NCBI GenBank assembly: GCA_025869365.1
Contig: JAOZVV010000113.1
Span: 1-41,939, forward strand
Length of the DNA: 41,939 nt
Direction: 5' to 3'
DNA from: Pseudonocardia sp.
Lineage (GTDB): Bacteria; Actinomycetota; Actinomycetes; Mycobacteriales; Pseudonocardiaceae
Part shown: positions 1 through 41,939 of the stretch, one piece after another
Position numbering within the stretch: position 1 is the stretch's first letter
Layout of the letters: the number at the start of each line of letters is the position of its first letter
Position numbers and translations under genes: made by a program
Notes under the pieces: generated by a model
Database searches by the model: none
What the model saw: only the letters and a program-made list of their open reading frames with translations
Told to the model about the DNA's origin: nothing

Positions 1-19
1 CCCGGTGCCGGACACCGGG
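1..19 (-). terminator. Hairpin downstream of glnA2-type gene
   Basis: A 7-bp perfect stem (1-7 with 13-19) and a 5-nt loop lie 17 nt beyond the stop of the minus-strand glutamine synthetase. It has no U-tract, as is common in GC-rich actinobacteria, so termination is inferred from position and shape. The window edge hides anything further. Confidence 0.35.
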
Positions 20-35
20 CGCCACCCCTCGGGGA

Positions 36-1379
36 TCAGAGGACGGGCAGGTACGTCGCCAGCTCGTGCGGGGTGACGTTGCGCCGGTAGTCGTCCCACT
101 CCGCCCGCTTGTTGCGCAGGAAGAAGTCGAACACGTGCTCGCCGAGGATCTCGGCGACCAGCTCCGAGTGCTCCATCGCGGCGAGGGCCTCGGTGAGGTT
201 CTGCGGCAGCGGCTCGTAGCCCAGCGCCCGGCGCTCGGTCTCGGTGAGCGACCACACGTCGTCCTCGGTGGCGGTGGGCAGCTCGTAGCCCTTCTGCACG
301 CCGGTGAGGCCGGCGCCCAGGATCACCGCGAAGGCGAGGTAGGGGTTGCAGGCACTGTCCAGCGTGCGGACCTCCACCCGGCGCGTCGACGACTTGCCGG
401 GTGAGTACATCGGGACCCGGACCAGCGCGGAGCGGTTGGCGTGCCCCCAGGAGACGGCCGTCGGGGCCTCGCCGCCGGTGATCAGCCGCTTGTAGGAGTT
501 CACCCACTGGTTCGTGACCGCGCTCATCTCGCGCGCGTGCCGCAGCACCCCGGCCACGAACGCCTTGCCGGTCTCGGACAGCTCGTAGGGGTCGTTCGGG
601 TCGTGGAAGGCGTTGCGGTCGCCCTCGAACAGCGAGAAGTGGGTGTGCATCGCCGAGCCCGCGTGCTCGGTGAACGGCTTCGGCATGAAGGAGGCCTTGA
701 CGCCCTGGGTGAGCGCGACCTCCTTCACGACGTAGCGGAAGGTCATGATGTTGTCCGCCATGGTGAGCGCGTCGGCGTAGCGCAGGTCGATCTCCTGCTG
801 GCCGGGCCCGCCCTCGTGGTGGCTGAACTCCACCGAGATGCCCATGGACTCGAGCGTCTCGATCGCGTTGCGGCGGAAGTGCGGCGCGACGTCGTGGCTC
901 GCCTGGTCGAAGTAGCCGCCGGAGTCCGCCGGCACGGGCGGGGTGCCGTCCGCGGGCAGGTCGCGCAGCAGGTAGAACTCGATCTCGGGGTGGACGTAGC
1001 AGGTGAAACCGGCCTCGCCGGCCTTGCTCAGCGCGCGGCGCAGCACGTGTCGCGGATCCGCCCAGGAGGGCGACCCGTCCGGCATCGCGATGTCGCAGAA
1101 CATGCGCGCCGAGTAGTGCTCACCGCTGGCGGTCTCCCAGGGCAGCACCTGGAAGGTCGACGGGTCCGGGCGGGCGACCATGTCCGACTCGAACACCCGC
1201 GCGAAGCCCTCGATCGCCGAGCCGTCGAAGCCGATGCCCTCGGCGAACGCCCCCTCGAGCTCGGCCGGGGCAACCGCCACGGACTTGAGGTAGCCGAGCA
1301 CGTCGGTGAACCACAGCCGAACGAATCGGATGTCGCGTTCCTCGAGCGTGCGCAGCACGAATTCCTGCTGGCGGTCCAT
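36..1379 (-). CDS. glnA2: Glutamine synthetase type I, GlnA2-like
   Basis: 447 aa. The protein belongs to the ATP-dependent glutamate-ammonia ligase family or one of its gamma-glutamyl-ligase relatives. The N-terminal beta-grasp carries GIGFDGSAIEG. The catalytic domain shows the EIEFYLL metal motif, HHEGGPGQQE, the KPFTEHAGSAMHTHFS ATP/glutamate segment and the NRSALVRVP and RRVEVRT substrate arginines. The region that holds the adenylylated Tyr in GlnE-regulated enzymes reads DDVWSLT here, so GlnE control looks absent. Length and motifs match mycobacterial GlnA2 (about 446 aa). Next upstream are a lipoprotein esterase and divergent panB, an order also seen around glnA2 in mycobacteria. Some actinobacterial paralogues glutamylate polyamines instead of making glutamine, so the substrate is not certain. 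A GlnR-like half-site pair lies just upstream. Confidence 0.9.
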   Translation of the reverse strand: MDRQQEFVLRTLEERDIRFVRLWFTDVLGYLKSVAVAPAELEGAFAEGIGFDGSAIEGFARVFESDMVARPDPSTFQVLPWETASGEHYSARMFCDIAMPDGSPSWADPRHVLRRALSKAGEAGFTCYVHPEIEFYLLRDLPADGTPPVPADSGGYFDQASHDVAPHFRRNAIETLESMGISVEFSHHEGGPGQQEIDLRYADALTMADNIMTFRYVVKEVALTQGVKASFMPKPFTEHAGSAMHTHFSLFEGDRNAFHDPNDPYELSETGKAFVAGVLRHAREMSAVTNQWVNSYKRLITGGEAPTAVSWGHANRSALVRVPMYSPGKSSTRRVEVRTLDSACNPYLAFAVILGAGLTGVQKGYELPTATEDDVWSLTETERRALGYEPLPQNLTEALAAMEHSELVAEILGEHVFDFFLRNKRAEWDDYRRNVTPHELATYLPVL

Positions 1380-1403
1380 GGGTACGGAGACTAGGAACGC
1401 CGT

Positions 1404-1419
1404 GTTACGCGAATGTTTC
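1404..1419 (-). promoter_or_regulatory. GlnR-like box upstream of glnA2
   Basis: Read on the minus strand this is GAAAC, six bases, GTAAC, which is one a/b half-site pair of the actinobacterial GlnR box (GTnAC-n6-GAAAC repeats). It lies 25-40 bp before the glutamine synthetase start, where a bound regulator would overlap the promoter. Only one pair is visible, so strength and direction of control are unknown. Confidence 0.4.
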
Positions 1420-1493
1420 GTCGCAGCTCCAGGTGCGCGGAACCACTCACCCGGCGGGTGACCCGTGCAGTGCCGGGCCCGCCGGCGTCACGG

Positions 1494-3110
1494 TCACGAC
1501 GCCGGGATCGTGCAGGTGGCCGGCTGCTGCTTCGTGTCCGGGTCCACCAGGTAGGCCGTCAGCTTGTCGTCGATGCACGCGGTGCCCTGCAGCCCCGCGG
1601 TGTGCTGCGTGCCGTTCGCCGTGATCAGCGTGCTGCCCAGGTCCTTCGCGACGTCGACACCCGCCTGGAACGGCGTCGCCGGGTCCCCGGTCACCGAGAC
1701 CACCATCGTCTGCGGGATGCCGGGAGCGTCGGGCGTGTGCGGCGACGACGTCGGCGGGACCGGCCAGAACGCGCACGGCTCGCGGGACTCGACGGGGCCC
1801 TTCCCGGTCGAGCGGTAGGGCGCGGCCTCGTAGGCGCCGACGGTGAGCTCCTTCACCCTGGCCGGGTCGCTCACCCCGCCGTTGTCCACGCAGCTGATCG
1901 CGGTGAACGCCTCGAGGGAGTTCGAGTACTTCCCGTCCTGCCCGCGCGAGTAGTAGATGTCCGCCAGCGTCATCAGCAGTTTGCCGTCGTTCGTCGCCAT
2001 GCCGGAGATCCCCTGCGCGAGCGCCGGCCAGAGCTGGCGCACGTAGAGGGCCTGGGTGACGCCGGTCAGGGCGTCGTTGAAGCCCAGGGGGCGGGCGGGG
2101 TCCCCGGACGGGATGGGTGTGGTGATGAGCCGCCCGGTCAGCGCGGTGAACGCCTGGGTCGCCTTCGCGGGGTCCGTGCCGAGCGGGCAGTTCGGCTGGG
2201 TCGCGCACCAGGTCGCGAACGCGTCGAACGCCTGCTGGAAGCCGGCGGCCTGCTTGATCGAGGACTCCACGTAGTCCTGCCGCGGGTCCACGACGCCGTC
2301 GAGCACGAGCGCGCGGACGTTCTGCGGGAACGCCTCCGCGTAGGCCGAGGCGATCTGGGTGCCGTAGGAGTAGCCGTAGAAGCTGAGCTTCTCGTCCCCC
2401 AGCGCGGCACGCATGACGTCGAGGTCCTTGACGACGTCGCGGGTGCCCATGTTCGCGAGCACCTCGTTGCCCATCCGCTGCCCGCACCGGTCAGCGAGGG
2501 ACTTCGCGTCCGCCTCGGCCGCGGCGATCCCGGCGGGCGACGGGTCCGCGAAGACCTTCGCGCGCTCCTGGTCCTGCTCGGCGTCGGTCAGGCAGTCGAT
2601 CTGCGGCGTGCTGGCGCCGACCCCGCGGGGATCGAAGCCCACCAGGTCGAAGCGCTGCGCGAGGGTGCCGGTGCCGATCTGCTGGCTGACCGACGGCAGG
2701 TACTCGGTGCCCGAGCCGCCGGGGCCGCCCGGGTTGAACACCAGCGACCCGATCTTCGGGCCGGTGGCCTTCTGCCGGATGACCGCGATCTTCGCCGTGT
2801 CCCCGTCCGGGCGGGCGTAGTCCAGCGGGACCTCGAGGTTCGCGCAGTCGTACTTCGGGTCCGCGAACGCCTGGGCGCTGTCCGCGGTCTTCGAGAACGG
2901 GCCGCACGGGCCCCAGGAGAGCTTCTGGCCGTAGTAGCGGGCCAGGTCCGGGGAAGGGGCGCCGGACGCGGCGACCTCGTTCACCGGGGTGCTCTTGGCG
3001 GTGCCGGACACGCCGGAGCTGCACGCGGCGAGTGCCGCCGTGACCGCTACGAACGAGACCGCGAGCACCGAGGACGGGGACCGACGGCGGGAGAACACGG
3101 GGGCCAGCAT
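1494..3110 (-). CDS. Lipoprotein alpha/beta-hydrolase with TAP-like C-terminus
   Basis: 538 aa from the ATG at 3110; the frame stays open further upstream but without lipoprotein character. Residues 1-30 form a lipoprotein signal (RRR, hydrophobic stretch, lipobox LAAC, Cys30), so the mature enzyme should be tethered outside the membrane. The hydrolase core has an oxyanion segment NPGGPGGSG (126-134), nucleophile elbow GYSYG (Ser248), and in the TAP-like C-terminal domain the acid GDPATP (Asp476) and base TQHTAG (His503). Family members include Streptomyces tripeptidyl aminopeptidases and the mycobacterial CaeA/Hip1 cell-envelope serine protease, which also sits between glnA2 and panB. Peptidase versus esterase cannot be decided from sequence. 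Confidence 0.88.
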   Translation of the reverse strand: MLAPVFSRRRSPSSVLAVSFVAVTAALAACSSGVSGTAKSTPVNEVAASGAPSPDLARYYGQKLSWGPCGPFSKTADSAQAFADPKYDCANLEVPLDYARPDGDTAKIAVIRQKATGPKIGSLVFNPGGPGGSGTEYLPSVSQQIGTGTLAQRFDLVGFDPRGVGASTPQIDCLTDAEQDQERAKVFADPSPAGIAAAEADAKSLADRCGQRMGNEVLANMGTRDVVKDLDVMRAALGDEKLSFYGYSYGTQIASAYAEAFPQNVRALVLDGVVDPRQDYVESSIKQAAGFQQAFDAFATWCATQPNCPLGTDPAKATQAFTALTGRLITTPIPSGDPARPLGFNDALTGVTQALYVRQLWPALAQGISGMATNDGKLLMTLADIYYSRGQDGKYSNSLEAFTAISCVDNGGVSDPARVKELTVGAYEAAPYRSTGKGPVESREPCAFWPVPPTSSPHTPDAPGIPQTMVVSVTGDPATPFQAGVDVAKDLGSTLITANGTQHTAGLQGTACIDDKLTAYLVDPDTKQQPATCTIPAS

Positions 3111-3322
3111 GCCAGCGTCGTCGCGCAGCGCATCCCCTGGACGCCGGATCGTGACGACCGTTCGGCGCCCCGCAGGTCGGCGCGGCCGGTGAGCCACCAG
3201 GCATGTGAACTGCATCGCCGCCGCTGGGTTTCCGGCCGCGGCGGGTGACACGCTGTGCCGGTACTGACCCGCATCGACCCGGGGACCCGCGAGCGGGCCT
3301 CGAGGTAGGGAAGGAACCGACG

Positions 3323-4198
3323 ATGACGTCTGCGAACGAGCCCGCCGTGCCCGCCGGATCGGCCCCCGTCGAGGAGGCCCCGTACCGCACGGCCGCGCGA
3401 CCCAAGCGCGTACGGATCCACCACCTGCTGGAGATGAAGGAGCGCGGCGAACGCTGGCCGATGCTCACCGCCTACGACCGCTACTCCGCGGAGATCTTCG
3501 ACGAGGCCGGCATCCCGGTCCTGCTCGTCGGGGACTCGGCGGGCAACAACGTCTTCGGCTACGACAACACCCTCCCGGTGACCGTCGACGAGCTGATGCC
3601 GCTGGTCCGGGCCGTCACCTGGAACGCGAAGAGCGCACTGGTGGTCGCGGACCTGCCGTTCGGCAGCTACCAGATCTCGGCCGCGCAGGCGCTCGAGACC
3701 GGCTTCCGGTTCATGAAGGAGGGCGGCGCCCACGCCGTCAAGCTGGAGGGCGGGGCGCGGTTCGCGCCGCAGGTCGATGCGCTCGCCGGGTCCGGGATCC
3801 CGGTCATGGCCCACCTCGGTTTCACCCCGCAGAGCGAGCACGCGCTCGGCGGGTACCGCATCCAGGGCCGCGGGGACGCCGGGGACCATCTGATCGAGGA
3901 CGCCCTGGCCCTGCAGGAGGCCGGCGCGTTCGCCGTGGTGCTGGAGATGGTCCCGGCGGACGTCGCGAAGCGGGTGACCGCCGAGCTGCGGATCCCGACG
4001 ATCGGGATCGGCGCCGGGCCGGACTGCGACGCGCAGGTGCTCGTCTGGTCGGACATGGCGGGGATGAACCGGGGCCGCAAGCCGCGGTTCGTCAAGCCGT
4101 ACGCGGACGTCGGCGGGATCCTCCTCGACGCCGCCCGCCGCTTCGGCGCCGAGGTCCGGGGCGGCGAGTACCCGGACTCGGACCACTCCTACACCTGA
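3323..4198 (+). CDS. panB: 3-methyl-2-oxobutanoate hydroxymethyltransferase
   Basis: 291 aa. It transfers a hydroxymethyl group from 5,10-methylene-tetrahydrofolate to alpha-ketoisovalerate to give ketopantoate, the first step of pantothenate/CoA synthesis, in the cytoplasm. The frame is open from 3245, but the ATG at 3323 follows an AAGGAA site (3311-3316) and gives the normal family N-terminus. Visible signatures are the Mg-binding [17 protein letters not shown] (Asp71), [20 protein letters not shown] and [16 protein letters not shown]. It is divergent from the lipoprotein esterase and convergent with the glutamate-cysteine-ligase-like gene, separated from the latter by a long inverted repeat. 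No other pan gene is in the window. Confidence 0.95.
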
Positions 4199-4203
4199 CC
4201 CAC

Positions 4204-4304
4204 CCCGCGAGTCGGGGTATTTCCGTCACCGAGTCGCGGTGGATCCGTGGCGCACGGGAGCGGAGATGCCCCGACTCGGTGACGGGAATACCGCGACTCG
4301 CGGG
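4204..4304. repeat. Long inverted repeat between convergent genes; dispersed family
   Basis: Two 33-bp arms (4204-4236 and 4272-4304) are inverted copies differing at two positions, around a 35-nt spacer. The element fills the gap between the panB stop and the stop of the next minus-strand gene, whose stop triplet begins at 4305. It could act as a bidirectional terminator. The right arm recurs as an exact 33-bp copy at 34291-34323, showing it belongs to a dispersed intergenic family in this genome. Confidence 0.8.
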
Positions 4305-5417
4305 TCAGGCGGAGGGGGCGAGGCGCAGGGCCGTGTCACCCGCGGCGTAGCGGGCGAGCATCGCCGAGGCCGGGGACTCCTTCGCCGCCCAGCGCTTGCG
4401 CAGCCCCACCAGCCGGTCCAGATCCTCGGGGCGGTGGGCGAGGGCCCGCTCGGCGACGCCGATCAGCTCCCCCGTGCGGGCGTGCACCTCGGGGTCCGCC
4501 AGCCCGGCCATCGCGACCTGCCGGTGCACCGCCGCGTCCGGGACGGTCCGGCGCCCGGGCAGCGTGTCGTCGAGCAGCAGGCCGGTGAGCAGGCTGAACA
4601 GCTCGCCGTAGAGCGCGGGATCGGGGCAGGCGTCGAAGGCCTTGAACTCGATCCGGCCGATCTCCGCGGGCAGCCGTGCGACCTGGGTCAGCGAGGGATC
4701 CGACACGACCTGGCCCTCGTCGCCGGCGAGGAAGACCAGCGCGGCGGGCCGGACGCCGGTGCGGATCGCGGTCCGGGCGGACAGGCCGCCCCACGGGCGC
4801 CCGTCCCGGAACGGCGAGGAGAACGACAGCGGCACCAGGAACGGGCTGTAGTGGGTGAGCTTCGCCGCGGCGTCGACCAGCTCCGCCGGCCCCAGGCCGG
4901 GGAAGGAGAGGTTGAGGTCCGGACCGTGGGTCACCATGTGCAGGTGGGCGGTGCGTTCCTCCGGGGAGCCCGTGCGGTGCACCCGCTCCCACTCGTTGAG
5001 CTCGGGGACGATGGGGTACGCCGAGCGGACGGGGTTGAAGCCGATCGCGAAGGGCACCATGCCACGGCTCAGGGCCTCCACCTCCAACACCGCGACGTCC
5101 CGCTCGAGGGCCGCGACGGCGTCCTCGACGGAGGGATGGATGCGGGTCCGCACCTCGATCCCCTTGGGGTCGCACCGCACCAGCCCGCCGGCCTCGTCGA
5201 ACCGCTCGAACCCCTCGACGTACCAGCGCTTGTGCTTGATCCCCTGGTCCCCGACGCGCAGGTCCGGGTAGTCGGCCGGGTCCGCCGGCAGCGCGTCGAC
5301 GATGTCCTGCAGTTCGGTGAAGGTGGTGTTCGTGAAGTCCGCGAACGCACCGTCCGCCCGCAGGAACGCGAGCTCGTGCTCGATGCCGAACCGCACGCCG
5401 TCGGGATCTCCCGCCAC
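4305..5417 (-). CDS. Glutamate-cysteine ligase-like (GCS superfamily) protein
   Basis: 370 aa from a GTG at 5417. The N-terminus GVRFGIEHELAFL matches the glutamate/ATP-binding start of glutamate-cysteine ligases and carboxylate-amine ligases. Further family-like segments are DQGIKHKRWYVEG, KGIEVRTRIHPS, HLHMVTHGPDLNLSFPGLG and GRIEFKAFDACPDP. Likely role: ATP-dependent gamma-glutamyl bond formation in the cytoplasm; substrate unproven. The start is uncertain. A frame start at 5501 (GTG) would add 28 poorly conserved residues covering a 14-bp palindrome; the GTG at 5417 has GGAGGAG close upstream; a third GTG at 5396 begins right at the conserved block. It is divergent from the nitroreductase gene. 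Confidence 0.7.
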   Translation of the reverse strand: MAGDPDGVRFGIEHELAFLRADGAFADFTNTTFTELQDIVDALPADPADYPDLRVGDQGIKHKRWYVEGFERFDEAGGLVRCDPKGIEVRTRIHPSVEDAVAALERDVAVLEVEALSRGMVPFAIGFNPVRSAYPIVPELNEWERVHRTGSPEERTAHLHMVTHGPDLNLSFPGLGPAELVDAAAKLTHYSPFLVPLSFSSPFRDGRPWGGLSARTAIRTGVRPAALVFLAGDEGQVVSDPSLTQVARLPAEIGRIEFKAFDACPDPALYGELFSLLTGLLLDDTLPGRRTVPDAAVHRQVAMAGLADPEVHARTGELIGVAERALAHRPEDLDRLVGLRKRWAAKESPASAMLARYAAGDTALRLAPSA

Positions 5418-5486
5418 GGCTCCTCCGCTCGGTGTAGTGACGGCCGCCGACCGGATTCGCCGGTGGGACGGCCGCAGGGCCGCCGA

Positions 5487-5500
5487 TGAGGCTAGCCTCA
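5487..5500. promoter_or_regulatory. 14-bp perfect palindrome, candidate operator
   Basis: TGAGGCTAGCCTCA is a perfect 14-nt palindrome between the ligase-like gene (minus) and the nitroreductase gene (plus), 53 bp before the latter's start. The position fits a dimeric repressor shared by two divergent promoters. No matching regulator gene is adjacent. Confidence 0.4.
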
Positions 5501-5552
5501 CGAGATCGAGCTCGGGTCGTGTCCGAAAGTACAGCCGGGAGGGGTTGACGCC

Positions 5553-6116
5553 GTGACGGGCAGCGAGGTGTTGGACGCACTACGTGAGCGCCGGTCCTGG
5601 GCCAGGCTCGTCGCGCCCGCTCCGGGTCCCGCCGAGCTGGCCGAGCTGCTCGCCGTCGCGACCGCGGCACCGGACCACGGACGGCTCCGGCCGTGGCGGT
5701 TCGTGGTCGTCGACGAGGCCGCGCGCGGCCCGCTGGGCGAGACGTTCGCCGCCGCGCACTGCGAACGGGACCCGGACGCCACCGCGCGGAACCTGGAGCA
5801 CAGCCGGGACAAGCCGATGCGGGCGCCGATGATCGTGGTGGTCGTCGCGTCGCCGGTGGCGCATCCGAAGGTGCCGCAGTGGGAGCAGCACGCGTCGGCC
5901 GCGGCCGTCGCGCACGGGCTCGTCCTCGCCGCGGACCTCGCCGGGTTCGGCGCGATGTGGCGGACGGGGTGGTACGGCGACGCCCCGAAGGTCCGCGCGC
6001 ACCTGGGCCTGACCGCGGAGGAGACCGTCACGGGCTGGGTCTACCTGGGCACCCCGAGCGGCTCCCGGCCCGCCGCGCGCCCGGTGCTCCCGGCGCCGGT
6101 CACCTACCTGCGGTGA
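5553..6116 (+). CDS. Nitroreductase family protein (YdjA-like)
   Basis: 187 aa, GTG start preceded by a GGGAGGGG site at 5537-5544. Family members are FMN-dependent NAD(P)H oxidoreductases of nitro compounds, quinones or similar acceptors. Visible: the N-terminal RRSWARL FMN-phosphate segment, PDHGRLRPWRF (the small-protein PxHxxxRPW variant), QHASAAAVAHGLVLAADLAGFGAMWRTG and the C-terminal GWVYLGTP. The length fits the short YdjA/TdsD-like subgroup. It stands alone, divergent from the ligase-like gene. The physiological substrate is unknown. Confidence 0.88.
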   Translation: MTGSEVLDALRERRSWARLVAPAPGPAELAELLAVATAAPDHGRLRPWRFVVVDEAARGPLGETFAAAHCERDPDATARNLEHSRDKPMRAPMIVVVVASPVAHPKVPQWEQHASAAAVAHGLVLAADLAGFGAMWRTGWYGDAPKVRAHLGLTAEETVTGWVYLGTPSGSRPAARPVLPAPVTYLR

Positions 6117-6159
6117 GCCCGGTCGGCCGCGGCGGGAGACGCCCGCGGCCCGGCGGCGC

Positions 6160-7554
6160 TCACCGGGCGAACCGGACCCGGCCCGTCGCGGGGTCGGCCT
6201 CGGTGAGGCGGACCGTGGCCGTCCCGCCCGCCTGCAGGGTGCCGTCGCAGCGGGCCATGACGGGCGGCTCGGACAGGTACACCTCGCCCGGTTCGGCGCG
6301 GAGCACGATCACCTCGAACGCCTCCCCGATCCGGTCCACGAGCAGGCCCGCCTCGGTCCGGTCCGTGCACGCCCGCTCGACCTGCCCGGCACGCGAGTCC
6401 GACGCGGCCATGAGCTCGGGCAACGTCGGCAGCGCCGCCAGCAGCCACGGCGCCGGGTCCTGCCCCGCCGCGATCGCCAGGCACACCTCGCTCCCGAACC
6501 GGTCGACGAGCCGCCGCAGCGGGGCCGTGACGTGCGCGTACGGTGCGCCGATGCCGCCGTGCCCGGGATCCTCGGGCGGTGCCTGGCCCGGCCCGAACCA
6601 CGTGTAGGCCGCACCGCGGAGCAACGACGTCGCCGCCCGGCGGAGCGCGAGGACGTGCGGGGAACCCTCGGCCGAGCGCAGCCCGGCCAGCACCGCGGCG
6701 GGCGTCGCGCCGTCCGGCCAGGCGATCCCCAGCCCGAGCGCGGTCCGCCGCAGCGCTTCGATGTCCGTGGGGTCCGGCGCCGGCAGCGTGCGCAGCAGGC
6801 CGACCCCGGCGTCGAGCATCATCCGGGCCGCGGACATGCCCGTGAGCAGGGAGATCTCCGCGTTCCAGTCCTCGACGGCGGTCCGCCTGCGCACCTCGAC
6901 GGTCCAGCCGTCCCCGATGCGGACGATCTCCTGCTCGGGGAGCTCCAGCTCGACCGCGCCCCGGGCGACGGCCAGGGCCCGCCGCCGCGGGCCCAGCTCC
7001 GGCAGCGCGGCCAGCGCGGCGGGCAGCGGCCGCCCGGCGTCGACGTCCGCCTGCACGCCCGCGTAGTCCAGCTGGGCGTGGGAGCGGACCATCGCGCGCC
7101 CGACCTGCACGTCCTGCGTCTCACCGGCCTCGTCGAGGGTGATCCGCCACAGGACCGCGGGGCGGTCCCCGTCCGGGAGCAGGCTCGCCGCCCCCTCGGA
7201 GAGCACCGGCGGGTGCAGCGGCACCGACCCGTCCGGGAGGTAGAACGTCTGGCCCCGGCGGCGCACCTCGGCGTCGAGCACGCCCCCGGACTCGACGACC
7301 GCCCCCAGGTCCGCGATCGCGTAGTGCACGACGAAACCGGTGGGCGTGCGTTCGATGCCGACCGCCTGGTCCAGGTCCTTGGAGCCGGGCGGGTCGATCG
7401 TCACCAGCTCGACATCCGTCGCGTCCACCCGGCCCGGGCCGGCCGGGACGGGCGCGCTCGCCGCCGCCACGACCTCGGGCGGGAAGGACCGGGGGAGGTC
7501 GAACTCGGCGCGGACGGCGGCGAAGTCCGGGTGGGCTGCTCTCGGGGTCACCAC
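6160..7554 (-). CDS. RNB-domain 3'-5' exoribonuclease
   Basis: 464 aa; the first two codons are both GTG, so the start could be one codon later. The RNase II/R catalytic domain is recognised by the metal-binding cluster TIDPPGSKDLDQA near residues 52-64, FYLPDGSVPLHPP with SEGAASLLP, DWNAEISLLTGMSAARMM, and the RNA-binding HVTAPLRRLVDRF near residue 350. It is shorter than RNase R and shows no obvious N-terminal cold-shock pair or lysine-rich tail; the last 70 residues may form a small beta-barrel. Such compact RNB proteins are common in actinobacteria. Expected role: single-strand RNA degradation. It is convergent with the nitroreductase gene and divergent from the lipase gene. Confidence 0.9.
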   Translation of the reverse strand: MVTPRAAHPDFAAVRAEFDLPRSFPPEVVAAASAPVPAGPGRVDATDVELVTIDPPGSKDLDQAVGIERTPTGFVVHYAIADLGAVVESGGVLDAEVRRRGQTFYLPDGSVPLHPPVLSEGAASLLPDGDRPAVLWRITLDEAGETQDVQVGRAMVRSHAQLDYAGVQADVDAGRPLPAALAALPELGPRRRALAVARGAVELELPEQEIVRIGDGWTVEVRRRTAVEDWNAEISLLTGMSAARMMLDAGVGLLRTLPAPDPTDIEALRRTALGLGIAWPDGATPAAVLAGLRSAEGSPHVLALRRAATSLLRGAAYTWFGPGQAPPEDPGHGGIGAPYAHVTAPLRRLVDRFGSEVCLAIAAGQDPAPWLLAALPTLPELMAASDSRAGQVERACTDRTEAGLLVDRIGEAFEVIVLRAEPGEVYLSEPPVMARCDGTLQAGGTATVRLTEADPATGRVRFAR

Positions 7555-7644
7555 CCGGCGCAGCCTAGGAGGCCGGGCGCCGGGCCGCGCAGGCTACCGT
7601 GTGCCCCGCCCCGCGCCTCACCTCCGATCCCACGGAGCCCCCGC

Positions 7645-8697
7645 ATGTCCGCCCAGTCCGTCACCCGGGTCGTCTCGGCGGTGATCGTCGTCCTCGCCCT
7701 GCTACTCGGCCTCCACATCGCGACGACCGGCCCCACGGTGGATGCGGCGCCCGCCGCGCCGGAGCAGGAACGCGCCGCGTGGGCACCGGCGGACCGTGCG
7801 GGCCCGGCCCTCTCCGTGCCCCGGGAGGTCCTCGACGCGAGCCTGGCCTGCACCGGGGCCGTCACCGCGGCGGCCGCGGACCCCGTCCTGCTGCTCTCCG
7901 GCACCGGGGCGGACCCGGACGAGGCCTTCGGCTGGGGCGTCGCCCCGGTGCTCGCCGCGGAGGACCTCCCGACCTGCACCTCCGTGGCCCCGGACCACAA
8001 CCACGCGGACATCGCGGTGCGTGGCGAGTACGTCGTGCACGCGGTGCGGACGGTCGCCGAACGCTCCGGGCGCAGGGTCGCCGTCCTCGGGCACAGCCAG
8101 GGCGGTGTCGCGATCCGCTGGGCGCTGCGGTTCTGGCCGGACCTGCGCCCCCTGGTGTCCGACGTCGTCCAGCTCGGGCCGCCGACCTCCGGCGCGGCAC
8201 CGCTGGCGGCCGCGTGCACCGCCACCTGCAGCGCCGCGCAGTGGCAGCAACGCGCGGGCTCGGAGTTCCTCGCGGCGCTCGACTCGGGGCGGCGGACGTT
8301 CCCGGGGATCGGCTACACGGTCGTCACCTCGGCCACGGACACCGTCGTCACCCCCACCCCGGCGGCCTCGACGCTGCCCGTCGGCGAGCCCGGTGGCGGT
8401 GCCGTCGTGAACGTCGCGGTCCAGGACGTGTGCCCGGGACGTCCGGTGGACCACGTCGCGCTCGGCACCTCGGACGCCGTCGCGCTCGCCCTCGCCGTCG
8501 ACGCGCTGCGGAACCCCGGGCCGGTGGACGTCGCCCGGACGGGGACGCAGACCTGCGGGCGGGAGCTCGCGCGGGGCATCACCCGGGCCGCGCTGGCGGA
8601 CGGCGGACGGCGCCTCGACGCCGCCGGCTCCCGCCCGGCGACGCCGCTGCCCGCCGAGCCCGCGCTCCCCTGCTACACCCGCGCCGCGAGCTGCTGA
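7645..8697 (+). CDS. Secreted lipase/esterase, CalB-like
   Basis: 350 aa. Residues 8-34 form an N-terminal hydrophobic signal (VVSAVIVVLALLLGLHI then an Ala-rich region), so export is expected; a signal anchor is also possible. The oxyanion region is LLLSGTGADPDEAF; the nucleophile elbow is GHSQGG (Ser151); Asp232 in SATDTVVTP and His270 in PVDHVALG complete a plausible triad. Paired cysteines around 191-195 and 263 suggest disulfides. The arrangement resembles the Candida antarctica lipase B-like family of actinobacterial secreted lipases. The ATG at 7645 begins the signal peptide directly, though the frame is open far upstream. Substrate unknown. Confidence 0.85.
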   Translation: MSAQSVTRVVSAVIVVLALLLGLHIATTGPTVDAAPAAPEQERAAWAPADRAGPALSVPREVLDASLACTGAVTAAAADPVLLLSGTGADPDEAFGWGVAPVLAAEDLPTCTSVAPDHNHADIAVRGEYVVHAVRTVAERSGRRVAVLGHSQGGVAIRWALRFWPDLRPLVSDVVQLGPPTSGAAPLAAACTATCSAAQWQQRAGSEFLAALDSGRRTFPGIGYTVVTSATDTVVTPTPAASTLPVGEPGGGAVVNVAVQDVCPGRPVDHVALGTSDAVALALAVDALRNPGPVDVARTGTQTCGRELARGITRAALADGGRRLDAAGSRPATPLPAEPALPCYTRAASC

Positions 8698-8826
8698 CCA
8701 ACCCGGCACCCCGGCGGGACCGGGTGGAAACGCAGACGTAAAGACAGTCGTACCCGCCACCTCTGGACAAGTCGGCGCCTGCGGGTCAGCCTTGACACAC
8801 CGGTTCGCCGATCCATGGGAGGCGTC

Positions 8827-8988
8827 ATGAGGTTGGGCAGGAAGCTGGCAGAGGGTGTCGCCGTCGACCGGGAGGCCGAGCAGGCCGTCCGGGCAGAGCA
8901 GCGCGTCCCCACGAAGAGGACCTCCGTTCCGGCCGAGGTGACGGCACTGGCGGAACCGCCCGAGCCCGTACGCCCCGCCAGGGTCTAG
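8827..8988 (+). CDS. Small hypothetical protein, 53 aa
   Basis: A short frame with a GGGAGG site at 8817-8822 just before the ATG. The product is charged (MRLGRKLAEGVAVDREAEQ at the N-terminus) and ends in a Pro/Arg-rich tail, with no membrane segment or cysteine. It stops 12 nt before the next gene on the same strand, so the two are probably co-transcribed. I do not recognise the family. Codon use resembles its neighbours, which favours a real gene. It could be a small partner of the Cys-rich protein. Confidence 0.5.
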   Translation: MRLGRKLAEGVAVDREAEQAVRAEQRVPTKRTSVPAEVTALAEPPEPVRPARV

Positions 8989-9000
8989 CCGGGCCGTCCG

Positions 9001-9723
9001 GTGGGCGGTCTGTTCGCCCGTACACCGCACGAGCACTCCGAGGAACCTCTCCCGGGGTTCAAGCTCGCCTACCCCATGCTGTCCGCGGACGGGTCCGTGG
9101 CGGGGTACAGCGGGGTGACGCTCGGCCGCGCGCACGTCTACCGCACGGTGGACGACGCGGTGTGCGCGCACGGCTCGCGGCACGCGTGCCCGTCACGGTG
9201 GTGCGACTGCGGGTTCTACTGCTTCCACGAGATGGCCTCGGCCCGGGATCTGGCCTGCGAGCCGGACCACCGGGGCGCGGTGCTGCTCGAGGTCGCGGTC
9301 TCCGGGCGGTACCGGCGCTACGAGCGGGGGTTCCGCTACGCCCGGCAGCGGGTGCGCACGGTCCGGATCGGCCGCTGCGAGTGCGGCCGGCCCGCCGAGC
9401 TGCTCGCGGACTCCGGGGTGGGCAGCGTCGGCTGGCGCCGGCTCGTCCCGGTGTGTCCGGGGTGCGCCGCGCTGCGCCCGGTGATCGCGCCGGAGGAGTT
9501 CTCGCGGCTGGCCGGGGGCATCGACGTGAGGCTGGACGGTGCTGCTCCGGGGGTGCCGATCTCCGCGCCGGCGGCCCCGCTGCGGGCACCGGCCGCGCTC
9601 TCCGCGGACGACGGACCGGGCACGGTCGCGTTGCTCGCCGCGGAGGTCGCGCTGCTGCAGGCCAGGCTGGACGAGGTGCAGTCCCGACTCGATCAGCTCA
9701 CCCGCGGGGGCGAGGGGGGCTGA
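9001..9723 (+). CDS. Cys-rich putative zinc-binding protein, unknown function
   Basis: 240 aa from a GTG. Ten cysteines fall in two groups: C55, C63, C68, C70, C74, C86 with nearby His residues in a HxxCPxxxCDCGFYCFH pattern, and C126-x-C128 with C152-x2-C155, which reads like a zinc ribbon. A CxCG(I/L/F)Y signature close to a His-x-(A/C)-P recurs in uncharacterised actinobacterial and actinophage proteins. A Pro/Ala linker (about 180-205) leads to a short leucine-heptad coiled coil (VALLAAEVALLQARLDEVQ...), suggesting oligomerisation. There is no signal peptide. Function unknown; nucleic-acid or protein binding is only a guess. Confidence 0.7.
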   Translation: MGGLFARTPHEHSEEPLPGFKLAYPMLSADGSVAGYSGVTLGRAHVYRTVDDAVCAHGSRHACPSRWCDCGFYCFHEMASARDLACEPDHRGAVLLEVAVSGRYRRYERGFRYARQRVRTVRIGRCECGRPAELLADSGVGSVGWRRLVPVCPGCAALRPVIAPEEFSRLAGGIDVRLDGAAPGVPISAPAAPLRAPAALSADDGPGTVALLAAEVALLQARLDEVQSRLDQLTRGGEGG

Positions 9724-9727
9724 GCGG

Positions 9728-10447
9728 CTAGAGCCAGGCCGGCAGGGCCGGGACCTTGCTGCCGTCGTCGGTGCGCAGGGCCCGGGACCGGTTGCGCCCG
9801 GACACCCACGCCGCGAGGTCCGCCGTGGGGCCGGACACCGAGACCGCGCCGGCCTCCTCGCCCACGCTCCACACGTCGTCCCGGTCCGTGGCCACCAGCC
9901 GCACCGCGGGTGCGTCGTCGCGCAGGGACAGCGTCCGCGTGACGTCGTCGAGCAGCTCCCGCAGCATCGGTGGCGGGAAGTCCTCGAACGAGGCGCCGAC
10001 GTCGAGGTCCACCGAGTGGATCCACATCTCCCTCGCCCGCAGCCAGCCGACCTCCCCGACCGGTATCTCCATGCCCTGGCCGTTGCGGACGACCACCGTC
10101 CACGCGTTCTTCGGCATCGCCTTGACCGCGGCGGCGAGCCGGTCCGAGGTGCGCACGACGTCCTCGCGGATGACCGCGGGCGCGCGGGACGCGCCGCTCT
10201 CGATGTCCGCGTTGCGCTGCTCGGGCGAGGAGTACATCGGCGTCACCTCGCCGGTGCGCGCCCAGTGCAGCAGGTTCATCAGGGCATCGGCGTTGCGGGC
10301 GACGTGGGTGAGCACGTGCGCCCGGGTCCAGCCCGGGAGGGCGCTCGGCTTGCCGAACGCCTCGTCGCCCATCCTGGTCATCAGGCCGCGCAGGTGGGCG
10401 GCGCCGTCGCCGGCCCAGGCCAGCGTCTCGGTCAGGGTGCGGCTCAC
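9728..10447 (-). CDS. Maleylpyruvate isomerase-family mycothiol-dependent enzyme
   Basis: 239 aa. The chosen GTG at 10447 overlaps the stop of the upstream FAH-family gene as GTGA, indicating translational coupling; an ATG further up would overlap by 49 bp. The DinB/MDMPI fold has the metal triad His48 (VLTHVARN), Glu140 and His144 (REMWIHSVD), the same spacing as the zinc site of the Corynebacterium mycothiol-dependent maleylpyruvate isomerase. W40 and the RNADAL helix are also family features. Reaction: cis-trans isomerisation or another thiol-assisted step on a ring-cleavage product. With the adjacent fumarylacetoacetase-fold hydrolase it resembles the lower gentisate pathway, but no ring-cleavage dioxygenase is present. 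Confidence 0.82.
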   Translation of the reverse strand: MSRTLTETLAWAGDGAAHLRGLMTRMGDEAFGKPSALPGWTRAHVLTHVARNADALMNLLHWARTGEVTPMYSSPEQRNADIESGASRAPAVIREDVVRTSDRLAAAVKAMPKNAWTVVVRNGQGMEIPVGEVGWLRAREMWIHSVDLDVGASFEDFPPPMLRELLDDVTRTLSLRDDAPAVRLVATDRDDVWSVGEEAGAVSVSGPTADLAAWVSGRNRSRALRTDDGSKVPALPAWL

Positions 10448-11286
10448 GTCGCGGAACCCGCAGTCTGTTTCCGCCGGCAGGTGTTGCGGCACTCGCCGAT
10501 CCCCGCGATCGACGTGACGAGCTCGGCCCCGTCGGTGAGGTAGCGCGGGGGCTTGCGGGCGTGACCGACACCGCCGGGGGTCCCGGTGGCGATGACGTCC
10601 CCCGGGTTGAGCGTGAGGATCGCGGAGAGGTACTTCACCAGCTCGACCGCGCCGAAGACGAGCTGGTCCGTCGTCGAGTTCTGCATGACCTCGCCGTCGA
10701 GGGTGCTGGAGATGGCCCAGCCGCCGGCGGGGAGCTCGTCCGGGGTGACCAGGACGGGGCCGAGCGGGGTGGAGTGCTCGAACGTCTTGCCCTGCAGGAA
10801 CTGCGTGGTGCGGTTCTGGAAGTCCCGCACGCTGACGTCGTTGAGCACGGTGTAGCCGGCGATCGCGGCCGCCGCCGCCGCGTCGTCCGCGTCGCGCACC
10901 GGCTTCCCGATCACGACGGTCAGCTCGGCCTCGTAGTCCACCGCGTCCGAGATCGTGGGCAGCTCGATGTCGTCGTAGGCGCCGACCAGGGCGGGGGCGT
11001 ACTTCGCGAAGACCGTGGGGTACTCGGGGAGGTCGTGGCCCATCTCGAGCACGTGGTCCCGGTAGTTCAGCCCCACGCAGATGATCTTCTCCGGGGAGGG
11101 CACCAGCGGGGCGTAGTCCAGGCCCGCGACCGGATGCGCCGGGCCGGCCGCCGCCGCGGCGTGCTCGGCCCAGTCCTCGCGGGTGAGCAGGGCCCGCAGG
11201 TCCGCCTCGCCGGTCTCCACCGCGGCGTCGGAGTCCACCCGGACCGCCCGGGTGCCGGTCGCCGTCCGGATCGTCGCCAGCCTCAT
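10444..11286 (-). CDS. Fumarylacetoacetate hydrolase family protein
   Basis: 280 aa. The frame extends upstream, but the ATG at 11286 is preceded by a GGAG and gives the normal N-terminus (MRLATIRTATGTRAVRVD). Core motifs: KIICVGLNYRDHV, PTVFAKYAPALVG, DYEAELTVVIG (metal-binding E-x-E in the family), GYTVLNDVSVRDFQ, KTFEHSTPLGP and PGDVIATGTPGGVG. Family reactions are C-C hydrolysis of beta-diketo acids or decarboxylation/hydration in aromatic catabolism; fumarylpyruvate hydrolysis is the best guess because of the coupled isomerase gene. The last residues NTCRRKQTAG look like a non-conserved tail. Confidence 0.88.
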   Translation of the reverse strand: MRLATIRTATGTRAVRVDSDAAVETGEADLRALLTREDWAEHAAAAAGPAHPVAGLDYAPLVPSPEKIICVGLNYRDHVLEMGHDLPEYPTVFAKYAPALVGAYDDIELPTISDAVDYEAELTVVIGKPVRDADDAAAAAAIAGYTVLNDVSVRDFQNRTTQFLQGKTFEHSTPLGPVLVTPDELPAGGWAISSTLDGEVMQNSTTDQLVFGAVELVKYLSAILTLNPGDVIATGTPGGVGHARKPPRYLTDGAELVTSIAGIGECRNTCRRKQTAGSAT

Positions 11287-11374
11287 CGCGTCCGCTCCAC
11301 GCTCGTCCTCGTCGTCACGTGGAGAGTCTGCGATATGCCCCGCCCGCTCCGATACCCACCCCTCCGAGTGGCGA

Positions 11375-11392
11375 CCGGTGCCGCGGCACCGG
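11375..11392 (-). terminator. 18-nt perfect palindrome after serine hydrolase gene
   Basis: CCGGTGCCGCGGCACCGG is a perfect palindrome 34 nt beyond the stop of the minus-strand serine hydrolase and 88 nt before the FAH-family start. A short, tight hairpin is possible in RNA, but an operator for the downstream gene is equally possible. Confidence 0.35.
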
Positions 11393-11426
11393 CCCGCCAC
11401 CCGACGGGAGCCGGGCGCGGGACGGG

Positions 11427-12581
11427 TCAGAGCCGGTAGACCTCCCGTTCGAAGTCCTGGTACATCTGCATCGCCTCGTCCGGGATGAAGGGCAGGAACT
11501 GGCTGTAGATCGCACCCGTCACCCCCGACGCCGGGTCGATCCAGTAGTGGCTGTTGAAGATCCCCGCCCAGGCCCCGCTGCCGGGTGCGCGCAGGCCGGG
11601 CTCCTGCGCGGTGGTGAGGAGCAGGCCGTGGCCCCACTTCATACCGGCCGGCCCGTTCCACGGCCCGGTGGTGGCGGGGTCCCCGGTCGGGATGTGGGTC
11701 GGGAAGTCCAGCGAGCCGATCTGGTTCCGGAACGCCTCCTCGACGGTCTCGGCCCGCAGGATCTGCTCCCCGTCCAGCGTGCCGCCGCGCAGCAGCATCA
11801 GCTGGAACCGCAGGTAGTCCCGCGGTGTGGAGTAGAGGCCGTGACCGCCGGCCCACCACTGCGGCGCGGTGGACCAGTCGATGTCCGTGGCGACCCAGGC
11901 GCCGTCGTCGCCCTTGAGGTGAACGGCGGCCAGGTTGGCGCGGTCCGCCTCGCTCGGGGTGAACGACGTGCGGTTCATCCCCAGCGGGCCGAGGACGTGC
12001 TCGCCCAGGTAGTCCTTCAGGTTCTGCCCGCTGACCTCGCGGACGACCTCTCCCAGCCAGTCCGTGTTGATCCCGTACTCGAACCGCGTGCCCGGGTCCG
12101 CGACCAGCGGCGCCGTGAAGATCGCCTTGTCCCCGCTCAGCACGCTCGGGGTGCCGGTGACGTCCTGCCAGCGCACGATGTCCGGGTTCCAGAACCAGTA
12201 GCTCAGCCCGGTCGTGTGGGTGATCAGCTGCTTCACCGTCGCGCGCGCGCCGGCCGGGCGGTACTTCGGCGTGTCCCCGTCGAAACCCTCGAGGACCTGC
12301 AGGTCCGCGAACTGCGGGAGGATCGTGTCGATCGGCGCCGCCAGCTCGAGGTCACCCCGCTCCACGAGCTGCAGCGCCGCCGTCGTCGCGACCATCTTCG
12401 TCATGGACGCGATCCGGAAGTGCGTGTCGACGCCGGCCGGTTCCTGCGACCCGGCCGAGCGCGGGCCCGCCCCGCCCTCGTAGAGGATGGTCCCGTCCCG
12501 GTCCGCCGCGATCGCGACGGCCTGCGGCACCGCTCCTGCCTCGACCGCGCCCCGGAGTACCTGGTCGATTGCCGATGTCAT
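11427..12581 (-). CDS. Beta-lactamase-fold serine hydrolase/esterase
   Basis: 384 aa from the ATG at 12581, preceded by AGAGGAG. Class C beta-lactamase/EstB-type fold: the SxxK motif is IASMTK (Ser59, Lys62); the tyrosine motif is FEYGINTDWLG (Tyr169); the third motif is represented by MKWGHGLLL. There is no signal peptide, so the enzyme should be cytoplasmic, as in EstB/LovD-like esterases, rather than a penicillin-binding protein. It is likely to hydrolyse or transfer acyl groups from esters; true beta-lactamase activity is unlikely. Whether it shares a transcript with the downstream FAH/isomerase pair is unclear, since 140 bp separate them. Confidence 0.88.
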   Translation of the reverse strand: MTSAIDQVLRGAVEAGAVPQAVAIAADRDGTILYEGGAGPRSAGSQEPAGVDTHFRIASMTKMVATTAALQLVERGDLELAAPIDTILPQFADLQVLEGFDGDTPKYRPAGARATVKQLITHTTGLSYWFWNPDIVRWQDVTGTPSVLSGDKAIFTAPLVADPGTRFEYGINTDWLGEVVREVSGQNLKDYLGEHVLGPLGMNRTSFTPSEADRANLAAVHLKGDDGAWVATDIDWSTAPQWWAGGHGLYSTPRDYLRFQLMLLRGGTLDGEQILRAETVEEAFRNQIGSLDFPTHIPTGDPATTGPWNGPAGMKWGHGLLLTTAQEPGLRAPGSGAWAGIFNSHYWIDPASGVTGAIYSQFLPFIPDEAMQMYQDFEREVYRL

Positions 12582-12716
12582 GGGCTGCTCCTCTGGCGAC
12601 GGTGCCGGGATGTCTGTGATCCACCGCACAGTCTCCCCAGTTCAGCCCGGCACCCGCAACCGGCCCCGCCCTTTCGGACGGGACCGGAGCCCGGAACGGA
12701 GCGGCCCCGGGCCGGG

Positions 12717-15086
12717 TCAGATCGCGCCGGCCTCGTCCGTGCTCCCCCCACCCCGCCTCGGCAGGTCGTCGAAGATCGCGGGCGGCTCGCGCCACGGGTC
12801 CTCGCCGCCGGCCTGGACGGCACGCCAGATCCGCTGCGGGGTACACGGCAGGTCGATGTGCTTCACCCCGAACGGCCGCAGCGCGTCGATGATCGCGTTC
12901 TGTACCGCGGGCGTGGACCCGATGGTCGCGGACTCGCCGATCCCCTTGGCCCCCAGCGGGTTCATATGCGTCGGGGTCTCGGTGGTGACGGCCTCGAACG
13001 GGAACAGGTCCGCGGCGCTGGGGATGTGGTAGTCCGCGAGCGTCGACGTCAGGGGCTGGCCGTCCGGGTCGTACACGACCTCCTCGTACAGGGCCTGCGC
13101 GATGCCCTGGGCCAGCCCGCCGTGCTGCTGCCCCTCGACGAGCAGCGGGTTGAGGATCCGCCCGCAGTCGTCGACGGCGACGTGCCGGCGGGGGCTGACC
13201 CGGCCGGTCTCGGTGTCCACCTCGACGACGGACACGTGCGCCCCGAACGGGAACGTCGCGCCGTCCTGGGTGGCGTCGAGGCCCGCGAAGAGCTTCTCCC
13301 CGGCCGCCTCGGCCCCGCCCGCGATCTGCGACCAGCTGACCGTGGGAGTCGGGACGCCGGCCACGCCGAACTCCCCGTCCGCGGTGAGCTCGACGTCGTC
13401 GACGTTGGCCTCGAGCATCGCCGCGGCCCGGTTCCGGGCCTGGTCGAGCACGTCGATGGCGGCCTTGTCCACGGCCGACCCGCCGAGCTGCAGCGACCGC
13501 GAGCCACCGGTGCCGGCGCCGCGCGGGACGGTGGCCGTGTCCGACTGGGTGTAGGTGATCTTGTCCATCGGGATGCCGAGGCGGTCCGAGACGAGCATCG
13601 CGAACGACGTCGCGTGGCCCTGCCCGTGCGCGGACGTCCCCGCCGAGACGGTCGCGGTGCCGTCCGCGTGCACGTGCACGGAGCCGTACTCCGAGCCGCC
13701 GCCACCCGCGGTGACCTCGACGTAGACCGCGATCCCGATGCCGAGCTGCACCGGGTCCCCCGCCTCGCGGCGGGTCCGCTGCTCCTCGCGGAGCTTCGTG
13801 TGGTCCACGATCCGCAGCGCCTCGCGCAGCGGCAGGTCGTAGTCCCCGACGTCGTACACGGCGCCGACCGGCGTCGTCACCGGGAACCTCGCAGGATCCA
13901 GGAAGTTCTTGCGGCGCAGCTCGACGGGGTCCATGTCCAGCTCGGCGGCCGCCATGTCCACGAGCCGCTCGAGGTGCGCGGCGGCCTCGGGGCGACCGGC
14001 ACCGCGGAACGCACCGACCGGGGTGGTGTTCGTCAGCGCGGACGCCGCGTCGTAGCCGACCTTCGGGATGTCGTAGACGCCCGGCGCCATCAGATAGGTC
14101 ATGTGCAGCGGGAGCGCACCGCCGAACCCGGCGTAGGCCCCGGAGTCCCCGACGACCCGGCAGCGCAGCCCGGTCATGGTCCCGTCCCGGGTCAGGCCGA
14201 GCTCGTAGTAGCCGACCTGCGAGCGGCCGTGCGGCATCGAGACGAGGTTCTCCGAGCGCGTCTCCACCCAGGCCAGGGGCCTGCCGAGGCGCCGGGCCGC
14301 GCCGACCACCGCCGTGTGCTCGGCGAGCACGCCCGCCTTGCCCCCGAAGGCCCCGCCCACGTGCGGCGCGATGACCCGGATCGTCCCGGCGTCGAGGCCG
14401 AGGATCCCGGCGAGCTGCGTCCGGAAGCCGTGCGGCATCTGGGTCGAGACGTGGATGACCATCTCGTGCTCCGCGTCCCCGGCGGGGTTGACGAGGATCG
14501 CGTTGCCCTCCATCGGGACCACGGCGAGGCGCTGGTTCACCATCCGGGCCCGGACGACGACCTCCGCGCCCTCCAGGGCCGCCGCGCTGTTCCCGTCCCG
14601 GAGCCCGGCCGCGAGGTTGGAGCCGCTCTCGGGGAACTGCAGCGGGGCGTCCGGGGCGAACGCCTCCTCCATGTCGACCACGGCCGGCAGCGGGTCGTAG
14701 TCGACCTCCACCAGCTCGGCGGCGTCCACCGCGGCGGCCCTGCTCTCCGCCACGACCATCGCGACGGCCTCGCCGACGAAGCGGACGCGGTCCGTGGCGA
14801 GCGGAGGACGGGGCAGATTCGGGTTGAGCACCATCAGGCCGTGGTGGGCGGGCAGGTCGAGATCCGCGGCGGTGAGGACGGCGACGACACCCTCGGCCGC
14901 GGCCGCGTCGGCGGTCTCGATGCCGGTGACGATCCCGTGGGCCAGAGGGGAGCGCACGAACACGACGTGCAGCACGCCGTCGATGCTGCCGTCGAGCGCG
15001 AGATTGCCTACGTAGGTGGTGTTGCCGGTGATCAGGTCGGGGTCCTCGACGCGGCGCACCGCGGTTCCGAGAATGGATCCAGGCAT
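12717..15086 (-). CDS. Molybdopterin-binding subunit, xanthine dehydrogenase/CoxL family
   Basis: 789 aa from the ATG at 15086; the frame is open to 15227 but that part lacks family character. N-terminal [22 protein letters not shown], then [31 protein letters not shown], the active-site loop [11 protein letters not shown] and [20 protein letters not shown] and [11 protein letters not shown] toward the C-terminus match molybdenum-cofactor subunits. The AxRGAGR loop is the form II (CoxL-like) type rather than the CO dehydrogenase AYXCSFR loop, so CO oxidation is not supported. These enzymes normally work with FAD (medium) and 2Fe-2S (small) subunits; neither gene is adjacent. Likely an aldehyde or N-heterocycle hydroxylase subunit; substrate unknown. 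Confidence 0.9.
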
Positions 15087-15256
15087 GTGACTCACAGTAC
15101 GTTCCGCGGGCCCGCGCGGTCTCGCGAAACGCCTCGAAGATTTCGTCGCGGAACGAGTTGACCCGGGCGCGGCCCGTGCGAAAAGCTTGCCGAACCCCTC
15201 GCCTCGCACCCCTCGGACGGACGCCACTTCCTCGTCCGCCCGTGCGGTGCCCTCCG

Positions 15257-15293
15257 GGGAGGTCGGACCGGACGGGGGTCGGTCCGGCCTCCC
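15257..15293 (+). other. Strong hairpin in the fumarase upstream region
   Basis: Arms 15257-15270 and 15280-15293 pair over 14 bp with one G-U type position around a 9-nt loop, ending 53 nt before the fumarase ATG. It lies within a 260-bp divergent intergenic region shared with the molybdopterin-subunit gene. It could be a leader structure of the fumarase mRNA. No known riboswitch motif is recognised. Confidence 0.45.
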
Positions 15294-15346
15294 GCCCGGC
15301 CGATCTCACGCCGGTGACGGGGACGGCCCGGGGTAGTTTCGTGCGC

Positions 15347-17002
<1,656 letters not shown>

Positions 17003-17013
17003 TCCCGGGCGCC

Positions 17014-17115
17014 CCCGTCATGGAGCCTCGACGCGCCTTCCCGGGCGCGCGGACCGCGTCGTGGCTCCATGACGGGAGTTCTCGGGCGGCTGAAGCGCGT
17101 TGTGGCTCCATGACG
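17014..17115. repeat. Inverted plus direct repeats between convergent genes
   Basis: Arms 17014-17035 and 17055-17076 are 22-bp inverted copies with one mismatch. The right-arm core recurs in direct orientation at 17096-17115 (20 bp, one mismatch with 17055-17074). The unit fills the gap between the fumarase stop and the stop of the GNAT/ligase fusion, so a bidirectional terminator is likely. It is unrelated in sequence to the repeat at 4204 but has the same placement. Confidence 0.75.
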
Positions 17116-17125
17116 CCGGGGTGGG

Positions 17126-19876
17126 TCAGGTCAGGCGTCTGGGGCCCGCGTCGCTTCGGGTCGGGGGCGGGCCCAGGACCACCCTCGCGCCGGTGACGAA
17201 GACGCCCTCGGGGCTCGCGAGGACCGGGTCCAGGGCGAGCGAGCGCACCTCGGGAAGCTCCTCGGCGATCCGGCCGACACGTAGCGCCAGGTCCTCCAGC
17301 CCGTCGAGCCGGACGGGCTCACTCCCCCGGTAGCCCGTGAGCAGCGGGGCCGCCCGCGGGGCCCGGATCAGCGTCGCGGCGTCCTCGGTGGACAGCGGCA
17401 CCACCCGGAACGCCCGGTCCTCCAGCAGCTGCGTGGCCATCCCGGAGAGCCCGAAGGACACCAGCGAGCCGAACGACGGGTCCTCCACCACCTCGAGCAC
17501 ACACGACGCGCCCTTGGGCGCCATCCGCTGCACGTACACCTCGTCCCTGCCGGTGAGCCGGGACAGGTCCTCGACGGCGCGGCGCACGCCGACCGCCGAG
17601 CCCAGGTCCAGCCGGACGCCGACGAGGTCCGTGCGGTGCCGCCACCGGTCCCCGGCCGCCTTGATCGCGATCGGGTAGCCGAGCTCGTCCGCCGCCACGG
17701 CGGCCGCCTCGGCCCCCCGCACCTTCCGGAAGGCCGTGACCGGGATGCCGTAGCAGGCCAGCAGCTCGACGGCCTCCTCGTCCGTGAGGGCGCGCGTCTC
17801 GTCCGAGCCCAGCCGCGTCACGAGCGCACGCGCACGGTCCGTGTCGATGCCCTGCGGGACGACGAACTCCCCGACCGGCGTCGAGCGCCACTCCGAGTAC
17901 CGGGCCACCCTGCTCAGCGCCGCGACGGCGCGTTCGGGGCTGGAGTAGCTGGGCACCGACCCGGGCCCCGGCGAACCGTCCGGCAACGGCACGGCGAGCT
18001 CGTCCGGCACGCCCTCGACGGCGAGGAAGACCGCGACGACCGGCTTCGCCGACTCCGCGACGGCCTCGCGCAGCGCCCGGGCGTACGCGGCGCCGGGCGT
18101 CGCGATCGGCGGCACGAACATGACGACGAGCGAATCCGCCTGGTCCGCGCCCTCGGCCCCGAGCGCCGCGCGCACGGCGGCGGCGAGCTCGTCCGGCGTG
18201 GCGGCGGCGCCGACGTCCACGGGACCGCCCGCGACCGCCATCCCCTCCTCCAGCAGGCCGTCCGTGACCAGCACGTTCAGTGCCGTGGAGTTGCCGACCA
18301 CGCCGACCCGACGACCCAGCGGCAACGGCTGGTAGGCCAGCAGGAGCGCGGTGTCGAACAGCTGGGAGAGGGTGTCGACCCGGATGACGCCGGACTGCTC
18401 GAACAGGGCCTGCACCGTCGCGTCGTCGATGGGCACGGACCGCGCGTGCAGGCGGCTCGTCGCCGAGTGCCGGCCGCTCTTGACCGCCACGACCGGCTTG
18501 GTGCGGGCCAGCCGCCGCGCGAGCCGGCCGAACTTGCGCGGGTTGCCGAAGGTCTCCAGGTAGAGCAGGACGACGTCCGTGGCCGCGTCCGTCTGCCAGT
18601 ACTGCAGCATGTCGTTGGCCGAGAGGTCCGCCCGGTTGCCGGCGGAGACGAACGTGGAGAGCCCGAGGTCCCGCTTCTTCGCGCTCGCGAGGATGGCGGT
18701 GCCCAGTGCGCCGGACTGGCAGAAGAACCCGACACGGCCCCGCCCCGGGAGCTCCGGTGCGAGCGTGGCGTTGAGCCGCACGTTGTCCGCCAGGTTCGCG
18801 ACGCCGAGGGCGTTCGGCCCGATCACCCGCATGCCGTGCGCCCGGGCCTCCGCGACGAGCTTGCGCTCCGCTCCGGTGCCGCTGTCCCCCGCGTCCGCGA
18901 ACCCGGAGCTCACGACGACCAGTGCCTTGACCCCCTTCTCCAGGCAGGAGTCCATGACCTCGTCGATCCCGGCGGCCGGGACCGCGACCACCGCGAGGTC
19001 GACGTCGTCCGGGATGTCGGTGACGGAGCCGTACGCCCGGACCCCGCGCACGGACCGGGCCTCCGGGTTCACCGGGTAGACGGGGCCGGTGAAGTTGGCC
19101 CGCAACAGGTTCGACAGCACGGCGTGGCCGATCTTCGCCTCGTCCGTCGAGGCACCGATGACGGCGACGGACGTGGGGTGCAGCACGTTCGCGACGCTGC
19201 GCGCCTCGGCGGCCTGCTCCCGGGAGTCCCGCACGGCCAGCGACTTCGGCGTGGCCTCGATGTCGAACTCGAGATGCAGGACGCCCTCGGCGAACGCGCG
19301 GCTGACCTGGTAACCGGCGTCCCGGAAGACCCGCACCATCTGGTGGTTCTCCACCAGCACCTCGGCCTCGAAACGGGACAGCCCGTTCTCCCGCGCCGCC
19401 GCGGCGAGGTGCTCGAGCAGGATCGAGCCGAGGCCGCGGCCCTGGTGGTCGTCCCGCACGACGAACGCGACCTCGGCCGAGACGACCGGCTCGGTCTCGC
19501 CGAGGCCCTCGTACCGGCCGACGGCGATGATCTCGTCCCCGAGCTGCGCGATCAGCGCGACCCGCTTGCGGTGGTCGACGTGGGTGAAACGCTCCAGATC
19601 CCGCGGGGGGATCCGCGGGTAGGGGCCGAAGTAGCGCAGGTAGCGGGTGCGGTCCGAGAGCTGCTTGTGGAAGGCGGTGAGCTCCTCCGCGTCCGCGGGC
19701 AGGATCGGACGCAGGTGGACGATGCCGCCGTCCGAGGCGACGATGTCCGCCTCCCAGTGCCTCGGGTAGCCGGGCTGCGCCGTTTCCGCGGGAGCGGACC
19801 CCGCGTCGGCGGTGTGCGGGGTCTCGTGGGTGGGCGGGGCCTCGTGGGTGGATGAGGTCTGGGTCGTGTCCGGCAT
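17126..19876 (-). CDS. Protein lysine acetyltransferase, GNAT + NDP-forming acyl-CoA ligase fusion
   Basis: 916 aa from the ATG at 19876, one base after the acuC stop. A Thr/Pro-rich leader of about 35 residues precedes a GNAT domain (about 40-205) with acetyl-CoA loop DDHQGRGLGSILLEHL. It is followed by an NDP-forming acyl-CoA synthetase module: CoA-binding Rossmann (SVAVIGASTDEAKIGHAV), ligase-CoA region (GRVGFFCQSGALGTAIL, SAGNRADLSANDMLQYW) and a C-terminal ATP-grasp (about 690-900, ALTDEEAVELLACYGIP... YPIAIKAAGDRW). The GNAT-first order is that of the Streptomyces lividans PatA type, opposite to Salmonella Pat. Such enzymes acetylate and switch off AMP-forming acyl-CoA synthetases. No cyclic-nucleotide domain is seen. 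Confidence 0.88.
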   Translation of the reverse strand: MPDTTQTSSTHEAPPTHETPHTADAGSAPAETAQPGYPRHWEADIVASDGGIVHLRPILPADAEELTAFHKQLSDRTRYLRYFGPYPRIPPRDLERFTHVDHRKRVALIAQLGDEIIAVGRYEGLGETEPVVSAEVAFVVRDDHQGRGLGSILLEHLAAAARENGLSRFEAEVLVENHQMVRVFRDAGYQVSRAFAEGVLHLEFDIEATPKSLAVRDSREQAAEARSVANVLHPTSVAVIGASTDEAKIGHAVLSNLLRANFTGPVYPVNPEARSVRGVRAYGSVTDIPDDVDLAVVAVPAAGIDEVMDSCLEKGVKALVVVSSGFADAGDSGTGAERKLVAEARAHGMRVIGPNALGVANLADNVRLNATLAPELPGRGRVGFFCQSGALGTAILASAKKRDLGLSTFVSAGNRADLSANDMLQYWQTDAATDVVLLYLETFGNPRKFGRLARRLARTKPVVAVKSGRHSATSRLHARSVPIDDATVQALFEQSGVIRVDTLSQLFDTALLLAYQPLPLGRRVGVVGNSTALNVLVTDGLLEEGMAVAGGPVDVGAAATPDELAAAVRAALGAEGADQADSLVVMFVPPIATPGAAYARALREAVAESAKPVVAVFLAVEGVPDELAVPLPDGSPGPGSVPSYSSPERAVAALSRVARYSEWRSTPVGEFVVPQGIDTDRARALVTRLGSDETRALTDEEAVELLACYGIPVTAFRKVRGAEAAAVAADELGYPIAIKAAGDRWRHRTDLVGVRLDLGSAVGVRRAVEDLSRLTGRDEVYVQRMAPKGASCVLEVVEDPSFGSLVSFGLSGMATQLLEDRAFRVVPLSTEDAATLIRAPRAAPLLTGYRGSEPVRLDGLEDLALRVGRIAEELPEVRSLALDPVLASPEGVFVTGARVVLGPPPTRSDAGPRRLT

Positions 19877-19877
19877 G

Positions 19878-21053
19878 TCAGTCCCGGGGGTCGTCGGGGT
19901 CGAGGCCGTGCAGGGGGAACACCGCACGGCGGGAGTCGACGATCGCGTTGTCGACCCGCTCCGCGGTGCCGCCGTCGCCCCACGGCACGAAGGACGGGTC
20001 CCCGCCGTCGGTCATCGAGACCGGCAGGGGCTGGCGGGTGAGCGTCGTGGTGTGGGCCGTCCAGTCCGCCGGCACAGTGGTGTGCGGATCCAGGTCCCGG
20101 TCCAGGACGGTGGCCAGCAGGTGCGTCCAGGAGCGCGGGACGACCCGGAACAGCGAGTACCCGCCGCCGCCGAGGACCAGCCACTTCCCGTCCGCCGTGG
20201 ACTCGGCCAGGTCCCGCAGAGTGTGGTAGATCGCCCGGTGCCCGTCGACGGAGAGCTCGAGGTTCGCCAGCGGGTCCTCGGCGTGGGTGTCCGCGCCGCA
20301 CTCGGTGACCAGGATCTGCGGCCGGAACTCCTCGAGCAGCGACGGGACGACGGCGTCGAACGCGCGCCGCCACCCGGCGTCGTCCGTGCCCGGGGGCATC
20401 GGGACGTTCACCGCGTAGCCCTCGCCCTCGCCCTTCCCGATCTCGCCCGGCCAGCCGGTGCCCGGCCACAGCGTCAGCGGGTGCTGGTGCATCGAGACGG
20501 TGAGCACGCGCGGGTCGTCGTAGAAGGACGCCTGCACGCCGTCCCCGTGGTGCACGTCGACGTCCAGGTAGGCGATGCGTTCGTAGCCCTGGTCCAGCAG
20601 CCAGGCGATCGCCACCGAGCAGTCGTTGTAGACGCAGAACCCGCCCGCCCGGTCCCGCATCGCGTGGTGCAGCCCGCCGGCGAGGTTGACCGCGCGGTCC
20701 GCGCGGCCCTCCGCGATCTCCCGGGCCGCGGCGATCGAGCCGCCGCAGATCAGCGCGCTGGCCTCGTGCATCCCGAAGAAGATCGGGTTGTCGTCCGTGC
20801 CGAGGCCGTGGCCGACCCCGAACGGTATCTCCGGGGCGGAGCGGACCGCCGTCAGGTACGCCGCATCGTGCACCCGGAGCAGGTCCTCCTCGCCGGCGGG
20901 CTCCGGGACCAGCAGCTCGACGCCGTCGAGGACGCCCAGCTCGGTGGCCAGGCGCATCGTCAGGTCCAGCCGCACGGGGTTGAGCGGGTGGTCGTCGGAG
21001 AGCTGGTAGCTCAGGAACTCCGGTGTCCAGACGACGGACGTGCGGGGACTCAT
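19878..21053 (-). CDS. acuC: Acetoin utilisation protein AcuC, class I/II-type HDAC-fold deacetylase
   Basis: 391 aa. A Zn-dependent arginase/HDAC-fold lysine deacetylase: HPLNPVRLDLTMRL at the N-terminus, GGLHHAMRDRAGGFCVYND (catalytic His pair), AYLDVDVHHGDGVQ (Zn-binding Asp/His), SMHQHPLTLWPGTG, VTECGADTHAEDPLANL (Zn-binding Asp) and GGGGYSLFRVVPRSWT. In Bacillus, AcuC removes the acetyl group that AcuA puts on acetyl-CoA synthetase. Here the next gene, one base downstream, is the acetyltransferase fusion, so one transcript should encode eraser and writer. No strong Shine-Dalgarno precedes the ATG. Short GTGATCCGTCCC direct repeats lie upstream. Confidence 0.93.
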   Translation of the reverse strand: MSPRTSVVWTPEFLSYQLSDDHPLNPVRLDLTMRLATELGVLDGVELLVPEPAGEEDLLRVHDAAYLTAVRSAPEIPFGVGHGLGTDDNPIFFGMHEASALICGGSIAAAREIAEGRADRAVNLAGGLHHAMRDRAGGFCVYNDCSVAIAWLLDQGYERIAYLDVDVHHGDGVQASFYDDPRVLTVSMHQHPLTLWPGTGWPGEIGKGEGEGYAVNVPMPPGTDDAGWRRAFDAVVPSLLEEFRPQILVTECGADTHAEDPLANLELSVDGHRAIYHTLRDLAESTADGKWLVLGGGGYSLFRVVPRSWTHLLATVLDRDLDPHTTVPADWTAHTTTLTRQPLPVSMTDGGDPSFVPWGDGGTAERVDNAIVDSRRAVFPLHGLDPDDPRD

Positions 21054-21182
21054 GAGTGGACGCTAGGCGATCGGGGCGGCGTCGGCCACGTGCCGGGGCC
21101 CGTGGTCCGCCCGGTGGTCGGCCCCGTGATCCGTCCCGTGATCCGTCCCGTCCCGGGCGGCGGCTCCGGAGGGGCACGGCAC

Positions 21183-22079
21183 TCACCCGGCCTCGGGTCC
21201 GGTCGCCGCCGGCCGGCCGGGGTCCGACGACCAGCCCGACCAGGACCCCGGGTAGAGCGCCGCGGGCCGCTCCGGGGTGGTCAGGCCGGCGTGCTCCAGA
21301 GCCAGGACCAGCGACGACGCCGTCACACCCGACCCGCAGTACGCCCCGACCGCATCGGGGCCCGCGCCGGGCTCGACACCCAGCTCGCGGAACCGTTCGG
21401 CGAGGTCCTCGGGGTCCTGCCAGCGTCCGTCGTGCCCGGCGTTGCCGGCGGACGGCGCGCTGCGGGCGCCGGGGATGTGCCCGGAGCGCGGGTCGACGGG
21501 CTCGGTCTCGCCGCGGTACCGCTCCCCCACCCGCGCGTCGAGCAGCACCCCGGAGCGGGCCAGCGCGGCGGCTCCGTCCGCGTCCAGCACCGGCATACCG
21601 CCCGGCCGGACGACGACGTCACCCGGCTGCGGCGCCGTCTCCCCGGTCTCGACGGGCAGCCCCTCCTCGCGCCAGGCCGCCCAGCCGCCGTCGAGCACCG
21701 CGACCCGGTCCGCGGGCAGCCCGGCCCACCGCAGCAGCCACCAGGCGCGGGCGGCGACCGAACCGTCCGCGTGGTCGTGGACGACCACCCGGGACCCCTC
21801 GGACACACCGGCCCGGCGCAGCACCTCCTGCAGTCGCGCGGGCTCGGGGAGCGGGTGCCGGCCGGCCTCGCCGACCGGGCCGTCGGGCGGGGTGGCGAGC
21901 TCGGTGTCGAGATCCACGAACACCGCGCCGGGGATGTGCCCGGCGGCGTGCTCGGGGCGGCACGAGGGGCCGGCGAGGCGCCAGCGGACATCGAGCACCA
22001 CCGGCGGCGGCCCGCCGGGACCACCGGTCGCGGAGGAGAGGTCGGTTGCCAGGTCACGAGGCGAAACGAGAACGGACAC
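21183..22079 (-). CDS. Sulfurtransferase (two-domain rhodanese, SseA-like)
   Basis: 298 aa from the GTG at 22079, which has GGGGAGGA upstream; a long open frame continues upstream only because of base composition. The inactive N-terminal rhodanese domain has VLDVRWRLAG and GHIPGAVFVDLDTEL; the catalytic C-terminal domain has LLDARVGERYRGETEPVDPRSGHIPGARS and the active loop AYCGSGVTAS (Cys248). CGSGVTA loops occur in both thiosulfate sulfurtransferases and 3-mercaptopyruvate sulfurtransferases, so the donor is not settled. It is divergent from ideR, sharing an 81-bp control region. Confidence 0.9.
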   Translation of the reverse strand: MSVLVSPRDLATDLSSATGGPGGPPPVVLDVRWRLAGPSCRPEHAAGHIPGAVFVDLDTELATPPDGPVGEAGRHPLPEPARLQEVLRRAGVSEGSRVVVHDHADGSVAARAWWLLRWAGLPADRVAVLDGGWAAWREEGLPVETGETAPQPGDVVVRPGGMPVLDADGAAALARSGVLLDARVGERYRGETEPVDPRSGHIPGARSAPSAGNAGHDGRWQDPEDLAERFRELGVEPGAGPDAVGAYCGSGVTASSLVLALEHAGLTTPERPAALYPGSWSGWSSDPGRPAATGPEAG

Positions 22080-22130
22080 CCCGCCATCCTCCCCCCGCGA
22101 GGGGCGGCGCCCGACGGGGCCTCGCACGGC

Positions 22131-22136
22131 TAGACT
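22131..22136 (+). promoter_or_regulatory. -10-like element upstream of ideR
   Basis: TAGACT, 25-30 bp before the ideR GTG, fits the actinobacterial TAnnnT -10 pattern. No convincing -35 is visible at the proper distance. The leader would be only about 20 nt, with GAAGGGG as ribosome site. Confidence 0.35.
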
Positions 22137-22160
22137 GGGTCGAAACGAAGGGGTCCGGCC

Positions 22161-22892
22161 GTGAACGATCTGATCGACACCACCGAGATGTACCTCCGAA
22201 CGATCTACGAGCTCGAGGAGGAAGGCGTCGTGCCGCTCCGCGCGCGCATCGCCGAACGCCTCGGGCAGAGCGGTCCCACCGTGAGCCAGACCGTGGCTCG
22301 GATGGAGCGGGACGGGCTCGTGGTCGTCGCCGGAGATCGTCATCTGGAACTGACCGAGAACGGCCGGGCGCGGGCCGTGGCCGTCATGCGCAAGCACCGG
22401 CTGGCCGAGCGGCTGCTCACCGACGTGATCGGGCTCGAGTGGGAGCTCGTGCACGCCGAGGCGTGCCGCTGGGAGCACGTGATGAGCGAGGCGGTCGAGC
22501 GCAAGCTCGTCCAGCTCCTGGACAACCCGCAGATCTCGCCCTACGGCAACCCGATCCCGGGGCTGGACGAGCTGACGGTCGAGCCCGAGCTGGCCGAGGC
22601 CACCGCACGGCACACCGCCTCGGCCCCGCCCACGCTCGAGGTCGGCCTGCAGCGCCTGGACGAGTTCGCCCGGCGCGGCGGCGGCAAGGTCGAGGTCCGG
22701 CGGATCGCCGAGCACGTCCAGGTGGACGCGGACCTGATGGGCGAGCTGAAGCTGGCGGGCATCGTGCCCGGCCGGGGCGTCGACGTCGCGGCCATCCCGC
22801 GCTTCGGGGACGCCGTGTCCGTCACCGCGGACGGCGAGACCGCCCCGGTGGGCCCGCTGATCGCACACGCCGTGCTCGTCCGCGCGGTCTGA
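22161..22892 (+). CDS. ideR: Iron-dependent transcriptional repressor IdeR/DtxR
   Basis: 243 aa, GTG start. Fe(II)-activated repressor of siderophore and iron-uptake genes and activator of iron storage. The N-terminal winged helix ([34 protein letters not shown]) contains DNA-reading [17 protein letters not shown]. The metal ligands are intact: Met10, Cys102, Glu105 and His106 for the primary site; His79, Glu83 and His98 for the ancillary site. The SH3-like C-terminal domain follows a Pro-rich linker. Close similarity to IdeR/DtxR over the first 140 residues makes the assignment firm. galE lies directly downstream, as in corynebacteria. No classical iron box is seen in the window. Confidence 0.96.
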
Positions 22893-22972
22893 CCCAGCGC
22901 GGTCCGACCCAGCGCTGTCCGACCCCGCGCCGACCGAGCACAGCAGGCCGACCGAGCACCGCCGACCGAGCA
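22891..22972 (+). repeat. Short tandem repeats after ideR
   Basis: A 15-bp unit repeats at 22891-22905 and 22906-22920 (one mismatch) with a decayed third copy from 22921. CGACCGAGCA then occurs three times, at 22931, 22949 and 22963. The array begins at the ideR stop and precedes a strong hairpin. It encodes nothing recognisable. Confidence 0.6.
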
Positions 22973-23008
22973 TCGCGCGACCCCTCCCGATCTGCTCGTC
23001 ACCCGATC

Positions 23009-23038
23009 GACTGCCCCGGCCCCGCGGCCGGGGCAGTC
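23009..23038 (+). terminator. Strong hairpin terminator after ideR
   Basis: A perfect 13-bp stem (23009-23021 with 23026-23038) with a 4-nt loop is followed by GTCGTT. It sits 116 nt past the ideR stop and 115 nt before galE, so ideR and galE are probably separate transcripts or partly attenuated. Confidence 0.7.
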
Positions 23039-23153
23039 GTCGTTCCCGGGCCGTTCCCCGGCCCGCCCGCGGACACGGCTCCGGGCCGGATGCCGGAGCC
23101 GGGGCCGCGCGTGAGACGGTGCCGCGAGCGGGTCGACCCCTCAGGAGGATGTT

Positions 23154-24119
23154 GTGAAGCTGCTCGTCACCGGTGGCGCGGGCTATGTCGGCAGTGTCTG
23201 CGCGGCGCATCTGCTGGAGGCCGGACACGAGGTCGTGGTCCTGGACGACCTGTCCACCGGGCATCGGGACGCGGTCCCGGACGGCGCCCGGTTCGCCGAG
23301 GGGAACCTCGCGGACATCGCCGGCACGGTGCTGGGCGAGGGTGGTTTCGAGGGGGTCCTCCACTTCGCCGCGCGGTCGCTGGTCGGCGAGTCCGTCACGC
23401 ATCCGGAGCTGTACTGGGAGAACAACGTCGTGGTCGCGCTGCGGCTGCTCGAGGCCATGCGTGAGCACGCCGTGCCGCGGATCGTCTTCTCCTCGACCGC
23501 CGCCACCTACGGCGAGCCCGAGCAGGTCCCGATCCTCGAGACCTCCCCCACGAGGCCGACGAACCCCTACGGCGCGAGCAAGCTCGCCATCGACATGATG
23601 CTGACCTCCTACGCCGCGGCCCACGGGCTGGCCGCGACGAGCCTGCGCTACTTCAACGTCGCCGGCGCCCACGGCCGCTACGGCGAGCGGCACACCGTGG
23701 AGACGCACCTCATCCCGATCGTCCTGCAGGTCGCCACCGGGCACCGCGAGTCCGTCTCGGTCTACGGCGACGACTGGCCCACCCCGGACGGCACCTGCGT
23801 GCGGGACTACATCCACGTCGACGACCTCGCCGAGGCCCATCTGCTCGCCCTGACGAACGCCACGGCGGGCCGGCACGCGATCTACAACCTCGGCAGCGGC
23901 CAGGGCTTCTCGGTCAAGGAGGTCATCGAGGCCTGCCGCGGGGTCACGGGGCACCCGATCCCGGCGACGACCGCGCCGCGCCGCGCCGGGGACCCGGCGG
24001 TCCTGATCGCCTCCAGCCACGCCGCGGCGGAGGCGCTCGGCTGGCGGCCGAGCCGCACGGACATCCGGACGATCGTCGGCGACGCCTGGCGCTTCACCCG
24101 GGACCGCCTGCCGGTCTGA
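23154..24119 (+). CDS. galE: UDP-glucose 4-epimerase
   Basis: 321 aa, GTG start with an ideal AGGAGG at 23143-23148. NAD-dependent short-chain dehydrogenase-type epimerase of UDP-glucose/UDP-galactose, supplying galactose for cell-wall polysaccharide. Rossmann GGAGYVGS at 7-14, [22 protein letters not shown], the catalytic SSTAATYG Ser/Thr, the YxxxK pair in [23 protein letters not shown] and [15 protein letters not shown] are all present. Length is at the short end for GalE, as usual in actinobacteria. The DtxR-galE neighbourhood is also found in corynebacteria. Confidence 0.93.
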
Positions 24120-24145
24120 GCCCGTCCCGGCGGGACCGGCGCACC

Positions 24146-25210
24146 TCACCGCAGGTCCCGAGGCAGCGTGGTCTCGCGGAGCCACTGGCCGATCGCGGTG
24201 GGGCCCATCCCGGCGTCGAGCGCCTGCCGCAGCAGGAGCGTGAGCCGGTGTCCGGGCCACGCGCGCTCGGCGCGGTCCAGGGCGATGTTGGCCAGCGCCC
24301 CGTCCCCCCGCAACAATGCGGAGACCGCGAGCAGGGCGGCCGGTTCGGCGGCCTCGGGCGCCGGGGTCTCCCGGGCCAGCACGGCCCAGAGCTGCTCGGC
24401 CGCCGGAGCCTGCGGGCCCGCGCAGGCCGCGAGGGCGATGTCCCGGACCGCGGGCTCCTCCAACGCGGCGCTCAGCGCGAGGACCCGGGCGTCGTCCACG
24501 GTCAGCCGGCAGGCCGCGGCGTCGTCGAGGGCGGCCTGCAGGGCGGTCCAGTGCTCCGCCAGCGACGGCGGACGGCGGCGGTCGGCCGAGCGGTCCCGTT
24601 CCGTCGCCCGGCGCTCCAGGACGCTCCCCGCCACCGGCCTGACCTGCTCCTCGAGCTGCTCCCGGGACGCATGCACCACGTTCCCCCGCGACACCGCGGT
24701 CGCGGCGAGCGGCGTCGTCGCGGGGTCCGGGACGGTGCCGGCGCAGCCGCACGGGTCCACGGACGGGTAGCAGGCCCACCGGTCACCGGCCGTGGTACCG
24801 GCCGCCCAGGCCACGGTGTGCGCCGGCAGCCCGACGACGGCGAGTGCGGCGACCATCGCGGCCGCGGCCTCCCCTCGCGGCGGGTCCACGGGATCACCCG
24901 CCCCGGCCACCGTCCGCGCCGCCACCACGACCACGGCGACGCTCACCGGCTCGCCGTGCAGGATGCCGTCCGCGGCCGCCTCGCACACCGCCGCGAGATC
25001 CCGGCGCCGGCCGGGCGGCGGCAGGTCCACCCGCAGGGTCAGCCCGATCCGGCGTCCGGACGGGCCCCCGGTGCCCACCAGGACCATCGAGTCCCGGGGA
25101 CGGAACCCGAGCAGGACGGGGATCGCGGCGATCAGCTCGCCGGGGTCCCGCACCCGCAGGGGCGGGGGTTCGGAGGAGGACGGCTCGGGGGGAGCGGGGG
25201 CTGCGGTCAT
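24146..25210 (-). CDS. DUF4192 family protein
   Basis: 354 aa. Recognised as DUF4192, an actinobacterial family of unknown function, by the N-terminal VRDPGELIAAIPVLLGFRPRDSMVLVG block, the central SLAEHWTALQAALDD region and the C-terminal helical part ending in ...AWPGHRLTLLLRQALDAGMGPTAIGQWLRE. It contains a CGCAGT segment (Cys around 152-156) and no membrane helix or signal. It is convergent with galE (26 bp between stops). Upstream lies a 273-bp gap to the RidA stop in which I see no gene. Confidence 0.85.
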   Translation of the reverse strand: MTAAPAPPEPSSSEPPPLRVRDPGELIAAIPVLLGFRPRDSMVLVGTGGPSGRRIGLTLRVDLPPPGRRRDLAAVCEAAADGILHGEPVSVAVVVVAARTVAGAGDPVDPPRGEAAAAMVAALAVVGLPAHTVAWAAGTTAGDRWACYPSVDPCGCAGTVPDPATTPLAATAVSRGNVVHASREQLEEQVRPVAGSVLERRATERDRSADRRRPPSLAEHWTALQAALDDAAACRLTVDDARVLALSAALEEPAVRDIALAACAGPQAPAAEQLWAVLARETPAPEAAEPAALLAVSALLRGDGALANIALDRAERAWPGHRLTLLLRQALDAGMGPTAIGQWLRETTLPRDLR

Positions 25211-25483
25211 GGGGGCAGCGTCCGGGCAGGTCCCGACGGCCGCGAAATCCCGACGATCATGGCTGTGGACAACGTCCGGCCGGGGCCTCCTCGCGCCGTC
25301 GGAGGCCCGGATCTGCCGGCCTGTGGATGAATGCCGCCCCCGGGAGTCCCGGAACGTCCGCCGGGTCGTCCCCCGGAGGTAACGTCCGCCGGTTGCCTCG
25401 CACGAGGGTGACGGGAACGCCGGGTGATCGTGTGGTCTCCACCGAGGACCGCACCCCGACCCCGCCCGAGGACTACAGCCGGC

Positions 25484-25888
25484 TCATCCGACCACCGCGA
25501 GCGCGTCGATCTCCACGAGCATGATCTCGTGCGGGAGGTCGACGAACACGGTGGTCCGGGCCGGCAGCGCGCCGCTCGGGACGTGCTCGGCCACGAACTC
25601 GCCGTAGACCTCGTTCATGGCGGGGAAGTCCCCCCGGTCCGTGAGGTAGACGCGGAACATCAGCACGTCCTCCACGGACGAGCCGCCCGCCTCGAGGATC
25701 GCGCGGACGTTCTCGAGCGTGCGCCGGGTCTGGACGCGGACGTCGCCCTCGCCGATGTAGGTGGCGGTTCCCGGGTCCATCGGCCCCTGGCCGGACACCT
25801 GCACCAGCCCGCCCTTGCGGACGGCCTGGCTGAAGGTGTGCGCCGGGGCGGGTGCGGCGTCGGTCCGGACGACGGTCTTGCTGCTCAT
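25484..25888 (-). CDS. RidA family enamine/imine deaminase
   Basis: 134 aa. RidA proteins hydrolyse reactive 2-aminoacrylate-type enamines/imines released by PLP dehydratases to keto acids and ammonia. Seen: AVRKGGLVQVSGQGPMDP, GDVRVQTRRTLENVRAILEAGGSS, VEDVLMFRVYLTD and the substrate-carboxylate-binding LPARTTVFVDLP. Its ATG overlaps the stop of the upstream IclR gene as ATGA, placing it third in a kinase-IclR-RidA operon. Given the divergent PLP-dehydratase gene, its substrate is probably the imine formed from an amino sugar acid or D-amino acid. It may be specialised rather than the housekeeping RidA. Confidence 0.93.
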   Translation of the reverse strand: MSSKTVVRTDAAPAPAHTFSQAVRKGGLVQVSGQGPMDPGTATYIGEGDVRVQTRRTLENVRAILEAGGSSVEDVLMFRVYLTDRGDFPAMNEVYGEFVAEHVPSGALPARTTVFVDLPHEIMLVEIDALAVVG

Positions 25889-26649
25889 GCGCGGTGGCCT
25901 TTCGAGGACGGCTGCCAGCCGTGGTCCCGGGAGATCCGGTCCGTGACGGCCAGCAGGGACGGGACCAGCTCGACGAGCCGGTCGTAGCTCAGGACGATGT
26001 CCGGGACCGAGACCGAGACCGCGGCGACGGCCCGGCCCGAGGCGCTGCGGACCGGGGCGGCGATGCAGTTGATGGAGCGCTCGTTCTCCTCCTTGTCGTG
26101 CGCCCAGCCCTGCTCGCGCACCCGGGCGAGCTCGGCCAGGTAGTCCGCGCGGGTGACGAGGGTGTTCGGGGTGGCCCTGGTGAACTCGACGCCGGCGAGC
26201 ACGGCCTCGAGCTCGGCCGGCGGCAGGTCCGCGACCAGCGCCTTCCCGGCCGCCGTCGAGTGCACCGGGGCGCGCAGGCCGATCCGCGACGCCATCCGCA
26301 CGTGGTCGTGGGACTCCAGCTTGTCGATGTAGACGATCTCGCTGCCGACCAGCTCGGACAGGTGCGTGGTGCGGCCGTGCTCCGCGTTGAACGCGGCCAG
26401 GTGCGGTGCCGCGATCCCCCGGACCTCGCGCTGGTCCAGCCCGCGGGAGGACAGCTCGAAGATCGTGGCGCCGAGGTGGTAGCGGTGGTGGCCGTCCCGG
26501 TAGACGAAGTGGTCCTCGGCGAGGGTGCGCAGCAGGCGCAGGACGGTGGTCTTGTGCACGCCGAGCGCGCCCGCCAGATCGTCCAGGGAGGCGGGCCCGG
26601 CGCCGAGCCGGACCAGGATCTGCAACGCCTTCCCGAGGCTCGCACTCAT
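25885..26649 (-). CDS. IclR family transcriptional regulator
   Basis: 254 aa, starting at the ATG at 26649 that overlaps the upstream kinase stop as ATGA. N-terminal winged helix-turn-helix (about 1-62): KALQILVRLGAGPASLDDLAGALGVHKTTVLRLLRTL. C-terminal effector domain (about 75-245): AAPHLAAFNAEHGRTTHLS, YIDKLESHDHVRMASRIG, HSTAAGKALVA, EENERSINCIAAPV. IclR proteins of this type bind sugar-acid or aromatic-acid effectors. Sitting inside a sugar-acid operon divergent from the permease operon, it most likely controls both through the palindromes at 27696-27731. Effector (KDG, KDPG or the amino sugar acid) is inference. Confidence 0.93.
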   Translation of the reverse strand: MSASLGKALQILVRLGAGPASLDDLAGALGVHKTTVLRLLRTLAEDHFVYRDGHHRYHLGATIFELSSRGLDQREVRGIAAPHLAAFNAEHGRTTHLSELVGSEIVYIDKLESHDHVRMASRIGLRAPVHSTAAGKALVADLPPAELEAVLAGVEFTRATPNTLVTRADYLAELARVREQGWAHDKEENERSINCIAAPVRSASGRAVAAVSVSVPDIVLSYDRLVELVPSLLAVTDRISRDHGWQPSSKGHRA

Positions 26650-27641
26650 CGGGCGACCTCCCGCACACCGACCGCGGACACGACCACGTCCGCCCACTCC
26701 CGTTCCCCGGAGCCCAGCAGCCGGGACACGGTCCGTGCAGGCAGCGGCGCCGCCGAGTCCCCGGAGACGGTGAGCACCGCGGCCGCGCCGAGATGCCCGC
26801 GGCGCAGGCAGCGCCGGATCGGTTCCCCGCCGGCGAGGCCGGTGAGCAGGCCCGCGGCGAACGCGTCCCCCGCACCGACCGGTTCCACGACGTCGACGCG
26901 CAGCGCGGGCTGCTCCACCACGTCCCCGTCCCGGTCGACGGCCAGCGCGCGCCGCGCACCGTCCTTGATCACCAACAGCGCGGGCCCCGGGAGCAGCCGC
27001 CGCAGGGCGACCGGGTCGTCCGTCCCGAGGACGCGCCGCGCCTCGTCGCCGCCCACGAGGACCACGTCCGCGAGCCCGGCGAGCCCCACGACCACGGCCG
27101 GGTCCCCCGCGGGCCACATCTGCTCCCGCCAGTTGACGTCGAACACCGCCCGCCCGCCGCGCGGCACGGACAGCACCTCCCGCATCAACGCGGCGCACGA
27201 GTCCGACAGTGCGGCGGTGATGCCGCTGACGTGCACGAACGACGCCGCGGCGAGGCGCTCACGCACGGGCGGCCGGGCCAGGAAGGCCGGGCCCATCGCC
27301 GAGGCCGCCGACCCCGCGCGGCGGTAGTGCATGCGGGTGGCGGGCTCGCCGTCCGGCCCGAGCGAGACGGACTTGGCGTAGGAACCGGTGGGGCGTACCG
27401 GATCGATCTCCACCGCGCCGGTGTCCACGCCGCCCGCGTCGAGCGCGGACCGCACCGCGGCACCGAGCGCGTCGTCGCCGAGGCGGCCGACCCACGCGGC
27501 CGCGACGCCCGCGCCGGCGAGGCCGAGCGCGACGTTCACCTCGGCGCCCGCCGCCCGGGCCAGGGCGGCGTCCGGTTCGCCGGTGGGCACGTCCGGCAGC
27601 AGCGCGAGCGCCTCTCCCAGACAGACGACCGTCGGCTGCAT
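26646..27641 (-). CDS. PfkB-family sugar kinase, probable 2-keto-3-deoxygluconate kinase
   Basis: 331 aa from the ATG at 27641; an upstream in-frame start would run through the operator region. Ribokinase-fold: N-terminal VVCLGEALALLPD, GAEVNVALGLAGAGVAAAWVGRLGDDALG, the small-lid region with YRRAGSAASAM, FDVNWREQMWP, and the anion hole/catalytic base EPVGAGDAFAAGLLTGL. The FDVN(W/Y)R element and a YRRxxSA segment are typical of KDG kinases. It would phosphorylate 2-keto-3-deoxygluconate to KDPG, which the aldolase in the divergent operon can cleave. First gene of the minus-strand operon. Fructokinase-like alternatives are less consistent with the neighbours. Confidence 0.85.
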   Translation of the reverse strand: MQPTVVCLGEALALLPDVPTGEPDAALARAAGAEVNVALGLAGAGVAAAWVGRLGDDALGAAVRSALDAGGVDTGAVEIDPVRPTGSYAKSVSLGPDGEPATRMHYRRAGSAASAMGPAFLARPPVRERLAAASFVHVSGITAALSDSCAALMREVLSVPRGGRAVFDVNWREQMWPAGDPAVVVGLAGLADVVLVGGDEARRVLGTDDPVALRRLLPGPALLVIKDGARRALAVDRDGDVVEQPALRVDVVEPVGAGDAFAAGLLTGLAGGEPIRRCLRRGHLGAAAVLTVSGDSAAPLPARTVSRLLGSGEREWADVVVSAVGVREVAR

Positions 27642-27678
27642 ACCGCTACCCCCACGCGTTGACGCTCGGACCGCGGCG

Positions 27679-27708
27679 ATGCTACAACCTGCACAGCAAA
27701 TTTTGCAA
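27679..27708 (-). promoter_or_regulatory. Candidate promoter of the kinase-IclR-ridA operon
   Basis: On the minus strand TTGCAA (27703-27708) and TAGCAT (27679-27684) are separated by 18 bp, matching the -35/-10 consensus at four of six positions each. This would give a leader of about 30 nt before the kinase ATG. The -35 overlaps the operator palindromes. Confidence 0.35.
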
Positions 27709-27731
27709 CGCGCATTGCGTACCACGCAATG
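27696..27731. promoter_or_regulatory. Operator palindromes between divergent operons
   Basis: Two inverted repeats lie in the 137-bp divergent gap: GCAAA-T-TTTGC at 27696-27706 and CATTGCGT-ACC-ACGCAATG at 27713-27731 (8-bp arms, 3-nt spacer). Both carry GCAA/TTGC half-sites. The AT content is locally high in a GC-rich genome. The likely ligand is the IclR regulator encoded next door. Confidence 0.65.
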
Positions 27732-27778
27732 ATGCAGTTCGCAGCCCGGGTCACGGCCGTCAAAGGAGACACAGACCT

Positions 27779-29071
27779 ATGACCGGAACGACCAGCCCGC
27801 CGCGGGACACCTCCGCGGACCTCCGTCCGGGGCCGCTGGCGAAGGCCCTGCCCGAGGCGGCGGGGAGTGCCACCGTGGGCGAGTTCCTCGCCACCGGGCC
27901 CCGGCTCTCCGCGTTCGGCACCCCGCTGCTGGTCCTCACCGGCACCGCGCTGCGGGAGAACGCGGCACGGATGGCGGCCTGGTGCGGCGAGCGTGGGGTC
28001 GGGCTGGCGCCGCACGGCAAGACGACGATGGCCCCCACGCTGTGGGACCTGCAGCTGCGGGCCGGCGCCTGGGGCATCACCCTCGCCACGCCGTCGCAGG
28101 TCAGGGTCGGTCTGCGGTTCGGGGTCCGGCGGATCATGCTCGCGAACTCCCTGGTGGACCCGCACGGCGTCGCCATGGTGGCCGGGGCCCGGGACGCCGA
28201 TCCCGGCCTCGACGTCCTGACCTGGGTGGACTCGGTCGAGACGGTCGCCGCCATGGAGCGGGCGCTGCCCGCGGCCCCCGCGCGGCCGTTGACCGTGCTG
28301 GTGGAGCTGGGGGCACCGGGCGGCCGCACCGGGGCGCGCGGTGTGGCCGCTGCGCAGGCCGTCGCCGCGGCGGTCGTCGCGAGCCCGGACCTGGTGCTCG
28401 GCGGGGTGAGCGGCTACGAGGGAGCGCTCGCGCACGACGCCTCGCCCGCCTCGCTCGACGCCGTCCGCGCCTACCTCGAGGACCTGGCGGTGCTGCACCG
28501 GAGCCTGCGCTACGAGACGGACGAGGTCGTCGTCACCGCCGGGGGCAGCGCGTACTTCGACGACGTCGCGGACGTGCTCGGCCCCCTCGCCGACGACCGG
28601 ACGCGGGTGCTGCTGCGCTCCGGCGCCTACCTCGTCCACGACGACGGCTTCTACCGCGGCATCTCCCCCTTCGCGCGCCCCACGGGACCAGGGGCCGGCG
28701 GATCGCCGTTCCGCTCGGCGATGCACGCCTGGGCGCGGGTCGTCTCCGTCCCGGAGCCCGGCCTGGCGCTGCTCGACGCGGGCAAGCGGGACGTCCCCTA
28801 CGACGAGGGCCTGCCCGAGCCGCAACTGCTCGCGGACTCCCTGGGCGGACCCGCCACCCCGCTCACCGGCGAGATCACCGCCGTCAACGATCAGCACGCG
28901 TTCCTGCGCACCCAGGTGCCGGTCCGGGTAGGGCAGGTCGTCCGGCTCGGCCTGTCCCACCCGTGCACGGCGTTCGACAAGTGGCAGTGGATCCCGGTCG
29001 TCGAGGACGACCCGGAGCACGGCAGCGAGCCGGACCCGGTGGTCGTCGACCTGGTCAGGACGTACTTCTGA
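27779..29071 (+). CDS. Fold-type III PLP enzyme (D-serine dehydratase-like), probable amino sugar acid deaminase
   Basis: 430 aa, ATG with AAGGAG at 27763-27768. The alanine-racemase-type barrel binds PLP through Lys81 in GLAPHGKTTMAPTL. The C-terminal DSD1-like beta-domain ends with LSHPCTAFDKW, whose His394 and Cys396 match the zinc-binding His-x-Cys of eukaryotic-type D-serine dehydratases. Known relatives are D-serine dehydratases, D-threonine aldolases and amino acid deaminases. Reaction proposed: beta-elimination of water from a D-configured beta-hydroxy amino acid such as D-glucosaminate, giving an imine for RidA and finally 2-keto-3-deoxygluconate. It is first in a four-gene operon, and its TGA overlaps the next ATG by one base. 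Confidence 0.85.
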   Translation: MTGTTSPPRDTSADLRPGPLAKALPEAAGSATVGEFLATGPRLSAFGTPLLVLTGTALRENAARMAAWCGERGVGLAPHGKTTMAPTLWDLQLRAGAWGITLATPSQVRVGLRFGVRRIMLANSLVDPHGVAMVAGARDADPGLDVLTWVDSVETVAAMERALPAAPARPLTVLVELGAPGGRTGARGVAAAQAVAAAVVASPDLVLGGVSGYEGALAHDASPASLDAVRAYLEDLAVLHRSLRYETDEVVVTAGGSAYFDDVADVLGPLADDRTRVLLRSGAYLVHDDGFYRGISPFARPTGPGAGGSPFRSAMHAWARVVSVPEPGLALLDAGKRDVPYDEGLPEPQLLADSLGGPATPLTGEITAVNDQHAFLRTQVPVRVGQVVRLGLSHPCTAFDKWQWIPVVEDDPEHGSEPDPVVVDLVRTYF

Positions 29072-30660
29072 TGCGCACCCTGATCCGCGGGGCCACGGTC
29101 GTCGACGGGACCGAGAGCTCCCGCTACCGCGCGGACGTCCTGCTCGACGGGGACCGGATCGCCGCGATCGGCTCCCCCGCCGCGGCCGACCGGGTCATCG
29201 AGGCGGACGGGCTCGTCCTGTGCCCCGGCTTCATCGACATGCACGCCCACTCGGACCTGCGGATCCTCACGAGTCCGGACCATCTGGCGAAGATCAGCCA
29301 GGGCGTCACCACGGAGCTGCTGGGCCAGGACGGGCTGTCCTACGCCCCGGTCGACGACGCCGCACTGGCCGTCCTGCGCCGCAAGATCGCGGGCTGGAAC
29401 TCCGATCCGCGGGACTTCGACTTCTCCTGGCGCAGCGTCGGCGAGTACCTCGACCGGCTGGACCGGGGGATCGCCGGGAACGCCGCGTACCTCGTCCCGC
29501 ACGGCGTGGTCCGCGCGCTCGTGTGCGGCTGGGACGACGTGCCCGCGAGTGACGCGGACGTCGAGGCGATGCGGGAGATCGTCCGGACCGCGATGGAGCA
29601 GGGCGCCGTCGGGATGTCCGCGGGGCTGACCTACACGCCGGGGATGTACGCGGACGACGCCGAGCTGCTGGCGCTCTGCCGGACCGTCGGCGGGCTCGGC
29701 GGGTTCTTCGCGCCGCACCACCGCTCCTACGGCAAGGGCGCGCTCGAGGCCTACGCCGAGATGATCGACCTGACGACGCGCGCCGGCTGTCCCCTGCACC
29801 TCTCGCACGCCACGCTGAACTTCGGCCCGAACAAGGGCCGCGCGGGCGCGCTGATCACCCTGCTCGACGACGCGATCGCCGCGGGCGCGGACATCACCCT
29901 CGACACCTATCCCTACCTCCCGGGGGCGACGACGCTGTCGGCGATCCTGCCGAGCTGGTCGTCCGCGGGCGGGCACACCGCCACGCTGGACCGGCTGCGG
30001 GACCCGGTGGCGCTGGCCCGGATCCGGGAGGACCTGGAGGTCCACGGCTCGGACGGCTGCCACGGCGTCACCGCCGAGTGGGAGACGATCGAGATCAGCG
30101 GGGTGACGAACCCGGCGCTGGCCCACACCGTGGGCAGGACGATCGAGCAGCTGGCAGCGGGACGGGACCCCTTCGACGTCTGCGTCGAGCTCCTGCTCGC
30201 GGACGACCTCGGCACCGGCATCCTGCAGCACGTCGGGCACGAGGAGAACGTGCAGGCGATCATGCGCCACCCGCGGCACACGGGCGGGAGCGACGGCCTG
30301 CTCGTCGGTGCGAAGCCCCACCCGCGGGCGTGGGGAACGTTCCCGCGCTACCTCGGCCACTACTGCCGTGAGCTGGGGATGTTCTCGCTGGAGGAGTGCG
30401 TCGCGCACCTCACGGGACGCGCGGCGGCCCGGCTCCGGCTCACGAACCGCGGGCTCGTCCGCGAGGGCTACGCCGCGGACCTCGTCCTCTTCGACCCGGA
30501 CACCGTCGCGGACACCGCCACGTTCGCGGAACCGGCACAGCCCGCCGCCGGGATCCCCTACGTGATCGTCAACGGCGAGCTCGCGATCGAGGACTCGCGC
30601 CGCACCGACGCACTGGCCGGGCGCGCGCTGCGCCGCGGGCCGGACGGGAGCACCTCATGA
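29071..30660 (+). CDS. N-acyl-D-amino-acid deacylase (D-aminoacylase family)
   Basis: 529 aa. Amidohydrolase superfamily: N-terminal beta-sandwich (LIRGATVVDGT), metal motif FIDMHAHSD (His58, His60), LHLSHAT in mid-barrel, and HTGGSDGLLVG with the catalytic Asp, then the closing sandwich (GYAADLVLFDPDTV). In classical D-aminoacylases the strand after QGVTTE ends in NCG, whose Cys binds zinc; here it reads GQDGLS with Asp87 in that place, indicating a distinct subgroup. It would remove the N-acyl group from a D-configured 2-amino acid, with N-acetyl-D-glucosaminate as the favoured substrate from context. Start and stop overlap both neighbours (TGATG and ATGA). Confidence 0.87.
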   Translation: MRTLIRGATVVDGTESSRYRADVLLDGDRIAAIGSPAAADRVIEADGLVLCPGFIDMHAHSDLRILTSPDHLAKISQGVTTELLGQDGLSYAPVDDAALAVLRRKIAGWNSDPRDFDFSWRSVGEYLDRLDRGIAGNAAYLVPHGVVRALVCGWDDVPASDADVEAMREIVRTAMEQGAVGMSAGLTYTPGMYADDAELLALCRTVGGLGGFFAPHHRSYGKGALEAYAEMIDLTTRAGCPLHLSHATLNFGPNKGRAGALITLLDDAIAAGADITLDTYPYLPGATTLSAILPSWSSAGGHTATLDRLRDPVALARIREDLEVHGSDGCHGVTAEWETIEISGVTNPALAHTVGRTIEQLAAGRDPFDVCVELLLADDLGTGILQHVGHEENVQAIMRHPRHTGGSDGLLVGAKPHPRAWGTFPRYLGHYCRELGMFSLEECVAHLTGRAAARLRLTNRGLVREGYAADLVLFDPDTVADTATFAEPAQPAAGIPYVIVNGELAIEDSRRTDALAGRALRRGPDGSTS

Positions 30661-31310
30661 CGGCATCGGCACCGGCACCGGACCCGGGAGCCCTGTTCCG
30701 GGACCGCGCGCTGGCGGTCGTCCGCGCCGAGCGGATCCCGGACGTCGCCGCGCTGTGCCACGCGCTGGCGGACGGCGGTGTCCGGACCGTCGAGCTGACC
30801 TTCACCACCCCGGGCGTGCTCCCGCTGCTCGAGGAGGCGGCCGGCCACCCCCGGGCCGAGGTCGGGGTCGGGACGGTGCTCACCGCGGACCAGGCGAAGG
30901 CCGCGATCGACGCGGGCGCGAGCTTCCTCGTCACCCCCGGCCTGCGACGGGCGGTGGCCCAGGTCGCCGTCGCCGCGGGCGTCCCGGTGTACCTCGGCGC
31001 GTTCACCCCCACCGAGGTGGCCGAGGCGATGGACCTCGGCGCGAGCGCGGTCAAGATCTTCCCGGCCGGCCGGTTGGGCCCCGGCTACCTCCGTGACCTG
31101 CTCGGTCCCTACCCGCAGGCCCGGCTGCTGCCCTCCGGCGGCGTCTCCGCGGACAACGCGGCGGAGTTCCTCGCCGCCGGTGCCGCCGCCGTCTGCGCCG
31201 GGACGTCCGTCGTGCCCCCCGCTGCGGTCGCCGCCGGCGACTGGAGCCTGATCACCGCCCGCGCCCGGGCCTTCTCCGCCGCACTCACCCCCTTCCGGAA
31301 GGAGCGCTGA
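30657..31310 (+). CDS. 2-keto-3-deoxy-6-phosphogluconate aldolase
   Basis: 217 aa. Class I aldolase of the KDPG/KHG family, splitting KDPG into pyruvate and glyceraldehyde-3-phosphate. Seen: VVRAERIPDVAALCHALADGG, the general base Glu46 in VELTFTTPG, VGVGTVLT, GASFLVTPGL and the Schiff-base Lys133 in SAVKIFPAG, then LLPSGGVSADNAAEFLAAGA for phosphate binding. Its ATG overlaps the deacylase stop (ATGA) and its TGA overlaps the permease ATG (TGATG). No Entner-Doudoroff dehydratase (Edd) is nearby, so its KDPG most likely comes from the PfkB kinase. Confidence 0.93.
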   Translation: MTASAPAPDPGALFRDRALAVVRAERIPDVAALCHALADGGVRTVELTFTTPGVLPLLEEAAGHPRAEVGVGTVLTADQAKAAIDAGASFLVTPGLRRAVAQVAVAAGVPVYLGAFTPTEVAEAMDLGASAVKIFPAGRLGPGYLRDLLGPYPQARLLPSGGVSADNAAEFLAAGAAAVCAGTSVVPPAAVAAGDWSLITARARAFSAALTPFRKER

Positions 31311-32830
31311 TGTCCGACTTCGTCGACTGGCTGCAGCACGACACGGCAGGCCTGCTCACGCTCGCCGCGGTGAGCGTGGCCGTCCTGCTGGTTCTGATCA
31401 TCAAGTGGAAGCTCGAGCCGTTCATCGCGCTGATCGTGGTCGGCGTCGCCGTCGCGCTCGTCGCGGGACTGCCCGTCACCGAGATCGTCGGGACACCGAT
31501 CAAGTCCGCGGACTCGCTGCTGGAGAAGGGCTTCGGCAGCATCCTCGGGCACATCGCCCCGATCATCGGCCTCGGCACGGTGCTCGGCGCGATCATGGAG
31601 CGGTCCGGTGGCGCGGACGTGCTCACCACCCGGCTGCTCAGGGTGTTCGGCCCGAAGGGCGCGCCGCTCGCGATGGGGCTGACCGGCCTGATCCTCGGCA
31701 TCCCGGTGTTCTTCGACATCGGGATCTTCGTGCTCGCGCCGCTGGTCTACGTCGCCGCGAAGCGCGGCGGGCGCTCGCTCGTGCTCTACGCGATGCCGAT
31801 GCTCGCCGGGCTGTCCATGACCCATGCGTTCCTGCCCCCGCACCCGGGTCCGGTCGCCGCGGCCGGGCTGCTGGGCGTCGACATGGGCTGGATCATCATC
31901 ATGGGCCTGGTCTGCGGGATCCCGGCCTGGCTCGTCAGCGGCGTGTGGTGGGGCTCGTTCATCGGCAAGCGGATCGTCGTTCCGGTGCCGGACGAGGTCG
32001 TCCCCGACCTCCCGGCGGACGGGGACGACCGCCGCGCCGACGGCAGCGACGGTGACGGTGGCGGTGGCGGTGGCAGTAGCAGGGGCGACGGCAGCGGCGG
32101 GTCCGGTCCGGCCGGCGGCACGGCCACCGCGACGACGACCCCGGCCGTCCGCATCCGCCCGCCCTCGGTCGGGCTGATCGCCGCGATCATCGCCGTGCCC
32201 ATGGTGCTCATCCTCGGCGCCACGGTCGGTGCGATCACGCTGGCCGACGGCTCCGCCCTGCGCTCGGTCCTGCTGTTCCTCGGGACCCCGACGATCGCGC
32301 TGACGATCGCGGTGCTGCTCGCGATGTACCTGCTCGGCATCCGGCGGGGCATGACGGTCACGGAGCTCGGCCGGGTGACCGGCGAGTCCCTGAAGCCGAT
32401 CGGCATGATCCTGCTGGTCGTGGGCGCCGGGTCGTTCTTCGGGGCCGTGCTGCGGGCGACCGGGGTCGGTGACGCGCTGGCCGGCTCGATGACCGCGATC
32501 GGCCTGCCCGTGATCGTCTCCGCCTACGTCATCAGCGCCGCGCTGCGGCTGGCCCAGGGCTCGGCGACCGTCGCGATCGTGACCACCGCCGGGATCATCG
32601 GCCCGACCGTCACCGCGGGCGGTTTCTCCCAGGCCCAGGTCGCGCTCATCGTCGTCGCGGTGTCCGCCGGCTCGATCATCGCGAGCCACGTCAACGACGG
32701 CGGGTTCTGGATCGTGGCCAAGTACTTCAACATGTCCGTGAAGGACACGCTGAAGACCTGGACCGTGCTCGAGACGATCCTGTCCGTGGTCGGCTTCGCG
32801 ATGGCCGGACTCGTGTGGCTCGTGGTGTAG
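31310..32830 (+). CDS. Gluconate:H+ symporter family permease (GntP/GntT)
   Basis: 506 aa, polytopic. Hydrophobic segments begin at about residue 13, and further helices run to the C-terminus, consistent with 12-14 spans. Family motifs include GFGSILGHIAPIIGLGTVLGAIMERSGGA, FFDIGIFVLAPLVY, THAFLPPHPGPVAAAGLLG, LRLAQGSATVAIVTTAGI and ASHVNDGGFWIV. Relatives import gluconate, idonate, 2-keto-3-deoxygluconate or D-serine by proton symport. A Gly/Ser/Asp-rich insert of about 50 residues (230-283) in a central loop is low complexity and probably a flexible cytoplasmic linker. It is the last gene of the operon; the cargo is probably the acylated amino sugar acid or a breakdown acid. Confidence 0.93.
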   Translation: MSDFVDWLQHDTAGLLTLAAVSVAVLLVLIIKWKLEPFIALIVVGVAVALVAGLPVTEIVGTPIKSADSLLEKGFGSILGHIAPIIGLGTVLGAIMERSGGADVLTTRLLRVFGPKGAPLAMGLTGLILGIPVFFDIGIFVLAPLVYVAAKRGGRSLVLYAMPMLAGLSMTHAFLPPHPGPVAAAGLLGVDMGWIIIMGLVCGIPAWLVSGVWWGSFIGKRIVVPVPDEVVPDLPADGDDRRADGSDGDGGGGGGSSRGDGSGGSGPAGGTATATTTPAVRIRPPSVGLIAAIIAVPMVLILGATVGAITLADGSALRSVLLFLGTPTIALTIAVLLAMYLLGIRRGMTVTELGRVTGESLKPIGMILLVVGAGSFFGAVLRATGVGDALAGSMTAIGLPVIVSAYVISAALRLAQGSATVAIVTTAGIIGPTVTAGGFSQAQVALIVVAVSAGSIIASHVNDGGFWIVAKYFNMSVKDTLKTWTVLETILSVVGFAMAGLVWLVV

Positions 32831-32845
32831 GCCGCTGCGGTTCGG

Positions 32846-32870
32846 GCCGCGGCGGTTCGAACACCGCGGC
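32846..32870. terminator. Hairpin between convergent permease and M23 genes
   Basis: A 7-bp GCCGCGG/CCGCGGC stem (32846-32852, 32864-32870) lies in the 60-bp gap between two convergent stops. It is suited to bidirectional termination; there is no U-tract. Confidence 0.4.
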
Positions 32871-32890
32871 AAGGGTCGCGGCGGTGCGGA

Positions 32891-33862
32891 TCAGGTGTAG
32901 CGGAAGCCGTGCTCGTCCAGCCACGGCTTCGGGTTGATCTTCGTCCCGGCCGGGTTGATGACCTCGATGTGCAGGTGCGGGCCGGTGGACTCGCCGCGGT
33001 TGCCGACCTCGGCGATCTGCTGCCCGGCCGCCACCTGCTGCCCGACGCCGACGAGCGAGCGGTTGATGTGGCCGTAGACGGTGATCGTGCCGTCCGCGTG
33101 CTGCACCCGGACCCACAGGCCGAAGCCGCTCGCCGGGCCCGAGTTGATGACGGTCCCGGCGATCGGCACGCGGATCGGGGTCCCGATCGGTGCGGCGATG
33201 TCCAGGCCCATGTGGGAGGTACCGCCGCGGGCGCCGAACCCGGACGAGACCCGGCCGACCACGAGCTGCACGGCGTCTCCGGCGGCCGCCGGGGCGGAGG
33301 CCAAGGCGCCGCTCTGCTGCTGCAGGCGCGTCGCCTCGGCCGCCTTGAGTGCCTCGGCCTTCGCCGCCTCCGCCGCCTTCACCGCGTCGGCCGCCTTCTG
33401 CGTGACGAGCGCGGTCTGCTCGTGCAGGCCGGCGGCCTTGACCAGGCTCGCGACGTGCGGGGACACCGCGGCAGGGGCTGCGGCGGGGGTCGCGGCGAGC
33501 GCCGCGATCCCGGCGGGGTCCACGGCCTGCGGCTCCGCCAGCGCGGCGGCGCCGATCGGCGGGAGCGCGGGAGCCTCGGCCGATGCCGCGTCCGTCGCGA
33601 GCTCTGCGCTCGCGAGGTCCGGAGCACCCAGGAGCATGGTGCCCAGGCCGATGTCCGGGAGCGTGCCCGCGTAGGCCGCCTGTCCGGCGGCGGCGAGCGT
33701 GCCACCGGCGACGGTGACCGCGGCCATGCGGGCGAGCAGGGTCGGGGTGAGCCCTGCGGTGGCGGACCGAAGCGAGTCACCGGCCCTCGCACCCGTCACC
33801 AGGACGGGGAGCGAGGAGCCCATGATCGCGCGACGGCCCCGGGGGGAGCGATGCCGTGCCAC
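32891..33862 (-). CDS. Secreted M23 family metallopeptidase (LytM-type)
   Basis: 323 aa from the GTG at 33862, which has GGAAGGA seven bases upstream. An Arg-rich N-terminus and an Ala-rich hydrophobic stretch (about 45-67) form a signal/anchor. A long Ala/Pro-rich region follows, with an Ala/Lys/Glu coiled coil (AADAVKAAEAAKAEALKAAEATRLQQQ) near 170-200. The C-terminal LytM domain has GRVSSGFGARGGTSHMGLDIAAPIGTPI (zinc His and Asp) and GPHLHIEVINP (HxH). Complete zinc ligands suggest an active peptidoglycan endopeptidase in cell-wall remodelling rather than a degenerate EnvC/NlpD-type activator. Convergent with the permease. Confidence 0.9.
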   Translation of the reverse strand: MARHRSPRGRRAIMGSSLPVLVTGARAGDSLRSATAGLTPTLLARMAAVTVAGGTLAAAGQAAYAGTLPDIGLGTMLLGAPDLASAELATDAASAEAPALPPIGAAALAEPQAVDPAGIAALAATPAAAPAAVSPHVASLVKAAGLHEQTALVTQKAADAVKAAEAAKAEALKAAEATRLQQQSGALASAPAAAGDAVQLVVGRVSSGFGARGGTSHMGLDIAAPIGTPIRVPIAGTVINSGPASGFGLWVRVQHADGTITVYGHINRSLVGVGQQVAAGQQIAEVGNRGESTGPHLHIEVINPAGTKINPKPWLDEHGFRYT

Positions 33863-34038
33863 GACTGTTTCCTTCCGGACCACCGGCGGCCGGACGACCC
33901 GTGGGGAGCGGGCGAGCGACTGGGGTTCGACTCGAGTCCGTTTCGTGACCGCGCCGTGATCCGAGACCGACGTTAACCGCGGGGGCGTGGACGACAAGCG
34001 TGCGGTCGGTCCCGGCCGGACCACCGGGACGTGGGCCG

Positions 34039-34098
34039 CGCCGAGCGGTCGGAACCGGCGAGTCGCCGGGACTCGCCGGTCCACGGGGCCGCTCGGCG
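34039..34098 (-). other. Nested hairpin in M23 upstream region
   Basis: An outer 10-bp stem (34039-34048 with 34089-34098) encloses an inner 11-bp stem (34054-34064 with 34070-34080, 5-nt loop). The structure is about 180 nt before the M23 start. In actinobacteria, cell-wall hydrolase genes often carry a c-di-AMP (ydaO) riboswitch, but I could not match its conserved segments here, so the class is unassigned. Confidence 0.45.
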
Positions 34099-34290
34099 CA
34101 GGGAGCGGGCAGCTTTCCCGCCCGCCGCTGCGGTCCGCACACCTACCGCGACCTGCGGTGACGACGTGTGGCGCCGGTCACGGGCAATCGCCCCGTTCAC
34201 CCGGCGGTACGCCCTCGTGAGTAGCCTCGACACCCCGCAGTCAAGTCCCGGGTCGCCGAGCCCGCGGGGTACAGCCCCCCGAATCCCCCG

Positions 34291-34323
34291 CGACTCGGTG
34301 ACGGGAATACCGCGACTCGCGGG
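34291..34323. repeat. Second copy of the 33-bp dispersed repeat
   Basis: Identical over 33 bp to 4272-4304, the right arm of the inverted repeat after panB. Here only one arm is present and it abuts a different inverted repeat (34321-34400). Confidence 0.85.
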
Positions 34324-34400
34324 CACGGATCCTCCGGCCAGGGCGCCCCGACGGCGGCTTGACCCGGTCGGGGCGCCCTGGCTGGATGGGATCCGTGCCC
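34321..34400 (+). repeat. 80-bp two-part inverted repeat spanning the GDSL esterase start
   Basis: Outer arms of 12 bp (34321-34332, 34389-34400) and inner arms of 16 bp (34337-34352, 34367-34382) are all perfect. The chosen ATG (34386) lies in the short bulge between inner and outer right arms, so an mRNA starting upstream would bury the start codon in a stem. Confidence 0.75.
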
Positions 34401-35174
34401 CGACACGCGCTCGTCCTGTTGCTGAGCTGCCTCCCACTGGTCGGCACGGGGCTGGCCGCGGCACCCGCCGCGTCCGCGGACACCGGGTTCGACTACGTCG
34501 CCCTGGGGGACTCCTACGCCGCCGGCGTGGGCGCCACCCCGGACGGGGTGAGCGGGGCCTGCGGGCGCAGCCCGGAGTCCTACCCGGCGCTCTACGCGGG
34601 CGGCCGGACACTGACCTCGGTGGCCTGCAGTGGCGCGACCAGCACCGACGTCCTGCGCCGTCAGATCGGCAGCGTCACCGCGGACACGGACCTGGTGACG
34701 ATCACCGTCGGCGGCAACGACACCGGTTTCGGGCCGGTGCTCACCACCTGCACGGTCGCGGTGTCCGACGAGTCCTGCGCCCGGGCCGTCCGCGCCGGTG
34801 AGCGGATCGCGCGGTACGTGCTCCCGGTCGGGCTCGGCGCGGTCTACGGCGCCGTCCGGCTCCACGCGCCGCACGCCCGCGTCGTCGTCCTCGGGTATCC
34901 CCGGCTCTTCGACGGGACGGCCTGCGCCGGCGCCCCGAGCCCGGCCCGCCAGCAACTGCTCAACGCGGGCGCGGACGTGCTGAGCGCCTCGATCCGGGGG
35001 ACCGCGACCCGCCTGGGCGTCGAGTTCGTCGACGTCCGGGCCGCCTTCGCCGGGCACGGGGTCTGCAGCGGGGACCCCTGGATCAACGGCCCGGCGGCCG
35101 CCGGCGCCTACCACCCGACGGCCGTCGGGTACGCCCGCGGCTACCTCCCCGCGCTCCGGCAGGCGGCGGCGTAG
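34386..35174 (+). CDS. Secreted SGNH/GDSL esterase
   Basis: 262 aa. Signal peptide of about 31 residues (RHALVLLLSCLPLVGTGLAAAPAASA, cleaved after ASA), so the enzyme is exported. SGNH blocks: FDYVALGDSYAAG (Ser43), the Gly-containing SGATSTDVL, TVGGNDTGF (Asn), and the C-terminal Asp/His in ...GAYHPTAVGY. Six or more cysteines suggest disulfides, as in the Streptomyces SEST-like secreted lipases. Start choice: ATG 34386 gives a compact signal, a GTG at 34395 is possible, and an upstream TTG at 34359 has little support. No good Shine-Dalgarno is visible because of the inverted repeat. Substrate unknown. Confidence 0.88.
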   Translation: MGSVPRHALVLLLSCLPLVGTGLAAAPAASADTGFDYVALGDSYAAGVGATPDGVSGACGRSPESYPALYAGGRTLTSVACSGATSTDVLRRQIGSVTADTDLVTITVGGNDTGFGPVLTTCTVAVSDESCARAVRAGERIARYVLPVGLGAVYGAVRLHAPHARVVVLGYPRLFDGTACAGAPSPARQQLLNAGADVLSASIRGTATRLGVEFVDVRAAFAGHGVCSGDPWINGPAAAGAYHPTAVGYARGYLPALRQAAA

Positions 35175-35175
35175 C

Positions 35176-36105
35176 TCACACCGTCAGGACGATCTTGCCG
35201 GTGGTGCGGCCCTGCTCGCCGAGCCGGTGGGCGTCCGCGGCCCGCTCCAGCGGGAACGTCTCCGCGACGAGGATCCGGAGCCGGCCGGCGGTGTACAGCT
35301 CGACGAGCTCCGCCAGGCCGCTGCCGCCGGCCCGGACGTAGGCCCCGGTCGCCCGCACCCCGCGCTGCTCCGCCGCCTCCAGCGCCGCGGCGACCGCGAC
35401 CGTCGGCAGGCAGATCAGCAGGCCGCCGGGCGTCAGCACGTCGAACGAGCGGACGGACGTCTCACCGCCGACCAGGTCGTAGACCAGATCCACCGGCTCG
35501 ACGACCTTCTCGAACGCCGTGCTCCGGTAGTCCACGACCTCGTCCGCGCCGAGCTCGCGCAGCAGGTCGTGCTTGGCCTCGGACGCCGTGCCGATCACGT
35601 ACGCGCCGCGCGCCTTCGCGATCTGCACGGCGAGGTGCCCGACCCCGCCCGCCGCGGCGTGGATCAGCACCCGCTGGCCGGCCTGCAGCGCGCCGACGTC
35701 GACGAGGCTCTGCCAGGCCGTCATGCCGGCGAGCGGGAGCGCCGCCGCCTCCAGGATCGGCATGCCCTCCGGGCGCCGGACGAAGTGCCCGGCGGGCGCC
35801 GTCACGTACTCGGCGTAGGCGCCGTCCGGGCTCGGGAACCGCGCCATGCCGAGCACGGCGTCCCCCTCCGCGAGATCGCCCGCGGCGACGTCCACCACCC
35901 CGGCCGCGTCCCAGCCGACGGTGAACGGCTTCCCCCCGAAGGTCCGCGCCGGCCCGCCGCCGGCGCGGGTCTTCCAGTCGATCGGGTTGACCCCGGCCGC
36001 CTCGACCCGCACCCGGACCTCGCCGGGCGCCGGCACGGGCACCGGGACGTCGAGCAGTTGGAGGACCTCGGGCCCGCCGGTGGACTCACAGACGATCGCG
36101 CGCAT
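35176..36105 (-). CDS. NADP-dependent oxidoreductase, quinone oxidoreductase-like MDR
   Basis: 309 aa. Zinc-free medium-chain dehydrogenase/reductase: GroES-like N-terminal part (GPEVLQLLDVPVPVPAPGEVRVRVEAAGVNPIDWKTR), FTVGWDAAGVV, then nucleotide-binding LIHAAAGGVGHLAVQIAKARGAYVIGTAS and the C-terminal GRTTGKIVLTV typical of the family. Zinc-ligand cysteines are lacking. It probably reduces quinones or enones with NADPH in the cytoplasm. Its stop is one base from the GDSL esterase stop on the other strand. It does not appear to be in an operon. Confidence 0.92.
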   Translation of the reverse strand: MRAIVCESTGGPEVLQLLDVPVPVPAPGEVRVRVEAAGVNPIDWKTRAGGGPARTFGGKPFTVGWDAAGVVDVAAGDLAEGDAVLGMARFPSPDGAYAEYVTAPAGHFVRRPEGMPILEAAALPLAGMTAWQSLVDVGALQAGQRVLIHAAAGGVGHLAVQIAKARGAYVIGTASEAKHDLLRELGADEVVDYRSTAFEKVVEPVDLVYDLVGGETSVRSFDVLTPGGLLICLPTVAVAAALEAAEQRGVRATGAYVRAGGSGLAELVELYTAGRLRILVAETFPLERAADAHRLGEQGRTTGKIVLTV

Positions 36106-36129
36106 CTCCGGTGTCTAGCACGCCGGTGG

Positions 36130-36543
36130 CTAGCGGGCCGCCGCCGAGCCCGGGAGGAACTCGCCCTCGACGACGGCCGGCGGCCGGTTCTCCCAGTCCA
36201 GGTAGCGCTGGGTCTCGACGAGGACGGCACCGCCCAGCCACAGCGCGACCACACCGTCGTCGACCAGGCCGAACACCGAGAAGAGAACCTCGGGCACGAG
36301 GTCGACCGGGGAGACGAGGTAGGCGACGGCGAGGATCAGTATCGTGAGCCGGCCGCGGCTGAGACCGGGGTACTTCCCGCTGAGCGCGGCGCCGGCCATC
36401 CGCGGCAGCGCGCGCAGCCGGTCCGCGAGGCCCGGGGCACCGGGCCGGCGACCCTCGGACAGCGCACGCCAGAGCATGCGGAACGCCGCCAGCTTCTGGG
36501 GGCCGTACTTGGTGGTTGCCACGAACCGGTCAACGCCGGACAT
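36130..36543 (-). CDS. DUF1232 (YkvA-like) membrane protein
   Basis: 137 aa. The DUF1232 signature SPVDLVPEVLFSVFGLVDDGVVALWL is clear, inside a hydrophobic pair of helices (about residues 68-105). Function unknown; proteins of this family are small inner-membrane or membrane-associated proteins. It lies 22 bp downstream of the nitrile hydratase beta gene on the same strand, in the place where many nitrile hydratase operons carry an activator gene, but it has no similarity to activators. Confidence 0.85.
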   Translation of the reverse strand: MSGVDRFVATTKYGPQKLAAFRMLWRALSEGRRPGAPGLADRLRALPRMAGAALSGKYPGLSRGRLTILILAVAYLVSPVDLVPEVLFSVFGLVDDGVVALWLGGAVLVETQRYLDWENRPPAVVEGEFLPGSAAAR

Positions 36544-36565
36544 GTCGCCCGCGTTCCCGGGGCGC

Positions 36566-37219
36566 TCAGGGTGCGAGATAGCTCTCGAACGCCTCGATCT
36601 CCACGCTCAGCCCCGGATCGGCCTCCCCGCCCCACAGCTCGACGCCGGTGAACCGGACCGTGTAGAGCCATTCGGGCCGCTCGCCGGCACCGTGGGCGTT
36701 GCTGTCCGGCAGCACGTGGGCGCCGTGCACGCGCTCGACGACGCCGGCCTTGCCCCGCGCGTACCGCGGGAGCCGGGTGTGGCCGGTGGGATGGGTGTTG
36801 CGGGTCCGGACCTGCTCGCCCACGGCGAAACGGGGCGGTGGGTCCACCGGCCGGTCCGCCCGGCTGCCCGTCGCCAGGACGGCCGGGACCTCCGCCGCCG
36901 CGAGCACCCGCGCGGGCGTCCCGGGCCGCAGGGACCGCCCGGCCGCCAGCTCGTCGCTCCCGACCAGGCCCGCGTGGACCAGGAGGCGTTCGAGCGCCTT
37001 GATCCAGATCGCGTAGTAGCTCGACGTCAGGTACTCCCCCGGCGGCAGGCTCTCCCGGGCGGAGCGGCTCGCGTCGATGGTCCAGCGTCCCGGGCTCGCC
37101 GCGGCGAGGGTCAGGGCGAGCGCGCGCCGCTCCCACTCGGCGTGGAACACCTCGTCCTCGGGTTCGGGCAGCACCGGCCCGAAGCCCATGGCCCCACCCA
37201 GGTCGGCGACGGTGTTCAC
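36566..37219 (-). CDS. Nitrile hydratase beta subunit
   Basis: 217 aa from a GTG overlapping the alpha-subunit stop (GTGA). N-terminal [36 protein letters not shown] and [20 protein letters not shown] are classical beta-subunit segments. The C-terminal SH3-like barrel has [48 protein letters not shown] and YTVRF. With alpha it forms the enzyme hydrating nitriles to amides. Both the N-terminal helical part and the C-terminal barrel are present, so it is not the small activator protein, which resembles the beta N-terminus alone. Confidence 0.92.
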
Positions 37220-37794
37220 ACCGTCACCAGACCCGTCCCGATCATGGAGTCCCGGCTGACGATCGCCGCGAGCCGCTCCTCGGACCAGCCCGTGGTGCCC
37301 GCCGGACGCCGCGGCACCACCAGGTAGCGGACCTCGGCCGTGGAGTCGTGCACGGTGATCCGGGTGGTGTCCGGGAGCGTCACCCCGAAGTCCGCCAGCA
37401 CCCCGCGCGGGTCGATCACCACGCGCGAGCGGTAGGCCGGGGACTTGTACCAGGTCGGGGGCAGCCCGAGGACCGGCCACGGGTAGCAGGAGCACAGCGT
37501 GCAGACGACGACGTGGTGCTCGTCGGCGGAGTTCTCCACCGCCACCATGTGCTCGCCCTGGCGGCCGCCGTAGCCCAGCTCCGCGATCGCCGCGGTGGCA
37601 TCGGCGAGCAGCCGCTCGCGGTAGGCGGGGTCGGTCCAGGACCGCGCGACGACGTGCGCGCCGTTGCGGGGGCCGACGTCGCGCTCGTAGGTGGCGATGA
37701 TCGCGTCCAGCGCGTCGGGCTCGACGTACCCCTTCTCGACGAGGATCGCCTCGAGCGCCTCGACGCGGAGCGCCATCTCCGGCTCGTTCCCCAT
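37216..37794 (-). CDS. Nitrile hydratase alpha subunit, cobalt-type motif
   Basis: 192 aa from the ATG at 37794. It carries the metal claw [10 protein letters not shown] with Cys98, Cys101 and Cys103; Thr in CTLCSC marks the Co(III) type, while iron enzymes have CSLCSC. Other family features are [58 protein letters not shown] and [14 protein letters not shown]. Two of the cysteines should be oxidised to sulfinic/sulfenic acid during maturation. The alpha-then-beta order is more usual for iron enzymes; many cobalt operons run beta-alpha-activator. No activator, amidase or cobalt transporter gene is adjacent. Thiocyanate hydrolase gamma subunit is a less likely alternative. Confidence 0.92.
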
Positions 37795-37873
37795 GCCGCC
37801 AGCCTGCTCCCCGGCGTTGCGGGCCACAAGCACGGGGCACGGCCGGTCGGGCGGACGGCCTAAGGTCGGCTCC

Positions 37874-39436
37874 GTGAGCGAGGTGACGGTCGCCCGGCAG
37901 GTGCTCGAGGTCCTGGCCCACCACGGTGCGACGACGGTGTTCGGCCTGCCCGGGGTGCACAACCTCGCCTTCTGGGGTGCGGACCCCGCCCCGGTCGTCG
38001 TCCGGCACGAGCAGACCGCGGTCTACGCCGCGGACGGCTGGGCCCGGCGGAGCGGGCGGCTGGGTGCGGCGGTCGTGACGAGCGGGCCGGGCGCGGCCAA
38101 CGCCGTCGCCGCGTTCGGGGAGGCGGCGGCGTCGCACTCCCCCGTCGTCCTCGTCGCGTCCGAGATCCCTGCGGCCGCCGCGCGGCCCGGGCGCCGGCGC
38201 GGGGTGCTGCACGAGTCCCGGGACCAGTCGGCGTTGTTCGCACCGCTGGCCAAGGCGGTGTTCCGGCCGCGGACGCCCGCGGGGGCGGCCTCCGCGATCG
38301 CGGACGCGGCGGCCACCGCGCTGCGCCCGCCGCGCGGGCCGGTCTACCTCGACGTCCCGGCGGACGTGCTGGGGCAGCTCGCGGCGCCCGGACCGGCCGG
38401 GCCGGCGCCGGCCCGCCCCGCCGTGGTGTCCCCCGGCGTCGCGGACGCCGTCGACACGCTGGCCGGACGGCGGGTGGTGATCTGGGCGGGCGGGGCCGCC
38501 GTCGACGAGGCCGCCGGGATCGAGATCCTGGCCGGGCGGCTCGGGGCACCGCTGGTGACCAGCTTCCACGCCCGCGGCATGCCGGGCGCACTGGGCGTCC
38601 CCCCGCACGAGCCCGAGGTCGCGGCGCTGATCGGCGCGGCGGACGTGCTGCTCGTCGTGGGCGGCGACCTCGACGGCATGAACACCCGCAACTGGACGAT
38701 GCCGCGGCCGCCCGTGCTCGTCACCGTGGACCCGGCACCGCCGGCGGATCCGCCGGAGTGGACCGCGGACGTCGCTCTCACCGGTGAGCTGTCCTGGCTG
38801 GTCCGGGTACTCGCCGAGCGGGTTCCCGCGCACGAGCCGTGGTGTCCCGCCGATCTCGCGGCGCGGGTCCGCGCGGGCCTGGACCCGGACGCACTCGTCC
38901 TCCTCGACGCCGTGGACTCCCGTCCGGCGGGCACCGCGCTGGTCTGCGACATGGCCGTCGCCGGGTACTGGGCGGGCGGCTACGCGCACGTCGGGGAGCC
39001 GCGCGGCCTGGCGTACCCGGTCGGCTGGGGGACTCTCGGGTTCGGGCTCCCGGCGGCGGTCGGGGTGGCGTCGACGGGCGTGCCGACACTCGTCGTGTGC
39101 GGCGACGGCGGCCTCGTCATGGGCCTCGGCGAGCTGGCCACCCTCGTGCAGGAGCACCTTCCGGTGACCGTTCTCGTCGTCGACGACGGCGGGTACGGGA
39201 TGCTGCGGTACGACCAGTCCCGCGCCGGCGCCGAGCATCGCGGCGTGGATCTCGTGACCCCGGACTTCGTGGCCCTGGCCAGGGCTTTCGGCATCGCGGC
39301 GACGGACGTCCCCGGTCTCGCCGGGGTGGGCGCGGCGCTCCGCGCGGCCCTGGCGACCGGGGCCCCGCACCTGGTGCGGGTGCCGGCCCGGCTGACCCCG
39401 CCGCGCACCACCTCGCCGCGCTGGCACGAGGACTGA
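37874..39436 (+). CDS. ThDP-dependent enzyme, benzoylformate decarboxylase/acetolactate synthase-like
   Basis: 520 aa, GTG start. N-terminal PYR domain with the cofactor-activating Glu46 ([17 protein letters not shown]) and [16 protein letters not shown]; a shortened central domain; and the C-terminal PP domain with [14 protein letters not shown]...[12 protein letters not shown], the Mg/ThDP motif, with DDGG where many members have NNGG. It is shorter than acetolactate synthase (about 550-600 aa) and has no ilvN neighbour, so branched-chain synthesis is unlikely; a 2-keto acid decarboxylase or carboligase is more plausible. It is divergent from the nitrile hydratase genes across 79 bp. Substrate unknown. 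Confidence 0.85.
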
Positions 39437-39479
39437 TTTTCCGGCATCCGGAGAATCTCCTTGCCTTCGACCGAGATAG

Positions 39480-39489
39480 CGATATATCG
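39480..39489. promoter_or_regulatory. Candidate PadR operator
   Basis: CGATATATCG is a perfect 10-nt palindrome, flanked by GAGATAG at 39473 and 39510, about 90 bp before the PadR start. AT-rich ATATAT-centred palindromes are typical PadR binding sites, so autoregulation is likely. Confidence 0.55.
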
Positions 39490-39578
39490 TGATGGCACGC
39501 GAGCTACTGAGATAGATCCACAGGGATCGTCGAGAACCAGGAGGCTCGGTCACGAGAACACTGTCGAGGAGACGTCTG

Positions 39579-40430
39579 ATGAACGCCACGAACCCTGCGT
39601 GGGACCCCCGCGCACCCTTCGGTTTCGGAGCCGAGTTCGGCTCCCCCTTCGGTTTCGGAGCCGAGTTCGGCTCCCCCTTCGGTCGCGGACGCCGCGGCCG
39701 CCCCCCGTTCGCCGGCCGCCGCGGCGGCGGACGCCGCGTCGAGTCGGACCCCGCCACGGGCGCCGACCTGCACGCCGCGATGCGTGCGGCGATGCACGAC
39801 GAGTCCGACGGCCCGCCGGAGCGCCCCGAGGGCGACGAGCGCGGCCGCCGTGGCGGGCGCCGGCACGGCGGGCCCCGCTTCGGTCCCGGTTTCGGGCCCG
39901 GCTTCGGCCCGGGCGGTCCCGGGCGCGGCTTCGGACCCGGCGGCTTCGGGCCCGGCGGTCCGCGCGGCGGCCGGCGCGGCCGGCGCACGAACCGCGGAGA
40001 CGTCCGGCTGGCCGTCCTCGCCCTCGTCGCCGAGGCCCCGCGGCACGGCTACGAGATCATCCAGGAGATCGCCGAGCGTTCGGGCGGGCGCTGGAAGCCC
40101 AGCCCCGGCTCCGTCTATCCCACGCTGTCGCAGCTGGAGGACGAAGGCCTGGTGCGCGTCGAGAAGATCGACGGCCGCCGGGTCGTCCACCTCACCGAGG
40201 CGGGCACGGCGTACGTCGCCGAGCACGCCGACGAGCTGGCGAAGGTCTGGCAGTCCGTCGAGGCGGACGGCGAGGAGAACGAGCCCGAGGCCGTCCTCTG
40301 GCAGCAGCTCGGCCTGCTGCACGCCGCCGCCCAGCAGGTGATCGCCACCGGCACCCCGGCGCAGGTCGCCGCGGCCACCGAGGCCCTCACCGAGGCCCGC
40401 AAGACGATCTACCGCCTGCTCGCGGAGTGA
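39579..40430 (+). CDS. PadR family regulator with Gly/Phe/Arg-rich N-terminus
   Basis: 283 aa, ATG with GAGGAGA upstream. The PadR winged helix lies at about 138-215: NRGDVRLAVLALVAEAPRHGYEIIQEIAERSGGRWKPSPGSVYPTLSQLEDEGLVRVEKIDGRRVVHLTEAG, followed by a C-terminal dimerisation helix region. The first 135 residues are low complexity: FGFGAEFGSP repeats encoded by a 30-bp tandem duplication, an Arg/Gly-rich stretch and FGPGFGPGFGPGG repeats. Such extensions are found on actinobacterial PadR proteins and are probably disordered. It likely represses itself through the palindrome at 39480; other targets are unknown. No transporter gene is adjacent. Confidence 0.9.
   Translation: MNATNPAWDPRAPFGFGAEFGSPFGFGAEFGSPFGRGRRGRPPFAGRRGGGRRVESDPATGADLHAAMRAAMHDESDGPPERPEGDERGRRGGRRHGGPRFGPGFGPGFGPGGPGRGFGPGGFGPGGPRGGRRGRRTNRGDVRLAVLALVAEAPRHGYEIIQEIAERSGGRWKPSPGSVYPTLSQLEDEGLVRVEKIDGRRVVHLTEAGTAYVAEHADELAKVWQSVEADGEENEPEAVLWQQLGLLHAAAQQVIATGTPAQVAAATEALTEARKTIYRLLAE
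39615..39683 (+). repeat. 30-bp tandem repeat inside the PadR gene
   Basis: Two perfect 30-bp units (39615-39644 and 39645-39674) plus the first 9 bp of a third encode FGFGAEFGSP twice. The unit is a multiple of three, so copy-number changes keep the frame. Confidence 0.9.
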
Positions 40431-40473
40431 TCCGCACCCCCGGATGACGACGGACCCCGGCGGTCCCGAGGGC

Positions 40474-40869
40474 TCAGCAGTCCCGCAGCTCGGGCGTCTG
40501 GTTCAGCACCTGACCCCGCGGCGAGATGAACTCCCGGTACACCGGGGAGTCCACGTCCGCGGGCGCGAAGGCGGCGACCCGATGGCAGTTCTGGAACGCC
40601 AGCACGACCCCGAAGTGCCGCTCCAGCGCGCCGCGGATCGAGTTGCTGGCCAGGGCACGCAGGAGCTGGCCGCGCTCCTGCTCCGAGGGCGGCGGGACCT
40701 CGTGCTCCCCGAAGGGGGCGTCGGGGCGGGCCACCCGGTCGTCGGCCGCGGCGGACACGACCTCCCAGGCGTAGGGCAGCGAGTCGCGGACGACGGCGAC
40801 GAACTGGGCGTCGTCCATCTCTCCGCGCTGCGCGGCGTCGATGACGGCGGTGGGGACGTCGAGGGACAT
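40474..40869 (-). CDS. SCO5389 family protein
   Basis: 131 aa. It resembles the Streptomyces SCO5389 family of unknown function: MSLDVP start, PYAWEVVS, PPPSEQERGQLLRALASNSIRGALERHFGVVLAFQNCHRVAAF and a C-terminal GQVLNQTPELRDC. It has no signal or membrane segment and two cysteines, one being the last residue. The upstream gene on the same strand, 73 bp away, is a P-loop ATPase, the same partnership as SCO5388/SCO5389 as I recall it, so a shared function is likely. Convergent with padR. Confidence 0.8.
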   Translation of the reverse strand: MSLDVPTAVIDAAQRGEMDDAQFVAVVRDSLPYAWEVVSAAADDRVARPDAPFGEHEVPPPSEQERGQLLRALASNSIRGALERHFGVVLAFQNCHRVAAFAPADVDSPVYREFISPRGQVLNQTPELRDC

Positions 40870-40942
40870 GGGGTCTCCTTGGTGGCTGTCGGCGGAGCGT
40901 GGGGTGGAACGGCCCGGTGGGGGTGGCGGCGTCAGGACGCCG

Positions 40943-41884
40943 TCACGCGGTCACCGAGAAGTCGGGGTCGATCTGCGTGCTGAGGTCGGTGCCCGTGGCG
41001 TTGTTCGCCCAGGCCAGGGCGTTGCGCAGGTGGAAGGAGACGGTGCCGCGGTGGTAGGCGGCCCAGTCCCGGTCCCGCGCGTCGAGGTCCGCGTGCAGCG
41101 CGTCGAGGACGGCGAGGTTCGCGGGTTCGAGGGCGTCGATCGGCAGCAGGTCCCCGCGCTCGGCGGAACGGACCCACGCGGATCGGCCGAGCCAGCCCAG
41201 CAGCGCGTCGCTGACGCGCGCGCGCAGGTACTCGACGTCCGAGTCGTCGGCGATCTTGTTCCCGAGTACCCGGAGCGCGACGTCGTGGGCGCGGGCGTGC
41301 TCGGCGTACTGCTCGTACACCCCGACCCCGCGCCGGGTGGGCTCGCTGACCAGCACGGTCAGGTCGAAACGGGTGAACAGGCCGGAGGCGAAGGCGTCCG
41401 CGCCGGCCGTCATGTCGACGACGACGTACTCCCCCGGCCGGTCGACGAGATGGTTCAGGTAGAGCTCCACCGCACCGGTCTTGGAGTGGTAGCAGGAGAC
41501 CCCGATGTCCGACTCCTCGAACTCGCCCGTCACCAGGTACCGGACGCCGCCGGCCTCCGCGGAGTACCGGGTCAGCAGCTCCCCGGACGGATCGAGCCCG
41601 ACCAGCCGCGAACCGCGGCCCGGCGGCGTCGTCTTGATCATGACGTCGGCCGACGGGATGCGCGGGTTGCTCCCCCGCAGGTGTTCCTTGAGCCAGCCGA
41701 GGTCCCCGCCGAGCGGCCGCGGCGGCGGCGCGTCCGGGTCCGCCCCCAGCGCGACGCCGAGGTGCTGGTTGATGTCCGCGTCGATCGCGAGCACCGGGTG
41801 CCCCCGGGATGCGAGGTAGCGGCCGAACATCGCCGCCGTCGTCGTCTTGCCGCTGCCGCCCTTGCCCACGAACGCGATGCGCAC
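40943..41884 (-). CDS. MinD/CooC-like P-loop ATPase
   Basis: 313 aa from the GTG at 41884, preceded by GGAGGAAGGGA; the frame is open to 41935 but without a ribosome site. Deviant Walker A KGGSGKTTT (about 7-15), IDADINQHLG (switch I type Asp), VVVDMTAGADAFASGLF (Walker B region) and LVSEPTRRGVGVYEQY identify a SIMIBI-class ATPase like CooC, which loads nickel into CO dehydrogenase, or other maturation/partition ATPases. A signature-Lys-containing loop suggests ATP-dependent dimerisation. The SCO5389-like partner sits downstream. The client is unknown. Confidence 0.88.
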   Translation of the reverse strand: MRIAFVGKGGSGKTTTAAMFGRYLASRGHPVLAIDADINQHLGVALGADPDAPPPRPLGGDLGWLKEHLRGSNPRIPSADVMIKTTPPGRGSRLVGLDPSGELLTRYSAEAGGVRYLVTGEFEESDIGVSCYHSKTGAVELYLNHLVDRPGEYVVVDMTAGADAFASGLFTRFDLTVLVSEPTRRGVGVYEQYAEHARAHDVALRVLGNKIADDSDVEYLRARVSDALLGWLGRSAWVRSAERGDLLPIDALEPANLAVLDALHADLDARDRDWAAYHRGTVSFHLRNALAWANNATGTDLSTQIDPDFSVTA

Positions 41885-41902
41885 CGCACGTCCCTTCCTC
41901 CG

Positions 41903-41926
41903 GTTACTGAGGATGGTAACGGTAAC
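41903..41926 (-). promoter_or_regulatory. GTTAC/GTAAC repeats upstream of the P-loop ATPase
   Basis: GTTAC (41903-41907) and GTAAC (41916-41920) are inverted with an 8-bp spacer, and GGTAAC repeats directly at 41915 and 41921. On the minus strand TACCAT (41913-41918) could be a -10. This is an operator/promoter candidate close to the window edge. Confidence 0.35.
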
Positions 41927-41939
41927 GATGTTCACTAAC

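What the first reader, a model, noticed from the sequence alone, without database searches (positions are those of the whole stretch)
25484..32830. Complete candidate pathway for N-acetyl-D-glucosaminate (oxidised chitin end) catabolism
Seven genes in two divergent coupled operons supply every step: gluconate-type permease, D-aminoacylase-type deacylase, DSD-like PLP dehydratase, RidA, PfkB/KDG-type kinase, KDPG aldolase, and an IclR regulator. Seen: the genes, ATGA/TGATG overlaps and motifs. Known: a marine Pseudoalteromonas oxidative chitin route turns 2-acetamido-2-deoxygluconate into KDPG, acetate and ammonia by D-amino-acid-like steps. Inferred: that this actinobacterial set does the same. 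A Gram-positive version in one compact locus would be notable. An alternative is catabolism of another N-acyl-D-amino or 2-amino sugar acid.
Basis: partly seen in the sequence, partly recalled or inferred. Interest (0 to 1): 0.88.

Follow-up and report, generated by a model that had tools for sequence, protein, structure and literature searches.

The report
Actinobacterial operons for oxidised chitin sugar
A soil-type actinobacterium carries a compact, widely conserved gene set that most likely consumes N-acetylglucosaminic acid, the oxidised end-sugar of chitin, using several parts unlike those of the studied marine Gram-negative version.

Summary
In detail: seven genes in two divergent operons with stop/start overlaps. 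The set recurs in 80 named loci of 23 genera. In 19 of 80 a GH20 hexosaminidase and sugar-importer genes lie alongside, in 15 also a lactonase. In Microbacterium the deacylase is fused to GH20, in a run with DSD, ROK genes and nagB. A palindrome TTGC-N7-GCAA lies between kinase and DSD genes in 72 of 72 clusters having both (shuffled mean 1.1), and again before the importer-GH20 operon in five loci. Carriers lacking the local kinase have a kinase-aldolase pair elsewhere in 8 of 9 genomes. Best reading: GlcNAc1A to acetate, ammonia, pyruvate and glyceraldehyde-3-phosphate. It is not the ong system: the deacylase has Asp for the metal Cys and other pocket residues. The host genome (90% complete) gave no LPMO_10, GH18 or GH20 match, so it probably scavenges monomer. 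No reaction was assayed.

The parts
25484..25888 (-). RidA-family protein (enamine/imine deaminase type)
   Evidence: PF01042; 36% to the P. piscicida RidA of the ong-type cluster
25885..26649 (-). IclR-family regulator, KdgR-like but below that model's cut-off
   Evidence: PF01614, PF09339
26646..27641 (-). PfkB sugar kinase, probable KDG kinase
   Evidence: PF00294; best PDB match Thermus KDG kinase 1v19; NCBIfam KDG kinase equivalogs below cut-off
27714..27730 (.). Palindromic operator candidate ATTGCG-TACCA-CGCAAT in the divergent promoter region
   Evidence: TTGC-N7-GCAA in 72 of 72 kinase/DSD intergenic regions; RTTGC-N7-GCAAY only three times in the own genome
27779..29071 (+). DSD-like fold-type III PLP enzyme, probable D-glucosaminate ammonia-lyase
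   Evidence: PF14031; best PDB match 3gwq; 33% to P. piscicida OngC-type protein
29071..30660 (+). D-aminoacylase-fold deacylase, probable GlcNAc1A deacetylase; His58, His60, Asp87, His216, His246, Asp408
30657..31310 (+). KDPG aldolase
   Evidence: TIGR01182 above cut-off
31310..32830 (+). GntP-family permease, probable GlcNAc1A importer
   Evidence: PF02447, TIGR00791 above cut-off

Best explanation
The locus is a self-contained catabolic module for N-acetyl-D-glucosaminate (GlcNAc1A), probably controlled by its IclR protein. GntP imports it; the D-aminoacylase-fold enzyme removes acetate; the DSD-like PLP enzyme eliminates ammonia, with RidA helping the enamine/imine step, to give KDG; the PfkB kinase makes KDPG; [quoted passage not shown] In relatives, an ABC importer and a GH20 hexosaminidase (separate, or fused to the deacylase) extend this to the disaccharide GlcNAc-GlcNAc1A. 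Shown: genes, coupling, conservation, operator motif, fusion, context. Inferred: every reaction, the substrate, and that IclR reads the operator. In this host the likely input is free monomer made by others.
For: Kinase and KDPG aldolase imply a 2-keto-3-deoxyhexonate; aldolase homologue in 20 of 20 carriers lacking a local one, kinase homologue in 10 of 10 carriers lacking a local one, adjacent to each other in 8 of the 9 genomes in both sets. GH20 beside the cluster in 19 of 80 loci, importer permeases 19, binding protein 17, lactonase 15; in three Arthrobacter genomes the only GH20 matched in the genome is the one beside the cluster. Deacylase-GH20 fusion, 120 of 120 listed long relatives carry both domains, in a same-strand run with DSD, ROK repressor, ROK kinase and NagB, with NagA and a second GH20 near. 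Operator 72 of 72 and at the start of the importer-GH20 operon in L034, L036, L041, L044, L050. In L146 the DSD gene is replaced by a DgaE-like enzyme, a family whose named member acts on D-glucosaminate-6-phosphate, with the same operator. Parallel to the assayed ong enzymes.
Against: Pocket residues that hold GlcNAc1A in PpOngB are changed: Glu226 to Tyr, Lys254 to Thr, Ser290 to Gly, Ser291 to Ala, Ser292 to Thr; Thr at 292 lowered PpOngB activity. 61 of 80 loci have no GH20 beside the cluster; own genome has none, nor GH18 or LPMO_10. DSD relatives also sit with amino-acid ABC transporters. Deacylase relatives at 52-56% (L145, L147-L153) have no DSD or DgaE match nearby. No assay.
Confidence: 0.74

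Rival explanations
1. Catabolism of another 2-acetamido-2-deoxy-aldonate (N-acetyl-galactosaminate or -mannosaminate, or a different N-acyl group) by the same chemistry.
For: The deacylase pocket differs from that of PpOngB. A K. pneumoniae plasmid cluster pairs OngB/OngC-like genes with galactonate-type kinase and aldolase, so such variants may exist.
Against: The kinase is nearest to KDG kinases and the aldolase passes the KDPG aldolase model; the fusion gene runs with nagB and lies near nagA.
Confidence: 0.1
2. Catabolism of N-acyl-D-amino acids such as N-acetyl-D-serine or -threonine; kinase and aldolase serve something else.
For: The fold is that of D-aminoacylases; OngC itself also deaminates D-serine and D-threonine; DSD relatives lie beside amino-acid ABC transporters.
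Against: Kinase in 71 of 80 loci under the shared operator; GH20 fusion and GH20/importer neighbours; the Lys that binds the alpha-carboxylate in D-aminoacylases is missing in 81 of 81 clade sequences.
Confidence: 0.08
3. The deacylase acts on an oxidised oligosaccharide or lactone rather than the monomer acid, and the permease carries a different form of the substrate.
For: Deacylase-GH20 fusion; lactonase in 15 of 80 loci; altered carboxylate-binding residues.
Against: 61 of 80 loci have no GH20 beside the cluster, and the own genome none at all.
Confidence: 0.06

Closest known systems
ong oxidative chitin pathway of Pseudoalteromonas prydzensis (Jiang et al. 2022, PMC9537276; parts 1 and 4 of 9, section 13 and passages seen)
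   Same: Deacylase of D-aminoacylase fold, fold-type III PLP deaminase, RidA, PfkB kinase; in relatives also GH20. Same proposed intermediates up to KDPG.
   Different: IclR not RpiR; GntP or ABC importer not SSS plus TonB receptor; KDPG aldolase in the operon; deacylase with Asp for the metal Cys and changed pocket; identities 22-36% to a P. piscicida cluster.
PpOngB GlcNAc1A deacetylase, PDB 9kb1/9kb3/9kb4 (PMC12017989; parts 1-4 of 8 and passages seen)
   Different: Cys97 to Asp, Glu226 to Tyr, Lys254 to Thr, Ser290-292 to Gly-Ala-Thr; separate branch.
D-aminoacylases AfDam (1m7j) and BbDam (3gip)
   Same: Fold and general metal-site layout.
   Different: Asp instead of Cys; the conserved carboxylate-binding Lys is absent.
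[quoted passage not shown]
   Same: Leads to KDPG; IclR and a RutC (RidA-type) gene accompany a DgaE-like gene in the haloarchaeal chitinase clusters.
   Different: The haloarchaeal route is predicted to go through deacetylated glucosamine and glucose dehydrogenase; the window uses a DSD-like enzyme.

Membership tests
ong cluster (PMC9537276) | At least four co-occurring genes with over 30% identity to ong genes (the paper's own rule, for the ACAM 620 cluster) | tested here: not met
   Tested against P. piscicida proteins as stand-in: deacylase 32%, DSD 33%, RidA 36%, kinase 22%; loci with GH20 (31%) would have four
ong cluster (PMC9537276) | SSS transporter and MurR/RpiR regulator | tested here: not met
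   GntP and IclR instead
ong cluster (PMC9537276) | RidA, DSD-like deaminase, D-aminoacylase-like deacylase and sugar kinase together | tested here: met
GlcNAc1A deacetylases (PpOngB family) | D-aminoacylase-like barrel fold | tested here: met
GlcNAc1A deacetylases (PpOngB family) | Cys/His/His (subtype V) metal site | tested here: not met
   Asp87 at the Cys97 position, 81 of 81 clade sequences
GlcNAc1A deacetylases (PpOngB family) | Ser292 and Gln298 specificity residues | tested here: not met
   Thr287 at Ser292, 81 of 81; the Gln298 loop has a long insertion and cannot be aligned with confidence
GlcNAc1A deacetylases (PpOngB family) | Deacetylation of GlcNAc1A | not testable with these tools
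   needs an assay
D-aminoacylases (AfDam/BbDam type) | Cys metal ligand and conserved carboxylate-binding Lys | tested here: not met
   Asp87 and Thr248
Fold-type III D-serine dehydratase/OngC-like enzymes | PF14031 domain | tested here: met
   72 bits vs cut-off 22; says nothing of the substrate
KDG kinase (PfkB family) | Curated KDG-kinase equivalog model above cut-off | tested here: not met
   NF040938 117.7 vs 400
KDG kinase (PfkB family) | KDG-contacting residues of Thermus KDG kinase (Tyr103, Arg105, Arg167, Asp251; list recalled, not from a call) | tested here: met
   Identical in the 1v19 alignment, counted by eye
KDPG aldolase | TIGR01182 above cut-off | tested here: met
   176.9 vs 156.05
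GntP symporters | TIGR00791 above cut-off | tested here: met
   373.3 vs 292.75; transported compound not told

The most novel reading that the evidence does not exclude
Actinobacteria assembled a GlcNAc1A pathway separately from the Gammaproteobacteria: a second family of carbohydrate de-N-acetylases, with an Asp/His/His metal site and a rebuilt pocket, was recruited from another branch of the D-aminoacylase fold, put under one conserved IclR operator with Entner-Doudoroff-type enzymes, and in some lineages tied to import of the oxidised disaccharide and its cleavage in the cell, up to a single deacylase-GH20 fusion enzyme.
Probability: 0.58. Interest if true: 0.8.

Novelty: new variant of a known kind. 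Interest (0 to 1): 0.72.

Why it matters
The route worked out for LPMO-oxidised chitin ends is reported as complete only in Gammaproteobacteria plus one Betaproteobacterium (PMC9537276, passages). An actinobacterial version would extend it to major soil recyclers of chitin and fungal walls, give a function to many proteins now labelled D-aminoacylase, alanine racemase or family 20 glycosylhydrolase, and supply a second, differently built enzyme for the same deacetylation. It can be tested directly with GlcNAc1A.

Tried and rejected
Tried without support, or against the reading. LPMO_10, GH18 and GH20 in the own genome: no match; it is 90% complete, so absence is not proof. BBE oxidase domain: three matches in the own genome; lactonase PF10282: three short matches over the family cut-off (23-28 bits, two of them in one stretch of contig 4); none of these contigs is the window's, not followed further. 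Resident LPMO as a partner: 12 of 20 carrier genomes examined have one, 8 have not, among these the three Arthrobacter with GH20 beside the cluster and the fusion genome. The two other operator-like sites of the own genome: one lies between genes that look by eye like peptide deformylase and a serine protease, the other 27 bases from a contig end; taken as chance. BBE-type oxidase beside the cluster in three genera: best PDB matches are antibiotic-pathway and hexose oxidases, with N-acetyl-D-hexosamine oxidase 7zzk sixth, so only a lead.

Rejected: plain gluconate operon (deacylase and DSD unexplained); D-serine operon (kinase, aldolase and GH20 link unexplained); orthology with ong as a unit. 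The DSD tree sets the two OngC-type rows (L088, L089) apart from the actinobacterial set, but 7 of its 23 inner forks are open; it does not prove separate recruitment of that gene.

Limits of the counts. The first neighbour screen was filled with antisense frames of GC-rich DNA and served only to find leads. The tallies of importer, lactonase, GH20, BBE and DgaE dropped matches under 45% identity; at the looser setting L005 (permeases) and L076 (lactonase) matched too. Operator shuffles kept single-base make-up only; L163, outside that set, has kinase and DSD but no exact site. The expected number of sites in the 80 loci by composition is 13.9 against 96 seen. L026 and L039 also lack a local kinase match and were not probed. 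Gene finding was a home-made GC filter.

Print: no listing or 110 named an actinobacterial or Gram-positive version; one search returned mainly quorum-sensing papers and asked about the enzymes. Beyond the four papers cited for content one more was looked at by passages without use. The library holds only open-licence papers.
Full report
What is there. Between 25484 and 32830 lie seven genes in two divergent, overlapping operons. Minus strand: PfkB kinase (26646-27641), IclR (25885-26649), RidA (25484-25888), joined by ATGA overlaps. Plus strand: DSD-like PLP enzyme (27779-29071), D-aminoacylase-type deacylase (29071-30660), KDPG aldolase (30657-31310), GntP permease (31310-32830), joined by TGATG, ATGA and TGATG. 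The window is contig 113 of a 5.27 Mb genome in 200 contigs, 90.2% complete; the nearest named deacylase locus is a Pseudonocardia MAG at 93%.

Conservation. One scan of named genomes with the deacylase gave 80 loci (the best of more), in 23 genera by title: actinobacteria plus one Sporosarcina. By tblastn: DSD 80 of 80, IclR 78, RidA 73, kinase 71, GntP 71, aldolase 37; all seven 32; all but the aldolase 65. Contig ends cut some loci. In an even draw of the class 54 of 296 genomes (16 of 106 genera), the own one included, have the deacylase at E<=1e-140. Forty wider regions were fetched from these. Of the 20 at 63-66% identity (L125-L144) all have DSD and RidA and 19 have kinase and IclR; where GntP was found it is mostly beyond RidA. 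Relatives at 45-56% vary: L145 and L147-L153 show no DSD or DgaE match, and L151 and L152 show no partner at all.

Missing pieces are found elsewhere. Twenty carriers without a local aldolase match were probed; 20 have an aldolase homologue, at 35-51% for the best matches. Ten carriers without a local kinase match were probed; 10 have a homologue. Nine genomes were in both calls, and in 8 the two genes are neighbours (all but G091). This fits a 2-keto-3-deoxyhexonate intermediate, and it means that the clusters without a kinase do not speak for an amino-acid route.

Link to N-acetylhexosaminides. In 16 loci of Amycolatopsis, Actinocrispum, Actinosynnema, Kibdelosporangium and Actinophytocola the region continues with a sugar-binding protein, two permeases and a GH20; 15 of the 16 also have a 7-bladed lactonase, that of L036 with a twin-arginine signal match. 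In three Arthrobacter loci the permeases and GH20 lie on the RidA side, with the binding protein seen in one (the other two are cut there); in these three genomes the only GH20 matched is that one. In L155 one 1103-residue frame holds deacylase and GH20. A search that by its length rule admits only long proteins found 305 relatives at E<=1e-20; all 120 listed carry both domains, and the rows with a name are Microbacterium but for one actinomycete MAG. On one strand follow DSD, the fusion, a ROK repressor, a ROK kinase and NagB (above cut-off); a second GH20 and NagA (above cut-off) lie some kilobases away on the other strand. This suits splitting of GlcNAc-GlcNAc1A, with nag enzymes for one half and the present pathway for the other. 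The deacylase part of the fusion lies within the clade of the window's protein and has its residues. Starts of the L047 and L080 GH20 proteins show no signal peptide by eye; no predictor was run.

Regulation. The kinase/DSD intergenic region holds TTGC-N7-GCAA in 72 of 72 clusters with both genes (window and 71 loci), against a mean of 1.1 and a maximum of 4 in 200 single-base shuffles. Each of the 20 regions L125-L144 has one; L146 and L164 have one in the divergent gap; L163 has none. In L034, L036, L041, L044 and L050 a further site lies at the start of the importer operon. In the own genome RTTGC-N7-GCAAY occurs three times, once here. That IclR reads it is inferred. [quoted passage not shown]).

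Kinase and aldolase. The kinase is nearest to Thermus KDG kinase among solved structures; four substrate-contacting residues that I recall for that enzyme are identical in the alignment. It misses the curated KDG-kinase cut-offs by far. The aldolase passes its model.

Comparison. A P. piscicida region (L088) has TonB receptor, OngC-like, RpiR, OngB-like, RidA, SSS transporter, kinase and GH20 in a row; I read it as an ong cluster from this order and from its match to 9kb1. Window identities to it: 32% deacylase, 33% DSD, 36% RidA, 22% kinase. The paper assayed OngB, OngC and KdgK, found the RidA gene essential with unknown role, and reports the complete pathway in Gammaproteobacteria and one Betaproteobacterium. 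So the locus works like ong by its parts, and fails ong membership on transporter, regulator, metal site and the identity rule.

Source of substrate. No LPMO_10, GH18 or GH20 match in the own genome; 8 of 20 other carriers have no LPMO_10 match. The simplest view, an inference, is scavenging of GlcNAc1A released by fungi or other bacteria.

Open: what binds the carboxylate in place of Lys254; what the L147-L153 group does for the lyase step; whether the BBE oxidase seen in three genera makes the acid; and the substrate itself.

Noticed in passing
L089:6565-13829 (K. pneumoniae plasmid pKLP00155_3): OngC-like, OngB-like, RidA and SSS genes stand with genes annotated 2-dehydro-3-deoxygalactonokinase and KDPGal aldolase, and an RpiR regulator: an ong-like cluster with galactonate-type lower enzymes.
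   Followed up: partly
PDB 9g5m/9gv8: The solved K. pneumoniae 'N-acyl-D-amino-acid deacylase' reads Ser-Ser-Ser and a Gln at the Ser290-292 and Gln298 positions of PpOngB in the alignment, so it may be a GlcNAc1A deacetylase rather than a D-acylase.
   Followed up: no
L146:7483-12536; L020:4286-5788: DgaE-like PLP enzymes in or next to the cluster; in L146 it takes the place of DSD under the same operator.
   Followed up: partly
L036:3797-5470, L041:2852-4666, L044 from 3673: FAD/BBE-type oxidase beside RidA in three genera, related to hexose oxidase 2wdw and N-acetyl-D-hexosamine oxidase 7zzk; a possible maker of the sugar acid.
   Followed up: partly
P0032: A 700-residue protein carrying both the deacylase domain and GntP domains; another fusion of two cluster genes, or an assembly error.
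   Followed up: no
L091:3523-11606, L092:3548-7596: Other Asp-type 'D-aminoacylases' lie with diaminopropionate ammonia-lyase and YgeY genes, so the wider family has several roles.
   Followed up: no
L088:14656-15555: A beta-propeller-like protein follows the GH20 in the P. piscicida cluster; only weak NCBIfam matches under cut-off. It might be the lactonase of that cluster.
   Followed up: partly
L145, L147-L153: Deacylase relatives at 52-56%, several with kinase and RidA but no DSD or DgaE match nearby; the ammonia-releasing step is unaccounted for.
   Followed up: no
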